Shown one piece after another: positions 1 to 64,000 of a DNA stretch of 64,000 bases. A model generated the notes under the pieces. That model made no database searches, was not told where the DNA came from, and worked only from the letters and a program-made list of their open reading frames with translations. Location of the stretch: the NCBI RefSeq assembly GCF_000411255.1, contig NZ_KE150413.1, positions 1,280,999 through 1,344,998 of the forward strand. The letters run 5' to 3'. Position 1 is the first letter of the stretch; the number at the start of each line of letters is the position of its first letter. Made by a program: the position numbers and the translations under genes. This DNA is from Paenibacillus sp. HGH0039. Lineage in GTDB: Bacteria; Bacillota; Bacilli; Paenibacillales; NBRC-103111.

Positions 1-465
1 GAAGCCATCGGGACGTACCGGAGCGAGTTCAATTACGCGGACGGCGCCGAACCGGCGGCGATACTCGCTTTGTCCGTCATTGCGGCCGGAAGCGAGGAAG
101 AAGCGGAGGAGCTGGCCGGGGACCATAAGCTGGTCAAGATCCATCTGGAGAGCGGCCGGACGATTACGGTCAGCACCTTGGAACATGCGGAGGAATTCGG
201 TAAGCAGAGCAGCGAGAACTTCACGATCGAGGTGAAGGAGCCTTCGGTGACGAAAGGGACGATCGAAACCGTGAAGAAAGAGCTGCTGGAGCTGCAGCTG
301 GCGACCGGCGTGGACGAATTTATCGTTTTGACCGCGGTCAAAGATTTTGCGAAGCGGGTGCGGTCGTTCGAGCTGCTGATCGAAGCGTTGTCGGGTGCGG
401 ACACGGCGGCTGAAACGGAAGCGGATGCGGAAACAGCCGGGCAGCGAGTATCGGTAGAGGCTTGA
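1..465 (+). CDS. LLM-class flavin-dependent oxidoreductase, C-terminal part
   Basis: The reading frame is open from base 1 and ends at a TGA at 463-465, so only the last 154 codons of the gene are in the window. The segment SVIAAGSEEEAEELA matches the stretch that follows the barrel in bacterial luciferase-like (LLM) monooxygenases of the YtmO/MsnO8 type, and the remainder fits their C-terminal helices. The family uses FMNH2 and O2. A TTG at 70 could be taken for a start but lies inside the domain. An M20 amidohydrolase follows 86 bp downstream, the combination seen in the sulfur-source operons ytm and yxe of Bacillus subtilis. The last ~20 residues are Ala/Glu-rich and unlikely to be structured. 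Confidence 0.75.
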   Translation, partial: EAIGTYRSEFNYADGAEPAAILALSVIAAGSEEEAEELAGDHKLVKIHLESGRTITVSTLEHAEEFGKQSSENFTIEVKEPSVTKGTIETVKKELLELQLATGVDEFIVLTAVKDFAKRVRSFELLIEALSGADTAAETEADAETAGQRVSVEA

Positions 466-551
466 GCTGCCACGATTGGCGGACGGCAATCCGCCGCATC
501 GCGCTTCTTAAGCAATCTTAAGCAGTCTCAGTCGAGAGGAGGACGAAAGCC

Positions 552-1745
552 ATGACTAGCGAAACACTGGCACATCAAGAGCAGCTGGAGGAGCTCGCCA
601 CAAGACTCGTTGAGGTCCGGCGCCATCTGCATGAGAATCCGGAGCTGTCTCACGAAGAATTCGAAACGACGGCTTTTATTAAAGCCTGGCTGGAGGAGGC
701 CGGCATCCGCATCGCCCCTTACTCCCTGCGGACCGGGCTCATTGCCGAAGTGGGGGGGCTGCGCCCGGGACCTGTGGTCGCCATCCGGGCGGACATTGAC
801 GCGCTGCCGATCCGGGAAGAGACCGGCCTTCCTTACGCGTCCAAGATTCCGGGGAAAATGCACGCCTGCGGCCACGATTTTCACACGGCGGCCGTTCTCG
901 GAGCGGCTTATCTGCTCAAGCAGAGGGAAGAGGAGCTTCCGGGCACAGTCCGCTTCCTGTTCCAGCCGGCCGAGGAGAAAGCGAGCGGCGCTCTCAAAGT
1001 GATCGGCAGCGGAGCGCTGGAGAACGTGCGGGCCGTATTCGGGCTGCACAACAAACCCGATCTGCCGGTCGGGACGCTCGGCATTAAAGAAGGCCCGCTG
1101 ATGGCGGCTGCAGACGGCTTCGTCGCCGAGATAGAGGGCCGGGGCTCGCACGCGGCCCTGCCCGAAGCCGGCAGCGATCCGATCGTGGCATCCGCGCAGA
1201 TCGTTTCGGCGGTCCAGTCCATCGTCAGCCGCAACATCAGCTCGCTGGACAGCGCCGTCGTCAGCGTGACGAAGCTGCACAGCGGCACCGCCTGGAACGT
1301 GATTCCGGAGAAAGCGCTGCTGGAGGGCACGATCCGCACCTTCGACGAAGGCGTACGGAGCCGCGTGCTGGCGCGCTTCCGCGAGGTCGTCGAGGGAGTG
1401 GCGGCGGCCAGCGGGACGAAAGCGTCGCTCCGCTGGATCCAGGGTCCGCCTCCCGTGAACAATTCGGCCGAGCTGGCCGCGCTCGCGAGAAGCACGGCCG
1501 AGAGCCTGGGCTACATAGCGGTGACGCCGCTTCCGTCTCCGGCAGGCGAAGACTTCGCCTTCTATCAGCGGGAAGTTCCCGGGCTTTTCGTCTTCGTCGG
1601 GACGGACGGACCGCACGAGTGGCATCATCCGGCGTTCGACCTGGATGAAGCGGCCCTTCCGGTGAGCGCGCAATTTTTCTCGGAGCTGGCTCAGCGTGCG
1701 CTCCTGGAACTCTCCGGGCAGCCCGCAGGCGGAGCAAACGGATGA
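552..1745 (+). CDS. M20-family amidohydrolase (N-acyl amino acid deacylase)
   Basis: A 397-residue zinc peptidase/amidohydrolase of the M20D (hippuricase/IAA-Leu hydrolase, YxeP/YtnL-like) group. Visible motifs are RRHLHENPELS near residue 25, IRADIDALPI near 80, the metal-binding HACGHDFHT near 100, a PAEE segment near 145 carrying the catalytic Glu, and the C-terminal GEDFAFY. These enzymes hydrolyse N-acyl amino acids such as N-acetylated S-alkylcysteines. The start follows AGAGGAGG with normal spacing. The stop overlaps the next start (ATGA), so it is translationally coupled to the MSOX-like oxidase. Set among LLM monooxygenases and a cysteine-synthase-family gene, it probably deacetylates a scavenged sulfur compound; the substrate is inferred. 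Confidence 0.88.
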   Translation: MTSETLAHQEQLEELATRLVEVRRHLHENPELSHEEFETTAFIKAWLEEAGIRIAPYSLRTGLIAEVGGLRPGPVVAIRADIDALPIREETGLPYASKIPGKMHACGHDFHTAAVLGAAYLLKQREEELPGTVRFLFQPAEEKASGALKVIGSGALENVRAVFGLHNKPDLPVGTLGIKEGPLMAAADGFVAEIEGRGSHAALPEAGSDPIVASAQIVSAVQSIVSRNISSLDSAVVSVTKLHSGTAWNVIPEKALLEGTIRTFDEGVRSRVLARFREVVEGVAAASGTKASLRWIQGPPPVNNSAELAALARSTAESLGYIAVTPLPSPAGEDFAFYQREVPGLFVFVGTDGPHEWHHPAFDLDEAALPVSAQFFSELAQRALLELSGQPAGGANG

Positions 1746-2902
1746 ACGGCGGGATGACGTATGACGTCATCGTGGTCGGAGCGGGCTCGATGGGCATGAG
1801 CGCAGGCTATCACCTGGCGAAGCAGGGGGTGCGGACGCTGCTCATCGACGCCTTCAACCCGCCGCACGGGGAAGGCAGCCATCACGGAGAGCCCCGGCTT
1901 ATCCGCCATGCTTACAGTGGAGGGCCCGCCTACATCACGGTGGCGCTGCGCGCCCAGGAGCTCTGGGAGGAGCTCCAGGCGGAGACCGGCGCGGAGCTGA
2001 TGGTCCCGTCCGGGGTGATCAACATTGCGGGTGCGGACGCGTTCCGCACCCGGGCCGAAGACGCCCGGAAGCTCGGCGTCCGTGTCGAGCTCCTGGACGC
2101 GGACGAGATCGGCCGCCGGTGGCCGGGTTTCGAGCTGCCGGAGCATTTCGCCGGGATGTATGAGCCGGACGCCGGCTATCTCTTCAGCGAGAAGTGCGTC
2201 GCCGCCTACCGGAGGCTGGCCGAAGAGGCGGGAGCCCGGCTGCTGACGGATACGCCGGTGCGCCAGCTGAACGTGCGGGAAGGCGTGGTCGCCGTCCATA
2301 CGGACCAGGGCGTGTACTATGCGCAGCAGGCCATCCTCGCCACCGGCGCCTGGTTTCGGACGCTGGAGCCGTTCGTGAAGCTACCCGTCCGGGCGGTCCG
2401 CAAAACGGTAGGCTGGTTTCAGCCGAAACAGCCTCTGTTCGGTGCGGGCCGCTTCCCGGGATTCACCATCGGCGGCGGCGAGGGAGGCTACTACGGCTTT
2501 CCGGACATCGGCGGCGCGGGGGTCAAAATCGGCAGACACGACACCGGCGTGGAATGGACGGCGGGTGAGGCTCTGGAGCCTTTCGGCCGTTACGAAGAGG
2601 ACGAAGGGGATCTGCGCCGGGCGCTGGAAGCTTATATGCCCCAGGCGGCTGGCCGGCTGAACCGGGGCGCCGTCTGCAAATACGAGCTTTCCCCCGACGA
2701 ACAGTTTATGATCGACCGTCACCCGGCCCATCCGTCCGTTCTTCTGGCGGGAGGATTTTCCGGTCACGGGTTCAAATTTGCCAGTGTCGTCGGGGAGATT
2801 CTCGCCGATCTGACGCTGTACGGACGGACGCCGTTCGATATCCGTCCGTTTGCTTTGACGCGTTTTACACAAGGGGCCCAGAGTCCCCGGACGACTGCAT
2901 AA
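1742..2902 (+). CDS. N-methyl-L-amino acid / sarcosine oxidase family flavoprotein (MSOX/MTOX)
   Basis: A 386-residue FAD enzyme with an N-terminal dinucleotide site (VIVVGAGSMGMSAGYHLAK, residues ~8-26), HGEPRLIRHAY near 50, and C-terminal AVCKYELSPDEQFMID. The Cys in that last motif sits where monomeric sarcosine oxidase and N-methyltryptophan oxidase attach FAD covalently. GGFSGHGFKF near 335 is the usual FAD-contact signature. Such enzymes oxidatively demethylate secondary amines, giving formaldehyde and H2O2. The ATG overlaps the stop of the M20 gene by 4 bp, so both are made from one transcript. Its place in a sulfur-scavenging cluster suggests a non-standard amine substrate; that is inference. 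Confidence 0.88.
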   Translation: MNGGMTYDVIVVGAGSMGMSAGYHLAKQGVRTLLIDAFNPPHGEGSHHGEPRLIRHAYSGGPAYITVALRAQELWEELQAETGAELMVPSGVINIAGADAFRTRAEDARKLGVRVELLDADEIGRRWPGFELPEHFAGMYEPDAGYLFSEKCVAAYRRLAEEAGARLLTDTPVRQLNVREGVVAVHTDQGVYYAQQAILATGAWFRTLEPFVKLPVRAVRKTVGWFQPKQPLFGAGRFPGFTIGGGEGGYYGFPDIGGAGVKIGRHDTGVEWTAGEALEPFGRYEEDEGDLRRALEAYMPQAAGRLNRGAVCKYELSPDEQFMIDRHPAHPSVLLAGGFSGHGFKFASVVGEILADLTLYGRTPFDIRPFALTRFTQGAQSPRTTA

Positions 2903-2914
2903 GGAGGAAGAACA

Positions 2915-3397
2915 ATGAGCGGTTCCGGCATTTTAAACGTAGATATCCAACTTTATTTATCGGTTTACGATCAATTGAAACTGGCGGTCGCGGGACTGGA
3001 CGAAGAGCAGCTCAAGCGGAAAGAAGCTCCGGGAAAATGGAGCATTACGGAGGTGCTTGCGCATCTGGCCGACCACAATATCGTAGTCTCGTTTCGCATC
3101 CGGGAAATTTTGGCGGGCTCGGATAAGACCCTGCCGGGATTCGCCCAGGACCCTTGGGTGGAAGGACAGCGGGCGAATGAAAGCGACGTTTCCGAACTAT
3201 TGGACGCTTATGCGGCACTGCTGCACTACAACGCGGTGTTGTTCCGGCGGCTTACGGAGGAAGACTGGGAGAAAACCGGTGTCAATTTCAAAGGGGAGAC
3301 CGTCACCCTGGCGTCTGTCGTGAATGCTTTTACGGCGCATGTGCAAACTCATCTGGCGCAAATCGAACGGATCAAATCACGGGTAGCGGCTGTGTAA
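2915..3397 (+). CDS. DinB/YfiT-family protein
   Basis: A 160-residue four-helix DinB-superfamily protein. [13 protein letters not shown] (residues ~45-57) and [12 protein letters not shown] near the C terminus supply the family's usual metal-binding histidines. The superfamily includes thiol S-transferases that use bacillithiol, as well as proteins of unknown role. It starts 12 bp after the oxidase stop behind AAGGAGG, so it belongs to the same operon. A bacillithiol-dependent role on a reactive sulfur or aldehyde intermediate would fit the neighbours but cannot be shown from sequence. A second, more divergent DinB protein lies at 22023-22553. Confidence 0.75.
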
Positions 3398-3422
3398 GAA
3401 AAGCGGAAGGGGAGGAACGATT

Positions 3423-4748
3423 ATGAGTAAAAAAAGACAGTTAAAGCTGGGCGCGCTTCTGCATGGGGTCGGCGGTAACCCGGCGATGTGGAGACACCCG
3501 GATGCGCAGCCGGACGCGAGCGTGAATATCGAGTTGTACAAAAAGTGGGTACGGAAGGCGGAAGCGGGCAAGTTCGATCTGATCTTCATTGCCGACGGGT
3601 TATATATCAACGAGAAGTCGATCCCGCATTTCCTGAACCGTTTTGAACCGATTACGATTCTGAGCGCTCTGGCGGCCGTGAGTACACACATCGGCCTCGT
3701 CGGAACCCTGTCGACCTCGTACAGCGAACCGTTTACGGTCGCCCGGCAGTTCGCTTCCCTCGACGCCATCAGCGGCGGTCGCGCAGGGTGGAACGTCGTC
3801 ACTTCACCGCTCGAAGGGTCCGCGTTAAATTACGGCAAATCGCATCCCGAACACGATCTGCGCTACAAAATCGCGGAAGAATACTTGGATGTGACGAAAG
3901 GATTGTGGGATTCCTGGGAAGACGACGCCTTCGTGAGGGATAAGGAATCCGGCGTATTTTTCGATCCGGAGAAGCTGCACACCTTGAATCACCAGGGGGA
4001 ATTTTTCTCCGTCCGGGGCCCGCTGAACATTGCCCGTTCCAGACAGGGGCAGCCGGTTATTTTTCAGGCGGGAGCCTCTGAAGTGGGCAAAAACTATGCG
4101 GCTAAAGTGGCGGACGCCATTTTCGCCGGGCAGGAGAACTTGGAAGACGCCGTCCGTTTCTACAAGGAAGTGAAGGAGAGGGCCGCTTCGCACGGGCGTT
4201 CGCCGGACGAAGTGCTTATTTTCCCGGGCATCGGACCGATTATCGGGTCGACCGAGGAGGAAGCGGAACGCAAGTACCAAGAGGTAGCGGATCTGGTGAC
4301 GATCGAGACGGCGCTCGATTATTTGGGCCGTTTTTTCGAGCATCACGATTTCTCGCAGTATCCTCTGGATGAGCCGTTCCCGGATCTCGGCGATCTTGGC
4401 AAGAACAGCTTCCAAAGCGGGACCGACAAAATCAAGCAGGAAGCGAAGGAGAAAAACCTTACGCTTCGTCAGGTAGCTTTGCAGGCCGCAACGCCGAAAG
4501 GACGTTTCGTCGGAACGCCCGAAAAGGTCGCGGACCTTATTCAGGAGTATTTCGAAGCGGGCGCCGTGGACGGCTTTATGCTTTCCGCCGCCGTTCCGAA
4601 CGGCCTGGAGGATTTCGTGGATCATGTGGTGCCGATCCTGCAGGAGCGCGGCATTTTCCGTACGGAGTACGAAAGCGATACGCTCCGGGGCAACCTCGGA
4701 CTGCCGGTACCGGCCAACCGGTATACGAAACAGCCGGAAACAGTGTGA
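3423..4748 (+). CDS. NtaA/SnaA/DszA-family FMN-dependent monooxygenase
   Basis: A 441-residue LLM-class monooxygenase of the nitrilotriacetate/pristinamycin/dibenzothiophene group, the length normal for that group. Family features are MWRHPDA near residue 20, [10 protein letters not shown] near 45, [13 protein letters not shown] near 73, the FMN-phosphate region [13 protein letters not shown] near 118 and a C-terminal [10 protein letters not shown] near 362. It needs FMNH2 from a separate reductase, which is absent here. The ATG follows GGGGAGG. In B. subtilis, relatives (YxeK, YtnJ) cleave C-S bonds of N-acetylated S-modified cysteines, matching the nearby M20 and cysteine-synthase-family genes. 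It is a clear paralogue of the minus-strand gene at 6913-8259. Confidence 0.88.
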
Positions 4749-4937
4749 GCCGGTTTAATAGAGTTTGGCTGCGTTGCTGCGCTGTTGCGTAGATTATGCA
4801 TGTGGAATTAGTGCCGTGGGCGGGGAGTCCGCTCGTCGGGCGGTCGTAACCTGACCCGTTCTGAAGGGGTTCTTTAGGGCGGACGGGGCTAGTTAAGGAA
4901 CGGCAGTTCAATCCATGGGAACGGGAGTGTGAGCGTT

Positions 4938-5501
4938 ATGAGCCAGTTAAACGATTATTTGGCCGACAAAAAGAAGTCTTTGGAGGAGCGTGAGGAGGAG
5001 CGCAAACGAGTCGCGAATCAGCCGTCGGACGTGCTGAAGGCCAAGGTAAGAGCCAAGGACCGGAGCGGCGTAAGGGAAATCCGTATCCGGAATTTCCAGA
5101 TTCTTAGCGACAGCCTGCCGGATTTCGCCGGATTCGACCTCGGGCCGAATTCGGCGGAGATTCAGCTGGGCGTTCTCGGAAGCTGCCTGACGCACATCAC
5201 GTTGATTCAGGCCGCCCTGCGCGGAGTTCCGCTGGAATCGCTGGAAGTGGAGGTCGAAGGCGAGCTGCATAAGTTTGCCGGAAAAGACGGCTACGAGGAG
5301 ATTCCTTTCTGGCCTCACAACATCCGTTACACCCTGCACATCGAGTCGGCCGCTTCCAAGGAAGAAATCGCCGAGCTTCACCGGGGAGTCGAGGAAGTCT
5401 GCCCTATCTTAAATCTGCTGCAAAGACCTCAGGAAATAACGGGTAAGGTCCTGCATTCTTCCGGCAGCGGAGAGGCGGGAGAAGTAACGATCGGAAGCTG
5501 A
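4938..5501 (+). CDS. OsmC-family protein (thiol-dependent peroxidase-like)
   Basis: A 187-residue protein with the OsmC/Ohr pattern of two cysteines: GSCLTHITLIQAALRG near residue 90 and EEVCPILNLL near 155. The first ~35 residues are charged and helical, outside the core fold. OsmC proteins reduce organic hydroperoxides through the two Cys. The ATG at 4938 was chosen over an in-frame GTG at 4929 because the GGGAG at 4923-4927 is too close to the GTG. It sits between the LLM monooxygenase and the cysteine-synthase gene, and may deal with peroxide or persulfide by-products (inferred). The preceding 189 bp contain no other gene. Confidence 0.82.
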   Translation: MSQLNDYLADKKKSLEEREEERKRVANQPSDVLKAKVRAKDRSGVREIRIRNFQILSDSLPDFAGFDLGPNSAEIQLGVLGSCLTHITLIQAALRGVPLESLEVEVEGELHKFAGKDGYEEIPFWPHNIRYTLHIESAASKEEIAELHRGVEEVCPILNLLQRPQEITGKVLHSSGSGEAGEVTIGS

Positions 5502-5536
5502 CATCGCGATCCGAGAGGCGGGAGGAGGCGGCTCTC

Positions 5537-6502
5537 ATGTCTGCAAGAGACGGAGAAAAGGTTGAAGGTGCCGGACACAGTCCCGCAATGGCGGGCAGCG
5601 TACTGGAGCTGATCGGGGATACTCCGGTCGTCCGTATCCGGCGGCTGTCGGGTGAGAACGACGCCGAGCTTTACGTCAAGCTGGAGTCGTTCAACCCCGG
5701 CGGAAGCGTGAAAGATCGTGCGGCCCGGCATATGATCGGGCAGGCCGAACGGGACGGAAGGCTGCTCCCCGGTGGAACGATCATCGAAGTGACCAGCGGA
5801 AACACGGGCATCGGCATGGCGATGGTGGCGGCCGTCAAGGGATACAGGCTTATCGTAATCATGTCCGATAACATGTCGGCGGAGCGTACGGGAATTCTGC
5901 AAGCGTATGGGGCGGAAGTTGTCCTCTACCCGGCGGAAGAAAAGATCGAAGGCGGCCTCCGCAGAGCCAGGGAGCTGGAAAAGCGGATTCCCGGCAGCTT
6001 CGTTCCCGTCCAGTTCGAGAATGCCGGCAACGCCGACGTTCACCGGTTTACGACCGCTTCGGAAATATGGGAGCAGATGCAAGGAAGGCTGGACGCATTC
6101 GTATGTACCTCGGGCACCGGAGGCACGATAACGGGCACGGGGGAGTCGCTTAAATCCAGACTGCCGGATTTGCGTATTTACGTCGTCGAATCGCGCTGTT
6201 CGCCTCTACTCTCCGGCGGCGAGCCGGGGACTCACCGTATCCCGGGAATCAGTCCCAGCTTTATTCCGCCGGTTCTCAACACGCAGCTCTACGACGAGGT
6301 GCTGCAGATCGGGGACGAGGACGCGCACGAGACGGCCAGAGAGCTTGCCCGCCGGGAAGGGCTGCTTCTCGGGCCTTCCTCGGGAGCGGCCGTGTGGGCG
6401 GGTATGCGGATTGCCCGGAAGCTCGGAAGAGGGAAGAAGGTACTCTGCATCGCTCCCGATACGGGGGAGCGATATTTAAGCACGGGGCTTTACGATGTTT
6501 GA
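5537..6502 (+). CDS. PLP-dependent cysteine synthase / cystathionine beta-synthase family protein
   Basis: A 321-residue fold-type II PLP enzyme. The motif FNPGGSVKDRAA (residues ~54-65) carries the Schiff-base Lys; TSGNTGIGMAMVAAVKG near 88 is the substrate-carboxylate/Asn loop; TSGTGGTITG near 192 binds the PLP phosphate. It makes or exchanges cysteine-type products by beta-replacement on O-acetylserine or a similar donor. The start follows GGGAGGAGG, 35 bp after osmC. It closes the plus-strand sulfur operon and would fix released sulfide into cysteine. Whether it is CysK, CysM or an OAS-dependent CBS-like enzyme cannot be settled by eye. Confidence 0.88.
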   Translation: MSARDGEKVEGAGHSPAMAGSVLELIGDTPVVRIRRLSGENDAELYVKLESFNPGGSVKDRAARHMIGQAERDGRLLPGGTIIEVTSGNTGIGMAMVAAVKGYRLIVIMSDNMSAERTGILQAYGAEVVLYPAEEKIEGGLRRARELEKRIPGSFVPVQFENAGNADVHRFTTASEIWEQMQGRLDAFVCTSGTGGTITGTGESLKSRLPDLRIYVVESRCSPLLSGGEPGTHRIPGISPSFIPPVLNTQLYDEVLQIGDEDAHETARELARREGLLLGPSSGAAVWAGMRIARKLGRGKKVLCIAPDTGERYLSTGLYDV

Positions 6503-6786
6503 AGCCATGCTTCCATTTACCTTAGCAGCTACTGCATCGCCGGAAAGCGGGGGCGTGAACGCAGCGAATGACATTACGCCGGGCGGGGCGCAGAGAAGCA
6601 CACACGCTCCAATGTGACAGCGAACCGTTTGCGTGCCGAAGCAACGGTCATTCACGCAGCGAAGCGCGTAGCACCAAAGCCGGCATCAAGAGCGTAGCGA
6701 AGCAAGCAGCATACGCCCAGCGAGCATCAAGAACGCACAGCAAGCGCGAACGCGTCCAAGCGAGTATACAAGATCGCAGCGAGCCT
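6503..6786. other. Intergenic stretch rich in AGCG/AGCA words
   Basis: No convincing gene is present. From ~6555 to 6786 the sequence repeats short AGCGA, AGCGC, AGCAAGC and GAAGCG words many times on one strand. It lies between two convergent genes and ends at a strong hairpin. The open frame that crosses it on the plus strand translates to a low-complexity Ser/Arg/Lys-rich string running into the antisense of the next gene, so it is not a credible protein. Confidence 0.6.
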
Positions 6787-6838
6787 GCACGTAGAAAAGG
6801 AGCCCGTGGAATCCGGGCTCCTTTTCTACGTGCTTTTG
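6787..6838. terminator. Perfect 20-bp bidirectional terminator hairpin
   Basis: Positions 6787-6806 and 6814-6833 are exact reverse complements separated by the 7-base loop TGGAATC. The arms start with GCACGTAGAAAAGGAGCCCG. The inner part of the stem is A/T rich (AGAAAAGG/CCTTTTCT) and the right arm runs into GCTTTTG. It sits between the convergent cysteine-synthase and monooxygenase genes and could stop transcription from both sides. Confidence 0.85.
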
Positions 6839-6912
6839 CGGCGGCACATACCCGCTGCAAAAGCACGCCACGAAGCAAGGGGCCGCCTTCCGGCACGCTC
6901 GCGAGTGCCCGT

Positions 6913-8259
6913 TTACGGGCGGGATACTTCCTCCCGGGCATAGCGGTTCTCCGGCACGCTCAGACCGAGGTGCTCTCTGAGCGTATCGCCCGCATACTCC
7001 GTGCGGAACAGCCCGCGCTGCTGGAGAAGCGGGACGACTTCCTCCACGAAATCGTGAAGTCCGTCCGGCAGCAGCGGGGCCATCAGCATAAAACCGTCGG
7101 CTGCGCGTTCCGTAAACCACTCTTCGAGCGTATCCGCGATTTTCTCCGGGGTGCCGACCCAGTCTTCCCGGCTGAAGGAGCCCGTAAGAAGGGAGTAGAC
7201 TTCACGGAGCGTCGGATTCTCCCGGGCAATGACAGGCTGATGCTTCCGGTAATCGGATTTGTCCAGCTCAAGGCGGTCCAGCCCCGCATCGGCGGCACGG
7301 GATTCCAGCGTTAAGCCCGCGAAATCGACACCCGGGAAATAGTCTTGCAGGAAGCTGAAACCCGTTTCCTCGGAAATATACGACTCGAGCTGCCTGTATT
7401 TCTCGTCCGCTTCTTCCTGAGTTCGGCCGATTACCGGAAAGATTCCCTGCAAAATGACGACCTCGTCGGGTGAACGGCCGAAAGAGGCGACTCTGCTTTT
7501 GAACGTGTCGTAAAACTCCCGGGCTTCCTGTTTGCTGTATTTGATGGAGAAAATCACTTCCGCCCGCTTGGCGGCGAACTGTTGGCCGGATTCCGAGGTC
7601 CCCGCCTGCACCAGCACCGGATACCCCTGTGGGGAACGCGCGATATTCAGCGGCCCCTCGACGGAGAAGAATTCGCCCCGGTGGTTAAGGCGGTGCATTT
7701 TACCCGGATGGAAGAAAACACCGCTTTCCTTGTCCTGCACGAAGGCGTCGTCCTCCCAGGAATCCCAGAGCCCTGTCACGACCTCGACGAATTCCTCCGC
7801 CCTTTTGTAACGGAAGCCGTGCTCCAGATGATCCTGCGCTCCGAAATTCCGGGCCGTGCTGCCGGACAGATCGCGTGTCGTCACGATATTCCAGCCTGCC
7901 CGGCCTTTGCTGATCTGATCGACGGACAGCAGGGAACGCGCCAGATTGAACGGCTCGATGTAGGACGTGGAAGCGGTGGCGACGACGCCGATTTTGGATG
8001 TGGCGCCCGCAAGCGCGGTAATGAGCGTAAGCGGTTCGAAACGGTTCAGGATATTCGGATGGGAATCCTCATTGATGGCGAGACTGTCGGCGATAAAAGC
8101 GATATCGAACTTGCCGCGTTCGGCCGTTTGGGCGAGCGCTTTGTAATAATCGATGGAGATGCTGGCGCTTCGCTGCGCGTTCGGATGTTTCCACGAGGCG
8201 ACATGCATTCCGGTGCCCACGAGGTAGGCGGATAGCTTGATTTGTCTGTTGGCTGCCAA
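6913..8259 (-). CDS. NtaA/SnaA/DszA-family FMN-dependent monooxygenase
   Basis: A 448-residue LLM monooxygenase, paralogous to the gene at 3423-4748 (shared WKHPNAQ, FIADSLAINED, NRFEPLTLITALAG, GRAGWNIVTT, VGTPEKIADTLEEW). It should oxidise an organosulfur or amine substrate with FMNH2 and O2. The start is a TTG at 8259 preceded by ATAAGGAGG with 7-base spacing, a stronger signal than any internal ATG. It is transcribed divergently from the MetN-like transporter; the shared 277-bp upstream region contains a perfect inverted repeat at 8301-8317. Divergent pairing with the importer suggests the two handle the same compound. Confidence 0.88.
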   Translation of the reverse strand: MAANRQIKLSAYLVGTGMHVASWKHPNAQRSASISIDYYKALAQTAERGKFDIAFIADSLAINEDSHPNILNRFEPLTLITALAGATSKIGVVATASTSYIEPFNLARSLLSVDQISKGRAGWNIVTTRDLSGSTARNFGAQDHLEHGFRYKRAEEFVEVVTGLWDSWEDDAFVQDKESGVFFHPGKMHRLNHRGEFFSVEGPLNIARSPQGYPVLVQAGTSESGQQFAAKRAEVIFSIKYSKQEAREFYDTFKSRVASFGRSPDEVVILQGIFPVIGRTQEEADEKYRQLESYISEETGFSFLQDYFPGVDFAGLTLESRAADAGLDRLELDKSDYRKHQPVIARENPTLREVYSLLTGSFSREDWVGTPEKIADTLEEWFTERAADGFMLMAPLLPDGLHDFVEEVVPLLQQRGLFRTEYAGDTLREHLGLSVPENRYAREEVSRP

Positions 8260-8300
8260 GGGGGTTCCTCCTTATAACCTAGTTCTTTCATAGGAATAAT

Positions 8301-8317
8301 ATGTTAAACATTAACAT
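8301..8317. promoter_or_regulatory. Inverted repeat ATGTTAA-ACA-TTAACAT, candidate operator
   Basis: Seven-base arms are exact reverse complements around a 3-base centre. It lies 42-58 bp upstream of the divergent monooxygenase start, in AT-rich DNA, and ~50 bp from the promoter-like TTGACA facing the ABC operon. The regulator is not identified; a sulfur regulator (CymR- or LysR-type) is a guess. Confidence 0.45.
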
Positions 8318-8364
8318 CAAGCGCCGGAGGCCGTCAATCCTCGTTTTTTATTCTCAAAAGGCGG

Positions 8365-8393
8365 TTGACAAGAGGGGAAAGCTGATATAAATT
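8365..8393 (+). promoter_or_regulatory. Candidate sigma-A promoter for the metNIQ-like operon
   Basis: A perfect -35 TTGACA (8365-8370) precedes the -10-like GATATAAATT. Spacing is 15 bp to TATAAA or 17 bp to TAAATT. It would start transcription near 8400, leaving a ~135-nt leader before the ABC gene. Confidence 0.55.
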
Positions 8394-8461
8394 AAACAAA
8401 AGACATTGGTTTAGTCGGAAATAACTTCATAAGTCATTAGTTGACCAGATAGCTGGAAACT

Positions 8462-8505
8462 AAGCTCTTTACCGGACGGCCGGTAAGATGGGCTTGGTTT
8501 TTTTT
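8462..8505 (+). terminator. Leader terminator (attenuator) upstream of the MetN-like gene
   Basis: The stem pairs AAGCTC (8462-8467) with GGGCTT (8490-8495) and TTACCGG (8469-8475) with CCGGTAA (8480-8486), followed by eight Ts at 8498-8505. The gene on the other side is divergent, so nothing upstream needs terminating in this direction: the hairpin must act inside the leader of the ABC operon. No SAM-I, SAM-II or T-box consensus was recognised in the ~60 nt before it, so the sensing element is unknown. Confidence 0.7.
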
Positions 8506-8536
8506 ATTGAAAAAATTTCCGGGCAGGTGTAGGCAC

Positions 8537-9322
8537 ATGATTCTCGTAGAAAATCTGACCAAGTCGTACAAAAGCGCCAGCGGTCCCGTAACGGCCCTGG
8601 AAAACATCAATCTGCGCATCCAAAAGGGGGATATTTTCGGCATCATCGGATTTAGCGGGGCGGGGAAATCCACATTAATCCGCTGCCTCAACCGGCTGGA
8701 GGAGCCCGATTCGGGCACGGTGGAAATCGAGGGGCTGCGCATCACCGATCTGGGCGAGAAGGAACTGCGGATGGCCCGGCGTAAAATCGGCATGATTTTT
8801 CAACAGTTTAATCTGCTCGATTCCAAAACCGTGTTCCAGAACGTGGCGTTTCCTCTTAAAGTGGCGGGAGTTCCTAAACCGCTTCTGGCCGAGAGAGTGA
8901 GAGAGATTCTGGATCTGGTGCAGCTGGGGGACAAAGAGAACGTCTACCCGTCCCAGCTCAGCGGAGGCCAGAAGCAGCGGGTTGGGATTGCCCGGGCGCT
9001 TGTGAACGAACCCGATGTGCTTCTGAGCGATGAAGCGACCTCGGCGCTCGATCCGCAAACGACTTATTCCACGCTGGAGCTGCTCAAAGACATTAACCGC
9101 CAGTTGAATTTGACGATTGTATTGATCACGCACGAGCTGGACGTCCTCCAGCACATCTGCCGCAATATGGCGGTCATAGAAAAAGGTAGAATTGTAGAGA
9201 CCGGAACTGTGGATAAGTTCTTTCTCCAGCCGGAGAGCGATACCGCAAGAAGATTCGTCAGCATTATCGACCATTACCGCAGCAAGCGGACGGTTCTGGA
9301 AGGAGCGGGGGCAGGCATATGA
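8537..9322 (+). CDS. metN: MetN-type ABC transporter ATP-binding protein (short form)
   Basis: A 261-residue methionine-family ATPase: Walker [10 protein letters not shown] near residue 38, Q-loop FQQFNLL near 91, signature [15 protein letters not shown] near 143, Walker [14 protein letters not shown] near 164 and switch His in LITHELD. Classical MetN is ~340 residues with a C-terminal NIL (ACT-like) domain that senses methionine. This protein ends ~25 residues after the ATPase core, so the regulatory domain is missing. ATG 8537 is used; an in-frame TTG at 8507 lies against the attenuator. The gene overlaps the permease start by 4 bp. The substrate is probably a methionine-like or other sulfur compound rather than proven methionine. 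Confidence 0.85.
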
Positions 9323-9987
9323 GAGACGATTTGGTCGATTTGCTGGTCGAAGGGCTGCAGGAGACGCTTTTCATGGTCGTCTGGTCTTCCCTGTTCGCTT
9401 TCCTGCTGGGCAGCGCGCTCGGCATCTCTCTGGTGGTTACGGAAAAAGGAGGCATTCTTGCGGCCCCGAAGCTGAATAAAGTGATCGGCACCGCGATCAA
9501 TGCGGTACGGTCCCTGCCGTTCATTATTCTGATCGTGCTGCTCCTCCCGCTTGCCAGGCTCATTGTCGGCACGACACTGGGACCGACGGCGGCGATTGTG
9601 TCTCTTTCGATCGGAGCCGCTCCATTTCTGGGACGGATTATCGAAAACTCGCTGAAAGAAGTCAGCTCCGGCAAAATCGAAGCGGCCAAATCGGTCGGCG
9701 CCTCGCCGTGGACCATCATCCTCCGCGTGCTGATTCCGGAGGCGCTTCCGGCCCTGATCCGGGCGGTCACGATCGGCGTCATCGCGATCACGGAATTTAC
9801 GGCGGTAGCGGGCGCCATCGGCGCGGGAGGCCTAGGCAGCCTGGCCATCCGGTTCGGTTACCAGCGCTTCCGGGAAGATATCCTGATTGCCACCGTTATC
9901 CTTATTATTCTGATTGTCCAGATTATCCAGTGGTCCGGCGATTCCATCGCCAAATCGGTCATCCGCAAACGCTACAAACTGGAATAA
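9319..9987 (+). CDS. metI: MetI-type ABC transporter permease
   Basis: A 222-residue inner-membrane permease with about five hydrophobic spans. [17 protein letters not shown] and the coupling-loop stretch [19 protein letters not shown] are typical of MetI, and the length is normal. It overlaps the ATPase gene by 4 bp (ATGA), so the two are coupled. With the MetN-like ATPase and the MetQ-like lipoprotein it forms a complete D/L-methionine-family importer. Confidence 0.9.
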
Positions 9988-10046
9988 ACGATCCGTCCGT
10001 TTTATCTGTTTTTTATTCATTACATAGAAGAAAGAAGGCGTATTCC

Positions 10047-10913
10047 ATGACACCTACACGATTAAGCGCTATTGCGGCCATTCTGCTCGCTGTCACGTTG
10101 ACGGCTGCCGGATGCGGAAGCCCAGGCAAAGGAGAGGTTACCGCTTCGGAGAAAACCGGCAGTACGCCGGGAGCGTCCAAAGAACCCGCCAAAGAGGTGA
10201 AACTTACCGTAGGAGCAGCGGCCGTTCCGCATGCGGAGATCCTGGAAGTCGTAAAACCGAAATTGAAAGAACAGGGAATCAACCTGGACATTAAAGTGTT
10301 CGATGACGAAGGCCAGTTGAATCCGGCTTTGAAAGACAAACAGATCGACGCGAACTATTTTCAGCACGTGCCGTACCTGGATTCGGTCAAAAAAGAGAAA
10401 AGCTTTGACTTTGCGGTGACTGCCAAGGTTCATGTGGAACCCATCGGATTTTATTCGAGCAAGCTGAAATCCAAGGACGAGATCAAAGACGGCGCGAAGA
10501 TCGGTATTCCGAACAATCCCTCCAACGAATACCGGGCGCTGGTCCTCCTGCAGCAGCAGGGTCTTATCAAGCTGAAAGAGGGGCTAACCACCTACGAGGC
10601 TACGCCGAAGGATATCGCGGATAATCCGAAAAACCTGAAGTTTTTCGAAACGGACTCCGCCACTCTGCCGAGGGCGCTGCCGGATTTGGATGGTGCGATT
10701 ATTAATACGAATCTCGTCCTGGAAGCCAAGCTTGATCCCAAATCGGCCTTATTCCGGGAGGATGCCAACTCTCCTTACGCAAATGTGATCGTAGTCCGCA
10801 AAGGCGATGAGAGCCGGGACGAAATCAAAAAACTCGATGCGGCGCTTACCGGCCCGGAAGTGAAGAAATTTATCCAGGACAAATACGGCGTTGCCGTTGT
10901 CCCGGCTTTTTGA
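10047..10913 (+). CDS. metQ: MetQ/NlpA-family substrate-binding lipoprotein
   Basis: A 288-residue extracellular binding protein. The N terminus is a lipoprotein signal peptide ending in the lipobox LTAAGC (Cys ~24), followed by a Ser/Thr/Lys linker. Family motifs include KLTVGAAAVPHAEIL, DANYFQHVPYLD and IGIPNNPSNEYRALVLLQ. It captures methionine-like ligands for MetNI. The ATG at 10047 follows AAAGAAGG; the longer frame upstream is another gene's shadow. It lies 59 bp after metI and is followed by a terminator, so it closes the operon. Confidence 0.9.
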   Translation: MTPTRLSAIAAILLAVTLTAAGCGSPGKGEVTASEKTGSTPGASKEPAKEVKLTVGAAAVPHAEILEVVKPKLKEQGINLDIKVFDDEGQLNPALKDKQIDANYFQHVPYLDSVKKEKSFDFAVTAKVHVEPIGFYSSKLKSKDEIKDGAKIGIPNNPSNEYRALVLLQQQGLIKLKEGLTTYEATPKDIADNPKNLKFFETDSATLPRALPDLDGAIINTNLVLEAKLDPKSALFREDANSPYANVIVVRKGDESRDEIKKLDAALTGPEVKKFIQDKYGVAVVPAF

Positions 10914-10945
10914 ACAAAGCTAAGTCTCCAATCGTATGTCCGAAT

Positions 10946-10985
10946 AAAAGACGCACAGACCGAATTCCGGGCTGGGGCGTCTTTG
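10946..10985 (+). terminator. Rho-independent terminator after metQ
   Basis: AAAGACGC (10947-10954) pairs with GCGTCTTT (10977-10984) across a 22-base loop, 33 bp after the metQ stop. Confidence 0.65.
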
Positions 10986-11050
10986 TGTCTATTAACTCGG
11001 TTTTTAAGGCGGATATTTCAAAAACGAGATAAGAGTACACCAATGACCAT

Positions 11051-11077
11051 ACCAATCTGCAAGTTAGCTCATATGTA
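11051..11077 (+). promoter_or_regulatory. Candidate late mother-cell (sigma-K-like) promoter
   Basis: ACC at 11051-11053 and CATATGTA at 11070-11077 are 16 bp apart, agreeing with the sigma-K pattern (AC near -35, CATANNNTA at -10). It lies just upstream of the pentapeptide-repeat gene. No sigma-A promoter of comparable quality was seen there. Late mother-cell expression would fit a spore-coat gene. Confidence 0.4.
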
Positions 11078-11109
11078 TATACTATCTTGATAGCTGGAGG
11101 GTAGTTCAA

Positions 11110-11682
11110 ATGAGCGAGTATCCCGATTTATTTGAAAGTTGGTGGGCAAAGGATGAACGAGCTCAGTCGGTTGAAGGTTTAAAAGAATCTCCCGGTTTTC
11201 AGGGGGATCGTTTGGACTGGCGTACAGCAGGGAATCCGACAAGGGACAACCGGACAAGGGGAAGCCGTTCCGCAGATCACCGGACTTCGGGTAACCGCAC
11301 AGGCGGCAGTCGTACCTTAGGCCATCGTACAGCAGGTGGCCGGAGCGATGGAAACGGAAACGAAGGAAACCGCACGCGGGGTAACCGGACGGAGGGGCGG
11401 AGAGACCATTACGGCGGGCAGTACCCGCAAAACCTTCCCGGAGGAATCTGGTCGAATCCCTGGAACGCGCCTGCGGATCGACCGGAGGGGGAATTCGCGA
11501 GGGAAGATCGTACCGGGGACAGGCATACCGGAGGCAGTCGTACCGAAGGCAGCCGTACAAGAGGAAACCGAACCGAAGGGGGCCGTGCGGGAGGAAACCG
11601 TACGTCTGGCCGCCGGACGCACGGGCTCCCCGCACGCCTGACCGCTCCCGTATTCAAAGCGAAACCGACCAGAAAACGTTAG
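11110..11682 (+). CDS. Arg/Thr/Gly pentapeptide-repeat protein, probable spore-coat substrate of CotH
   Basis: A 190-residue, strongly basic, low-complexity protein. Residues 37-96 are twelve consecutive pentads and residues 133-172 eight more, built on (N/S/H/D)-R-(T/S)-x-G, for example NRTRG, SRTEG and HRTAG. A central non-repeat section (97-132) is Pro/Trp/Tyr containing, and the C terminus (KAKPTRKR) is basic. No signal peptide or catalytic motif is present. The ATG follows GGAGGGTAG. The next gene is a CotH kinase. In B. subtilis cotH lies beside cotG, whose basic Ser-rich repeats are CotH substrates; here Thr/Ser in the pentads would play that part. The coat role is inferred from composition and neighbour. 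No similarity to CotG's actual repeat was seen. Confidence 0.7.
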   Translation: MSEYPDLFESWWAKDERAQSVEGLKESPGFQGDRLDWRTAGNPTRDNRTRGSRSADHRTSGNRTGGSRTLGHRTAGGRSDGNGNEGNRTRGNRTEGRRDHYGGQYPQNLPGGIWSNPWNAPADRPEGEFAREDRTGDRHTGGSRTEGSRTRGNRTEGGRAGGNRTSGRRTHGLPARLTAPVFKAKPTRKR

Positions 11683-11746
11683 GTTGAACTTTGTCGGTCC
11701 GCATTGTGCCGCGGCGCCTGCATTTCGCATAAGGTAACGTAACAAG

Positions 11747-11778
11747 AACAGCCTATCTTGACGGATAGGCTGTTTTCT
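11747..11778 (+). terminator. Terminator between the repeat gene and cotH
   Basis: AACAGCCTATC (11747-11757) is the exact reverse complement of GATAGGCTGTT (11764-11774), loop TTGACG, followed by TTCTT. It separates the repeat gene from cotH, so cotH is expressed by read-through or from its own nearby promoter. Confidence 0.8.
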
Positions 11779-11802
11779 TATAGCGAAAGGCGGAGGAATC
11801 TG

Positions 11803-12858
11803 ATGTCGCTTCCTCATTTTCAACTAGCAGTCGGCACCGGTGGGGACCGCAAACTGCGGCAAGACGTATGGAGCAGCCGCTTCGTACCGGCGATTTTATC
11901 GGACGGGAGCAGCAGCGTGCCTATCCGGATCGGATATCGGGGCGGGCATACCCGCGAATATGCGAAAAAATCGTATGAAATCCGGATGAAGGGAAGGACC
12001 TATCATCTGAATGCCGAATACGACGATCCTTCGCTGATCCGCAACGCGCTGTCGTTCCGGTTTTTCCGGATGATCGGCGTGCCGAGTCCGCATACCCGCC
12101 ATGTCGTACTGACGATCGACGGCAGAAACGAAGGCGTATATGTGCTGATCGAGGCGGTTAAGCGGTCTTTTTTCCGGCGGAGGGGGATTCTTATGAAGTC
12201 TCTCCTGTATGCAAGCAACGACCGTGCGAATTTTTCACTGAAAGATCCGGATACCGGCAAGCGAAAAAAGACCTTGTTTGCCGGATACGATCTTATTATC
12301 GGAACGGGTCAGGACCGGGACAAGATGAAAGCGTTCATCCAATCCATGCATGCGCTTAAAGGAGACCGGCTGAAGGCTTTTCTGGGTAAGCACGTGGATC
12401 TCGACAATTATTTGCGGTGGCTGGCCGGGGCCGTGATGACGGGGAATTATGACGGTTTCGAGCATAACTATGCGATTTACGAGCATAAACCGACCCGGAG
12501 GTACCGGATGATTCCGTGGGATTATGAAGGCACTTGGGGGCGGAATTGTTACGGGAAAAGAGTAAACAGCAATCTCGTGAGGATCACCGGGTATAACGAC
12601 TTGACCGAAAAAGTGCTGGAAAGCAAGGAGGCGCGGCAGCGGTACAAGGCTCTTTTGAAACATCTTACGGACACTGCGTTTACGAAGGACCGGATTATGC
12701 CCGTCGTGCATGAGATGCACGAACGCATTGCCCGGGATGTAGATAAGGACCCCGGCCGTCAAAAAAGTCTGTCCCTGTTCCGGTCGGAGCCTGAAGTGAT
12801 CGAGCAGTATATCGAGGACCGGCGGAAAGACATCCAAGAAGGAATCCGGCTGTTATAA
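11803..12858 (+). CDS. cotH: CotH-family spore-coat protein kinase
   Basis: A 351-residue CotH-type atypical kinase. YAKKSYEIRMKG near residue 50 holds the ATP-binding Lys, GNYDGFEHNYAIYEHK near 210 the Asn/His segment, and IPWDYEGTWGRN near 235 the metal-binding Asp. CotH phosphorylates Ser/Thr in repetitive spore-coat proteins. The ATG at 11803 follows CGGAGG with 6-base spacing; a more upstream TTG at 11758 lies in the loop of the terminator and is rejected. It is preceded by the Arg-Thr repeat protein and runs convergently to the LacI gene with only 14 bp between stops. Length is close to B. subtilis CotH. Confidence 0.88.
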   Translation: MSLPHFQLAVGTGGDRKLRQDVWSSRFVPAILSDGSSSVPIRIGYRGGHTREYAKKSYEIRMKGRTYHLNAEYDDPSLIRNALSFRFFRMIGVPSPHTRHVVLTIDGRNEGVYVLIEAVKRSFFRRRGILMKSLLYASNDRANFSLKDPDTGKRKKTLFAGYDLIIGTGQDRDKMKAFIQSMHALKGDRLKAFLGKHVDLDNYLRWLAGAVMTGNYDGFEHNYAIYEHKPTRRYRMIPWDYEGTWGRNCYGKRVNSNLVRITGYNDLTEKVLESKEARQRYKALLKHLTDTAFTKDRIMPVVHEMHERIARDVDKDPGRQKSLSLFRSEPEVIEQYIEDRRKDIQEGIRLL

Positions 12859-12872
12859 GTCAGTCCGGCGGC

Positions 12873-13883
12873 TTACCTGTCCCATGTGCGGGTCGAGGAA
12901 CGGATGAGAAGTTCGGAGGGCAGCATGATTTTGCGGCTTTCGGAACCGGGGCCGCTCTCGATCCGTTCGATCAGAAGCTGCATGCCGAGGGCACCGAACT
13001 GATATGCGGGCTGGGAGGCTACGGTCAGAAAGGGATTGACGGTCTCGGCGGGGCCGAAATCGTCGAAGCAGACAACCGATACATCTTCCGGAACGGACAA
13101 GCCTCTCTGACGGAGTGCCCCGATAATCCCCACGGCGAGCAGGTTGTTTGCCGCGAAAATCGCCGTCGGCGGGGAAGGAAGCGCCAGCAGCGTCTGCAGC
13201 GAGGCCTCGTCCTGAAACTCGCGGTAGTTCAGCGACACAACCAGGCTCTCGTCGAGAGGCAGTCCGCCGAGCAGGTGAGCTTCCCGGTAGCCGGTATACC
13301 GGAGCCGGGCCGTAGATACATCGGGCGAGCCGTTGACCAGAGCGATGCGCCGATGGCCGAGGCCGATCAGGTGCTCGACCAGTTTTCTCGCCCCTTCTTT
13401 GCTGTCGCCGAGGACGACATCCGTTTCGATGCCGGGCACTTCACGGTCCAGAATCACGAACGGAATCCCGTGCTTCTGCAGCTGCCGGAGCTGCTCAAGA
13501 GAGGCGTCTCCGGTAGGCGCGAACAGGACGCCGTCCACCCGTGTGGAGAGGATCATCTCCACGTAGTCTTTTTCCTTGCCGTAATCCTCGTCGCTGTTGC
13601 CGAAAAGAAGCTTGTAGCCGGACCGCTTCGCCGTATCCTCGGCTCCCCGCGCAATCGTGGTGTAGAAAGGATTCGTAATATCCGTGATCAACAGCGACAA
13701 CAGCTTCGTTTTTTGCAGAACGAGGCCGCGGGCCATGGAGTTGGGGATATAATTCAGCTCTTCCATCACCTTGCGGACGCGCTTGCGGGTCGCCTCGCTG
13801 ATTCTTCCGGAGTTATTGATAACTCTGGAAACGGTCATGGCGGAGACATTCGCTTTTTCGGCTATATCATAGATGGTAATCAA
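12873..13883 (-). CDS. LacI-family transcriptional regulator of the fucose operon
   Basis: A 336-residue LacI/GalR regulator. The HTH and hinge are at residues 1-60 (TIYDIAEKANVSAMTVSRVIN, then IPNSMARGL), followed by a periplasmic-binding-protein-like sugar domain (DGVLFAPTGDA, GHRRIALVNG, PEDVSVVCFDD). It diverges from fucU, with 132 bp between starts. That region holds a near-palindromic operator (13967-13978) just downstream of the fuc promoter -10. It most likely represses the operon in the absence of L-fucose or an intermediate. A perfect palindrome inside its own HTH codons may also serve in autoregulation. Confidence 0.88.
   Translation of the reverse strand: MITIYDIAEKANVSAMTVSRVINNSGRISEATRKRVRKVMEELNYIPNSMARGLVLQKTKLLSLLITDITNPFYTTIARGAEDTAKRSGYKLLFGNSDEDYGKEKDYVEMILSTRVDGVLFAPTGDASLEQLRQLQKHGIPFVILDREVPGIETDVVLGDSKEGARKLVEHLIGLGHRRIALVNGSPDVSTARLRYTGYREAHLLGGLPLDESLVVSLNYREFQDEASLQTLLALPSPPTAIFAANNLLAVGIIGALRQRGLSVPEDVSVVCFDDFGPAETVNPFLTVASQPAYQFGALGMQLLIERIESGPGSESRKIMLPSELLIRSSTRTWDR
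13811..13824. promoter_or_regulatory. Possible intragenic operator in the LacI-family gene
   Basis: AGTTATTGATAACT is a perfect palindrome resembling the two other operator-like sites of this locus (TTATCGGTAA at 13967-13978 and TTATCGATAA at 14475-14484). It overlaps codons of the conserved RVINNS motif, so coding constraint could explain part of it. Confidence 0.35.
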
Positions 13884-13934
13884 TCGTTATCACCTTTTCA
13901 TACTTCAATGAGTTTATTGTATAAAAGAAAACCG

Positions 13935-13963
13935 TTGACAGCAAGAGAGGTAGCTGTTAATTT
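13935..13963 (+). promoter_or_regulatory. Sigma-A promoter of the fucose operon
   Basis: A perfect -35 TTGACA (13935-13940) and -10 TAATTT (13958-13963) with exactly 17-bp spacing, 52 bp upstream of the fucU ATG. Confidence 0.75.
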
Positions 13964-13966
13964 TGT

Positions 13967-13978
13967 GTTATCGGTAAC
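13967..13978. promoter_or_regulatory. LacI-type operator GTTATCGGTAAC
   Basis: A near-palindrome with the central CG typical of LacI/GalR operators. It lies immediately after the -10, at the expected transcription start, so a bound repressor would block the promoter. Confidence 0.65.
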
Positions 13979-14015
13979 TCTAACTCTACCTGAATTGCAG
14001 AGAGGAGACAAGCGG

Positions 14016-14441
14016 ATGCTGAAAGGAATTCCGTCTATTCTTTCGCCGGAGCTTCTGAAAGTGCTGATGGAAATGGGCCATGGGGACGAAATCGTCCTGG
14101 GGGACGGCAACTTTCCGGCGGCGAGCCATGCCAAACGTCTGGTCCGCTGCGACGGTCACGGCGTGCCCGAGCTTCTGGAGGCGGTTCTTGCCTTATTCCC
14201 GCTCGATACATACGGAGATCAGCCGGTTTCGCTTATGGCGGTCGTTCCGGGCGATCCGGTTCAGCCGGTGATTTGGGAGACGTATGGCGAATTGATCGGA
14301 AGGCATTTGCCTCGCGCCCCGATGGGACAACTGGAACGATTCGCTTTCTACGCACGGGCTAAAGAAGCTTATGCCATTGTCGCTACGAGTGAAAGCGCTT
14401 TATATGCCAACATTATTTTGAGAAAAGGTGTCGTTACGTGA
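14016..14441 (+). CDS. fucU: L-fucose mutarotase (RbsD/FucU family)
   Basis: A 141-residue FucU: ILSPELLKVLMEMGHGDEIVLGDGNFPA (residues ~8-35) contains the conserved catalytic His and Asp, and the C terminus has the YANIILRKGVV pattern seen in the family. It interconverts the anomers of L-fucose, supplying the form used by the isomerase. The ATG at 14016 follows AGAGGAGA and is the only start giving a normal-length family member. It is the first gene of the operon behind the 13935 promoter. Confidence 0.9.
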   Translation: MLKGIPSILSPELLKVLMEMGHGDEIVLGDGNFPAASHAKRLVRCDGHGVPELLEAVLALFPLDTYGDQPVSLMAVVPGDPVQPVIWETYGELIGRHLPRAPMGQLERFAFYARAKEAYAIVATSESALYANIILRKGVVT

Positions 14442-14474
14442 CGTGTCTGTGAAGGATATTTTTTATGAAGAGGT

Positions 14475-14484
14475 TTATCGATAA
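14475..14484. promoter_or_regulatory. Second LacI-type operator TTATCGATAA between fucU and fucI
   Basis: A perfect 10-bp palindrome matching the core of the operator at 13967-13978, about 510 bp downstream and immediately before the fucI ribosome site. It could be an auxiliary site for DNA looping or a roadblock. Confidence 0.55.
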
Positions 14485-14505
14485 CTCAATGAGGAGGAAG
14501 ATCAA

Positions 14506-16296
14506 ATGAACAACCGTGAACACAGATGGAACCGGCCTTTTCCGAAAATCGGCATCCGTCCGACCATCGACGGACGCCGCAAAGGGGTGCGCGAATCGCT
14601 TGAAGAACAGACGATGAACATGGCGAAGGCGGCTGCCGCCCTGCTCAGCGGCAATTTGCGCTACCCCGACGGAACGCCGGTGGAGTGCGTCATTGCCGAC
14701 ACCTGTATCGGCGGCGTAGCGGAAGCGGCTGCGGCTGCGGACAAATTCGCCCGGTCGGGCGTGGGCGTATCCGTCACCGTGACTCCTTGCTGGTGCTACG
14801 GAACCGAGACGATGGATATGAACGCCTCCATTCCGAATTCCATTTGGGGCTTTAACGGGACGGAACGTCCGGGCGCCGTTTACTTGGCCGCCGTGCTTTC
14901 GGCCCATGCGCAGAAAGGAATTCCGGCGTTCGGTATCTACGGCAAGGATGTGCAGGACGCGGGCACGGCCGACATTCCCGAAGACGTGCGGGAGAAGCTG
15001 CTCCGTTTTGCAAGGGCGGCTCTGGCCGTGGCGGTGATGAAAGGAACGTCCTACTTATCGGTCGGCTCCGTTTCCATGGGGATTGCGGGTTCGATCGTCA
15101 GCGAGGAGCTGTTCCAGAATTACCTCGGCATGCGCAATGAATACGTGGATATGTCGGAGCTGGTCCGCCGGATGGAAGAAGAGATATACGACAAGGAGGA
15201 GTTCGGGCTTGCTCTCGCCTGGGTGAAGGACAACTGCAAGGAGGGCCCCGACAACAATTCTGCGGTCATTCAAACGTCCCGGGAACGTAAAGATAAAGAT
15301 TGGGAAACCGTCGTCAAAATGTCCCTGATCGTCCGCGACCTGATGACCGGGAATCCGAAGCTGGCTGAACTCGGTTTCGGCGAGGAAGCGCTGGGGCATA
15401 ACGCGATTTTGTCCGGCTTCCAGGGGCAGCGCCACTGGACGGATCACTTCCCGAACGGGGACTTCATGGAAGCGATCCTGAACAGCTCCTTCGACTGGAA
15501 CGGAAGAAGAGGGCCTTATCTCGTGGCGACCGAGAACGACAGTTTGAACGGCGTTGCGATGCTGATGGGGTACCTTCTGACGCACACCGCCCAAATTTTC
15601 GCCGATGTCCGCACGTACTGGAGTCCCGAATCGGTGAAGCGGGTAACGGGTTATACGCTGGAAGGAGCCGCGGAGCACGGGATTCTCCATCTCATCAATT
15701 CCGGCTCGGCTGCACTGGACGGTACGGGGCAGCAGTCCCGGGACGGCGCGCCCGCCATGAAGCCTTATTGGGAGATTACGGAGGAAGAGGTGGACAAATG
15801 CCTCAGCGAAACGTCCTGGCGGCCCGCGGCCGTGGAGTATTTCCGGGGCGGCGGCTACTCGTCGGATTTCCTGACGAAAGGCGGGATGCCCGTCACGATG
15901 ACCCGGATCAACTTGGTGAAGGGCCTCGGTCCGGTGCTTCAGCTTGCCGAGGGCTATACGGTCGATCTGCCGGATAACGTGCACGACGCGCTGGATAAGC
16001 GGACCGACCCCACGTGGCCGACGACCTGGTTCGCGCCGATCCTGACAGGAGAAGGCTCTTTCCGCGATGTCTATTCGGTGATGGACACCTGGGGCTCCAA
16101 TCACGGTTCCATCAGCTACGGACACATCGGGGCCGATCTCATTACCTTGGCGGCGATGCTGAGAATTCCCGTTTCCATGCACAATGTCGATGAGAAGAAT
16201 CTATTCCGGCCGCGCGTATGGAGTTCTTTCGGGACCCGGGATGAAGAAGCGGCGGACTTCCGCGCGTGCGCAAACTTCGGCCCTTTGTATAAATAA
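14506..16296 (+). CDS. fucI: L-fucose isomerase
   Basis: A 596-residue isomerase, the usual length for Fuc[21 protein letters not shown] near the N terminus and [11 protein letters not shown] near residue 95 are characteristic. [18 protein letters not shown] near 345 and [20 protein letters not shown] near 525 contain the metal/active-site Glu, Asp and His. It converts L-fucose to L-fuculose (also D-arabinose to D-ribulose) with Mn2+. The ATG follows GAGGAGG. It lies 64 bp after fucU, with an operator-like palindrome between them. Confidence 0.95.
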
Positions 16297-16322
16297 AAGC
16301 CGTACAGGGAGGGGGACTTTTC

Positions 16323-17849
16323 ATGGGAGTAGAGAAGAACGGCCTTCACATGCTTGCCGTGGACTTCGGAGCGAGCAGCGGGCGGACGGTGCTCGGCACT
16401 TACAACGGATCACGTCTGGCCGTTGAGGAAATCCACCGCTTCTCCAATGATCCCGTCAGACTAGGCGGCAATCTTCACTGGGATTTTCTGCGGCTGTTTC
16501 ACGAGATGCTCCAGGGCATCCGGGCCTATAAGTCGTTTACGGCGGAGGCCCCCGCTTCGCTTGCCGTAGACACGTGGGGCGTGGATTACGGACTTGTGGA
16601 CGGCAGGGGCAGGCTGCTCGGGAACCCTTACCACTACCGGGATTCACGGAACGAGCCCGCGATGCGGCGGGTGTTGAACCGGATACCGGAAGAAGAATTG
16701 TACCGGCGCACAGGCATCCAGACCCAGTCCATCAACACGCTGTTTCAGCTTGAAGCGGAAGGGGAGGCGGCCTCCCTGGCCGGTGGGGATGTGCGGATGC
16801 TGTTTATGCCCGATTTGTTCCGCTACTATCTATGCGGAGACATTTCGGCCGAATACACCATCGCCAGCACGTCCGGCCTGCTCCACCCGCAGCTGCGCGG
16901 CTGGGATGAAGAAGTGCTTGCCCTGCTTCCGCATCCGCGGGCGATGTTTCCTTCCATCGTGATGCCGGGAACCGCAGCAGGCAGTCTGCGCGCCGCATTG
17001 GCCGAGGAGCTGCAGATGAGCAGCTTCCCGGTCGTGGCGGCAGCTTCCCATGACACGGCCTCGGCCGTAGTGTCCATCCCCGCGCAAGCCGGCGGCAGCT
17101 ATGCGTTTATCAGCTGCGGCACCTGGTCGCTGATGGGGGTGGAGACGGAGCGGCCCGTCATCACCGAACAGAGCCGGATTCTCGCCTTCACGAATGAAGG
17201 CGGAGCGGACGGCCGCATCCGGCTGCAGAAGAACATCATGGGCCTGTGGCTTTTGCAGGAATGCCGCCGGTATTGGGAGCTGGAAGGCGAAGCGCTCACC
17301 TTCGGGGACATGCAGGCGATGGCGGCGGCAGAAGAAGCGGCTGCTTCCTACGTCGATCCGGAAGACCCCGTGTTCCTGGCGCCGGGGAACATGCCGCAGC
17401 GCATCCGCAGCTGGTGCGGTCAGACCGGTCAGCCCGTTCCGCAGACGAAGGCGCAGATGATTCGCTGCATCGTGGAAAGCCTGGCGATGAAATTCAGCCA
17501 GACCCTCCACGAAATCGAGGAGCTGCTGGGCCGGAGGCTGGACGCCGTCCATATGGTCGGCGGAGGCATCCGCAACCGGCTGCTCTGCCAGCTGACGGCG
17601 AACATCACCGGCCGGTGCGTCATCGCGGGGCCGGTCGAGGCGACCGCCGTCGGCAGCTTGCTTATGCAGGCGAAGGCTCGCGGCGAGCTTCATACCCGGG
17701 ACGAAATGCGGCAGGTCGTGCTGGCCTCGTTCCCGCCGGATGTGTACTCTCCCGAGGATACCGGCCGGTGGCGGGAAGCTTATGCGCGTTACAGGAAGAT
17801 CAACGCAAACGCCCACCATTCCGAAAGGAGCGTCAACGGAAATGACTGA
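16323..17849 (+). CDS. FGGY-family kinase (rhamnulokinase-like; probable L-fuculokinase)
   Basis: A 508-residue FGGY sugar kinase. LAVDFGASSGRTVLGTY near residue 10 is the phosphate-1 loop, AVDTWGVDYGLVD near 80 the sugar-binding region, and HMVGGGIRNRLLCQLTANITG near 408 the adenosine motif. Overall it resembles RhaB rhamnulokinase more than E. coli FucK. In this operon the expected reaction is phosphorylation of L-fuculose at C1, so a RhaB-type enzyme probably serves as fuculokinase. The start follows AGGGAGGGGG. It overlaps the aldolase start by 8 bp. Confidence 0.85.
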   Translation: MGVEKNGLHMLAVDFGASSGRTVLGTYNGSRLAVEEIHRFSNDPVRLGGNLHWDFLRLFHEMLQGIRAYKSFTAEAPASLAVDTWGVDYGLVDGRGRLLGNPYHYRDSRNEPAMRRVLNRIPEEELYRRTGIQTQSINTLFQLEAEGEAASLAGGDVRMLFMPDLFRYYLCGDISAEYTIASTSGLLHPQLRGWDEEVLALLPHPRAMFPSIVMPGTAAGSLRAALAEELQMSSFPVVAAASHDTASAVVSIPAQAGGSYAFISCGTWSLMGVETERPVITEQSRILAFTNEGGADGRIRLQKNIMGLWLLQECRRYWELEGEALTFGDMQAMAAAEEAAASYVDPEDPVFLAPGNMPQRIRSWCGQTGQPVPQTKAQMIRCIVESLAMKFSQTLHEIEELLGRRLDAVHMVGGGIRNRLLCQLTANITGRCVIAGPVEATAVGSLLMQAKARGELHTRDEMRQVVLASFPPDVYSPEDTGRWREAYARYRKINANAHHSERSVNGND

Positions 17850-18504
17850 ACGGAAAATAAGAGAAGAATTGACGAAATACGCCGCCAAAAGCGTGGCGAA
17901 AGGTCTGGTAGTCGGCCCCGGAGGCAATATCAGCGCAAGATCCGAAGAGTTTATGTACCTGTCGCCCAGCGGATTTGCGCTGGAAGATATCGAGCCGCAT
18001 CAGTGGGTGCCGGTCCACATTCCTACCGGTGAAATCGGGGATACCGCCTTCCGGCCTTCATCCGAAGTGCTGATGCATCTGTTCTGCTACCGGGTGAACC
18101 CTCTGCTACAGGCAATCGTGCACACGCATCCCGCCTACTGCATTGCCTTGACGCTCGTGGACGACGAGCTGCCCATGCTTTTTCCGGATCAGGCGGCTCT
18201 CGTAGGGGATGTCGCGTTTATCCCTTATGTCGTGCCGACGACGGACAAACTCGCTCATCTAGTGGCGGAGAAGGCGGACCGTTACAGCTCCATGCTGCTT
18301 AAAAATCACGGTCTGGTGACTACGGGCAAAAACCTCCGGGAAGCGTATTACCGGACCGAAGTGATGGAAGAGAGCGCGAAAATTTATATGATCGCCAAAT
18401 CGGTCGGGGAGCCCAGAAGGCTGACGGAAGAGGAATACAAAGAGATTCAGGGGCTGGAGAGCGAAGCTTACCGGGTTCAACTGCTTCAAAATATGAAGGA
18501 GTAG
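17842..18504 (+). CDS. fucA: Class II aldolase, L-fuculose-1-phosphate aldolase
   Basis: A 220-residue class II aldolase. GPGGNISARS near residue 28 binds phosphate, SSEVLMH near 75 contains the catalytic Glu, and VHTHPAYC near 95 plus LLKNHGLV near 155 supply the zinc-binding His. It cleaves L-fuculose 1-phosphate to dihydroxyacetone phosphate and L-lactaldehyde. The ATG at 17842 overlaps the end of the kinase gene and follows AAAGGAG. With fucU, fucI and the kinase it completes the pathway; no fucose transporter or lactaldehyde dehydrogenase is in the window. Confidence 0.9.
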   Translation: MTERKIREELTKYAAKSVAKGLVVGPGGNISARSEEFMYLSPSGFALEDIEPHQWVPVHIPTGEIGDTAFRPSSEVLMHLFCYRVNPLLQAIVHTHPAYCIALTLVDDELPMLFPDQAALVGDVAFIPYVVPTTDKLAHLVAEKADRYSSMLLKNHGLVTTGKNLREAYYRTEVMEESAKIYMIAKSVGEPRRLTEEEYKEIQGLESEAYRVQLLQNMKE

Positions 18505-18631
18505 CTTCGGGGGATGGTCGCTGTATGGCGGTTTTGCCGGATGACTCCGGCTGCATGCCGAGGTGTCCGGCGGTTCAGAGGCTTAAAGGAAAAACTGTTT
18601 TTCGTTAATCGTGCCAACGTACTTCTGTAAG

Positions 18632-18656
18632 CGCAGTCCACCGGGGCTGCGTTTTT
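18632..18656 (+). terminator. Terminator after the fucose operon
   Basis: CGCAG/CTGCG stem with an additional inner CC/GG pairing, followed by TTTTT, about 130 bp after the fucA stop. Confidence 0.6.
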
Positions 18657-18821
18657 CCGTGTCTCTTTTATTCCGTCGAAGGGGGAAGGAGAAAAAAAGG
18701 GAATCGATCCGAAATGAGGCGCCTGTTCGAGGCCTTCGTTAGGCTGATACGATAAAGACGTACGGGCTCAGTCCGTTCATCTTAAAAGGAAAGGGGAGGA
18801 GGAATTCGATTCCCAATAAAA

Positions 18822-18835
18822 TGAAAGCGTTTCCC
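18822..18835 (+). promoter_or_regulatory. cre-like (CcpA) site upstream of the glucanase
   Basis: TGAAAGCGTTTCCC matches 12 of 14 positions of the Bacillus cre consensus TGWNANCGNTNWCA. It is 29 bp before the GH81 start, where CcpA would act as a roadblock or promoter repressor. A near-identical core occurs upstream of the chitinase (39445-39458). Confidence 0.5.
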
Positions 18836-18863
18836 AATGACTTAACTTTTAAGGAGGAATGAA

Positions 18864-21860
18864 ATGAAAAAACTTTTTGCCGGTCTGCTTGCACTGGTCC
18901 TGCTCGTTTCCTTGCTTCCCGAACGAGGCACTTCCGCTTTTAGCGGCGAGGTCACTCTGGGTTCCGGCTCTTACTCGACCGTGCTGCCTCCGGGCGCCGT
19001 CGATACACAGAGCATGATCTACAAGACCGCGAACGTCACCGGAGCGATGCCGACCAACGACTGGTGGAGCAATCTCGCCTGGGACACCTTCTCGGAAGCC
19101 CAGTATCCGCATCCGCTGGCGATGAAAAACGGCTCCGGCGGCATCCGCATTTATTATCCTGGCAACCGGATCACGGCGAATTCCAGCTGCGTCTGCGGCT
19201 GGATCAACGACATTCACGACTTCACAGTCGGTCACTCGAGCGTGGCCGCTTTTCCCGACGCGAAGGTGGACGGCTACAGCGACTGGTTTGTGAAGTCGCA
19301 GTACAAGAGCGGCGCCAGCGAGATGAACGTCAGCTACGGGCATGGTTCGCCGTACGTCTACTTCACTTATGCGGGCGGAAATCCCAAGCTTAGCTTCTAC
19401 GACGCGCCTGCCGTATGGTCCGGAAGCGCGAACACGCCGGTGCTCGGCATTACGGTTGCGGGCGCTCACTACGGTTTGTTCGGGGCGAACGGCAGCACAT
19501 GGAGCGGGATCGGCAGCGGCACGCTGACGAACAACGGCAGCTCGTACTTTTCCGTCGCGGTCTTGCCGGACCAAAGCCAGTCGACGCTGAGCAAGTTTGC
19601 TCAGTACGCTTACTCTCATGTCACCGGCACGCAGGTGTCTTACAGCTACAATGCCACTGCAAGCGAGGTGACATCGACTTTCACTTTCACGACGCAGGCT
19701 AAGCAGGGCGCGCAAAGCGGTACGATTTTCGCCTTGTATCCGCATCAATGGAAGAACAGCCCGACGCCGCTTCTGTCCTATACGTACGGCTCGGTGCGCG
19801 GTCTGATGAAGACGGGCGAGGGAAGTTCCTTCCAGACGCGCATGAAGTTTAACGGAGTCCTCCCGGCGCTGCCGGACAAGGGTTCCTACGACCGCGGGCA
19901 ACTGCAGCAGTACATCGACCAGGCGGAGGCCGAAACATACACCGGTGACGGCGACACCTACTGGATCGGCAAGCGCCTCGGCAAACTTGCCTCGCTGGCT
20001 CCGATTGCCGATCAGATCGGTGATACGACGGCGGCGAACAAGTTCCGCACCGAGATCAAGAGCATCCTGCAGAACTGGTTCAAGGCGAGCGACGGCAGCG
20101 GTAATCTTAAGAGCGGCAACGTGTTTTACTACAACCGCAACTGGGGCACCGTGATCGGCTACCCGGCCAGCTACGGCTCCAACAACGAGCTGAACGACCA
20201 CCATTTCCACTACGGCTATTTCATCAAGGCTGCCGCGGAGGTCGCACGTGTGGACAAAGCCTGGGCTTCCGCCTGGGGACCGATGGTGAATTTACTGATC
20301 CGGGACATCGCCGGCAGCAGCCGCACGGACACGATGTTCCCTTACCTTCGCAACTTTGACCCGTATGCCGGCCACTCATGGGCCTCGGGGCATGCACGGT
20401 TCGGAGACGGCAACAACAATGAATCTTCTTCCGAGGGCATGAACGCCTGGGCGGGCATGATTCTGTGGGGACAGGCGACGGGCGACACCGCGATCCGCGA
20501 CACGGGGATCTCTCTGTACACGACCGAGATGAACGCGATCAACGAATACTGGTTCGACGTGACGGGCGCAAACCGTCCCGCAGGTTTCACCCGGTCGACG
20601 GCGAGCATGGTCTGGGGCGGCAAAACCGTCGGCGACGGAACCTGGTGGACCGGCAATCCGGAAGAGGTTCACGGCATCAACTGGCTGCCTTTCACGGGAG
20701 CTTCGCTTTACCTGACGCAGTACCCCGACTATGCCGCCAAAAATTATAACGCGCTGGTATCCGAGAACGGCGGCACGAATTTTGACGCCTGGGAAGACCT
20801 CGTCTACATGTACCGGGCGATATCGAATCCGGCTGAAGCGAAGAGCTTCTGGTCCTCGCGCGGCAATGCGCTTTCGGCCGAAGCCGGGAACTCCAAGGCG
20901 TTTGCGTACCATTGGATCTACAATCTGGACGCAATGGGTGTCCAAGACCGTACCGTGACAGCCGATACGCCGCTCTACGCCGTATTCGTGAAGAACGGCG
21001 TCCGCACCTACACGGCATACAACGCGGGCAGCTCCGCGATTAGGGTCACGTTCTCCGACGGCAAGACGATGTCGGTGCCTGCGAACGGTTCGAACACGGA
21101 AGGGGCCGGAGGTTCGACGCCAACGCCAACACCAACGCCGACCGCTACACCAACGCCAACACCAACGCCAACACCAACACCAACGCCTACTCCGTCGGCT
21201 GCGCCGATTCCCGGGAAAATCGAAGCCGAAAGCTACGCTTCGATGAGCGGCGTCCAGACGGAAACGACGACGGACACGGGAGGCGGCCTCAATGTCGGCT
21301 ATCTGGATACGGGGGACTGGATGGACTACAGCGTCAATGTCGCAAAGGCCGGAACCTATACGCTGCAGGCGCGGGTGGCCAGTCCGAACGGAACCGGCCA
21401 GTTCCAGCTCCGCTCCGGCAGCAATACGCCCGCGACGGTGAACGTCCCGAACACCGGAGGCTGGCAGACCTGGACGACGGTCTCGGCTCAGGTGCAGCTG
21501 GCGGCCGGTCCGCAGACGCTGCGGGTCGCTATCAGCGGTCCGCAATTCAACCTGAACTGGCTGCAGTTCGCATCAGCGGACAACGTACTGACCTATACCG
21601 CTTCGGACTATACCGCTACGGTTACCAAGTCGGGCGCGTCGGAAACGGTCGTATTCGCTCCGAAGACGTCTGCGACCTATGTAGACATCCACTATAAGGT
21701 GAACGGAACGAACCAGCAAAACGTGCGGATGACCGCCAGCGGCGGCAGTTGGACGCATACGATTCAGGGATTGTCGGCCGGTCAGCAGGTCGAGCTGTGG
21801 TTCACCTACGAGAAATCTGGTCCGCAGTACGATTCGGCTCACTATACCTATACGCATTGA
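18864..21860 (+). CDS. Secreted GH81 endo-beta-1,3-glucanase with CBM6 and CBM56 modules
   Basis: A 998-residue secreted laminarinase. A signal peptide (residues 1-25) precedes the GH81 catalytic region (~30-730), recognised by MPTNDWWSNLAWDTFSEAQ, by DHHFHYGYFIKAAAEVA near 450 with the catalytic Asp, and by ASGHARFGDGNNNESSSEG near 510 with the Glu region. A Thr-Pro linker (~752-778) is followed by a CBM6 (~785-905; KIEAESYASMSG, LDTGDWMDYSVNV) and a C-terminal CBM56 (~912-998), a beta-1,3-glucan binding module. It hydrolyses callose- or laminarin-type glucans in algal, fungal or plant walls. The ATG follows TAAGGAGG. It is probably under carbon-catabolite control through the cre-like site upstream. 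Confidence 0.92.
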   Translation: MKKLFAGLLALVLLVSLLPERGTSAFSGEVTLGSGSYSTVLPPGAVDTQSMIYKTANVTGAMPTNDWWSNLAWDTFSEAQYPHPLAMKNGSGGIRIYYPGNRITANSSCVCGWINDIHDFTVGHSSVAAFPDAKVDGYSDWFVKSQYKSGASEMNVSYGHGSPYVYFTYAGGNPKLSFYDAPAVWSGSANTPVLGITVAGAHYGLFGANGSTWSGIGSGTLTNNGSSYFSVAVLPDQSQSTLSKFAQYAYSHVTGTQVSYSYNATASEVTSTFTFTTQAKQGAQSGTIFALYPHQWKNSPTPLLSYTYGSVRGLMKTGEGSSFQTRMKFNGVLPALPDKGSYDRGQLQQYIDQAEAETYTGDGDTYWIGKRLGKLASLAPIADQIGDTTAANKFRTEIKSILQNWFKASDGSGNLKSGNVFYYNRNWGTVIGYPASYGSNNELNDHHFHYGYFIKAAAEVARVDKAWASAWGPMVNLLIRDIAGSSRTDTMFPYLRNFDPYAGHSWASGHARFGDGNNNESSSEGMNAWAGMILWGQATGDTAIRDTGISLYTTEMNAINEYWFDVTGANRPAGFTRSTASMVWGGKTVGDGTWWTGNPEEVHGINWLPFTGASLYLTQYPDYAAKNYNALVSENGGTNFDAWEDLVYMYRAISNPAEAKSFWSSRGNALSAEAGNSKAFAYHWIYNLDAMGVQDRTVTADTPLYAVFVKNGVRTYTAYNAGSSAIRVTFSDGKTMSVPANGSNTEGAGGSTPTPTPTPTATPTPTPTPTPTPTPTPSAAPIPGKIEAESYASMSGVQTETTTDTGGGLNVGYLDTGDWMDYSVNVAKAGTYTLQARVASPNGTGQFQLRSGSNTPATVNVPNTGGWQTWTTVSAQVQLAAGPQTLRVAISGPQFNLNWLQFASADNVLTYTASDYTATVTKSGASETVVFAPKTSATYVDIHYKVNGTNQQNVRMTASGGSWTHTIQGLSAGQQVELWFTYEKSGPQYDSAHYTYTH
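21118..21192 (+). repeat. ACNCCN microsatellite encoding the Thr-Pro linker
   Basis: About twelve tandem hexamers of the type ACGCCA/ACACCA encode the alternating Thr-Pro linker between the GH81 and CBM6 modules. Such arrays can change length by slippage without shifting frame. Confidence 0.85.
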
Positions 21861-22022
21861 GACTTTGCGGTGGACTACACAGGATGCTTGGCCAGATATC
21901 GGCAGCAGCCGGACCGGCCGGGCTCCGGCATTTCGGGGAATCCCTAAATTAAGGATGAAGAAAACAGGGGAACGCGCTATGATGGGGAGAGAAGGACGCT
22001 TATACAGAAGGAGGCGGGACGT

Positions 22023-22553
22023 ATGATTTTTTCCGAGCTGGAACCCTTTCTGAACAAAAAAAGACGGGAGCTTCTGGCGGCGCTGGACGCTTTCGGACCG
22101 GAAGAACGGCATCTGAGCGAGTACGAAGGCGGCTGGAACCCGGTTCAGATCGTCGAGCACCTGAGCATTGTGGAAGAGCAGGTCATCGCCGAAATCGGAA
22201 AGCTGCTGAACGGCGAGGCTGTCCGGCCATCCGAGCCGGAGGATCGGAAGCTGGTGGACATCACGGCGCTGTTCGAGCAAAAAGGGCTGCTCGGCACGCC
22301 GAAAAAATCTCCGCCTTCCGCATCTCCTACCGGAAAAGTGGCGTATGAGGACGGGCTGGAACGGCTTGCGGAGGTCCGCGGCAAACTGAAAGCGGTTTTG
22401 CCCCTTTTGGCCGCAAGAGAGACGAACCGTCTGGTGTCCCGCCATCCCCTCGGCGTGGAACTGAATGCCTGCCAGTGGCTGCAATTCAGCGCTTTTCACG
22501 AGTGGAGTCATATTCACCAGCTGAAACGGATTCGCCTGGCTCATTCGGATTAG
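22023..22553 (+). CDS. DinB/YfiT-superfamily protein
   Basis: A 176-residue DinB-like protein: GGWNPVQIVEHLSIVEEQV near residue 40 and SAFHEWSHIHQLKRI near the C terminus give the three expected His ligands. There is a Pro/Ser-rich loop near residue 95. Members act as metal-dependent thiol transferases or have unknown roles. The ATG follows AGAAGGAGG. It stands alone between the glucanase and a hairpin at 22737-22775; no functional link to either neighbour is evident. Confidence 0.7.
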   Translation: MIFSELEPFLNKKRRELLAALDAFGPEERHLSEYEGGWNPVQIVEHLSIVEEQVIAEIGKLLNGEAVRPSEPEDRKLVDITALFEQKGLLGTPKKSPPSASPTGKVAYEDGLERLAEVRGKLKAVLPLLAARETNRLVSRHPLGVELNACQWLQFSAFHEWSHIHQLKRIRLAHSD

Positions 22554-22736
22554 CGGAATGAAGGGGGAACGGATGAGGGACGGAAAGCGGGCCTCTACGC
22601 TTCCGTTAATCCAAACTCGGATGTATCGTATACCCGTCCCCCCGTCCTGCGTCTCTCCATGCTTTCATACCCTCCATACGGTCCGACAATCTTAGCCGAA
22701 CATGCGGCTTCACGGATGCCTTGGTGCCGGTATAGC

Positions 22737-22775
22737 AATAACCCGCCCCTTTCTTGCGAAAGGAAGCGGGTTATT
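22737..22775. terminator. Terminator hairpin between DinB and the TIR module
   Basis: AATAACCCGC (22737-22746) and GCGGGTTATT (22766-22775) are exact reverse complements, extended inside by CCTTTC/GAAAGG. T-rich sequence follows on the plus side. It lies between convergent genes and probably serves both. Confidence 0.8.
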
Positions 22776-22792
22776 CTTATTCTGTATGGGCG

Positions 22793-22993
22793 TCAGCCTT
22801 GAAGATAGACAGGAGTTTCGTACACGGCTTCTTTCTCCAAAACGAGCTGGAAAGACTGCTCTTTCCCGTCTACGGAAGGACCGATGGAATAAATGGGACC
22901 CGAGGAATTCCGTTGGGTCAAGACTTTGCCAGCAGATTTGGCGGAACGACGACGCTTTAATCCGCTGTTCGATCTGTTTCTGACCGGTTTCAT
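22793..22993 (-). CDS. Small basic protein coupled to the TIR gene
   Basis: A 66-residue ORF of unknown function. The stop of the upstream TIR gene and this ATG are separated by one base (TAA-G-ATG), and GGGAGGGG overlaps the end of the TIR gene with proper spacing, so this looks like a real, translationally coupled gene. The N-terminal half is basic and Ser/Arg-rich (KPVRNRSNSGLKRRRSAKS). The C-terminal half is predicted beta-like (GPIYSIGPSVDGKEQSFQLV). No transmembrane segment or signal peptide is seen. A modulator or antidote of the TIR protein is possible but only a guess. Confidence 0.6.
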   Translation of the reverse strand: MKPVRNRSNSGLKRRRSAKSAGKVLTQRNSSGPIYSIGPSVDGKEQSFQLVLEKEAVYETPVYLQG

Positions 22994-22994
22994 C

Positions 22995-24002
22995 TTATTC
23001 CCCTCCCAACAAATCGTTTACCGAACTGATCAGCTGCCCGTTCAGGCCGGCTATCTTATTCAACTGCTCCGAACTCAATGTGTCCTGGCCGATCATATGC
23101 ACGGTCAGCACATACTTCTTAGCTAAAGGATAACATATCAAATATTCATTTTCAATGGAGGAAGAGTGCAGATTCATCGTGACTCTGTTGTTCAAATGAG
23201 CGTCCACCACGAGGATACGCTTGTCTCCGGGGCCCAGATTTTCATTGGCCGTCAAGGGATAAGTCCGGTTCATCGTGCCGATGTTCGAGGTGCCCGCGAC
23301 CTGCTTGATCCACTCGTCCTGCTCCGCGCTGTGAATCGTGACGCCCTTAACCGTAAACTGGGCCGGACACGTGTAGGAGATCCGGATTCCTTCGCTCAGC
23401 GTCTGGAGGGCATTTTCCTCCTCCGGTTTGAAGGGAACCCCCTTTAACAGGGTACGAAAAAGGCGCAGAATGCGTGCGAGCTGGGAGATCGTCGGCTGCT
23501 CCGAAAGGCAGCCCAATTCGCGCATCTTTCTTTTGACGGTACTGCAGGCTGCGGCCGTCGCCTGAACCCACTCGTCGGCTTCGGAACGGATTTCGAACGT
23601 AAGGGCATTGACCCCGAACAGGTCCGAAGGTGTCCTTAGCCCGCCGACGGCCGTTTCGTTAACGCTTTCAGGAATATGATCCGGCATAAGAAAAAAGACG
23701 CGTTCCCTGCCCAGGCGGCTCATAAAAAGCCCCATTTCAAAAATGGTGTTATCCCTGGCCGAGGCATACTGCTTGCCGCGGATTTGAACGACGTCGTCCG
23801 TCGATAAGATGAAAAGGGCGAAATCGTTGTTTTGTACCTGTTTATCCAAATCTTCCATGGTATACCGCCCGGGATTGAAGGCGCCGGCAAACCAGGGGTT
23901 CACCTGTGCGGCCGGGGAGAGATTCTCCAGCACACCTTCCGCGATAGGAATCGCTTCCCTGGAAGAGCCGATAAACACTTTCGGTTTCCGTTGTTGGTCC
24001 AT
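22995..24002 (-). CDS. CAP12/PCTIR-type TIR-domain protein with a novel C-terminal domain
   Basis: A 335-residue protein. Residues ~8-125 match the TIR-like nucleotide-binding family found in CBASS Cap12 and Pycsar effectors: KVFIGSSREA at 8-17, FALFILSTDD at 61-70, then RDNTIFEMGLF at 83-93 in which E89 aligns with the catalytic NADase Glu, and GRERVFFL. Known relatives degrade NAD+ when a sensor domain is triggered, killing infected cells. Residues ~165-335 match no family I recognise; no STING-like or transmembrane segment is evident. No cyclase gene is nearby, so it may be a stand-alone effector or have another trigger. The ATG follows AAAGGAG. Defence function is inference from the family. 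Confidence 0.75.
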   Translation of the reverse strand: MDQQRKPKVFIGSSREAIPIAEGVLENLSPAAQVNPWFAGAFNPGRYTMEDLDKQVQNNDFALFILSTDDVVQIRGKQYASARDNTIFEMGLFMSRLGRERVFFLMPDHIPESVNETAVGGLRTPSDLFGVNALTFEIRSEADEWVQATAAACSTVKRKMRELGCLSEQPTISQLARILRLFRTLLKGVPFKPEEENALQTLSEGIRISYTCPAQFTVKGVTIHSAEQDEWIKQVAGTSNIGTMNRTYPLTANENLGPGDKRILVVDAHLNNRVTMNLHSSSIENEYLICYPLAKKYVLTVHMIGQDTLSSEQLNKIAGLNGQLISSVNDLLGGE

Positions 24003-24127
24003 ACGTACTCCTTTTTTCCAAAAGTCGCCTGCTTCTTTAAAAATAGCGCAAGGGAGCTCATTTGTCCATGCGGCAGAAGTAGGACGAGGCGGCAGGGAAG
24101 CAAAGGGCGGCGATCGACTTCCTTCGA

Positions 24128-24679
24128 CTAGGTGCGCCGATAAGATCTTTGATGAAAATCGGTGATCGACTCAAAAAGAAGCCGGCCGTCGTCCACGAGC
24201 TTTCCTTCGGGGCTTAAATTCACATACATCGCCTGATAGCTCTCCGGCACCCAGCTGTATTCGTGGACGTAGTCCGTCAAATGAAACCCGCAGGCTTCCC
24301 AGAAACGCCGCCGGCTCCGATGGCCGGGTCCGTCGCCGGCTTCCGCTTCGATCAGCATGCCGCTGAGGCCGCGTTCCCTTCGGGTCCAATCTTTAAGCGC
24401 TTCTATAAAAAGCCGGCCGGTGCCTTGTCCGCGGCAATCGTGACGAACGGCGATGTAGTCGATCAGAAGCGCCCGTATCGACGGGAGCTCTCCCGTAATC
24501 GCCATAACGGCGGCCGTATTTTCAACGATCCCGAGATGAAGGAAGCAGAGCTTCCTTTGGAACATCTGACGAATGATCCGGATCGGCTTTCTTCCGTGAT
24601 CCGGAAAAGCCTCATTGTAGAGGGGCTCCGCTTCCCGCCAAAGCTTTTCATCCCACTGCGTGGTCGTGATGATTTTCAT
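24128..24679 (-). CDS. GNAT-family N-acetyltransferase
   Basis: A 183-residue acetyltransferase. LLIDYIAVRHDCRGQGTGRLFIEAL (from residue ~71) gives the GNAT beta-4 strand and the Q-x-x-G-x-G/A acetyl-CoA loop, and FWEACGFHLTDYVHEY near 127 the late strand. The substrate is unknown. The ATG follows CGGAGG. It lies 125 bp upstream of the TIR gene on the same strand, with no strong terminator between them, so co-transcription is possible. Confidence 0.8.
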   Translation of the reverse strand: MKIITTTQWDEKLWREAEPLYNEAFPDHGRKPIRIIRQMFQRKLCFLHLGIVENTAAVMAITGELPSIRALLIDYIAVRHDCRGQGTGRLFIEALKDWTRRERGLSGMLIEAEAGDGPGHRSRRRFWEACGFHLTDYVHEYSWVPESYQAMYVNLSPEGKLVDDGRLLFESITDFHQRSYRRT

Positions 24680-24733
24680 CGGTACCTCCGGTCTGGATTA
24701 GTTGGTTAACCGCAAATGCGACAAAAAAACAAA

Positions 24734-24841
24734 AAGAAAGAGGGCAGCCTCACGGAAACGTAAACGGGTCCCCGTACGCGAAACACTTTTATTGAAGTGT
24801 CCAGTGTACGGGGACCCGTTTAACGGGAGGCACTCTTTCTT
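24734..24841. repeat. 108-nt long inverted repeat (giant hairpin)
   Basis: Nested arms pair almost end to end: 24734-24742 with 24833-24841, 24747-24751 with 24827-24831, a perfect 16-bp arm 24762-24777 with 24806-24821, and 24783-24788 with 24795-24800 around the loop TTATTG. On the minus strand it is followed by a T-rich run, so it could terminate the Gfo/Idh gene, but it is far longer than an ordinary terminator. A fragment of the arm (ACGGGTCCC) recurs at ~24854-24862. A MITE-like insertion is an alternative. Confidence 0.75.
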
Positions 24842-24963
24842 AGTTTAAGCGAGAACGGGTCCCTTTAAACGAAGGGCGGCCGATCCGGACTGCCGGACAA
24901 GCGAAGGGCGTTTATTTGAAAGGGCTAGCTTTGCAGATGACCGGCCGGGAGATCGGGCATTCC

Positions 24964-25887
24964 TTATCCCCAGGCGGATACTCCGTTCTTTTCAAGCTCT
25001 TTCACGATCTCCTCGCAGACGCGGTGGGTTTCGAGGGCATCCCGCGTTGACTGCAGAGGCTGTCCGCCTTCTTTTACCGTTTGGATAAAATGATCGATGA
25101 TGGCATGGAAACCCCGGCGGTGCAGGACGGGGTCCCAATCGTTGAATTTGTAATGCCGCTCGCCGCCGTCCGCCAGCTCTACCGCGGTATTGAGATCTTT
25201 CACCGACCATTTGCGGCCGCCGCCGATCGTTTCCACGGTCTCTTCGCTGCTGCCGCTGTCCCGGTTCATGATGCCGATGGCCGTATAGCCGTCACCGCTG
25301 AGCTGAAGCATCACATGGTACAGCTTGCCGTCCTTCTGATGGGACGTGACGTTAACATCCCGGACGTCTCCCGGCACAAGATAGCGCAGCGTATCGACGA
25401 CATGAATGAAATCGTCGAGGATGAACCGGCGCGCAAAGTCGGGGGAGTGGGGGCGGTTTTTCTGCATCAGAATCAGGTTCGGTGATGATTTCTCTTTAAC
25501 GGAAACGTAGAGAGGAGCGAAACGCCGGTTGAAGCCGACCATCAGAATGAGGCCGTTTTTTTCGGCAAGCTCCGTAAGCTCCAAGGACTCCTCGTATGTA
25601 TAGGCAATAGGCTTGTCCACATAGACGTGAACGCCGTTTTGCAGAAGCTGCTTCGTTATTTCCGCGTGGGATTCCGTTGAAGAGTGGACGAATGCCGCCC
25701 GGATGCCCCGGCTGATCAGATCGCCGACCTCCGTAACGGTTTCGCTTATCCGGTAAGTGGCGGCAAGCTGCTCCAGGGTAGCGGTATTTCGCGTACAGAA
25801 GACAAGTTCCACGTCGTTTCTTGCGGTGATCACCGGCAGGTAAGCTTTGCGGGCGATGTCGCCGAGCCCGATAATACCAATGCGCAT
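24964..25887 (-). CDS. Gfo/Idh/MocA-family oxidoreductase
   Basis: A 307-residue NAD(P)-dependent oxidoreductase. The Rossmann motif IGIIGLGDIARKAYLPVI opens the protein, and the family signature YVDKPIAYTYEES near residue 90 contains the catalytic Lys. The C-terminal part has the expected beta-sheet domain. Substrates in the family are sugars, inositols or their derivatives; the specific one is unknown. The ATG follows GAGGAGGAG. It is a single-gene unit bounded by the long hairpin downstream. Confidence 0.85.
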   Translation of the reverse strand: MRIGIIGLGDIARKAYLPVITARNDVELVFCTRNTATLEQLAATYRISETVTEVGDLISRGIRAAFVHSSTESHAEITKQLLQNGVHVYVDKPIAYTYEESLELTELAEKNGLILMVGFNRRFAPLYVSVKEKSSPNLILMQKNRPHSPDFARRFILDDFIHVVDTLRYLVPGDVRDVNVTSHQKDGKLYHVMLQLSGDGYTAIGIMNRDSGSSEETVETIGGGRKWSVKDLNTAVELADGGERHYKFNDWDPVLHRRGFHAIIDHFIQTVKEGGQPLQSTRDALETHRVCEEIVKELEKNGVSAWG

Positions 25888-26054
25888 AAAGTCTCCTCCT
25901 CGAATGTTCTTCTTCCATTATAGCGGAACTCCGCGGCTCTTTCCCGCAAAAAGAAAAACCCCGGGCCCCTCCTTGTCGGAAGTAGGCCTGGGGTTTGCTG
26001 CGGCGGACGATCACAGCCGCTTTAAGTCAAGCACGCGCCGCCATGTGAAGCTGC

Positions 26055-26954
26055 TTAACGCGCGGAAAGAACGAGCTCCTCGCATTTGTCCGAGCAGCAG
26101 CCGCTGTGCTCCTCTTCGCATTCCGGACAGCAGATGTGCTGGAGATGGCAGAAGTCGTTCGCGCAGTTGATGAACGTGTCGGCAGGCTTGCCGCAGTGAT
26201 GGCATTTACCCACGACGATATCTTCTTCGGTGTGATTAATCGGCACCGAAATCCGCTCGTCGAAGACGTAGCATTTGCCGTCGAAAAGTCTTCCTTTCAC
26301 TTCCGGGTCCTGCCCGTAAGTGACGATGCCGCCTTCGAGCTGCGCGACATCCTTGAAGCCTTCCTTGATCAGGAAGCCGGTCAGCTTCTCGCAGCGGATA
26401 CCGCCCGTACAGTACGTAAGGATCGGCTTATCCTTCAGATCGGCCATGTTTTCCCGGATCCATTCCGGAAATTCGCGGAACGCTTCCACGTCCGGACGGA
26501 TCGCGTTGCGGAAGTGGCCCAGATCGTACTCATAGTTGCTGCGTCCGTCGAGGACGATCACGTCTTCGTTTTGAAGCTGCTCGTGGAACTCGGCCGGAGA
26601 CAATCTTTTTCCGCTGATCACGTTAGGGTCCAGCTCTTCGTCGTAACGGAAAGTGACCAGCTCTTGTTTGAAGCGGACGAACATTTTTCTGAATGCATGC
26701 TCTTCGGCCGGATCGGTTTTGAATACCATATCGGCAAAAAGAGGGTTGGCATGCATGTCCGACATATACTGCTCCGTCTGCTCGACCGTACCGGATACGG
26801 TCCCGTTGATGCCTTCCGCGGCAATCAGAATGCGGCCTTTCAGGCCGAGATTTTTGCAGTATTCCCGGTGTTCGGCCGCGAATTCCTCGGGATTTGCGAT
26901 CGGAACGAATTTATAGTAAAGCAAAATGCGGTAAGGCTGCTTCGTATCGTTCAT
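26055..26954 (-). CDS. trhO: tRNA uridine-34 hydroxylase, rhodanese family
   Basis: A 299-residue member of the YceA/YbfQ family. The N-terminal region ([28 protein letters not shown]) precedes a rhodanese domain whose active-site loop is [11 protein letters not shown] near residue 178. The C terminus is an unusually Cys-rich tail ([22 protein letters not shown]) probably binding zinc. TrhO uses O2 to make 5-hydroxyuridine at the wobble position of tRNAs. ATG 26954 is used; a GTG four codons earlier is also in frame. Confidence 0.9.
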
Positions 26955-27010
26955 GGCTAGTACCACCTGTCTAATCTAAGTTTTAGGAGAAAAGGCTGCG
27001 TTCAATCAAC

Positions 27011-27044
27011 AACGGTAGAAAAGGGATCGCCCTTTCCTACCGTT
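27011..27044. terminator. Hairpin in the trhO upstream region
   Basis: AACGGTAG (27011-27018) pairs with CTACCGTT (27037-27044), and AAGGG with CCCTT inside, around ATCG. No strong T-run follows on either side. It may be a weak terminator or an RNA stability element ~57 bp before trhO. Confidence 0.45.
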
Positions 27045-27214
27045 ATAGAGGAGTAACTTGAGGATTCATGCATCTATTATAGAAGATATCCCGGACTTAG
27101 TAAACATTTAGGCTTCCTAAATAGGGGATGGAAAGTGATAGGATATTTTGCGGCGGCGGATATCAGAAGTTTCTATATAATAGTTGTTAGCAAAAATGCG
27201 AAACGCAAAACGCA

Positions 27215-27246
27215 AAAACGGAAAACAGTTCTCTGTTTTCCGTTTT
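27215..27246 (-). terminator. Terminator of the catalase gene
   Basis: AAAACGGAAAACAG (27215-27228) is the exact reverse complement of CTGTTTTCCGTTTT (27233-27246), loop TTCT. In catalase direction it ends in a T-rich run. Confidence 0.85.
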
Positions 27247-27269
27247 CGGGGTGCGCCCGTCAGCCGCTT

Positions 27270-28898
27270 TTAATAGCCGTCCGTTTTGCGGCCGGCTTGT
27301 TCCGCTTGCTCGGCGCCTTCCCGGTTTTGAACCGTCCCCATGTGCTCGGAGGAGGCAACTGCCTTGCCCAGCTCTTCCGCTACGCGGCGTCCGTATTCCG
27401 CATCCGCCTGGGTGAAATAGTTCACCATCTTGTCGCGGATGACAGGCTTGCAGATCTTGAGGTTGTTGACGAGATTGGAGATCAGCTCGTCTTTCTCCCA
27501 CGGCTCGAACTTCCGGTACGTGTCGCCCGCCTGTCCGAAATCGTTCGGCCGGTCGATTTTCTCGCGGACGAGCTTGGCGTTATAGGCCGGTTCGTGTTCC
27601 CGTCCGCGCGGAGGCGCTTCCTGCAATCCGCCGAGCGAAGAAGGCTCGTAGTTGACGTGAGGATTTTGTCCGGGCGCCCGGTCCACGAAGTAAGTCATCT
27701 GGCCGTCTCGTTGGTTCGTCGCGACATGCTTCTTCGGAGCGTTGACGGGCAGCTGCAGGTAGTTGGTCCCGACCCGGTGGCGCTGCGTATCCGAGTAGGA
27801 GAAAGTGCGGCCCTGGAGAAGCTTGTCGTCCGAGAAATCCAGGCCGTCCACGAGGACGCCCGTACCGAAGGCCGCCTGCTCGACTTCGGCGAAGTAGTTC
27901 TCGGGATTTTTGTTCAGGACCATTTTGCCGACCGGGAGGAACGGGAACTTCTCGTGGTCCCACAGCTTAGTCGGATCAAGCGGATCGAAATCCAGCTCGG
28001 GGTGCTCGTCGTCGCTCAGAATTTGAACGCTGAGTTCCCATTCGGGATAGTCGCCGCGTTCGATCGCTTCGTACAGATCCTGGGTAGCGTGGCTGTAGTT
28101 TTTACCCTGGATTTCATCCGCTTCGCGCTGGACAAGGTTGCGGATGCCGTTATGGATCGGTTCCCAGTGGTACTTGATCAGCACTCCCTCGCCGTCTGCA
28201 TTGACCCATTTGTACGTATTGACGCCGGACCCCTGCATTTCCCTGTAATTGGCGGGAATCCCCCAAGGCGAGAACAGGAACGTAACCATATGCGTCGCTT
28301 CCGGAGAGTTGGAGAGGAAGTCGAACATTCTCTCCATATTTTGAACACCCGAAACCGGGTCCGGGCGGAAGGCGTGAACCATGTCCGGAAATTTGAGCGG
28401 ATCGCGGATAAAAAAGATTTTCAGGTTGTTGCCGACGAGGTCCCAGTTCCCGTCTTCCGTATAAAATTTGACGGCAAAGCCGCGCGGGTCCCGAAGCGTT
28501 TCGGGCGAATGAACACCGTGCACGACCGTGGAGAACCGGACGAATACCGGCGTTTTTTTACCGGCCTCCTGAAAAAGCTTGGCGCGGGTATACTTCGCGA
28601 CCGGCTCTTCGCCGACTTTACCGTACGCTTCAAAATAGCCGTGAGCGCCTGCGCCGCGGGCGTGCACAACGCGCTCGGGTATTTTCTCGCGGTCGAAATG
28701 GGAAATTTTCTCGAGAAAATGGTAATTTTCCAGGGTGGAAGGACCACGGTTTCCGACGGTGCGGATATTCTGATTATCGGTGATCGGATGCCCCTGCCGG
28801 TTGGTCAGCGTCGTTTCCTGCTCGCCTTCGGCGAGTCTTTGGTCGGCAGGGCCGCCGACTCCCGTTACGGCTGTACCGTTGTTGATCTCGTCTTTCAT
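27270..28898 (-). CDS. katA: Heme catalase, clade with short C terminus
   Basis: A 542-residue monofunctional catalase. The distal His region is [18 protein letters not shown] near residue 76, the distal Asn lies in [18 protein letters not shown] near 150, and the proximal heme Tyr in [19 protein letters not shown] near 360. It dismutates H2O2 and would also remove peroxide made by the MSOX-type oxidase elsewhere in the genome. No C-terminal flavodoxin-like domain is present; the last ~35 residues are polar. The ATG follows CAGGAGG. I looked for a PerR box upstream and did not find a convincing one. Confidence 0.95.
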
Positions 28899-29207
28899 AA
28901 CCCAATTCCTCCTGCTCTTGTCAGACTGTTTCCATTATTTTCAGAGAAGGCCAAAACTATGCATGAAACGGAAAGTCAGCGGGAGCAAGGAAAGCTTCCG
29001 GCGGATTACCGACCGGCATGCCGTAAAGAGAAATTTTCTGGATCAAACGGAAAAATAGCGGTAATCCTTGGTAATCTCTTATATAATAAAAAGAAAGTCC
29101 GACCCGCGAGGGGTAGGTCCGTTTTGTACAGATGAAATGTAAGCGATACCAAAACAATAGAGCTTCGGCAGCGGTTTCCGCGTTCACGCAGAGAGGAGCA
29201 TCAAAAG
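28899..29207. other. Divergent intergenic region between catalase and araB
   Basis: 309 bp with divergent promoters presumably inside. An imperfect hairpin (CCGACCC/GGGTAGG with one mismatch, ~29100-29118) followed by TCCGTTTTG lies upstream of araB. No recognised operator. Confidence 0.5.
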
Positions 29208-30929
29208 ATGAGCAAAACATACGCCATCGGCATCGATTACGGGACGGAATCCGGACGAGCCGTGCTCGTCGATCTGGCCGACGGGCGCGAAATCGCCGAG
29301 CATGTAACGGTTTATCCGCACGGGGTGATGTGCCGCAAGCTGCCGCACTCCGGAGTCCGGCTGGAACCGGACTGGGCTCTCCAGCATCCCGGAGACTACA
29401 TGGCCGTGCTAACCGCTTCCGTTCCCGGAGTGATCCAAGCTTCCGGCGTGAGTCCGGAGCGAGTGGTCGGGATCGGCGTCGATTTTACGGCCTGCACCAT
29501 TTTGCCGGTCGACGAAAGCGGCGTTCCCCTGTGCTTTCATCCGGAGCTGAAGGAACGTCCCCACGCCTGGGTCAAGCTGTGGAAGCATCACGCGGCGCAG
29601 GACGAAGCCGACCGGATAAACGAGATCGCCGCCCTGCGGGGCGAAGCGTTCCTGCCGCGGTACGGGGGCAAGCTTTCGTCCGAATGGATGCTTGCGAAAG
29701 TTTGGCAAATTCTAGGTGAGGCGCCGGACATTTATGAACGGGCCGACCGTTTTCTGGAAGCCGCCGATTGGGTCATTTATCAGATGACCGGGAAAATGAC
29801 GCGCAGCAGCTGCATGGCCGGATACAAAGCCAACTGGCATAAGCGGGATGGATATCCGGGCCCCGGGTTTTTAAAAGCGCTTGATCCGCGCCTGGAAAAT
29901 CTGGCGGAAACGAAGCTGCGCGGCGAAGTATTTCCGCTCGGCACCAAAGCCGGAGAGCTTACCGCGGAGATGGCGGAGAAGATGGGCCTTGCGCCGGGAA
30001 CGGCTGTCGCCGTCGGCATCATCGACGCCCATGCCGGAGTTCCGGCGCTCGGTGCCGTTACGCCGGGGAAGCTGGTCATGGCGATGGGCACCTCCATCTG
30101 CCATCTGCTTCTGGGCGCCGAGGAGAGGCCGGTGGAAGGGATGTGCGGCGTCGTGGAAGACGGCATCATCCCCGGCTGTTTCGGCTACGAAGCGGGGCAA
30201 TCCGCCGGAGGCGACATCTTCGCCTGGTACGTGAACGAGGCGCTGCCCGGCTACGTCAAGGAAGCGGCCGCCGCGGAGAACACGGATGTTCACGGCTGGC
30301 TGGAGAACCGGGCGTCCGCGTACAAGCCGGGTGAAACCGGGCTGCTGGCGCTCGACTGGTGGAACGGGAACCGCTCCGTGCTCGTCGACGCGAATCTGTC
30401 CGGTCTGATCGTCGGACTCACGCTGGCTACCAAGCCGGAAGAGATTTACCGGGCCCTCCTTGAAGCGACCGCATTCGGCACGCGGAAAATCGTGGATACT
30501 TTTCAAAACAGCGGCCTTGAAGTAAACGAACTGTTTGCGTGCGGAGGGCTTCCGCAGAAAAACCGTCTGCTGATGCAGATTTATGCCGATGTGACGAACC
30601 GCGAGATCAAAGTTGCCGCGTCCAGGCAAACACCCGCTCTCGGAGCCGCCATGTTCGGAGCGGTTGCGGCCGGAGCCGACAGAGGCGGATACGCTACCAT
30701 CGTGGAAGCCGCAGCGCGCATGGCCCGGGTCTCCGAAGATACGTATAAGCCGGATGCGGCGAACGCGGCCGTATACGATAAGCTGTACCGGGAATATACG
30801 AAGCTCCACGATTATTTCGGGAGGGACGCGGGCGGGACGATGAAAGAGCTCAAAGCGGTCAAGGAGCAAACGCTCCGGGAAAAAGGCACGGAACGTCACC
30901 GGGGGCAAAAGCAGGATCTCCTCCCCTAA
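29208..30929 (+). CDS. araB: Ribulokinase
   Basis: A 573-residue FGGY kinase. [21 protein letters not shown] at the N terminus and [18 protein letters not shown] near residue 87 are diagnostic of AraB, and [20 protein letters not shown] near 445 is the adenosine motif. It phosphorylates L-ribulose using ATP in L-arabinose breakdown. araA and araD are not adjacent, which is unusual; they may be elsewhere or the enzyme may serve another pentulose. The ATG follows GAGAGGAG. A terminator follows. Confidence 0.93.
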
Positions 30930-30953
30930 GAAAAAAATGGTTTTTATCGGTTA

Positions 30954-30998
30954 AAAGGCTTAATTTTCCTCACCACTCGGCTAGTATTAAGCTTTTTT
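30954..30998 (+). terminator. Terminator after araB
   Basis: GCTTAAT (30958-30964) pairs with ATTAAGC (30986-30992), extended by AAAA/TTTT, followed by six Ts. Confidence 0.75.
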
Positions 30999-31095
30999 AA
31001 AAAAACTGCGACTTTTGCCCTATTTTATTCTTGTAAAAAAGAGGAGAAGGACCCAGTGCGTCGAAATTATTAACTAACGAATCTTTAGTTGAATA

Positions 31096-31188
31096 ACTCG
31101 ATAAAGGCAAACTATCGCGAAAGCATAGGACGCAAAGCCACGGGTCTAAAGCGCAGCTAGACAGCCGGGTTACCGAAGTTGGATGAGT
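31096..31188 (+). ncRNA. Cyclic-di-GMP-I (GEMM) riboswitch
   Basis: The conserved core is present in order: GGCAAAC at ~31106, P2 hairpin TATC-GCGAAAG-CATA with a GAAA tetraloop, GGACGCAAAGCC at ~31128, GGGTCTAA tetraloop-receptor segment, and the closing CCGGGTTACCGAAG. ACTC (31096-31099) and GAGT (31185-31188) can close P1. This agrees with the class-I c-di-GMP aptamer (Vc2 type). It lies ~120 nt before a GGDEF-EAL gene and ~10 nt before a terminator, so it should control that gene's transcription according to c-di-GMP level. Confidence 0.93.
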
Positions 31189-31197
31189 GGAAGTGGA

Positions 31198-31230
31198 GGC
31201 TGCTGTTTTGTAAGCGGTCTTTTATTTTTG
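31198..31230 (+). terminator. Riboswitch expression-platform terminator
   Basis: GGCTGCT (31198-31204) pairs with AGCGGTC (31213-31219), including two G-U pairs, followed by TTTTATTTTT. It begins 10 nt after the aptamer P1, the right place for ligand-controlled termination. Confidence 0.7.
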
Positions 31231-31306
31231 CCGGTATCCAGTAAGTAAGTTCGGACATGGGGCAGTGCTCACATTCGTACTTTTCGGCAGAAATGGAGGA
31301 CAGCGT

Positions 31307-33994
31307 GTGAAAACTATTCAGTCCCTTTTACAAAATAAAGCCCGCCTAATGCTGGGATACCTGCTCTGTATCGCTTTGGCGCTTCTTTTCGAAGCTAGCA
31401 GGCTTCATCTTATCTACGGAATCGCCTTCTCGTTTTCCAGCATCTTTCTCCTGTTTGCCGTATCGTTGTTCGGCGTCCGTCTGGGCGTCCTGGCCGGCGT
31501 CATTACCCAACTCTTCTCCTTCTTCTTTCTACACCATCCTACATTCGAATGGATCGGCCTTCTTGAAATTGCCGGGGTCGGACTCCTTAACCGGAAAAAA
31601 CCGGGGCAGCTGCTTGTCTGGGACAGTATTTACTGGCTGCTGATGGGGCTTCCGCTGATGATCGTCATTTACTACGGTTTCTACAAATTTGTATCGGACG
31701 AGCTGATTCTGATGCTCCTGATTGCGCTCTCGAACGGGCTGTTCAATGCGCTAATCGCCGATATTTTGCTGAAGTACCTGCCTCTTTTTCACTGGTTCGG
31801 CCTCGTCAAAGAGCGGGAAAGAACCTACTCCTACAGCAAGGTCCTGTTCCACCTGTCGATTATGGCCGTGGCGCTTCCGTCGCTCCTTTATATCGTGATG
31901 AACAGTTGGTATTCCGAGAAATTGTCCATCCAGAACTCCAGGCAGCTTGCGGTAAACACGGCCAACAGCATCAACCAGGAGCTGAACCAATGGGGAGCCG
32001 AGGATATTCTCGGCATCCGGCTCAAGGGGCGGATACAAGTGGGTTATCTGCAGGAACTGGTGAATAAATACACCTCGGAACAGTTGTTCCGGATCGTCAT
32101 TACGGACAGGTCCAACAAAGTTTTGGCGGCCGACCGTCAGAGCTACACGCTTAACCAGGTTTACGACTGGAGGGGGGGCAATAATATAGTGGGTCTGGAC
32201 GACAACTTTTACCAGGTCCTGCCCGCCCGGGAGAGTACGGCTCTGCCCGCTCAACAGTGGAGAGAGGGCAGCTACATCTACGACAATGCGGTCGCCAGGA
32301 TGCCCCTGCACGTGTACATCGACATACCGATCCGCCATTATCAGATCAGTGTGTTCTCGCAGTATTTGTCGCAGCTCTGGTACCTGCTTTTATTCGCGGC
32401 AGCGGCAGCCGCCACCGCCTTATATTTAAGCCGCGTTCTGGTCCACGGGCTGTCCAAACTGGCGACCTCCACAACGGACCTGCCGGAAAAATTAAAGCAG
32501 ATGAAAGAAATCGAGTGGCCGAGCAGCCGTGTTTCGGAGATTACCTCGCTGACCTATAACTTCCGGCAGATGTCGCTGAACCTGCTTAGCATGTTCCATC
32601 AAGCGCAGAACATGAACCAACGCTTGCAGGAGCAGACGGACAAGCTTCGTCTCTCGGAGGAAAAGCTTCATCAGCTCGCTTTTTACGATATCCTTACGGG
32701 GCTTCCCAACCGCCTGTATTTCACAACCTACCTGCAGAGCATGCTTGCGGAGGCGGCACACATGCCCAAGCAGGTGGCGGTGATGTTCGCCGATTTAAAC
32801 CGCTTCAAGCAGATTAACGATACGCTGGGTCACGATATCGGCGATCTGCTGCTCAAAGAGATCGGCGAGAGATTTACCCGCAGCGTTACGGAATCGTGCA
32901 AGCTGTTCCGGATCGGCGGAGACGAGTTCGTCATCGTCATTGAAGATGCCGACGACGCGAAAGCGACGGCCGTGGCGCACAGCATGTTCGCCGCTATGGA
33001 GGAACCGGTCCGGCTGATGGAATCGACCCTGTACAGTTCAGTCAGCATCGGCATCAGCATGTTTCCGCGAGACGGCGACACGATGGAGGCCATCGTCAAA
33101 AACGCGGATATGGCGATGTATTTCGCCAAATCCATGGGCTCCAGCAACAGCTATCAATTCTATGAAGAAGAGCTGAAAATCCGTTTTTCCGAAGAAATGA
33201 TGATCGACAACGGTATTCAGGAAGCGCTTGCGAACAATCAGCTCGTTCTGCATTATCAGCCGAAGGTCGATACGGCTTCCGGCGCAATCAGCGGAATCGA
33301 GGCGCTGGTACGCTGGGAGCATCCCGAGCTGGGGCGCATTTCGCCCGATAAATTTATTCCGCTGGCCGAAAGATCGGGGATCATCTACAAAATCGACGAA
33401 TGGGTATTGAAGGAAGCATGCCGTCAAAATAAAGCGTGGCAGGATGAGGGGCTTCCCAAAGTTCCGGTTGCCGTGAACATTTCGGCCCTGCATTTTTCCC
33501 AGACGAATCTGCTGGATATGATTCACAGCGCGCTGGAAGAATCGGGACTGGAAGAATCCTATCTGACTCTGGAAATTACGGAAGGAGTATTTATCGAGAA
33601 TGTCGAACAGGTCATCGGAATCATAAGCCGGATCCGGGAGCGGGGTATCCATATTTCGATCGACGATTTCGGGACCGGATACTCTTCCCTTAACCAGCTT
33701 CAGCGGCTGCCGATTTCACATGTGAAGCTGGACCGCTCTTTTATCCGGGATATCGGCGGGGAGCCCAAAAAAGCCGCCGTGGCCAAGGCGATCATCGAGC
33801 TGGCTCACAGCATGAATATGACCGTCGTGGCGGAGGGAGTCGAAACAGCCGAGGAATCGGACTATTTTACCCAGTGCCGGTGCGACGAACTTCAAGGCTA
33901 CTATTTCAGCAGACCTTTACCGGCCCTGGAATTTTCCAGACTTCTCCAAAGAGGAAACTATGCCGGACTTTTTGCCGGGGGACATACAGATTAG
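31307..33994 (+). CDS. Membrane GGDEF-EAL cyclic-di-GMP enzyme
   Basis: An 895-residue protein. The N terminus has about five to six hydrophobic spans (residues ~10-165), another span near 180, an extracytoplasmic sensor (~200-345), a last span (LWYLLLFAAAAAATALYL), a HAMP-like linker and coiled coil, then GGDEF (motif RIGGDEFV, ~535-541) and EAL (EALVRW ~665). EAL residues look intact: LEITE, DDFGTGYSS, VKLD, AEGVET. The product-inhibition RxxD I-site is replaced by TESC. It could both make and degrade c-di-GMP. The GTG at 31307 follows TGGAGGA; a GTG at 31265 has no such signal. It is preceded by a c-di-GMP riboswitch and followed closely by a binding-protein gene. Confidence 0.9.
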   Translation: MKTIQSLLQNKARLMLGYLLCIALALLFEASRLHLIYGIAFSFSSIFLLFAVSLFGVRLGVLAGVITQLFSFFFLHHPTFEWIGLLEIAGVGLLNRKKPGQLLVWDSIYWLLMGLPLMIVIYYGFYKFVSDELILMLLIALSNGLFNALIADILLKYLPLFHWFGLVKERERTYSYSKVLFHLSIMAVALPSLLYIVMNSWYSEKLSIQNSRQLAVNTANSINQELNQWGAEDILGIRLKGRIQVGYLQELVNKYTSEQLFRIVITDRSNKVLAADRQSYTLNQVYDWRGGNNIVGLDDNFYQVLPARESTALPAQQWREGSYIYDNAVARMPLHVYIDIPIRHYQISVFSQYLSQLWYLLLFAAAAAATALYLSRVLVHGLSKLATSTTDLPEKLKQMKEIEWPSSRVSEITSLTYNFRQMSLNLLSMFHQAQNMNQRLQEQTDKLRLSEEKLHQLAFYDILTGLPNRLYFTTYLQSMLAEAAHMPKQVAVMFADLNRFKQINDTLGHDIGDLLLKEIGERFTRSVTESCKLFRIGGDEFVIVIEDADDAKATAVAHSMFAAMEEPVRLMESTLYSSVSIGISMFPRDGDTMEAIVKNADMAMYFAKSMGSSNSYQFYEEELKIRFSEEMMIDNGIQEALANNQLVLHYQPKVDTASGAISGIEALVRWEHPELGRISPDKFIPLAERSGIIYKIDEWVLKEACRQNKAWQDEGLPKVPVAVNISALHFSQTNLLDMIHSALEESGLEESYLTLEITEGVFIENVEQVIGIISRIRERGIHISIDDFGTGYSSLNQLQRLPISHVKLDRSFIRDIGGEPKKAAVAKAIIELAHSMNMTVVAEGVETAEESDYFTQCRCDELQGYYFSRPLPALEFSRLLQRGNYAGLFAGGHTD

Positions 33995-34018
33995 CTATAC
34001 GATGGGAGGAAACGAGTT

Positions 34019-35347
34019 GTGGTCAAACTTACTAAAATCTTCGTGCTTCTGCTCCTGCTCACAGTAACCACCGCGGGCTGCTTCCGGTCCGAGCCGCTCA
34101 TTCCCGCTTCAACCGCTCCCGCCGAAAAGCCGGCTCCCTCCACGGGCCAAGCGGCCGTTCCGAACCATTTGTCGATATGGACCCATTACGGCGGGATTGA
34201 GACCATGGCCGCCAAATTCAAAGAAAGCTACCCGGATCTAAGCGTAGATGTAAAGGTCATTCCTTACTCGGAATATGTGGGAGCTTACCTGCAGGCGCTG
34301 GCGGACGGGAAACCGCCGGACGTCATGATGGTCGACAGCAGCGATTTCGGCAATTTCTCCGCGATCGAAGGGCTGGAGGATCTGCTCAAGCCTCCTTATC
34401 AGGCGGGAAAATACCGGAACGATTTCAGCCCTTCCCTCTGGGATAGCGGCATGTCGGCGGACGGAATCGAGCTGATTGCCCTTCCGCTTTCCACGGCGCC
34501 TACCGTTACCTATTACCGGGAGGACATTATGAAGCAGTACGGGTTTCCTTCGGAGCCCGAAGAGCTTGCCAAGTATATGGAAGACCCCGCAAACTGGCTG
34601 AATATGGCCAAGAAACTGCGCGAGCATAACATTTATTTGACGCAGTGGGTGAACGAAACGGTCCAGCTCTTCGAGCGTTCGGAAGGCATTTTCGACCGCA
34701 AACTGAATTTTATGCGGTATAATGAAGCGTTTCACAAAGCGGTGGACATTGCCAAAAAAGTCAACGATTTCGGCCTGGAGGCCCATCTGGACGTATGGGG
34801 CGATTTGGGCCGGAAGGCGGTCCAGGACGGAACGATCGCCATGATGTATTTTGGGACATGGGGAGTCGAACAGATTAAAGAATGGGCGCCCGAGACGGCC
34901 GGTAAATGGCGCGAAACGAGACTTCCTTTCGGCTTGTACGGCTGGCAGAACAGCACCAATTTCCTTCTCCCTTCGAACGGTGCCAACAAGGAGATGGGCT
35001 GGAAATTCATTGAATTCGCCGTTACCGAATACAGCAAGGAAGGCCTCAGCGGAGCGGTTCCGGCCTATTTACCCGCCCGCGGCAATGCGAAGGAATTGGC
35101 GGCCACGAATCCGTTCCTGGGGGGACAGAAAACCTATGCGCTTCATGAGGATTTGATGACCCGGGTGAGAGAATTTCCTGCCACGCCGCTGGACGTCAAA
35201 GCCCAGGAGATCTGGGAGAATGAGATCGCAAGCGGCATTGAGAAAAGACTGTCTACCAAACAGATTATCGCGGACGCACGAGATAAAATCGAACAGTCCC
35301 TTTCGAAAGAAAAGCAGATTTTACTGGATACCATGAAGAAAAAATAA
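34019..35347 (+). CDS. Extracellular solute-binding lipoprotein (family 1)
   Basis: A 442-residue protein with a lipoprotein signal (VLLLLLTVTTAGC, Cys ~21) and the ABC sugar-binding fold: HLSIWTHYGGIETMAAKFKESYPDL near 50, PDVMMVDSSDF near 102, and the C-terminal AQEIWENEIASGI typical of family 1. The GTG start follows GGGAGG, 24 bp after the GGDEF-EAL stop. No permease or ATPase genes are near. It may therefore act as a ligand sensor for the membrane GGDEF-EAL protein rather than as a transporter subunit (inference). Confidence 0.85.
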   Translation: MVKLTKIFVLLLLLTVTTAGCFRSEPLIPASTAPAEKPAPSTGQAAVPNHLSIWTHYGGIETMAAKFKESYPDLSVDVKVIPYSEYVGAYLQALADGKPPDVMMVDSSDFGNFSAIEGLEDLLKPPYQAGKYRNDFSPSLWDSGMSADGIELIALPLSTAPTVTYYREDIMKQYGFPSEPEELAKYMEDPANWLNMAKKLREHNIYLTQWVNETVQLFERSEGIFDRKLNFMRYNEAFHKAVDIAKKVNDFGLEAHLDVWGDLGRKAVQDGTIAMMYFGTWGVEQIKEWAPETAGKWRETRLPFGLYGWQNSTNFLLPSNGANKEMGWKFIEFAVTEYSKEGLSGAVPAYLPARGNAKELAATNPFLGGQKTYALHEDLMTRVREFPATPLDVKAQEIWENEIASGIEKRLSTKQIIADARDKIEQSLSKEKQILLDTMKKK

Positions 35348-35390
35348 AAAACAGCAGCCGCCCGTCAAAACGGGGCGAAGCTGCTGTTTT
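35346..35390 (+). terminator. Terminator after the solute-binding gene
   Basis: AAAAACAGCAGC (35346-35357) is the exact reverse complement of GCTGCTGTTTTT (35379-35390), with CGCCCG/CGGGGCG pairing inside. It is in the gap between convergent genes and is symmetric enough to serve both. Confidence 0.9.
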
Positions 35391-35429
35391 TCCGTTTCGG
35401 TCCGATTAGCATGGCTGCCGAATCAGTCC

Positions 35430-38400
35430 TTATTTTTTAGTCCAGAGAGCCGGCACGTTGGAAGGCTCCCATCCCTGCAGGGAGGTGTGCGGCTGGCGGC
35501 AGATATAAGTCGAGCCGTTGTAGGTGACTTCTTCATTAACCTTGTAGCTGACGCCGGCTGCCCATGCGGCAGGACCTCCGGGAGCTGCCGGGTCCGTCGT
35601 TGCCTGGATGGAAGCGGCTGCGGATACGTTGCCTGCCGCATCCTTGGCTTTTACGGTGAACGTATAGGCCGTGTTCGCCGTCAGCCCTGTGATGACGGCA
35701 GTCGTACCTGTGACGTCCACAGCATTGGTACCGTACGAAACGGTGTAGCCCGTTACGCCGACATTATCCGTTGAAGCGGTCCAGCTGAGGCTGACACTGC
35801 TCGAAGATTTTGCCGTTACTTTCAGAGCCGTTGGCGCCGTAGGTGCCGAAGTGTCGCCGGAGCCGCCGCCGTTAGCGGTTGTGACGGCCAGCGGCGTGCT
35901 TGCCGCGGATACGTTGCCGGCCGCGTCTTTCGCTTTTACGATAAACGTGTAGGAGGTGTTTGCCGTTAGATTGCTCACGTTATAGGTCGTGCTTGCCGTA
36001 TCGGCAATTTTGACCGATCCCTGATAGACTTCGTAGCCGGTTACGCCGGTATTATCCGTGGACGCGTTCCACGTAAGCGTGACGCCTGTAGCCGTTACGT
36101 TGGAAGAACGGAGATTCCCCGGAACGGAAGGTGCCTGAGTATCTACGGGAGTTCCCGGACCGAAGCTGTCCAGATAGGCGCGGTGGCTGTTCGAGAACTC
36201 GAAGTTGTTGAATTTGTCCCAGTTGATGGACCAGGTCATCAGACCTCTCAGTCCCGGTTGAACGGAACCGCGAAGGGTATAGGAGCCGAAAGCTTTGCCT
36301 TTCATCAGATAGTCCAGCGCTTTATGCACTTCGGAGACGCTTGTGAAGCCGCCGCCCGCGTTGCCGTTAGCCGGAAGTCCGACCACGACTTGATCCGGAC
36401 GGAGCGCCGGGAAGAAGGAGTTCGGATTTTTGGCGATCGGGAAGCCCGTAAGCAGCATGTCGGTCATGGCCACGTGGAAATCGGCTACGCCCATCGTGTG
36501 GTACTGATCGTCCAGTCCCGTGATAGGACCGGAGTTATAGAGCTGAACCTGCAGCCAGTCCAAAATATCGCGTACGCCGTAAATCACCGGCAAGTAAGCC
36601 CCGGCACGCGTATCGCAGCCGCTGCAAGTACCGCCGTAGAAGGAGTAGCCGAGCTGGACGAAAAACGTTTCCGGAGCCATAGTGAGCATGAATTTGTCGC
36701 CAAACGAATCATGCAGCTCGCGGATAGCGGAAATCAGGTTCGTAATGACCGGTGTGGTCGGATTTTTGAAATCGGCATCGCCCGGGTTCAGGTACAGGGA
36801 ATGGCCCTCGAAATCAATATCCAGGCCGTCGAAGCCGTATTTGGAAATGATGGACTTCATGGAGCTTACAAAATTGCTGCGTGCGCCGGCCGTTGTAAGC
36901 TGGACCTGGCCGTTAGCGCCGCCGATGGAAATAATGACTTTCTTGCCTTGGCTTTGCAGATAAGCGACATCGGCTTTAAAATCCGCATCTGTGTAGTTGA
37001 AAGGTGTGAATCCGATCGTTCCAGTCGTCGATCCGCCTACAGGCTCGGCGAAGGAAACGTTAATGACATCGAACTTGGGGGAGATATCGCGCAGACGAAT
37101 GAAACCGGAACCGTTGTCGAAGTTGTGCCAGTAGCCGACGAGCACCTTGGTGCTCGGAGCCAGGGCCGAAGATGTGCTTGCAGCGGAGCTGCCCGGAGCG
37201 ATGGCGGGTAAAGCTGCGCCTGCACCTGCGATCAGATTAGAGGCAAGTGCCGCGCCGCCGGAAGAAACAGAAGCGGGAGAACCCGCTCCCGCTCCGCAAT
37301 CACTGACATATTTCCAGACGCCGTATTGACCGGAAAGATCCGGGCGTTCACCTTGCGTCCACCATTTCGCTTCATAGATTTTGCCGTTGTAGGAGACGCG
37401 TTGTGCCGCCGTATACGATTTGCTTGTGTCCCAAGCCGCCGGGCAAACCGCGCCGCCGGAGCCGCTGTCCGTCGTAGCCGACACGGTCGCCGCTGCGGAA
37501 AGGTTGCCCGCCGCGTCCTTCGCTTTTACGTTGAACGTATAAGCGGTGCCGGCCGTAAGGCCGCTGATCGTTGCGGTTGTACCGGTGACGTTGACGCTCG
37601 TGCTGCCGTAAGATACGGTGTAGCCGGTTACGCCTACGTTGTCGGTGGAAGCCGTCCAGCCGAGTGTTACGCTGGTCGATGTTTTGGCGGTTACGGCCAG
37701 ATTAGCCGGAGCCGTCGGTGCCGTCGTATCCGTTCCGCCGCCCGAGTTTGCATCGGTGGTAACGGATACGGCGGAGCTTGCCGCGGATACGTTGCCCGCC
37801 GCATCCTTCGCTTTTACCGTGAAGGAGTAAGCCGTGCTTGGCGTGAGACCTGTGATTGTTGCGGTAGTCGCCGAAACGTCAACCGTCTTGGTGCCGTAAG
37901 TGACGGTGTAGCCGGTCACGCCGACATTGTCCGTCGAAGCGCTCCACGAAAGCGTAACGCTTGTGGACGTTTTAGCCGTCGATGTCAGGTTGGCCGGTAC
38001 GGAAGGTGCAATCGTATCGCCGACCGGCGCGGAACCTGACAGGTCGGTTGTGACTTTCTTCAGAAGCGTCTTGTTGCGGTCGCCGCTGAATTCCCAGAGC
38101 ATGCCGCCGCCAAGACCTTTGGACTTGATGAAGCTTGTTTTATACCCGATGGATTCGGCATCGTCGTAAGAGATGAACGTGCCGTTCGAAGCGTTGTACA
38201 GGAACGGAACTTTCGCCGTGTTGTTCCAGTAGCGGGTGTATCCGTTTTTGTTGATATAGTTGGCTTCCAGATCGTAGAAGTCGAAAGAGCCTTTCTCCCA
38301 CGTTCCGGTAGTCGCCAGACCGGCGCACTGCTGGTATTCGCCGTTAGCCGTGTTCTTGCAGCCGCTCCAGCCGCGTCCGTAGAAAGCGAGGCCGAGAACG

Positions 38401-39413
38401 ATTTTGCTTGCCGGTACGCCGGCGTCGAGGTGCCCTTGTACGCCTTTTTCCACATTGAACGTGTCCGCATTCGGTACGCCTGCGGCAATTGCGGCCGGAT
38501 CGGTATAGAGTGGAGCGTTGTGAGCGCTGACCGTCTGCCAGCCGCCGTTAAAGTCGTACGTCATGATGTTGATCCAATCGAGATGCTTGGCAATATTGCC
38601 GAGCTCGGTGTTGGCCGCGTAAGTCGGACCTGCGCCGGAAGCGATGGTCAAGAAATATTTCTTGTTGTCCGCCGTGCCTGCGGCATCCAGCTTCTCACGG
38701 ATCTTCTGAAGGAGCAGCGTATAGTTCTGCTTATCTTCCGGGCGAGCGGAGTTGCCTGCAAGGCCTCCTCCAACCGGATACTCCCAGTCGAGGTCGACGC
38801 CGTCAAACTGATATTTGCGGATAAAGTCGACCGCGGAGTTTGCGAATACTTCACGTGTCGCAGCGCTTGCCGCTACATCGGAGAAACGGTTGGACCAGGA
38901 CCAGCCGCCTACGGAGATGATCGTCTTGAGGTTCGGGTTGGCCTGTTTCAGCTTGATCAGCTGTTTCAGGTTGCCGCGGACCGGTTCATCCCAAGTATCG
39001 CCGGGAAAGCTTTTCTGCGTGTCGATCCAAGGATCGCCCAGAACGACCGTGCCGTTCGGAACGTTAATGTTGGCGCCCGCAGCATCTTGGCAGGCCCACG
39101 TTTGCGGATTCGGACCGGTCGGGTCCGGGTTGCCGTGTTTGCCGTTCCAGCAGATATCGGCGAAAGCGTAGTTAATGTGCGTAACTTTCGAAGCATCGAT
39201 GTCGGCGACGTTGTAATTGCGGCCGTAAGCCGCCCACGAAGGGTAGTAACCCACGATTTTATAAGATTCAGCCGCCGATGCTTTCTGCGCGCTTAAGCCC
39301 AGGAACGGGAATAAAGACACAATGAGGGTTACGATCAACAGGATGCGGAGCGCAACCCGGGCCGGTGAGTGGGAACGCCGGGTTTTGGCTGATTGCCGGG
39401 ATTTCAGGTTCAT
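35430..39413 (-). CDS. Secreted two-headed GH18 chitinase
   Basis: A 1327-residue multidomain protein. After a long signal peptide (1-48) the order is: GH18 domain (~50-460; FDGVDLDWEYP has the catalytic DxxDxDxE), two FN3 domains (~467-655), a CBM5/12 chitin-binding module (~658-703; WDTSKSYTAAQRVSYNGKIY), a Ser/Ala-rich linker, a second GH18 (~755-1092; FDGLDIDFEGH), two more FN3 domains (~1094-1280) and a terminal CBM5/12 (~1281-1327; WAAGVSYKVNEEVTYNGSTY). The first GH18 resembles ChiA1-type and the second ChiD-type enzymes of Bacillus/Paenibacillus, so they may attack chitin in different modes. The four FN3s are very alike, suggesting internal duplication. The start is the ATG at 39413 after AAAGGAGG. 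A cre-like site and a second strong SD lie in the leader. Confidence 0.95.
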   Translation of the reverse strand: MNLKSRQSAKTRRSHSPARVALRILLIVTLIVSLFPFLGLSAQKASAAESYKIVGYYPSWAAYGRNYNVADIDASKVTHINYAFADICWNGKHGNPDPTGPNPQTWACQDAAGANINVPNGTVVLGDPWIDTQKSFPGDTWDEPVRGNLKQLIKLKQANPNLKTIISVGGWSWSNRFSDVAASAATREVFANSAVDFIRKYQFDGVDLDWEYPVGGGLAGNSARPEDKQNYTLLLQKIREKLDAAGTADNKKYFLTIASGAGPTYAANTELGNIAKHLDWINIMTYDFNGGWQTVSAHNAPLYTDPAAIAAGVPNADTFNVEKGVQGHLDAGVPASKIVLGLAFYGRGWSGCKNTANGEYQQCAGLATTGTWEKGSFDFYDLEANYINKNGYTRYWNNTAKVPFLYNASNGTFISYDDAESIGYKTSFIKSKGLGGGMLWEFSGDRNKTLLKKVTTDLSGSAPVGDTIAPSVPANLTSTAKTSTSVTLSWSASTDNVGVTGYTVTYGTKTVDVSATTATITGLTPSTAYSFTVKAKDAAGNVSAASSAVSVTTDANSGGGTDTTAPTAPANLAVTAKTSTSVTLGWTASTDNVGVTGYTVSYGSTSVNVTGTTATISGLTAGTAYTFNVKAKDAAGNLSAAATVSATTDSGSGGAVCPAAWDTSKSYTAAQRVSYNGKIYEAKWWTQGERPDLSGQYGVWKYVSDCGAGAGSPASVSSGGAALASNLIAGAGAALPAIAPGSSAASTSSALAPSTKVLVGYWHNFDNGSGFIRLRDISPKFDVINVSFAEPVGGSTTGTIGFTPFNYTDADFKADVAYLQSQGKKVIISIGGANGQVQLTTAGARSNFVSSMKSIISKYGFDGLDIDFEGHSLYLNPGDADFKNPTTPVITNLISAIRELHDSFGDKFMLTMAPETFFVQLGYSFYGGTCSGCDTRAGAYLPVIYGVRDILDWLQVQLYNSGPITGLDDQYHTMGVADFHVAMTDMLLTGFPIAKNPNSFFPALRPDQVVVGLPANGNAGGGFTSVSEVHKALDYLMKGKAFGSYTLRGSVQPGLRGLMTWSINWDKFNNFEFSNSHRAYLDSFGPGTPVDTQAPSVPGNLRSSNVTATGVTLTWNASTDNTGVTGYEVYQGSVKIADTASTTYNVSNLTANTSYTFIVKAKDAAGNVSAASTPLAVTTANGGGSGDTSAPTAPTALKVTAKSSSSVSLSWTASTDNVGVTGYTVSYGTNAVDVTGTTAVITGLTANTAYTFTVKAKDAAGNVSAAASIQATTDPAAPGGPAAWAAGVSYKVNEEVTYNGSTYICRQPHTSLQGWEPSNVPALWTKK

Positions 39414-39444
39414 TAAGTAATGCCTCCTTTTCGGATAGGGGAAA

Positions 39445-39458
39445 TGGTAACGCTTTCA
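39445..39458 (-). promoter_or_regulatory. cre (CcpA) site upstream of the chitinase
   Basis: On the minus strand TGAAAGCGTTACCA matches 13 of 14 positions of TGWNANCGNTNWCA, 32-45 bp before the chitinase start. It shares TGAAAGCGTT with the site before the GH81 glucanase (18822-18835). Confidence 0.6.
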
Positions 39459-39528
39459 TGAATAAGAGTCCACAGAACTTCAACAGCATCCGGATTGTTC
39501 CGCATGGGTTGCGGTTCCTGGCTGCATG

Positions 39529-39538
39529 CACCTCCTTT
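39529..39538 (-). promoter_or_regulatory. Isolated strong Shine-Dalgarno in the chitinase leader (STAB-SD candidate)
   Basis: AAAGGAGGTG on the minus strand is a near-perfect anti-16S match about 115 nt before the chitinase start. The only ATG nearby is 1 nt away, too close for initiation. It may be a 5' mRNA-stabilising SD of the kind described for highly expressed Bacillus genes such as cry1. Confidence 0.4.
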
Positions 39539-39891
39539 ATGAGATAACCGTCTGAATGGGAGAAGAAGGGTGTAAGGTTGAACGACCGACCTTGATAGGC
39601 TTGGATATAAGCGACAAGCGAACGAGCTTGAAACAGGCGAAAGCACAAGGTTCTTCTTCTCGCGATGAAACCGGTTAACTAATTTCAGTATCAAGGAAAA
39701 CGGCGGGAAGCAAAAGGGATAACATTAGACGATAAGGGAGAAGTTTCTCTATTTTTCGCCCTTTTCTTACAAGGAACTGACACGAAAGATGAACAAAGGT
39801 CAATTAAAATGGAGTGTTTCATGAATGAGAACCAGTTGTCTTGAAAAAATCCGCGGGAGTCGAACAGAAATGTCTCCTCGACATGCAAAAA

Positions 39892-39917
39892 AGCACCGCC
39901 ATGACGGGGTGCTCTTG
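39892..39917 (-). terminator. Terminator of the chemoreceptor gene
   Basis: AGCACC (39892-39897) pairs with GGTGCT (39908-39913). Read on the minus strand the stem is followed by six Ts. It lies 20 bp after the chemoreceptor stop. Confidence 0.75.
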
Positions 39918-39933
39918 CGATTATTTCCGGCGT

Positions 39934-41661
39934 TTACGAAGCTTCGCCGATCTTGAACTTGTTGATTTCGCGGTACAGACTTTCCGCGAGTCCGTTCATC
40001 TCGTCGGCCTGCACGGCGATGCTCCGGATGGAGGCGTCGTTCTCGGTCGAAGCCGAGGTGACTTCCTGCACGCCCGCGGACGTCTGCTCGGCAATTTCCG
40101 CCATGTGGCGGATGGTGCCGACGAGCTGCGCGCTGCTGTGCAGGGAACGCTCGATGCGGCCGTTGACGAATTGAATCTGATTCGTCACGACTTCCATCGC
40201 GCGTTCGATCGCTTCGAACGAGCCGAGCGATTCGCGGACGGTCAGCTCCTGGGCGTCCGCATGGCGCCTCGCGTCCGTGACGCGGGCCTGCATCTCGAGC
40301 ATCCGGCTCTCGACGGATGCGATCGTACCCGCGGCGCGGCGGGCTTCGTCGCTCGACTGCTGCGCGAGCTGACGCACTTCCGCGGCGATGACGGCGAAGC
40401 CGCGCCCGCTGGAGCCGGCGGCGGCCGCCTCGATGGCGGCGTTCAGCGCCAGCAGGTGGGTTCTGGACGCGATCTCGGTAATCGCGTCCAGGATGGTGCC
40501 GATGCGGCGGGAATCGCCTGCCAGCGTCGCCATCGCTTCCTGCACCTGCCCGAGCACCCGCCGCGTAGCGCCGCTGGCTTCCTCCAGCGAGTGCACGGAG
40601 CGGGAACCCTGCACGGTGACCTCCGCCGCTTCCCGGCTCGCCTGGCTCATCACCGCCGCGTACTCGGCGATCTCGCGCGTCTCGCTTTCGAGCCCGGCGA
40701 CGGAGGTCGACGCGTGCTCGGAATCCGCCGCCTGATCGGAAGCGCCGCGAGCAATGGCGGACATCGCCTGGACGATGTCCGCGTTGGCCGCCGCCGTGTC
40801 GGTGGACACCCGGCGGAACGTGACCGACTGCCCGGCCAGCGCCGTCGCGATGCCGCTCGTATGCTCGAGCATGCCGCGGACCTGGGCGGTCATCCGGTCG
40901 AAGCTGCGGCTGAGCTCGCCCAGCTCGTCCTGCGTGCGGCTTCCGATTTCATGCCGCAGATCGCCGGACGCCATGCGCGCGACCGCTTCCTGGAGCTTGC
41001 GCACCGGAATGAGGAAGGAGCGGATCAGCAGGACGGCGACAACCGCGGAAGCGAGGAGGACGAAGACGGCCGCGGCGACGGTGACGGTCACGGTCTGCGC
41101 GATGACTTTCCGGGAGTCCTCGACAGCCGCCTGCGCATCGGCCGAGAAGGCGATATAAAACTTGTCGACCAGCTTAAATATCGTTTCGCGCAAGATCTGC
41201 CCTTCGCCGTAATAATGAAGCATGCTCAGCTCCATCTCTTTGGGGCTGACTTTCTTCTCCTGGACGAGCTTGGCGGCTGCGTCGAAATTGTTTATGTAAT
41301 CCGCGGAAGCGACGATAAGTCCCCCGCGCCACGCTTTTTCCTCTTCGGTCCGGGCGGTTTCCTTGATGGCGTCGAGAAGACTGCTATACACCTTTCTCTT
41401 CTGCTCGTATCTCTCTATATAGGAAGGATCTTTGGAAAGCTCCAGGCCGGAAGCGATAATGCTGAGTTCCTGAACCGTTTCTTTCAGCTCCAGCGCAGTC
41501 GTTTTCATGGCGACCCGCTCGTTTTGCAGCGCGATCTGCGCGTTGATTTTACTGATTTGATGAACGAGGAAAAAGGCCATGGCTACAAACAGCAGAATCA
41601 GAACCCCGAAGCTGGCGATCAATTTGCGTTTCATTGTACTTAGATAGAAGAAATTCCCCAT
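39934..41661 (-). CDS. Methyl-accepting chemotaxis protein
   Basis: A 575-residue chemoreceptor: one transmembrane helix at ~10-35, a ~150-residue all-helical extracellular sensor, a second membrane helix ([24 protein letters not shown], ~187-210), a HAMP domain (~212-265), and a cytoplasmic signalling hairpin with [21 protein letters not shown], the conserved tip. It signals to CheA/CheW. ATG 41661 follows GGAGG with 6-base spacing; a GTG two codons earlier directly abuts that site. It is divergent from pstS, so the 275-bp region between them may carry promoters for both, including the PhoP-box array. Control by phosphate is possible but unproven. Confidence 0.93.
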
Positions 41662-41829
41662 GTTCACCCTCCGATAGGTCTCTTTGTTTGAAAATTACCT
41701 TTATATAGGTCTTTAGTCGCTTTAACTATAAGTCTTCAGTATTAGAGAACGTAAAGGATTTTGTAAAACGGGAGTAAAATAGGCTCATTTCGAAGGGAGA
41801 TGGAACGTTTCCGGACGGTTCGTGAAAGT

Positions 41830-41880
41830 TTTACATGAAATTTACGTTTGGACGACTTGCAGTTTACATTCGCTTGTTAC
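41830..41880 (+). promoter_or_regulatory. PhoP-box array upstream of pstS
   Basis: TTTACA-like hexamers occur in 11-bp phase at 41830 (TTTACA), 41841 (TTTACG), 41852 (degenerate), 41863 (TTTACA) and 41874 (TTGTTA). The Bacillus PhoP box is a set of TT(A/T/C)ACA direct repeats spaced by about 5 bp, so this predicts induction by phosphate starvation. Confidence 0.75.
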
Positions 41881-41936
41881 GATGTCCTAGGAAACACAAA
41901 ACAAAGAAAGAAACGTCAAAGGAGGACATGTACAAC

Positions 41937-42833
41937 ATGTTGAAGTTCATGTCGAAAAAAGGGTTATCCATCTCGCTAGCTGCAGTGCTTACTCTGGGGG
42001 TATTGGCTGGCTGCGGAAAGACAGACACAAACGCAAGCGGCCCCGCAACGTCGAACAAGCCTACGGAAACAACGGCGGCTCAAGAAATTTCCGGAACGGT
42101 TACGGCTTCGGGTTCCAGCGCTCTTCTCCCGCTCGTGAAAGAAGCGGCGAAGCTGTTCATGGAAAAGAATCCGAAAGTTACGATCAACCCGACGGCCGGC
42201 GGTTCCGGCAAAGGTCTTAAGGACGTAGCGGACGGCATTTCGAATATCGGGAACTCCGACGTGGCCGCCGGCGACGAATACAAAGACAAAAACCTGAAAG
42301 AACACGTGGTTGCGATCGCTCCGTTCGCACTGATCGTAAATCCTGACGTAGGTATCGAGGGCTTGACGAAACAGCAGGCAGCCGATATTTTCATGGGTAA
42401 AATCAAGAACTGGAAAGAAGTAGGCGGCAAAGACGCTCCGATTAACGTCGTTCACCGTCCGGACTCTTCCGGTTCCCGTAAGCTAGTGCAGCAAATCGTC
42501 CTTGACGGCAAAGACTTTACTAAAGACGGCGTCGTTCAAGAAAGCACGGGTGCCGTTAAAACAGCCGTAGGCAGCCAATCCGGCTCCGTCGGTTACATTG
42601 ATACGCCGTACCTGGACAACACCGTTAAAGCTCTGAAATTCGACAACGTCGCTTTTTCCAAAGAAACGATTAAAGACGGCAGCTACAAGCTGTTCGGAAC
42701 CGAGCGCATGTATACGAAAGGCGAGCCTACCGGCGCGACCAAAGCTTTCCTTGACTACATCATGAGCCCTGATTTCCAAACGAAAAAAGTCGAAGAATTG
42801 AAGTTCCTTCCGGCTGACCTTCTGAAAAAATAA
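41937..42833 (+). CDS. pstS: Phosphate-binding lipoprotein
   Basis: A 298-residue PstS. The signal peptide ends in a lipobox LGVLAGC (Cys ~25), followed by a Thr/Ser linker. TVTASGSSALLPLVKEAAK, INPTAGGSGKGLKDVADG, IGNSDVAAGDE and HRPDSSGSRKLV are the phosphate-binding loops. It delivers Pi to PstCA. Two ATGs lie near the AAAGGAGG; 41937 is chosen because 41928 is only 2 bases from it. A terminator follows the gene and a second PhoP-box array precedes pstC, so pstS can be made in excess over the membrane subunits. Confidence 0.93.
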   Translation: MLKFMSKKGLSISLAAVLTLGVLAGCGKTDTNASGPATSNKPTETTAAQEISGTVTASGSSALLPLVKEAAKLFMEKNPKVTINPTAGGSGKGLKDVADGISNIGNSDVAAGDEYKDKNLKEHVVAIAPFALIVNPDVGIEGLTKQQAADIFMGKIKNWKEVGGKDAPINVVHRPDSSGSRKLVQQIVLDGKDFTKDGVVQESTGAVKTAVGSQSGSVGYIDTPYLDNTVKALKFDNVAFSKETIKDGSYKLFGTERMYTKGEPTGATKAFLDYIMSPDFQTKKVEELKFLPADLLKK

Positions 42834-42851
42834 AATGATTTACTTCCGTGG

Positions 42852-42892
42852 GATGTCCTGAAGCTTATCAACTTCGGGGCATCTTTTTTTTT
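42852..42892 (+). terminator. Terminator between pstS and pstC
   Basis: GATGTCCTGAAG (42852-42863) pairs with CTTCGGGGCATC (42872-42883) with two G-U pairs, followed by nine Ts. Confidence 0.85.
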
Positions 42893-42901
42893 GCCGCAAA
42901 A

Positions 42902-42940
42902 TTTACACGGGCTTTACAATTGATTAATTTTGTATTTACA
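42902..42940 (+). promoter_or_regulatory. Second PhoP-box array, upstream of pstC
   Basis: TTTACA at 42902, 42913 and 42935, with a degenerate copy at 42924, all in exact 11-bp phase. It lies between the pstS terminator and pstC, so pstCAB-phoU probably has its own phosphate-responsive promoter. Confidence 0.75.
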
Positions 42941-43026
42941 AACAGGGCCTATGATTAAGAAGAATCATTTAGTACTTTGTGCTTACCGACTATGCACGCA
43001 TTCCGATTGAAGGGGGCTTCCCGTTT

Positions 43027-43977
43027 GTGAACACTTACGCTCAGCAAACAACGAAGACGAAGGAGCAGAGCCGACAAAACCGCCAAAGCCAGAAAGGACC
43101 CACGCGCTGGATGAAACTGCAAAAACGGCAGGACAGCGTGATGAAGCTGCTGTTTGTCGGCAGTGCGGCACTCGTCTCGATTGTCATATTTTCGATTATT
43201 TTGTTTGTCGGTGTACAAGGCATGCGCACCTTCTCGGGCGTCAGCCCGATTGAATTCTTCTTTTCGACAGACTGGACGCCAAGCGCGGACAAATACGGAG
43301 CGTTTCCGTTCCTGTTCAGTACTTTTCTGTTAACGATGCTCGCCATTGTACTTGCGGTCCCTCTCGCCGTAGCGGGAGCCGTCTTCATGGCGAAGATCGC
43401 ACCGAAATGGGTGAGAGAGATCATGCGTCCGGCCACGGACCTGTTCGTGGGCATTCCGTCGGTCGTATACGGCCTGATCGGCCTTACGGTTATTGTGCCT
43501 TTTATCGGAAAAGTGGTGAACGGGACAGGATACGGTATTTTGCCGGCGGGAATCATCCTCGCGATTATGATTCTGCCGACCATCCTGTCCATCTCGGAGG
43601 ACGCGATCCGCGCACTGCCTCCGCGGCTGGAAGAAGCGTCGCTGGCGCTCGGAGCCACCCGCTGGCAGACGATTTGGCGCGTGCTGCTTCCCGCGGCCCG
43701 GCCGGGAATTTTGACCGGCGTGGTGCTTGGAATCGGAAGGGCTATCGGAGAGACGATGGCGGTATTTATGGTCATCGGGAACTCGCCGCAGATGCCCAAA
43801 TCGCTGATTGACTCGACCACGGTTCTGACGACGGCAATCGTCAAGGATATGGGGAACACGAACTACGGATCGACCTGGAACAACGCGCTTTATTTGATGG
43901 CCTTTGTTCTCTTGATCACTTCTCTGCTGCTGATTCTCATCATCCGTGTCGTATCAAGAAGGAGTGAAGTGAAATGA
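43027..43977 (+). CDS. pstC: Phosphate ABC transporter permease PstC
   Basis: A 316-residue permease. After a polar N-terminal region (Gln/Lys-rich) about six hydrophobic spans follow; the coupling loop is RLEEASLALGATRWQTIWRVLLP near 205, and FVGIPSVVYGLIGL near 135 is a family feature. The GTG at 43027 after AAGGGGG is preferred; a GTG at 42979 would add 16 residues. It overlaps pstA by 4 bp. Confidence 0.93.
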   Translation: MNTYAQQTTKTKEQSRQNRQSQKGPTRWMKLQKRQDSVMKLLFVGSAALVSIVIFSIILFVGVQGMRTFSGVSPIEFFFSTDWTPSADKYGAFPFLFSTFLLTMLAIVLAVPLAVAGAVFMAKIAPKWVREIMRPATDLFVGIPSVVYGLIGLTVIVPFIGKVVNGTGYGILPAGIILAIMILPTILSISEDAIRALPPRLEEASLALGATRWQTIWRVLLPAARPGILTGVVLGIGRAIGETMAVFMVIGNSPQMPKSLIDSTTVLTTAIVKDMGNTNYGSTWNNALYLMAFVLLITSLLLILIIRVVSRRSEVK

Positions 43978-44831
43978 ACAGTAAAACGACTGACCGGATC
44001 GCCACGCTGTTCTTCTGGGCAACCGGCATCTTTATCCTGCTGATCCTGGCCTGGTTCCTGATCCGGATTCTCGGTGCGGGACTGCCGCATCTTACATGGG
44101 ATTTCATCACGGGCAAGCCGGAGGATATCGTGGCCGGCGGCGGCGTCGGACCGCAGCTCTTCAACTCGTTCTATATCTTGTTCCTCTCTCTGCTGTTCTC
44201 GCTGCCGATCGGGTTGGGAGCCGGGATTTACCTGGCGGTGTATGCCAAAAAATCACGTTTTACCGAAATTGTCCGCATGTCCGTCGAGACGCTGTCTTCC
44301 GTGCCATCCATCGTATTCGGCTTGTTCGGATTTCTCCTCTTCGTGGACTTGATGAATTTTAAAATTTCGATTTTGAGCGGTTCCCTGGCTTTGGCGCTTC
44401 TGAATCTGCCGGTTCTTGTCCGGGTCACGGAGGAATCGATCCGTACCGTGCCCGAATCGTACTGGGAAGCGAGTCTTGCGCTCGGTTCGACCAAATGGCA
44501 GGCGATCCGCAAAGTGCTGATTCCCTCCGCACTGCCGAGCCTGATCACGGGCATTACGCTCGTAGCCGGGCGCGCACTGGGTGAATCGGCCATCCTGATT
44601 TATACGTCGGGGCTTTCCGTTTCCCGGCATTTCCCGGATTTCAATCCGCTGACGATGGGCGAGACGCTCTCCACGCACTTATGGTACATCCAGGCGGAAG
44701 CCATCGTGCCGGATGCGAAGAAAATCGCGGAAGGCAGCGCGGCGCTCCTTCTTGTAGTCGTTCTGATCTTCAACCTGCTTATCGGCATTCCTAGCCGAAT
44801 CATCCAAAAAAGACTTACGGGAGGGAAATAA
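43974..44831 (+). CDS. pstA: Phosphate ABC transporter permease PstA
   Basis: A 285-residue permease with about six membrane spans. [22 protein letters not shown] near residue 100 and the coupling loop [23 protein letters not shown] near 160 match PstA. Start and pstC stop overlap (ATGA), so the subunits are coupled for equal synthesis. Confidence 0.93.
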
Positions 44832-44833
44832 CC

Positions 44834-45616
44834 TTGACAGCTCCTGCCATGACTATTGCGACCGATACAAAAATAAAAGTAAACGGGCTGGATCTTTTTT
44901 ACGGAGACAACCAGGCCCTGCACAGCATTGATCTGGACATCGCGCCGAATACCGTGTCCGCCCTGATCGGGCCTTCCGGCTGCGGGAAATCGACCTTTCT
45001 GCGCACGCTCAACCGGATGAACGATCTGATCGACAGCGTGAGAATTAACGGGACCATTAAGGTGGACGGCCAAGATATTTATTCGCCGGAGAGTGATATC
45101 GTGTCACTGCGCAAACGCGTGGGTATGGTTTTCCAGCGTCCGAATCCGTTCCCGATGAGCATTTACGACAACATTGCTTACGGACCGCGCATCCACGGCC
45201 AGAAAAAACGCGCCGTTCTCGACGAAATCGTGGAACGCAGCCTGCGTCAGGCGGCCCTTTGGGACGAAGTGAAGGACCGCCTGAACAAGTCGGCTCTGGG
45301 CCTGTCCGGCGGCCAGCAGCAGCGTCTGTGCATCGCCCGCCTGCTGGCGGTCGAGCCGGAAGTGCTGCTGATGGACGAACCGACCTCGGCGCTCGATCCG
45401 ATTTCCACCTTGAAGGTGGAGGAGCTCACGCAGACGCTGAAGGAGCGTTACACGATCATTATCGTGACGCACAACATGCAGCAGGCCGCGCGTATCTCCG
45501 ACCGCACGTCTTTCTTCCTCAACGGAATTCTCGTTGAGACCGATCAGACCGACAAGATTTTCACAAATCCGAACGACCAGCGCACCGAAGATTACATCAC
45601 CGGCCGTTTCGGTTAA
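44834..45616 (+). CDS. pstB: Phosphate ABC transporter ATPase PstB
   Basis: A 260-residue ATPase: Walker [10 protein letters not shown] near 44, [18 protein letters not shown] near 100 (typical of PstB), signature [15 protein letters not shown] near 157, Walker [14 protein letters not shown] near 178. It powers Pi uptake by PstCA. The TTG at 44834 has GGGAGG 9 bases upstream; the ATG at 44849 is an alternative. Note that it uses an unusual start codon for a core subunit. Confidence 0.93.
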
Positions 45617-45632
45617 CTCTAAGGGGGCTTCA

Positions 45633-46292
45633 ATGAATAATCGTCTTAATTTTCAGCATTCGATTGACGATCTGCAGAACGAACTGCTCGATTTAGGCTC
45701 CATGGTTGAAAATTCCATTCACCAGGCTGTAGAAGCGCTGACCCGGCTGGATACGGATCTCGCGCGGCGCACGGTCGAGGATGACGACGCGGTGGACGAA
45801 CTGACGCTTCGCATCGAAGAAATGTGCCTGAAGCTGATCGCGCTGCAGCAGCCTATGGCGGGCGATCTGCGGATTATCGGCACGGCACTCAGCATAGCGA
45901 CGGATCTCGAGCGGATCGCCGACCATGCCGTGGACATCGCGAAGATTACGATCCGCCTGTCCGGAGAGACGCTGGCCAAGGAATTGATCGACATTCCCCA
46001 AATGGCCGAAATCTCCAAAGAGATGCTCCGCGAGAGTCTGGTCGCTTATATGAACCGCAACGTTCATATGGCCGCTTCGCTGGCGGAGAAGGACGATCAG
46101 GTGGATAAAATATTCAGCCGCATCATGACCGACGTGATCGGGATGATGAATGCGGATTTCACCCGCAACCGTCAGCTGACGCACCTGATCATGGTAGCCC
46201 ATTACCTGGAGCGGGTGGCCGACCATGTGACGAACATCGGCGAGAGCGTAATTTACATGGTCACGGGCAAACGAAAAGACTTGAACGTGTAG
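45633..46292 (+). CDS. phoU: Phosphate transport regulator PhoU
   Basis: A 219-residue PhoU with its two three-helix repeats, each with an E/DxxxD metal-cluster motif (TDLERIADHAVDIAKITI near 85 and LERVADHVTNIGESVIYMV near 195). It links Pst activity to the PhoR/PhoP sensor system and keeps the regulon off when phosphate is plentiful. ATG 45633 follows AAGGGGG. It is the last gene of the operon; phoP/phoR are not in the window. Confidence 0.93.
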   Translation: MNNRLNFQHSIDDLQNELLDLGSMVENSIHQAVEALTRLDTDLARRTVEDDDAVDELTLRIEEMCLKLIALQQPMAGDLRIIGTALSIATDLERIADHAVDIAKITIRLSGETLAKELIDIPQMAEISKEMLRESLVAYMNRNVHMAASLAEKDDQVDKIFSRIMTDVIGMMNADFTRNRQLTHLIMVAHYLERVADHVTNIGESVIYMVTGKRKDLNV

Positions 46293-46458
46293 AACGGCTT
46301 CAATGCCGCCTGATACCGGGCCGTACGTATCGGAGAACCCGGCTTGGTAGGTAAGCATGACAAGGATATAAGAATGCAAGGATGTAAACCTGTAAGGATG
46401 GCGACGGTGCATTGAAAATTGCCGTATTCAGCCTGGCGCTACAAAGAAGCGTGACCGG

Positions 46459-46494
46459 AAAACAGCTTGTCGGGAACTTCCCGGCAGGCTGTTT
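46459..46494 (+). terminator. Terminator of the pst-phoU operon
   Basis: AAACAGC (46460-46466) pairs with GCTGTTT (46488-46494), with CGGGAA/TTCCCG inside. The right arm continues into CTTTG. Confidence 0.6.
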
Positions 46495-46631
46495 CTTTGT
46501 GATAGGAATACAGACGAACAGGCGAAGCAACACAAGATCAAAAGCAGAAGCAAGCTCCTTAACCCGCAAGATCTTCCCTTGTCCGGACGCGTACGCAAAC
46601 GTCATCCGCGCTTGCAAGGCCAATTAAGAAA

Positions 46632-46647
46632 CCGCCCCTCGGGGCGG
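46632..46647 (-). terminator. Terminator of the HAD gene
   Basis: CCGCCCC and GGGGCGG separated by two bases. Read on the minus strand the stem is followed by TTTCTTAATT. Confidence 0.6.
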
Positions 46648-46713
46648 CTGTGCGCATGATTTTTATGAAATTTTTCCTGCCGATAGTCGAGGGCCGGGCA
46701 TAATAAGCCTCGG

Positions 46714-47463
46714 CTAAAGCACATGCACCAGCTGCTTGACGGACCGCACGATAACGACTTTCTGGCGGCCGACTTTCCGCTGGGAAATTTTTTTCACATG
46801 GGGCGGGTAAATCCAGACGGCATCCAGACCGCAGCGGGTGGAGCCGATGATGTCGTTTTTCCACGAGTTGCCGACCATGACGCCTTGGCCCGGAGCTATG
46901 CCGGTTTCTTTCAGGGCGGTCCGGTACAAACCCGGATGCGGCTTGCGCGGCCCGTCTTTCGTGGAGCTGAAGAGCAGTTCCTCGGGGAAAAAGGAGGACA
47001 GCCGGAGCCGCCCGATGTCCCTCTCCAGCCTTTTGCGGCTGCCGTTGCTGATGACCGCCAGCTTGTAGCGCTCGCCCAGAGACGCCAGCGTTTCTTCGAC
47101 GCCGGGAAAAAGCCGGACGTAGTTTCCTTCCGTTTCTTCAATTTGTTCGAAAAAGCCTTTGGCAAACGTTTCGTTCACCGATATGGGAAAAGCGTCCAGC
47201 GCCTTTTCCAGGCAGGCTATCCGCATTTCTTCGCTGGGACGGTGGCCCCGGGGGCGCAGCTTCCGCAGTTTTTGCCACTCCTGCTTATAAATCTGAAGCG
47301 CATCTTCGGGGGAAGCCGCCCCGTCTTCCTGTTCCCATCTTCCGGTGTAGTCTCCCAGTACCTCCGTGAATGCCGAATCGAAGCACTGTCTGCGGTCGAC
47401 CAATGTATTGTTCATATCGAAAAAAACCAATTTCTTGGGAGCCGGAAAAAAAAAGGGACTCAT
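46714..47463 (-). CDS. HAD-superfamily hydrolase with variant motif I
   Basis: A 249-residue HAD hydrolase. Motif I is KLVFFDMNNTLVD (residues ~11-23): the nucleophile Asp is present but the general acid/base Asp two residues later is Asn (DxN instead of DxD). Motif II is VISNGSRKR near 143, motif III PRKPHPGLY near 170 and motif IV VMVGNSWKNDIIGS near 195. A similar DxN form occurs in the YsbA/YtoI-like HADs of Bacillales. Substrate unknown. The ATG follows AAGGAGG; it is divergent from polA. Confidence 0.85.
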   Translation of the reverse strand: MSPFFFPAPKKLVFFDMNNTLVDRRQCFDSAFTEVLGDYTGRWEQEDGAASPEDALQIYKQEWQKLRKLRPRGHRPSEEMRIACLEKALDAFPISVNETFAKGFFEQIEETEGNYVRLFPGVEETLASLGERYKLAVISNGSRKRLERDIGRLRLSSFFPEELLFSSTKDGPRKPHPGLYRTALKETGIAPGQGVMVGNSWKNDIIGSTRCGLDAVWIYPPHVKKISQRKVGRQKVVIVRSVKQLVHVL

Positions 47464-47671
47464 CTCGGTCCTCCTTCCCTCGCCGGACGAAATCCAGCTG
47501 AAAACACCGGACGCGCCGGCTTTGCATCGTACTATCAGTCTATGTGCGGAAAGCGGAGAACATCACCGCAAGCCCGGGAGGATAGGCTCAAAAATTACCG
47601 GGCTGAAACTTTTTCATATTCGTCCAGCCTGTGCTATCATGAACGTATATGTCCAAAATTCGGGGTGTAAG

Positions 47672-50338
47672 ATGGAAAAATTGATCGTTATTGATGGAAA
47701 TAGTATTGCGAGCCGCGCCTTTTACGCGCTGCCTCTGCTGAGCAATTCCGCCGGTCTTCATACGAACGCCGTTTACGGATTCACGACCATGCTCCTCAGA
47801 CTGATTGAAGAAGAAAAACCGACTCATTTTCTCGTGGCTTTCGACGCGGGCAAAGTGACGTTCCGACATAAAGATTACACGGAATACAAAGGCGGACGAG
47901 CCAAAACCCCGCCGGAGCTGTCCGAGCAGTTTCCACTTATTAAAGAGCTGATGAGCGCTTTCGGCATCCGCCAGTTCGAGCTGGAAGGCTATGAAGCGGA
48001 CGATATCATCGGCACGCTGACCAAATCGGCGGAGCAGGAAGGCAAGGACGTGCTGGTCGTTACCGGCGACAAGGATATGCTGCAGCTCGTATCGGACCGT
48101 GTGACGGTTGCCCTGACCCGCAAAGGCATCAGTGAAGTGGACCGTTACGATCCGGCCGAGATCCAAGCGAAGTACGGCCTCGTTCCGGCCCAGATTATCG
48201 ACCTCAAGGGTCTGATGGGCGACTCTTCCGACAATATTCCGGGCATTCCCGGAGTAGGCGAGAAAACGGCCCTGAAACTGCTGCACGAGTACGGTTCCGT
48301 CGAGTCCGTGCTGGAGCATGCGGACGAGATGAAAGGCAAGATGAAGGAAAAGGTCCGCGACCATGCGGATTCCGCGCGGATGAGCAAGGAAATCGCGACC
48401 ATTTACCGCGAAGTGCCGATGGATACGGACTGGAGCAGCCTCGCCTTCTCCGGCTTCGAAACGCCTGAGCTTGCGGCCATGTTCCGCAAGCTGGAGTTCA
48501 AGTCGCTGCTCGAGAGGCTGGACTTCTCCGGCGCGGGGGGAACGGACTCCCCCGAAGGGGCGGAGCCCGGCCCCGCGGAAGAGCTGGTTGTCCGCCTGAT
48601 CGACGCGGACAACATCACGGACCTGACCGGCGCGCTGAAAGACGTAAGCGCGCTGCACGTGGAGGCCGTGGGGGACAATGCCCACACGGCCGAGCTGGTC
48701 GGGGCGGCTTTCCACACGCCGGAAGCGGGCTACTACGTGCCCGCGGGCGTGCTGACCGCTCCCGGAGCGGAAGCGCTTCACGCCTGGCTGGCGGACGAGC
48801 GTGCTCCGAAGAGCACGTGGGACCGCCACCGCGCGGAGCTGGTGCTCGCCTGGAACGGCATCACGCTGGCCGGCGTGGCGTTCGACGTCATGCTCGCGGC
48901 GTATCTGCTCGATCCGACGGAGTCGTCGCTTACGCTCAGCGGCATCGCGGATAAGTACGGCGCGCTTCATGTAGCACCGGATGAAGCGGTCTTCGGCAAA
49001 GGCGCGAAGTTCCGCCTGCCGGAGACCGAGGCCGTCGCGGAGCATCTCGTCCGCAAGGCCGACCGCATCTCCCGCCTGGACGTCTCGCTGCGCGAGAAGC
49101 TGGAGCAGGCGGATATGAAGCAGCTCTACTACGAGCTGGAGCTTCCGCTCTCGGGTGTGCTCGCGGATATGGAGCTGCGCGGCATCAAGGTCGATACGGC
49201 CGGGCTGAGGCAGCTGGGCGATGAACTCGCCGTGCAGATCGAACGGACGATGACGGAGATTTACCGCCACGCCGGAATGGAATTCAATATCAACTCTCCG
49301 AAACAGCTGGGAGAAGTGCTGTTCGAGAAGCTTCAGCTTCCCGTCCAGAAGAAAACGAAGACAGGCTACTCTACGGATGCCGAGGTGCTGGAAAAGCTGG
49401 CCCCTTACCATGAAATCGTGCAGGGCATTCTCCATTACCGGCAGCTCGCCAAGCTCCAGTCCACGTATGTGGAAGGACTGCTGAAAGAGGTGCGGAAGGA
49501 AACAGGCAAGGTTCATACGTACTACAGGCAGACGATCGCGGCCACGGGCCGCCTCAGCAGCCAGTATCCGAACTTGCAGAACATTCCGATCCGGCTGGAG
49601 GAAGGGCGTAAAATCCGTAAGGTGTTCGTGCCTTCGGAGCCGGGATGGTCCATTCTGGCCGCGGACTACTCGCAGATCGAGCTTCGGGTGCTCGCTCACA
49701 TTTCCGGTGACGAGAATCTTAAGGAAGCTTTTACGAATAATATGGATATTCACACGAAAACGGCCATGGATGTATTCGGCGTAGCCGAATCCGAAGTGGA
49801 CGCGAATATGCGCCGCTCGGCGAAGGCCGTTAACTTCGGCATCGTATACGGGATAAGCGATTACGGGCTCTCCCAGAACCTGGCCATTTCCCGTAAGGAA
49901 GCAAGCCAGTTTATCGAGCAGTATTTCGCCGTTTTCCAGGGTGTCCGCCAGTATATGGATGACATAGTGAAACTGGCCCGCGAACAGGGCTACGTCACGA
50001 CACTGCTGCAGCGGCGCCGGTATTTGCCGGAGATTACCGCTTCTAACTTTAACCTCCGTTCTTTCGCGGAAAGAACGGCGATGAATACGCCGATTCAGGG
50101 AACCGCGGCCGATATCATCAAGCTGGCCATGGTGCAAATGGACGAGCGTCTTAAAGCGGAAGGCCTGAAAAGCCGGATGCTTCTTCAAGTACATGATGAA
50201 CTGATTTTCGAAGTTCCGCCCGACGAGCTTGAAACGATGCGCCGCATCGTGCCCGAGGTCATGGAAGGCGCGCTTGCGCTGGACGTGCCTCTGCTCGCCG
50301 AGGTGGATTACGGATCCAACTGGTACGAAGCGAAATAG
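47672..50338 (+). CDS. polA: DNA polymerase I
   Basis: An 888-residue Pol I. The 5' nuclease domain (~1-295) has VIDGNSIASRAFYA, GYEADDIIGTL and TGDKDMLQL. The middle 3'-5' exonuclease domain is degenerate (LHVEAVGDN where active enzymes have DTE), so proofreading is probably absent, as in other Bacillales. The polymerase domain has motif A ADYSQIELRVLAHIS near 670, motif B RRSAKAVNFGIVYGISDYG near 715 and motif C LLQVHDELIFEVP near 840. It fills repair gaps and processes Okazaki fragments. The ATG at 47672 follows GGGGTG; a longer in-frame extension upstream overlaps the divergent HAD gene and is not coding. polA-mutM order is conserved in Bacillales. Confidence 0.97.
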   Translation: MEKLIVIDGNSIASRAFYALPLLSNSAGLHTNAVYGFTTMLLRLIEEEKPTHFLVAFDAGKVTFRHKDYTEYKGGRAKTPPELSEQFPLIKELMSAFGIRQFELEGYEADDIIGTLTKSAEQEGKDVLVVTGDKDMLQLVSDRVTVALTRKGISEVDRYDPAEIQAKYGLVPAQIIDLKGLMGDSSDNIPGIPGVGEKTALKLLHEYGSVESVLEHADEMKGKMKEKVRDHADSARMSKEIATIYREVPMDTDWSSLAFSGFETPELAAMFRKLEFKSLLERLDFSGAGGTDSPEGAEPGPAEELVVRLIDADNITDLTGALKDVSALHVEAVGDNAHTAELVGAAFHTPEAGYYVPAGVLTAPGAEALHAWLADERAPKSTWDRHRAELVLAWNGITLAGVAFDVMLAAYLLDPTESSLTLSGIADKYGALHVAPDEAVFGKGAKFRLPETEAVAEHLVRKADRISRLDVSLREKLEQADMKQLYYELELPLSGVLADMELRGIKVDTAGLRQLGDELAVQIERTMTEIYRHAGMEFNINSPKQLGEVLFEKLQLPVQKKTKTGYSTDAEVLEKLAPYHEIVQGILHYRQLAKLQSTYVEGLLKEVRKETGKVHTYYRQTIAATGRLSSQYPNLQNIPIRLEEGRKIRKVFVPSEPGWSILAADYSQIELRVLAHISGDENLKEAFTNNMDIHTKTAMDVFGVAESEVDANMRRSAKAVNFGIVYGISDYGLSQNLAISRKEASQFIEQYFAVFQGVRQYMDDIVKLAREQGYVTTLLQRRRYLPEITASNFNLRSFAERTAMNTPIQGTAADIIKLAMVQMDERLKAEGLKSRMLLQVHDELIFEVPPDELETMRRIVPEVMEGALALDVPLLAEVDYGSNWYEAK

Positions 50339-50378
50339 GGAGATTACGAAAACACAGCATGAACCGAGGTGAAGCGCC

Positions 50379-51239
50379 ATGCCGGAATTACCGGAGGTGG
50401 AAACCGTCAGACGGACGCTCAGCCGACTGGTCGTCGGCAAGACGATTCAAGAAGTGGAAGTCCGCCTGAAACGGATTATTCAAAAACCCGAAGAGCCGGA
50501 GCTATTCGCCGATCTTCTGGAAGGCCAGACGATACAGGGCGTGAGCCGCAGAGGTAAGTTTCTGCGTTTCCTGCTCGATGACGGCGTGTTAGTCTCCCAT
50601 CTTCGTATGGAAGGCCGCTACGGCCTCTACGAAGCTTCGGACGAGGTGGAACCTCACACGCATGTGATTTTCCGCTTTACGGACGGAACGGAACTGAGAT
50701 ACCGCGATGTGCGGCAGTTCGGCACGATGCATCTTTTCGCCGGAGAGGAAGATCTGAGCAGCAAGCCGCTTCATAAGCTGGGCATCGAGCCGCTGGACGA
50801 GTCTTTTACGTTCGAAGCCTTCCGGCAGGCCATCGGCAAGCGGAGCACGAAGATCAAGCCGCTGCTGCTCAATCAAGCATACATCGTCGGACTCGGTAAT
50901 ATTTATGTAGACGAGGCGCTTTTTCGGGCGGGAATTCATCCCGAGAGGGAGGCGGCTTCGCTGACCCGCCTTGAGCTTCAGAGACTTCACGAAGCGATTG
51001 TGCATACCCTCCAAAGCTCGGTCGAGGCCGGGGGCTCTTCCATTAAATCGTACGTAAACGGCCAAGGCGAATCCGGAAATTTCCAGCATTCCCTGAACAT
51101 TTACGGACGGAACGGCAAACCCTGCGTTAACTGCGGCAGCTTGATCGAGAAAACCGTCGTCGGCGGCCGGGGCACGCATTTCTGCCTGACATGCCAGCCT
51201 CTCAAAAGAAAGCGCAGCGCGCCGAAAAATAAGCTTTAG
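50379..51239 (+). CDS. mutM: Formamidopyrimidine-DNA glycosylase
   Basis: A 286-residue Fpg. The protein begins MPELPEVETVRRTL with the catalytic Pro and Glu; a conserved Lys lies in the HLRMEGRYGLY region, and the C-terminal zinc finger is CVNCGSLIEKTVVGGRGTHFCLTCQ split as C-x2-C and C-x2-C. It excises 8-oxoguanine and nicks the DNA. It starts 40 bp after polA behind GAGGTG and is probably co-transcribed with it. Confidence 0.97.
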   Translation: MPELPEVETVRRTLSRLVVGKTIQEVEVRLKRIIQKPEEPELFADLLEGQTIQGVSRRGKFLRFLLDDGVLVSHLRMEGRYGLYEASDEVEPHTHVIFRFTDGTELRYRDVRQFGTMHLFAGEEDLSSKPLHKLGIEPLDESFTFEAFRQAIGKRSTKIKPLLLNQAYIVGLGNIYVDEALFRAGIHPEREAASLTRLELQRLHEAIVHTLQSSVEAGGSSIKSYVNGQGESGNFQHSLNIYGRNGKPCVNCGSLIEKTVVGGRGTHFCLTCQPLKRKRSAPKNKL

Positions 51240-51302
51240 CACAACTCCTCCTACCCTTCCATATGATAAGTGAGTAGAAAATGCAGGTAGGAGGAATGAG
51301 GC

Positions 51303-52070
51303 GTGCTTCCATTTTTTTCTCTGTTGATTCTGGCTCTGGCCGTCAGTTTGGACGGCTTCGGGGTAGGGATGATGTACGGCTTGCGTAAAATCCGTATCCC
51401 GCTTCCGTCCCTGGCGATCATTTCCCTGTGCTCGGGAATCATCATTTACATTTCGATGAGTTTTGGAGTGTGGTTGACGCGGTATTTATCCCCGGACTAT
51501 GCCGGTATGCTCGGTGCGGTCATTCTGATCGGCATCGGAATCTGGGCGCTGGTTCAGTTTCTGGCACAGAAGCAGGGCAATGACGGCGACGGTGATGAAA
51601 AGGAACGTACACAGACGGCGAATGCATCGGCGGTACCGGCCGGAACGGCCCGTCTGAAAGCTGTTTTCCAGACGAATCCGGTTGCGGCCCGCCGTCCTGA
51701 AGCCACAAGGGCAGAGCCGGAGCGCGAGCCGAGGATGTTTTCGATCGAGATCAAGCGGCTCGGACTCGTGATCCAGATTTTGCGTACGCCTTCCGCAGCC
51801 GACGTGGACCGGTCCGGCAATATTTCTTCTTCGGAAGCGACGCTGCTCGGAATCGCGCTGTCCCTTGACGCTTTCGGCGCGGGCATCGGCGCCGCTTTGA
51901 TCGGGTACACCCCGCTGCTGACATCGGCGGTAATCGCGGTAACGAGCGGGCTGTTTATTTACTTCGGCCTGAAAATCGGCTATACGTATTCCGGGTTCGG
52001 CTGGATTCGTAAAGTATCGGTGCTGCCGGGAGTCGTCCTGATCCTGATGGGCATTTCCAAGCTGTTTTAG
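51303..52070 (+). CDS. ytaF: Sporulation membrane protein YtaF
   Basis: A 255-residue MntP/YtaF-family membrane protein with about six spans in two halves (LALAVSLDGFGVGMMYGLRK; GIALSLDAFGAGIGAALIGY), each with the LAxSLDxFG motif. The halves are joined by a hydrophilic loop (~95-160). In B. subtilis ytaF lies in the same polA-mutM-coaE context. Its exact role is unknown. The start is a GTG behind TAGGAGG. Confidence 0.9.
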   Translation: MLPFFSLLILALAVSLDGFGVGMMYGLRKIRIPLPSLAIISLCSGIIIYISMSFGVWLTRYLSPDYAGMLGAVILIGIGIWALVQFLAQKQGNDGDGDEKERTQTANASAVPAGTARLKAVFQTNPVAARRPEATRAEPEREPRMFSIEIKRLGLVIQILRTPSAADVDRSGNISSSEATLLGIALSLDAFGAGIGAALIGYTPLLTSAVIAVTSGLFIYFGLKIGYTYSGFGWIRKVSVLPGVVLILMGISKLF

Positions 52071-52114
52071 CTGTTATTCCTTAAAAAATGTGATTGACGT
52101 GGGAGTCGAGTGAA

Positions 52115-52708
52115 ATGAATATAGGACTCACGGGAGGTATCGCCTGCGGCAAAAGCACGGTCTCGGCCATGCTTGTCCGCCGCGGTGCGATTCTTATAGA
52201 CGCCGACCGGATCGCGCGCGAAGTGGTAGAGCCGGGGAGCCCCGTTCTGGCTCAGGTCGCCGCGCATTTCGGACAAGATATGCTGCTGCCGGATGGCTCG
52301 CTCCACCGTAAAAGACTGGGCGAGACGGTTTTCGGGAACGAAGAGGCCCGCAAAGCGCTCGAAGATCTTTTGCATCCGTCCATCCGTGCTCTCATGAAAG
52401 AAAGAATGGCCGCCGCGGAGCGTGAATTTCCGGACAAGCTTGTCGTGGTGGACGTGCCTTTGCTCTATGAATCGGGACTTCAAAGCATGTTTTCGTCCGT
52501 CATGGTCGTTTATGTGCCGAGAGAAGTTCAGCTGAGGAGACTGATGGAGCGGGACGGGCTAAACGCCGAGCAGGCAGAATTCCGGCTTGCGGCCCAGTGG
52601 CCCATTGAACGTAAAAAAGAGCTCGCGGATAGTTGTATCGACAATTCGGGGACCCTGGAGCAGACGGAGCAGCTTGTCGAGCGGTTCTGGCTTCAAAGGG
52701 GGCTGTAA
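52115..52708 (+). CDS. coaE: Dephospho-CoA kinase
   Basis: A 197-residue P-loop kinase: GLTGGIACGKSTV at the N terminus, DADRIAREVVEPG near 31 and VVVDVPLLYESGLQ near 110. It phosphorylates dephospho-CoA in the last step of CoA synthesis. ATG 52115 is preferred because it puts the P-loop at the usual position. Its TAA overlaps the next gene's ATG by one base. Confidence 0.95.
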   Translation: MNIGLTGGIACGKSTVSAMLVRRGAILIDADRIAREVVEPGSPVLAQVAAHFGQDMLLPDGSLHRKRLGETVFGNEEARKALEDLLHPSIRALMKERMAAAEREFPDKLVVVDVPLLYESGLQSMFSSVMVVYVPREVQLRRLMERDGLNAEQAEFRLAAQWPIERKKELADSCIDNSGTLEQTEQLVERFWLQRGL

Positions 52709-53286
52709 TGAAGCTTCTGCGGAAAAAGCGGGTATTCGCCCTGCTGCTGCTCGGATTTGTGTTTCTTCTGTTCAGCAACGGACTTTTTATCGGGCAGATG
52801 ATCTATCCCATTCACTATCGTGAAGAAATCCGGCAGAATGCCGCACAGTACCAGGTCGATCCGTTTCTGATTGCGGCTATTATCAAAGTGGAGACGAATT
52901 TCAACCACGACCGGGAATCCAAAAAAGGGGCCGTCGGCATTATGCAGCTCATGCCCGATACAGCGGAATGGATTCGGGAAACGTCCAATACGAAATCGGC
53001 CGATTTCCGCGATCCGAAACATAATATCCAGCTTGGCTCCTGGTACTTGGCTTGGCTGAACAAGCAGTACAAGGGAAACTGGCTTTATTCCATAGCCGCG
53101 TATAACGCGGGTCAGGGAAACGTCAGCAAATGGAAAAACAACGGCGTCTGGGACGGGACGGAAGAAACCATCAAGAAGATCCCGTTCGGCGAAACCCGGC
53201 ATTATGTACAGAGGGTGCTGTATTATCAGCAGAAATTCAAGAAGCTGTACGGCGAGGAATGGAATCAAAGTGCGGGAAGCAAATAA
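52708..53286 (+). CDS. Membrane-anchored lytic transglycosylase (SLT family)
   Basis: A 192-residue protein with an uncleaved N-terminal membrane anchor (VFALLLLGFVFLLFSNGLFI) followed by an SLT domain: PFLIAAIIKVETNFNHD near 52 with the catalytic Glu, GAVGIMQLMPDTAEWI and YNAGQGNVSKW. It cleaves peptidoglycan outside the membrane. It overlaps coaE by one base (TAATG) and is translationally coupled, the same arrangement as ytaG-ytcC-like neighbours in Paenibacillus. Confidence 0.93.
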   Translation: MKLLRKKRVFALLLLGFVFLLFSNGLFIGQMIYPIHYREEIRQNAAQYQVDPFLIAAIIKVETNFNHDRESKKGAVGIMQLMPDTAEWIRETSNTKSADFRDPKHNIQLGSWYLAWLNKQYKGNWLYSIAAYNAGQGNVSKWKNNGVWDGTEETIKKIPFGETRHYVQRVLYYQQKFKKLYGEEWNQSAGSK

Positions 53287-53358
53287 AGAAGCACCGAACC
53301 CGGCGGGTGTAGCCGCCGGATCCGATACTTCCGTGTGTTGCTTGGTTTCCGCTAGAAG

Positions 53359-53589
53359 TTAGCGGGATTGGCCTTGACCGGCCAGTTGTTGTTCGGCGAT
53401 TTGCACCAGTCTGCGAGTAATGTGACCCCCGATAGCACCCGTGTCGCGAGTAGCCATGTTACCGTAGTAACCGTCTTGAGGAATCGCAATACCAAGCTCT
53501 TGGGCAACTTCATATTTCAGCTGATCCAAAGCTTGGTTAGCTTGTGGAACAACCAGTACGTTGCTGCTGCGAGATTGTCCTGCACCCAT
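53359..53589 (-). CDS. Small acid-soluble spore protein, alpha/beta type
   Basis: A 76-residue SASP. ALDQLKYEVAQELGI contains the family's germination-protease site region, and GNMATRDTGAIGGHITRRLV the DNA-binding second motif. It coats and protects spore DNA from UV and heat, and is degraded at germination. The ATG follows AAGGAGGTG, a very strong site. A CATAATA element lies ~30 bp upstream, matching a sigma-G -10. This gene is direct evidence of an endospore former. Confidence 0.96.
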   Translation of the reverse strand: MGAGQSRSSNVLVVPQANQALDQLKYEVAQELGIAIPQDGYYGNMATRDTGAIGGHITRRLVQIAEQQLAGQGQSR

Positions 53590-53619
53590 TTCTGTTCACC
53601 TCCTTGTCGTCGGTAGAAC

Positions 53620-53649
53620 TATTATGTGCGTTTTTGTAAGCTTGATAAC
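53620..53649 (-). promoter_or_regulatory. Candidate sigma-G promoter of the SASP gene
   Basis: On the minus strand CATAATA (53620-53626) fits the sigma-G -10; GTTAT about 18 bp upstream is a weak -35. The 5' leader would be ~25 nt. Confidence 0.4.
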
Positions 53650-53700
53650 AAGCAACATTTGGGAGAAAAAATAAAGAACGGACGAGAGGAGGAATCCCCG

Positions 53701-54183
53701 ATGAAATGCCCGTTTTGCGAGCACAACGGCACGAAAGTACTGGACTCCCGTTCGGCTAACGACAACAAATCGATCCGCCGGCGCAGAGAATGCGAGAAGT
53801 GCCAGCGGCGGTTTACGACGTTCGAGATGGTGGAGGAAACGCCTCTTATCGTCATCAAAAAGGACGGCAGTCGCGAGGAATTTAACCGCGACAAGATTTT
53901 GCGCGGGTTAATCCGAGCCTGCGAGAAACGTCCGGTGTCCGTGGACCGGCTGGAGCAAATTGTCTCCGAGGTTGAAATGCAGGTCCGCAACATGGCTCAC
54001 GCGGAAGTGGACAGCATGAGGATCGGAGAAATCGTGATGGAGCAGCTTTACCCGGTCGACGAAGTGGCCTATATCCGCTTTGCGTCGGTGTACAGGCAGT
54101 TTAAAGATATCAACATGTTCCTGAAGGAACTGGAGCAAATTTTAGGCAAAACTAATTTGAGCGCATTGAAACCGGACGGTTAG
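53701..54183 (+). CDS. nrdR: Transcriptional repressor of ribonucleotide reductase
   Basis: A 160-residue NrdR. The zinc ribbon is [17 protein letters not shown] with [12 protein letters not shown], and the rest is an ATP-cone domain ([19 protein letters not shown]). It represses nrd genes according to ATP/dATP. The ATG follows GAGGAGG. It is divergent from the SASP gene; in Bacillus the homologous ytcG lies in the same region. Confidence 0.96.
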
Positions 54184-54370
54184 AGGCCGGGACAAGCTTG
54201 CAGGGCTTTCTTCTTTAAAAGAGGAAAGCCTTTTTGCCGTATAGCCGGGGGAAAAGGCCCGAATACAGGCATATGCCGCGCAGCCGACGAAAACAGTCGG
54301 AAGACAACAGGCATATCTTCGCATCCGCCGCCATATGTTTCAGGGTGGAACGGCCAAAGGAGGCGACGAT

Positions 54371-54964
54371 ATGTCGAGTACGCAAGGAAACGGGCAGGGA
54401 GTCCCGTGGGGGTTCGGGAAACCCGAAGTTCCCGATTACACGAAAGTGACACAGGGGCAGGCGCAGCTGCCGGGGTCTCCGTTCGGCGGCGGGGTCAATC
54501 AACCCCCGGGCAATCAGGGTCAGCCGGCGGGAGGGCTGACCGGCGCTTTTCCGCCGCCGGGAGCTTATCCGGGGAGCTTCGGCTCAGCCGACGGCTGGTC
54601 CGGACAGGGGGGCTTCCCTCCCGGTTTTCAACCGGGTGGCGGAGGCTTCGCGCCTTTCCCTCAAGGAGGCTTCGGATCGGTCGGCGGAGGAGCGGAGCCG
54701 GGGGGCTACGGCGCCCTTGAGGCGGGCTTCCCTTACGGAGGCGGAGGCGTACCGGTCGCGGTGCCGCAGCCTTTTTTCAGCATCGATCCTTATGTGTATC
54801 TGACGCTCAGAACGATTGTCGGCAGAGGCGTCGTGGTAGAAACGGTCCGCGGCAGCAACCGGGGTGTTCTGACGGACGTGAAACCGGATCATGTCGTGGT
54901 TCAGGAGGACGGAAAGAAATTTTTTATCCGGACGGCCCAAATCATTTGGGTGATGCCGGAGTAG
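54371..54964 (+). CDS. Gly/Pro-rich protein with a C-terminal DUF2642-like domain
   Basis: A 197-residue protein of unknown function. Residues ~1-135 are low complexity, dominated by Gly, Pro, Phe and Gln (GGFPPGFQPGGGGFAPFPQG). The last ~60 residues (PYVYLTLRTIVGRGVVVETV... AQIIWVMPE) resemble the small Sm-like DUF2642/YuzF domain of Bacillales, in which several members are sporulation- or coat-associated. The ATG follows AAAGGAGG. A structural role on the spore surface is inferred from composition only. Confidence 0.7.
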   Translation: MSSTQGNGQGVPWGFGKPEVPDYTKVTQGQAQLPGSPFGGGVNQPPGNQGQPAGGLTGAFPPPGAYPGSFGSADGWSGQGGFPPGFQPGGGGFAPFPQGGFGSVGGGAEPGGYGALEAGFPYGGGGVPVAVPQPFFSIDPYVYLTLRTIVGRGVVVETVRGSNRGVLTDVKPDHVVVQEDGKKFFIRTAQIIWVMPE

Positions 54965-55046
54965 AACCTTTTCGGAGCCTAAGATCCGCCGGATTCCGGC
55001 GGTTTTTTGGTGTGCATCGGATTACGAAAAATTTTTATATAGCAGC

Positions 55047-55075
55047 TTTACAAAAGAAAGTAACCGTGATAATAT
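55047..55075 (+). promoter_or_regulatory. Promoter of azoR
   Basis: -35 TTTACA (55047-55052) and -10 TAATAT (55070-55075), 17-bp spacing. Confidence 0.65.
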
Positions 55076-55093
55076 ACTTACATAAAGTAAGTA
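55075..55093. promoter_or_regulatory. Operator TACTTACATAAAGTAAGTA upstream of azoR
   Basis: Perfect 7-bp arms around ATAAA, covering the expected transcription start. The pattern resembles sites of DUF24/MarR-type quinone and electrophile sensors (YodB/CatR) that control azoreductases in B. subtilis. Confidence 0.6.
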
Positions 55094-55149
55094 ATTGAAT
55101 GCAAGTTAGCTGATATAAATATTCGAAATCTGACTAGGAGGAAATCAAA

Positions 55150-55797
55150 ATGAACAAATTATTATATATCACTGCGAATCCAAGAGGGGTGGACCGTTCT
55201 TTCGGTCTTCAGGTCGGGGAGCATTTTCTGGAGGCGGTGTCGAAAGAAAATCCAGATCTTCAAGTGGAACGCGTAGATGTGTACGAAGAGCATATTCCCC
55301 TTATTGACGCCGATGTTCTGAACGGCTGGGATAAGCTGCGTGCCGGTGAAGCGCTGAACGAAACGGAAGCGGCTGCCATCAACCGGATGAATGAAGTGCT
55401 GGAGCAGTTTTTGTCGGCCGACGGCTACGTATTCGTCACTCCGATGTGGAACCTGAGCTACCCGCCGATGCTGAAAGCTTACATCGACAACATCGCGATT
55501 GCGGGAAAAACGTTCCGTTATACCGCAAACGGATCCGAAGGGCTCATGACCGGCAAAAAAGTCGTTCACATCCAGGCGCGCGGAGGCATTTATTCCGAAG
55601 GGCCGGCGGCGGACTTTGAATTTACCGACAAATATCTGCGCGGAATTATGGCGTTCATAGGTATCACGGACTACGAGCATGTCTATGTGGAAGGCATCGC
55701 GGCTTACCCGGACAAAGCGGAAGAGCTTGTGAAAGGCGCCAAAACAAGAGCTGCGGAAACAGCCGCTCAGTTTGCGAAAACCCCATCGCGAGTATAA
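55150..55797 (+). CDS. azoR: FMN-dependent NADH-azoreductase / quinone reductase
   Basis: A 215-residue flavodoxin-fold enzyme: LLYITANPRG at the N terminus binds FMN phosphate, FVTPMWNLSYPPMLKAYIDNI near 97 is diagnostic of AzoR, and HIQARGGIYSEGP near 140 the second FMN loop. It reduces quinones and azo compounds by two electrons. The ATG follows TAGGAGG. The palindromic operator over its promoter suggests induction by electrophiles. Confidence 0.93.
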   Translation: MNKLLYITANPRGVDRSFGLQVGEHFLEAVSKENPDLQVERVDVYEEHIPLIDADVLNGWDKLRAGEALNETEAAAINRMNEVLEQFLSADGYVFVTPMWNLSYPPMLKAYIDNIAIAGKTFRYTANGSEGLMTGKKVVHIQARGGIYSEGPAADFEFTDKYLRGIMAFIGITDYEHVYVEGIAAYPDKAEELVKGAKTRAAETAAQFAKTPSRV

Positions 55798-55823
55798 ACT
55801 TACTCCTTGCGGTGTTCCCATAT

Positions 55824-55869
55824 AAACGCAAAAAACTGCCCCTTTCTAAGAGGGCAGTTTTTTGCGTTT
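55824..55869. terminator. Perfect 18-bp bidirectional terminator
   Basis: AAACGCAAAAAACTGCCC (55824-55841) is the exact reverse complement of 55852-55869, with six As and six Ts in the stem, so it works in both directions between azoR and the convergent DUF441 gene. Confidence 0.92.
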
Positions 55870-55895
55870 GGAGCCGGCGGTTCGACGGTTTTGTC

Positions 55896-56348
55896 TCAGC
55901 CTTTGCCGATGAGAAGAGAGAGCAGACCGGCCGCAATCAGAGGGCCGACGGGAACGCCGCGGAACAGGGCAACACCGAGCACGGTGCCGATAAGCAGTCC
56001 GGCTACCACATTCGGCTGGTTCGTCATGAGTAGGGCGCCCCGGCCGCCCAGGTAAGCAACGGTGATGCCGATCAGCACGGCCAAAAGCGATTTCCAGTGC
56101 ATAAAGGACTGGAAAATGGTCTGGACGGGCATCTTGCCGCTGGCAATCGGCGTCATGACCCCGATGGTCAAAATGACGACGCCGATCGTAAGTCCGTATT
56201 TTTCCAAAAAGGGAAAGGCTTGATGTACATTCATCACCCGCAAGAGCAGGAGAACAAGCATGGCAATCGTAACGGTCGAATTGCTGCTGAGCAGCCCGAG
56301 AAGGGCCAAACCGAGCAGCAGGATGGAAGGCATGTCCACTTGGACCAT
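55896..56348 (-). CDS. DUF441-family membrane protein (YtwI-like)
   Basis: A 150-residue hydrophobic protein with four to five spans ([24 protein letters not shown] region, [69 protein letters not shown]). The pattern GRGVxLM...P and the C-terminal [11 protein letters not shown] match DUF441. Function unknown. The ATG at 56348 is chosen because the family starts there; the longer frame lacks a ribosome site. Confidence 0.88.
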
Positions 56349-56540
56349 CTTCAAATTCCCCTTTAGGTCTTTTTTGTTTCCATTGTAAAGCATTGAAGCC
56401 GCGTCAACAAGGAAGGGACCGGTCAGGAGGAATGCCGAAAGCCGAAAGATGCTGTGAGATCCCCTGAGGTGATATGGTATACTTTACATATATATGGGCA
56501 GGTGATCCAAAACCGCCCCTGGCGAAAGGAGCACGATTCC

Positions 56541-56876
56541 ATGGAAACGATTGAAATGATAGCGGTCGGGGCTTTGATTCTCGCTCTGCTGCTGCTGATT
56601 AAAGTATTCAGCCTTCAAAGCCGGGTCAACGCCATCCAATCCGATCTGGAGTGGCTGAAAGGACGGGCGGAAGGCCAGATGATAAACCGGTTAAAGCCGT
56701 CGACGGCCGCCCGATCCGATAAGCCCGCTTCCGAGCAGAGGCCTCTCCTTGACGAAAGAGTGCATCACTTGCTTGCACAAGGCGAAAAAATCAAAGCGAT
56801 CAAAATAGTGAGAGCGGCACACGGGATCGGATTGAAGGAAGCCAAAGATTATGTGGAGAATCTGGAGCGCGGCTAG
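56541..56876 (+). CDS. Membrane-anchored L7/L12 C-terminal-domain-like protein
   Basis: A 111-residue protein: one N-terminal membrane helix (IAVGALILALLLLIKVF), a short coiled segment (QSRVNAIQSDLEWLKG), a polar linker, and a C-terminal ~40 residues (EKIKAIKIVRAAHGIGLKEAKDYVENL) that match the C-terminal domain of ribosomal protein L7/L12, which contacts translation factors. The N-terminal dimerisation domain of L7/L12 is absent. The ATG follows AAAGGAG. Its role is unknown; a membrane docking site for a GTPase is conceivable. Confidence 0.8.
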   Translation: METIEMIAVGALILALLLLIKVFSLQSRVNAIQSDLEWLKGRAEGQMINRLKPSTAARSDKPASEQRPLLDERVHHLLAQGEKIKAIKIVRAAHGIGLKEAKDYVENLERG

Positions 56877-56969
56877 CTTACAGTCTTGATCCGCTTGCAG
56901 CGCGGCGTGGCGTTTTTTCCCGTAATGGACGGGGACACCAGAAGCCGTAACTTGGGGTCCAGGGGTGGA

Positions 56970-57965
56970 TCAAAATTTTGAAGCATTGTTCAGCAGGCTG
57001 TTCGTGACATAATCCAGTTGAGCGCTCAGCGAGTAAAGGTCGGTGTAATAAAACAAGCCGAACGGCGCTTCGATTATACGGCCGGCCTTAACGGCGGGAA
57101 TTCTGTTCCAGACCGGATGATCCATAAGATTGTCCATTCCTTCCCAGGTGCTGCGCAGCACGAAATCTCCGATATATTGAGGAATCACTTCCAGAGAGAC
57201 CGTTTCGCTTTCCACGTCTTTGGCAAGATCGATTTTCTTCTGGATGATCTCCGGAGCTTTCATCCCCAAATAATCGTAGACAATTTGAGAACCGCGCCCA
57301 TAATGCTTGCTTTCAATAACCATCATCCCTTTTCTCTCGCCCTCTACGATGGATACAGTCTTATCCAGAATTCCGGCTGCCTGAAGTTTCTCCCTGCTTG
57401 CCTTAACCTTGTCGTTAAACGCCTCCATAAACTGATCGGCTTCTTTCTTTTTGCCGAAAATTTCCCCGAGCTTTTGTATCCGTGCCTCTGTTGTTATCTG
57501 GTCTGCAGGGATGAAAACGGTTGGGGCGATATCCTTTAATTTTTTGTAGCTATTTTCAGAGGAGACGATAATCAGATCCGGTTCGAGGGACAACACGGCT
57601 TCGGGGTTGGCTTCGTCCCAGTGGCCCAGCGATTGTACACCCTTTAATTGCTCTGAAAAAGCGGCCCCGTCATATATTTCGGATATGCCGACCGGATTGA
57701 CCCCGAGGGCAACGACATCGCCCAACATGTACAAAACAACCACACGTTTGGGCTCCGCCGGAACGACTACATCTCCTTTAACCGTTGAAACGATGCGAGT
57801 CTCCGTACTTATCTTATCGGGATAAGGGGAAGGGGATGCCGATACATTCGTCGTTGATGCAGAGGAATTGGATGCCGGGTTTACCCCTCCCGAGCAAGCG
57901 CTAAGCAGTAATGTCAAGCTGATCAGTGTTCCGAGGATCAATGATGATTTTTTAATCCTTTTCAT
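56970..57965 (-). CDS. Ferri-siderophore-binding lipoprotein (internal start within the AraC frame)
   Basis: A 331-residue binding protein read in the same frame as the upstream AraC gene. It starts at ATG 57965, preceded by CGGAGG (10-base spacing). The N terminus is a complete lipoprotein signal peptide (KKSSLILGTLISLTLLLSAC) followed by a Ser/Thr/Asn linker. EPKRVVVLYMLGDVVALGVNPVG, SLEPDLIIVSSEN and the later LRSTWEGMD region match class III iron-siderophore receptors (FeuA, YfiY). It should be exported and anchored outside the membrane, which cannot happen if made only as the AraC fusion. No cognate permease or ATPase is in the window. Confidence 0.7.
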   Translation of the reverse strand: MKRIKKSSLILGTLISLTLLLSACSGGVNPASNSSASTTNVSASPSPYPDKISTETRIVSTVKGDVVVPAEPKRVVVLYMLGDVVALGVNPVGISEIYDGAAFSEQLKGVQSLGHWDEANPEAVLSLEPDLIIVSSENSYKKLKDIAPTVFIPADQITTEARIQKLGEIFGKKKEADQFMEAFNDKVKASREKLQAAGILDKTVSIVEGERKGMMVIESKHYGRGSQIVYDYLGMKAPEIIQKKIDLAKDVESETVSLEVIPQYIGDFVLRSTWEGMDNLMDHPVWNRIPAVKAGRIIEAPFGLFYYTDLYSLSAQLDYVTNSLLNNASKF

Positions 57966-58922
57966 AGTAAGGAAGCCTCCGTCGCTATAGTGGTAATGAT
58001 TATCATTATCACTATAGCGGCGTAAGTTGAGCAGGCCAATGGACGATCTGGAAATGGCCGATGGATTATCTTGCGGTGCAAGGTTTTCCCGTGCCCGTGC
58101 CTGTGCCTGATAACGAGAGGGAGATAGACCCGTGTATTTCTTGAACAGCCGGCTGAAGTAGTACTCGTCTGAATACCCTACGTGTTCCGCAATTACCCCC
58201 AAAGTCTCATCTGTCTCCGAGAGCAGCTTCCTGGCTTCGTTAATGCGGTATTGAATCAAATACTCGATCGGACTCGTTCCGGTTTGTTGTTTGAATTTCA
58301 TGGACAGATAGCGGGGACTGTATTTGTACTGACGGGCAAGGAGATCTAGAGAAATTACCTCATGGTAGTGAGTATGAAGGTACTGAGTTACCATGGACAC
58401 AAGATCTTTCTGACCGCTGTCGGACTCGGCCGCAATCCTATGCTGCATGACTTCATGAACAAACTGATAAAACATTCCTTTAATTTGTAAATTTCCAAGG
58501 CTGCCGGAACTTTTCAATGTCCGCTTCATCGACGACATTAAAATGAACAGGGTACGCGGTTCGTCAGGCTCGAATCCGTACTGGATTTCGAACGGGCTCC
58601 TTTGCTCCAGCCAATCCCTTAATTTCCTCCAGTTTGTGAACGCTAGCTTAGCTTTGTAGAAAAGCAGGTAAAATTCAAATTCTTCCTTTGCTTCGATCTC
58701 CAAATTCATTCCTTTGGCACCGTGAAGCAAATAATATTGCCGTGTCCGGTGAACGACGCCATCCAACTGAAGATTCGCGGCCCCCCGGGTTCCGTATATA
58801 TATGCGCTTGCAGGCAGGCGGTAATCCTCCAGCCGTTCTCCCGGATTCATAACCGTGTGTCTGATATCGAAAATTTTAACGGCGGTTTGATTCCATATGG
58901 CAACTTGTTCATTGAATTTCAT
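56970..58922 (-). CDS. AraC-family regulator in frame with a siderophore-binding protein (Btr-like)
   Basis: From ATG 58922 (after GAGGAG) the frame is open for 650 codons. Residues ~1-150 are a cupin-like sensor, ~185-290 two AraC helix-turn-helices (LARQYKYSPRYLSMKFKQQ; IAEHVGYSDEYYFSRLFKKY), and 320-650 a FeuA/FhuD-type ferri-siderophore-binding domain. The same order occurs in B. subtilis Btr, which activates siderophore uptake. Here, however, the second part begins with its own ATG, lipoprotein signal and ribosome site, and a Fur box lies in the junction (codons ~300-310). Either this is a true fusion, or two genes have lost the stop between them. A second Fur-like site precedes the AraC start. 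Confidence 0.75.
   Translation of the reverse strand: MKFNEQVAIWNQTAVKIFDIRHTVMNPGERLEDYRLPASAYIYGTRGAANLQLDGVVHRTRQYYLLHGAKGMNLEIEAKEEFEFYLLFYKAKLAFTNWRKLRDWLEQRSPFEIQYGFEPDEPRTLFILMSSMKRTLKSSGSLGNLQIKGMFYQFVHEVMQHRIAAESDSGQKDLVSMVTQYLHTHYHEVISLDLLARQYKYSPRYLSMKFKQQTGTSPIEYLIQYRINEARKLLSETDETLGVIAEHVGYSDEYYFSRLFKKYTGLSPSRYQAQARARENLAPQDNPSAISRSSIGLLNLRRYSDNDNHYHYSDGGFLTMKRIKKSSLILGTLISLTLLLSACSGGVNPASNSSASTTNVSASPSPYPDKISTETRIVSTVKGDVVVPAEPKRVVVLYMLGDVVALGVNPVGISEIYDGAAFSEQLKGVQSLGHWDEANPEAVLSLEPDLIIVSSENSYKKLKDIAPTVFIPADQITTEARIQKLGEIFGKKKEADQFMEAFNDKVKASREKLQAAGILDKTVSIVEGERKGMMVIESKHYGRGSQIVYDYLGMKAPEIIQKKIDLAKDVESETVSLEVIPQYIGDFVLRSTWEGMDNLMDHPVWNRIPAVKAGRIIEAPFGLFYYTDLYSLSAQLDYVTNSLLNNASKF
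57992..58010 (-). promoter_or_regulatory. Fur box inside the AraC/lipoprotein junction
   Basis: On the minus strand GATAATGATAATCATTACC matches the Fur consensus GATAATGATAATCATTATC at 18 of 19 positions, flanked by GCTATAGTG and CACTATAGC. It is 27 bp before the lipoprotein ATG. Confidence 0.9.
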
Positions 58923-58962
58923 GACGGGTCTCCTCTGAGGCACAGCTTTCCAATAGTATAAT

Positions 58963-58977
58963 TGAAAATGATTCTCA
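58963..58977 (-). promoter_or_regulatory. Fur-like site upstream of the AraC gene
   Basis: TGAGAAT-C-ATTTTCA on the minus strand fits the 7-1-7 Fur motif (TGATAATnATTATCA) with one mismatch per arm, 41 bp before the AraC start. Confidence 0.6.
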
Positions 58978-59100
58978 ATAAAAGAGGAGAGAGACTTAAC
59001 TTTCTTACTTATCCGGGTAGCGATGGCGTTCCTGCGAAAGAAACGCCATATTGGCAAGCATTCCGCGGGCTTCGGACCGTTTTTCCTTCCCAAACGCCAA

Positions 59101-59123
59101 GAGCCCGCCAACAGGGCGGGCTC
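59101..59123. terminator. Hairpin between the FusB-like and AraC genes
   Basis: GAGCCCGCC (59101-59109) and GGCGGGCTC (59115-59123) are exact reverse complements. There is no strong T-run. It probably terminates the FusB-like gene. Confidence 0.6.
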
Positions 59124-59208
59124 CGGATGTTTATTCCTTCTTGCGTGTCCTTACGCTTCCTTCAGGACGTTTAAGAACAAGACGATCAAGATGGACAGGA
59201 GGACTAGG

Positions 59209-59871
59209 TTAAGATTCAGTATATCCAACTACCTCACGGACGAATTTGTCGAGGGTAGTGACATTCGTGATGTTCCGGTTGCAGACGATACTGTCCACAC
59301 ACAGGTAGTTCCCGATCGCCTTATAGTAATCGGATGATGCCTTGGCCGGTCTTGATTTCGTGACCGCGGTAAACAGCGCGACTTCTTCGTGCTTGTTGCA
59401 CAGAAAGCAAACGCCTTTGTTCGCCGGTGTATAACGTCCTTCGATGCCGATCAGTTTCCCGTTCAACGGGTAGACGAGAAACAATTTATTCGCCGCGATG
59501 TCGGTCCAGCCCAGATAAGTGACATAGCGGTAGTCGATTTCGGACAGGTCGGGAATCTTCAGTTTCTTATTCTTCGGAAAAAGTTTGGCGAGCTGCTTTC
59601 CCGTCAGTGCCGGGAACGGCGCCAAGTAAGATTCCAGCGATTCCGGATAATGCTTGGATTCTTCCGCGGTACGCAATCCTGAAATCTTCTCCAGCAGTGG
59701 TTTTTGAAGGTCGTCTGCCTCCGGGAATGCTTCAAGCAGTTTGAATGGAGCGCTGGATTTTACCGATTCCACGACTTTCGGGTCGGAAACGGTTTCGTAG
59801 GTTTTCTGAAGCAGAAGACTCTGCTTTTTAATGACATTATATTGATGGTTTCTAATAAATGGTTGTATCAT
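59209..59871 (-). CDS. FusB/FusC-family EF-G-binding protein
   Basis: A 220-residue protein with the N-terminal helical region and C-terminal treble-clef zinc finger of FusB-type proteins: IEGRYTPANKGVCFLCNKHEEVALF near 145 and YLCVDSIVCNRNI near 190 supply the four Cys. Family members bind elongation factor G and free it from fusidic acid on the ribosome. Chromosomal homologues are common in Bacillales and may have a housekeeping translation role. The start follows AAGGGG. It is a single-gene unit. Confidence 0.85.
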   Translation of the reverse strand: MIQPFIRNHQYNVIKKQSLLLQKTYETVSDPKVVESVKSSAPFKLLEAFPEADDLQKPLLEKISGLRTAEESKHYPESLESYLAPFPALTGKQLAKLFPKNKKLKIPDLSEIDYRYVTYLGWTDIAANKLFLVYPLNGKLIGIEGRYTPANKGVCFLCNKHEEVALFTAVTKSRPAKASSDYYKAIGNYLCVDSIVCNRNITNVTTLDKFVREVVGYTES

Positions 59872-60179
59872 GGCTTTCAGCCCCTTATTTTTTATTCAAG
59901 CTAAAAAAATAAGTGCAAAGCCCATTATTAGAAACGATATCAGCTGTTTCGGGCGACTATGTTATCGTGAACCGTCCGCCCATGCAAAGTATCGCCCCAT
60001 AATCAGGCTTCGCATGAGCCGCTTCTTGTACCGGCAAATTGATTTGCCATTTGTACCGACCTCCTCTTACGCGACCATTATAAAGGAACAGGGGCGTCGC
60101 TGCAATGCCGAAAACAGCTATAAAAAAATTTTGCCCGTGTGAAGGCAATCCTTCCTCTTTTCTGGCGTTTAGCGCAGCA

Positions 60180-60614
60180 TCACAGGTCGCTCTTTACTAG
60201 ACTTTTATCCTCAAATGCGGTCGAAAGCACAATTAAAGTCGTTGAAAATCCGAACGCGTTGCATTCATCGAGAAAACCGGTCAACGATTCCGTCGTTGCG
60301 CTTAACACTTTCATTAAAAAGTTGTACTCCCCGCTGATCCGGTAGAGATCGACGATCTCAGGTGACTTTTCGCTGAAAGCGGCGAAGCCTTTGCAATCGG
60401 TCGTTTTGAACAAAACAAACGCCGTGGTCTGCTTGCCGAGCTTCGGGGGAGAAAGCTTTGCGCGGTAGCCCGTAATAACTCCCCGCTCTTCTAATTTACG
60501 CAGTCTTTCGGTTACGGCCGGCTGTGACATCGCGATCATCCGGCTCATCTCGGAGATGGGGATCCGGGCGTTTTCGTGCATCAAAGATAAAATTTTCGAG
60601 TCGATTCTGTCCAT
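60180..60614 (-). CDS. Lrp/AsnC-family transcriptional regulator
   Basis: A 144-residue regulator: the N-terminal HTH (DSKILSLMHENARIPISEMSRMIAMSQPAVTERLRKLEERGVITGY) is followed by an AsnC/RAM ligand-binding domain. ATG 60614 is chosen, preceded by GAGGTG. It is divergent from the OYE-family gene with 147 bp between starts, so it probably controls that gene. The effector, likely an amino acid or related compound, is unknown. Confidence 0.9.
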   Translation of the reverse strand: MDRIDSKILSLMHENARIPISEMSRMIAMSQPAVTERLRKLEERGVITGYRAKLSPPKLGKQTTAFVLFKTTDCKGFAAFSEKSPEIVDLYRISGEYNFLMKVLSATTESLTGFLDECNAFGFSTTLIVLSTAFEDKSLVKSDL

Positions 60615-60761
60615 AATTGCAAACACCTCATTATTAAAGGGAATAGAAATCATATGACTTCATAATTTAGTTATTCAAACTTTTATTCCTTAATAATACT
60701 ATGTGATCCGGGTGTATTTCATTATAAAATGTCATTAATCAATCGCGAAGGAGAATGAAGG

Positions 60762-61763
60762 ATGACAAGGACCTTGAATGACCCGATAACTATCGGCGGA
60801 ATCACGTTAAAAAACCGGCTGATCATGGCGCCGCTGCAGCAGTATAAAGGAACCCCCGAAGCCTTTGCAGCCGGACACCACATCGAGCATTACGGGCGCA
60901 GAGCGAAGCATGTGGGACTTATCATTTTGGAATCGACGGCAGTTTCTTCGAATGGAAGACTGTGGGCAAACGATATCGGTATCTATACGGACCGGCACGT
61001 GGAGGCGCTGCGGAAAGTGACGGATGCTGTCCATGCGCACGATACCCCGGTCTTTATCCAATTGTCCCACGGGGGAAGAAAATCTTCGCCGGAGGTTACG
61101 GCTACATTGGTTGCGCCGAGTGCGATTGCATTCGACGATCAATACGGCATGCCGCAAGAACTGTCGGCAGAGGGCATCCATAACATCATCCGGGAGTACC
61201 GTATGGCGGCAAGGCGCAGTGTAGAAGCGGGATTTGACGGAATTGAGCTTCACGCGGCGCACGGGTTTTTGATTCACCAGTTTTTATCGCCTCTGTCGAA
61301 TGTGCGGACCGATGCTTATGGAGGAAGTTCCGAGAACAGAGCGAGGTTTTTGAAGGAGGTTCTCAGTGCGGTCAGGGGAGAGGTCGGCAGAGACTATCCG
61401 GTCATCGTTCGGATTTCGGCCACAGACTACAGCGAAGGGGGACTCATCCCTGAAGAATGGGCACGCATGTTAAAGCCGCTGGAGTCCGAACTGGACGCTA
61501 TCCATGTGTCTTCGGGCGGGATTCTCCCGGTGCAGCCCAGCGACGTATACACCGCGTATCAACTGCCTCATGCGGCCGCGATCAAGCAGCACTTCGAAAT
61601 TCCGGTCATTGCCGTCGGAAAGATTTATACCCGGAGTCTTGCCGACCGCATCCTTGAGGACGGATTGGCGGACGTTATCGCGATCGGTCGCCCTCTTTTG
61701 GAAGATCCGGATTACGCGGAGGGGTTGTTGATGGTGAGGGAGACGGCCGGGAACGCGGGGTAA
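60762..61763 (+). CDS. Old Yellow Enzyme-family NADH:flavin oxidoreductase
   Basis: A 333-residue OYE-like FMN barrel. ITLKNRLIMAPLQQYKG near 17, FIQLSHGGRKSS near 99, FDGIELHAAHGFLIHQFLSPLSNVR (from ~163) and PVIAVGKIYTRSLADRIL near 285 match the YqiG/YqjM-like class. It reduces activated C=C bonds or related electrophiles. The length lacks the extra Fe-S domain of 2,4-dienoyl-CoA reductases. The ATG follows CGAAGGAG. It is paired with a divergent Lrp-type regulator. Confidence 0.9.
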   Translation: MTRTLNDPITIGGITLKNRLIMAPLQQYKGTPEAFAAGHHIEHYGRRAKHVGLIILESTAVSSNGRLWANDIGIYTDRHVEALRKVTDAVHAHDTPVFIQLSHGGRKSSPEVTATLVAPSAIAFDDQYGMPQELSAEGIHNIIREYRMAARRSVEAGFDGIELHAAHGFLIHQFLSPLSNVRTDAYGGSSENRARFLKEVLSAVRGEVGRDYPVIVRISATDYSEGGLIPEEWARMLKPLESELDAIHVSSGGILPVQPSDVYTAYQLPHAAAIKQHFEIPVIAVGKIYTRSLADRILEDGLADVIAIGRPLLEDPDYAEGLLMVRETAGNAG

Positions 61764-61826
61764 GCCGGGTTAAAGGGAGCGATTTCCCGAAAAGGAAGCA
61801 AGTTCTTCGAACGTTCCCTAGTTTTG

Positions 61827-62253
61827 ATCACCAAAGCGCTCTACGGAGTGCCTAGAGAAGGCTGCTCCGGTTGAAGGCGGTCTGATCAACTGGCTGTTGT
61901 TCTTGAAGGGTGTGGACAAAACTAATTGGGAGGTGCTGAAAATGAATGAACCGACTTTGAAAAAAGCCATGGATACGTTGGAATTTCTGAGCCAGGACCG
62001 GGAAGCCCGCCGATTATATGAAGAACGGCAAAAGTATTTACACGATGAAGCTTCCATGATTGAATGGGCGACGGAAAAGGGCATGGCTAAGGGCATGGCC
62101 CAAGGTATAGCTAAAGGAATAGCCGAAGGAGAGCAAAAGAAGGCCATCCAAATTGCAAAAAATATGCTTGCCTTGGGGCTTCAGGTTTCAGTCATCGCTC
62201 AAGCTAGCGGTCTCTCTGAAGCCGAGGTTGAATCGTTAAAATCGGTACAATAG
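61827..62253 (+). pseudogene. Truncated Rpn/YhgA-type recombination-promoting nuclease
   Basis: The frame is open from just after an in-frame TGA (~61821) to the stop at 62251-62253. It encodes only the C-terminal part of Rpn/PD-(D/E)XK transposase-like proteins: INWLLFLKGVDKTNWEVL, NEPTLKKAMDTLEFLSQD, EARRLYEERQKYLHDEASMI, then the typical AKGMAQGIAKGIAEGEQ repeat tail. The N-terminal nuclease core is missing. A TTG at 61897 could start a 118-residue remnant but it would lack the active site. This marks past mobile-element activity. Confidence 0.75.
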
Positions 62254-62283
62254 AGCGGGCTGAGACCCGCTGGATCAAACAAT

Positions 62284-62309
62284 AAAAAGCACTCCAGAGA
62301 GTGCTTTTT
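62284..62309. terminator. Terminator copy 1 of the tRNA-Ala-associated repeat
   Basis: AAAAAGCACTC (62284-62294) and GAGTGCTTTTT (62299-62309), loop CAGA. It is almost identical to the two hairpins at 63482-63509 and 63699-63726. Confidence 0.85.
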
Positions 62310-62437
62310 GTCTTATATGGAGCCTAGGGGGGATGTCCGAATCTTTGATTAAACAGCAGGCGCAGCTAAACTCGGCGCAGCATTCTAGAGGTAGATTCAG
62401 ACGCCATACTCCTGCACGGAAGTAACTCTGGTGCAGT
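62310..62437 (-). repeat. tRNA-Ala 3'-end repeat, copy 1 (partial, diverged)
   Basis: Begins with GTCTTATATGGAGCCTAGGG, the flank and 3' end of tRNA-Ala, then a diverged version of the conserved spacer (CTCGGCGCAGCATTCTAG...). It breaks off at the SDR gene. The last ~90 bp of the full unit are absent. Confidence 0.75.
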
Positions 62438-62438
62438 A

Positions 62439-63158
62439 TTATGCATTCAAATCCGTCATTGCTGGAATATGAATTTCTTTAACACAGGAAACCCTAGAGA
62501 GGTTGACGACGCATTTTACAATTGAGACAATATCCTGTACAGGAATTCTTGTGCCGCTATATTCAGCAATCGCTTTGTCCGCACCATCCTCATAAGGAAT
62601 TTCTGCTGCCAACTCGCCCGGATTCACACAAGTGACCGCAATACCATCCTTACGAACATGCTCTCGCAGTGCATGAGTAATGCCACGCAGACCGAACTTG
62701 GAAGCTACAAATGATACCTGGTTGTTATTCGTATGGTCCAGTCCTGCTGTGGAGCCAATTAGAATAATTTTACCCGCTTCTGATTTGCGAAGATTAGGCA
62801 GTGCAGCCTGTATGCAGGTAATTGTTGAAGTTATATTCACATTTATAATGTTGGCAATGTCACTCGCCTCATCTTTGTCAAAAGTATATTGAACCTCAAA
62901 CCCTTCTTTCTCCCAAATTCCTACGTTATAAACTAGAACATCGATCTTCTCCGTTTGAATGCCCTTTGATATGACTTGCGCGGCATCCGGCTGCGCCAGA
63001 TCTGCAGCAATCCATATCCGCTTTATGCCATCATTAAGATCCAGACTGCCCGGCCTGCTTCTGGAGACAATCCATACTTGATCACCATGTTCAGGCAAAC
63101 CTTTCACAAATGCATCTCCTAGACCCTTACTCGCCCCAAAAATAAGATAGCTTCTCAT
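62439..63158 (-). CDS. SDR-family oxidoreductase with Phe in place of the catalytic Tyr
   Basis: A 239-residue short-chain dehydrogenase. LIFGASKGLGDAFVKGL at the N terminus is the cofactor loop, LVYNVGIWEKEG near 82 the NAG-like motif and IILIGSTAGLDH near 133 the catalytic Ser. The YxxxK position reads FVASK, so the Tyr is Phe and ordinary dehydrogenase chemistry is doubtful. ATG 63158 follows AAAGGA. The gene is visibly more AT-rich than its surroundings and sits between copies of a tRNA-Ala 3'-end repeat, so it was probably acquired. Benzil-reductase-type (YueD) proteins are similar in size. Confidence 0.8.
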   Translation of the reverse strand: MRSYLIFGASKGLGDAFVKGLPEHGDQVWIVSRSRPGSLDLNDGIKRIWIAADLAQPDAAQVISKGIQTEKIDVLVYNVGIWEKEGFEVQYTFDKDEASDIANIINVNITSTITCIQAALPNLRKSEAGKIILIGSTAGLDHTNNNQVSFVASKFGLRGITHALREHVRKDGIAVTCVNPGELAAEIPYEDGADKAIAEYSGTRIPVQDIVSIVKCVVNLSRVSCVKEIHIPAMTDLNA

Positions 63159-63264
63159 ACTGTATCCTTTCCCCATGTTAATCATTCTATTTTAATATCA
63201 TATTCAAGTGTACTATACTAGCTACGGACTCTCCACTGCTCGCAGGATTGATCCAATGTCAAGG

Positions 63265-63510
63265 TGGAGCCTAGGGGGATATGCCTCGCAAGCACTCGGC
63301 TATCCACCAGGGGATGACCAAATCTTGATCTAAACGGCTGACGAAGCTAACTCGGCGCAGCATTCTAGCGGAAGATTCGGACGCCGTGCTCCTCCACGGA
63401 AGCAAAGCTACGAAGCGTACTCACTCGTTCCGTGCGCGCGGACTGAACCCCTCGGGGTTCGGCCCCGCTGGCTTAAACAACAAAAAAGCACTCCGAAGAG
63501 TGCTTTTTTG
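63265..63510 (-). repeat. tRNA-Ala 3'-end repeat, copy 2
   Basis: Starts with TGGAGCCTAGGGGGAT (3' end of tRNA-Ala), has ~35 bp of unique sequence, then a block from AAATCTTGATCTAAACGGCT to the hairpin at 63482-63509 that is nearly identical to copy 3. Confidence 0.85.
63482..63509. terminator. Terminator copy 2
   Basis: AAAAAAGCACTC/GAGTGCTTTTTT, loop CGAA; identical to copy 3 at 63699-63726. Confidence 0.85.
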
Positions 63511-63727
63511 TCTTATATGGAGCCTAGGGGGATGTCCAAATCTTGATCTAAACGGCTGACGATGCTAACTCGGCGCAGCATTCTAGCGGAAGATTCGGAC
63601 GCCGTGCTCCTCCACGAAGTAAAGCTACGAAACGTACTCACTCGTTCCGTGCGCGCGGACTGAACCCCTTGGGGTTCGGCCCCGCTGGCTCAAAAAACAA
63701 AAAAGCACTCCGAAGAGTGCTTTTTTG
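63511..63727 (-). repeat. tRNA-Ala 3'-end repeat, copy 3
   Basis: TCTTATATGGAGCCTAGGGG at its left edge repeats the tRNA-Ala 3' flank; about 180 bp of spacer match copy 2 with few differences, including the palindromic GAACCCCTTGGGGTTC. It ends with the third terminator, directly beside the intact tRNA. Confidence 0.88.
63699..63726 (-). terminator. Terminator of tRNA-Ala (copy 3)
   Basis: AAAAAAGCACTC (63699-63710) and GAGTGCTTTTTT (63715-63726), loop CGAA, 8 bp beyond the tRNA 3' end. Confidence 0.9.
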
Positions 63728-63734
63728 TCTTATA

Positions 63735-63807
63735 TGGAGCCTAGGGGGATCGAACCCCTGACCTCATCGCTGCCAGCGATGCGCTCTCCCAGCTGAGCTA
63801 AGGCCCC
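63735..63807 (-). tRNA. tRNA-Ala (anticodon GGC)
   Basis: A 73-nt cloverleaf on the minus strand: acceptor GGGGCCT/AGGCTCC with one G-U pair, D-arm AGCTCAGCTGGGAGAGC, anticodon stem-loop CATCGCTGGCAGCGATG with anticodon GGC, T-arm AGGGGTTCGATCCCCCT, discriminator A. CCA is not encoded. A good promoter lies 20 bp upstream and a terminator 8 bp downstream. Confidence 0.97.
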
Positions 63808-63827
63808 GTATCATACCCGTGATTTGT

Positions 63828-63856
63828 ATTATACATAGATCTGGGGCTCAAAGCAA
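63828..63856 (-). promoter_or_regulatory. Promoter of tRNA-Ala
   Basis: On the minus strand: -35 TTGCTT (63851-63856), 17-bp spacer, -10 TATAAT (63828-63833), 20 bp before the tRNA. Confidence 0.75.
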
Positions 63857-64000
63857 GACAAGTCTCATTCCGGCCCAAGACACCCGAAAAAGTACTTTTT
63901 TTGACGTATTCACCCGGGGATCTTTGTTGTAAGCGGCTGCGTTTTCATGCTACCCTTAGGTCAGTATGCGTTCCGCCGGAACGTAATTTTTGGCAGGAGT

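Follow-up and report, generated by a model that had tools for sequence, protein, structure and literature searches.

What is the basic repeat protein encoded beside the spore-coat kinase gene cotH in Paenibacillus sp. HGH0039, and does it represent a new kind of kinase substrate? The locus lies in a stretch of 64,000 nucleotides, here called the window, whose positions are used throughout (Table 1). An earlier note on this DNA had described 12 and 8 pentads in perfect register within a 190-residue protein and proposed a new, independently evolved coat substrate. We propose instead that the protein is best read, from its sequence and setting, as a CotG-like modular coat protein and not as a new substrate class. 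Taken as a whole, the explanation that we consider likely is that the protein would be made late in sporulation, in the mother cell, together with CotH, which would phosphorylate many of the Thr and Ser residues that come after Arg in the pentads; with phosphate countering the positive charge of arrays that are probably disordered, the protein would then take its place in the outer coat, serving there as a charged spacer or scaffold. It is the analogy with Bacillus subtilis that suggests expression in the mother cell, phosphorylation, disorder, a location in the coat and neutralization of charge, and comparative evidence supports a putative role of the repeat protein as a partner of CotH.

Table 1. 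Features of the repeat gene and cotH region, in window positions
Feature	Position	Strand	Basis or details
Possible sigma-K-type promoter of repeat gene, weak	11050..11078	+	TACC, 16 nt, CATATGTAT
CotG-like repeat protein gene	11110..11682	+	ORF, GGAGGG ribosome site, pentad excess over shuffles
First pentad array	11218..11397	+	residues 37-96, 12 slots, 9 strict
Central non-repeat section	11398..11505	+	residues about 97-132
Second pentad array	11506..11625	+	residues 133-172, 8 slots, 5 strict
Likely sporulation promoter of cotH	11706..11736	+	GTGCC, 17 nt, CATAAGGTA
Intergenic hairpin	11745..11776	+	14-pair stem, AACAGCCTATC...GATAGGCTGTT, right after cotH promoter
cotH, spore-coat kinase	11803..12858	+	351 aa; catalytic aspartates D217, D240

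The 190-residue product has a pI of 11.3 and a net charge (K+R minus D+E) of 14, and contains 32 Arg, 32 Gly, 18 Thr and no Cys; from this composition, intrinsic disorder of the arrays is to be expected. Its 14 strict x-R-[TS]-x-G pentads, in which Thr outnumbers Ser, are split over two arrays, with nine at residues 37-96 and five, in a second register, at residues 143-172. Shuffling the residues 20,000 times gave at most six strict pentads overall and four in a single register. The 12 plus 8 pentads described previously hold as five-residue slots, but only 14 are strict, the other six of the 20 slots being degenerate (NPTRD, SRSAD, NGNEG, DRTGD, RHTGG and GRAGG); likewise, the register is perfect inside each array, but the two arrays do not share one. 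Searches of Pfam and NCBIfam returned no match for the repeat protein. A Pfam match of the homologue in the congener L033 to the Pcf11 repeat was judged to be a low-complexity artefact.

Tandem repeats rich in G+C can generate open frames of no significance, and other frames of this repeat are also open. One antisense frame spans the gene both in the window and in Paenibacillus chitinolyticus (L031), so openness alone is no guide to strand, and an indel of five codons (15 bases) inside an array, which distinguishes these two sequences, keeps every frame. A spurious reading of the repeat is nevertheless scarcely credible to us. The sense frame is favoured by its ribosome site, by an N-terminus (M..[YF]PDLFE.WW) that the window shares with four congeners, including two with CotH proteins only 66-67% identical to its own, and by similar sense-strand repeat proteins in many other species. 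Between the window and P. chitinolyticus, whose repeat proteins are 84% identical over 190 aligned codons, Ka/Ks in the sense frame is 0.53, which also argues against a spurious frame; the value for cotH is 0.145. Both genes, for the repeat protein and for CotH, are genuine. Within the pentads, changes between these two species affect 4 of 36 R/T positions and 9 of 36 variable positions, a difference that is not significant (P 0.22) and counts against the CotG-like reading; with the Gly positions added, 4 of 54 are changed (P 0.03).

The assignment of the neighbouring gene to the CotH kinases is well founded. Its product matches PF08757 with an E value of 8.7e-72 (242.8 bits, against a curated cut-off of 23.8), as the only such match in the genome, and aligns with the structure of Bacillus cereus CotH (5jd9) at E 1.7e-80. 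The kinase active site is intact: D217 and D240 line up with Asp in 5jd9, are invariant in all 50 aligned CotH proteins, and are separated by 23 residues, exactly as are D228 and D251 of B. subtilis CotH, mutants of which are termed catalytically inactive in PMC7821199. Translation probably starts at the ATG at 11803; an alternative upstream TTG, at 11758, falls within the intergenic hairpin. Residue 221, beside the catalytic loop, is His in the window, its four congeners and L064, and Gln in the other 44 of the 50 proteins. We considered whether this residue might set a preference for Thr and decided against it, given that loci of Cohnella whose repeats are rich in Thr (L060, L062, L074 and L076) have Gln, that L064, with His, has no repeat gene by our criterion, and that B. 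cereus CotH carries His at the equivalent position.

Each gene appears to have its own promoter, and the sequences in front of both resemble what we take to be the sigma-K consensus. The promoter of the repeat gene is partly conserved in an alignment of the window with four congeners. For cotH, the -10 element of the window, CATAAGGTA at 11728-11736, belongs to a recurrent motif: CATANNNT[AG] lies in the 130 nt preceding cotH in 30 of 49 regions, a set that counts the window but not L072, whereas resampling with the dinucleotide composition preserved predicts 2.3. A few of the matches probably lie inside coding sequence, as in L044 and L053, 27 nt before the assumed cotH start. Hairpins recur as well. 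By eye, those of the same sequence type precede cotH in 23 of the 34 Paenibacillus loci, and hairpins of at least eight pairs lie within 120 nt of cotH in 32 of 49 loci versus 9.4 expected. The window's hairpin could be either the terminator of the repeat gene or the 5' end of the cotH message. It is absent from the output of a sigma-70 and terminator scan that returned nothing relevant, and an Rfam search of 10850-12000 gave three matches, all under their family thresholds. The sporulation genes for CotE and SpoIVA are found in the same genome.

The earlier note had suggested a survey of cotH neighbours in Paenibacillaceae, and this shows the pairing to be largely conserved. Our first sample comprised 49 cotH loci from one scan, 34 from Paenibacillus and 15 from Cohnella. 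A repeat gene was scored as an ORF on the cotH strand, ending no more than 900 nt upstream of cotH, with a periodicity z of 4 or more, K+R minus D+E of 6 or more, six or more [RK][ST] pairs and a pair density of 0.05 or more, overlapping ORFs being reduced to the best; this criterion was chosen once these 49 loci had been inspected a first time. By this measure, 29 of the 49 have a basic [RK][ST] repeat ORF upstream of cotH. Across the 528,508 bases, the other places scoring were 12 CotB genes and four elsewhere, one of which, in L065, resembles a CotG-like gene moved from its usual place. The remaining 20 of 49 loci have no repeat gene by the criterion, which counts against the CotG-like reading, and eight of these also lack any CotB match in the sequence analysed; one of the eight, L072, has a single base upstream and cannot be judged, but was kept in the denominator of 49. 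A second sample, overlapping the first, comprised the window locus and 29 others scored by the same criterion within 1100 nt. Here the repeat gene lies upstream of 9 of 16 short CotH genes (open frames under 470 aa; the window is one of the nine) and of none of 14 long ones (Fisher P 0.0009). The seven short CotH genes without a repeat gene again count against the CotG-like reading. The repeat units vary by species among R-T, K-S, K-T and R-S, with best periods of 4 to 25 residues and GGRT tetrads in some Cohnella, but Arg or Lys followed by Ser or Thr recurs across species. With this natural range of units, a set of substrates is already at hand for probing the preference of CotH kinases for Ser or Thr. 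A cysteine stands within the last two residues of 10 of the 29 CotG-like proteins (in L032, L037, L045, L046, L050 and L053, for example), and five of the 29 (L031, L047, L057, L074 and L076), as well as the window protein, are free of cysteine.

These data bear on whether the repeat protein depends on CotH at all. It could be a coat spacer that assembles independently of the kinase, adjacency reflecting shared sporulation expression; the apparently separate promoters and the hairpin between the two genes would fit such a view, as would a hybrid B. subtilis CotG with less basic repeats that assembles without CotH according to PMC9765600, the window protein being only moderately basic at a net charge of 14. 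We regard this as unlikely, given the presence of the repeat gene beside short CotH genes and its absence beside long ones, and the recurrence of Ser or Thr right after Arg or Lys while other positions vary between species.

Returning to the CotG-like reading, the protein shares with CotG and its relatives a position beside cotH, tandem basic repeats with regularly placed Ser or Thr, non-repeat ends and a high pI. It differs from B. subtilis CotG in its unit, a pentad of Arg-Thr and Gly in place of repeats of 6-7 residues, and in having two arrays around a non-repeat centre, an orientation co-directional with cotH and no cysteine. BLASTP against one Bacillus-type CotG, that of L153, gave an E value of 21, and the protein is therefore no CotG in the strict sense of a sequence orthologue, as far as this one comparison goes; the lack of sequence similarity to CotG counts against the CotG-like reading. 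That architecture matches while sequence differs is as had been anticipated. In PMC9765600, however, the CotG-like kind is defined by position beside cotH, repeats and a usually positive charge, with homology not required, and its members are said to share chromosomal organization, modular structure and repeats with B. subtilis CotG while presumably deriving from different ancestral minigenes. The window protein lies beside cotH and has tandem repeats between non-repeat ends and a net positive charge. In the published account of CotG, CotH-dependent phosphorylation offsets charge, and CotG without phosphate aggregates. PMC7821199 further places CotG-like proteins in nearly all CotH-bearing spore formers, and states that phosphosites of CotB and CotG are known and that CotG promotes the phosphorylation of CotB. 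ExsB of the B. cereus group, likened here by its description in that text, is likewise a repeat protein ranked as CotG-like, with repeats phosphorylated on Thr, but differs in attaching the exosporium.

Against this background, it is very improbable that the protein arose anew, in full independence, as a CotH substrate beyond the CotG-like kind. The undetectable similarity to the Bacillus-type CotG compared and the preponderance of Thr over Ser would speak for it, but the place, architecture and companion gene in relatives are those of the described CotG-like family, whose description needs no homology (PMC9765600), units in relatives span Thr to Ser, and Thr phosphorylation of ExsB is already reported (PMC7821199). 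Independent evolution, as the earlier note had it, is thus not far from how the entire family is already described in print, with its shared organization and presumably different ancestral minigenes, but independence in the sense of a substrate kind of its own does not survive the comparison. Our search of titles, abstract openings and part of PMC3533761 found no paper on this cluster in Paenibacillus; Saggese 2016 and Nguyen 2016 may cover some of the species.

CotB completes the module in many relatives. Opposite in strand to cotH and 0.2-1.6 kb upstream of it, the CotB profile matches strongly (E 4e-48 or better) in 27 of the 49 loci, 10 of which had supplied rows of the profile (A1), and in 18 of these 27 the repeat gene lies between cotB and cotH. 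Counting any match down to E 1e-3, including paralogues elsewhere in the sequence around each locus, 34 of the 49 loci have one, and 41 carry at least one of the two, repeat gene or CotB match. The profile also finds, at E 1.5e-57, a gene beside CotH and a KKSRSHKKS-repeat protein, which we take to be a Bacillus-type CotG; from this match in a genome with that third cluster gene, we conclude that the profile describes CotB. NCBIfam and plasmid records gave no help in naming the CotB-profile genes. Among eight Bacilli regions around CotB matches, CotH was found in two (L152 and L153, where the repeat gene is divergent from cotH) and not in the other six, which counts against the CotG-like reading and suggests that CotB and CotH are often unlinked outside the Paenibacillaceae set. 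Whereas cotB is co-directional with cotH and cotG divergent in B. subtilis (PMC4130616), cotB is divergent in Paenibacillaceae, followed by the cotG-like gene and cotH on one strand, an order that appears to be new. The window's gene order, too, differs from that of B. subtilis, and this counts against the CotG-like reading. Collectively, the loci show that Paenibacillus and Cohnella have a CotB/CotG/CotH module whose genes follow their own order.

Paenibacillaceae CotB, an NRGGPDS domain followed by a tail, itself resembles the window protein in part, with similar pentads in the tail in several species, but its conserved N-terminal domain is missing from the window protein. In L036, L038, L048, L051 and L055, where the criterion finds no separate repeat gene, the CotB tail carries pentads instead, of the forms GNQT, GNKT and GNRT (GNRTG/GNQTK), as if pentads had moved between partners.

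The window has lost cotB, and so its cluster is not a complete cotB-cotG-cotH cluster. At an E value of 0.001, the CotB profile has no match in this genome (99.93% complete), and none was found in that of P. chitinolyticus (98% complete); cotB stands beside cotH in three of the five genus genomes, those of L032, L033 and L034. In L032, which shares 92% CotH identity with the window, ABC permease and nlpA are followed by about 2 kb holding cotB and a second gene that matches the CotB profile, and then by the repeat gene, cotH and lacI. The window and L031 have the repeat gene directly after nlpA, with synteny kept, so that 10913-11110 of the window faces 2306-4315 of L032, with both CotB-profile genes. 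Since the more distant L033 and L034 (CotH 66-67% identical) still have cotB, its loss is most simply derived. This clean loss in the lineage of the window and P. chitinolyticus, seen by comparing genomes, is apparently new, and it is the part of our results most worth following.

Of the CotH substrates known in B. subtilis, CotB is the most heavily phosphorylated. Given its absence from the window's genome, the 190-residue protein is the only cluster-encoded candidate substrate of CotH. We entertain, as a tentative and rather doubtful extension, that the module of the P. chitinolyticus lineage was cut to two parts by the clean deletion of cotB, leaving a two-array, Thr-based protein as the only cluster substrate of CotH, doing both jobs; the central section and second array would then perhaps have taken over the role of CotB. 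The repeat proteins of both cotB-less genomes lack cysteine, as do four of the other 28, but cotB was lost in a single evolutionary event, which is no proof of a connection with the missing cysteine. A genome with cotH and a cotG-like gene but no cotB is a natural experiment on what CotG-like proteins do: they may themselves be a structural end product of CotH, or may serve mainly to help CotB become phosphorylated, and such a genome allows a direct test.

Two further observations concern neighbouring and related loci. On a 149-kb plasmid of Alicyclobacillus dauci (L123, NZ_CP104065.1, 8293-17333), an ORF with GGNRHSSGGGRS repeats is divergent from cotH, the CDS annotated over the repeat uses another frame, and three CotB-profile genes annotated as hypothetical follow cotH, amounting to a plasmid-borne coat-phosphorylation module. 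Downstream of cotH in the window, 14506-18504 appears by eye to hold a fucose/rhamnose catabolic operon (isomerase, kinase and aldolase) behind a LacI regulator, the regulator alone having been checked.
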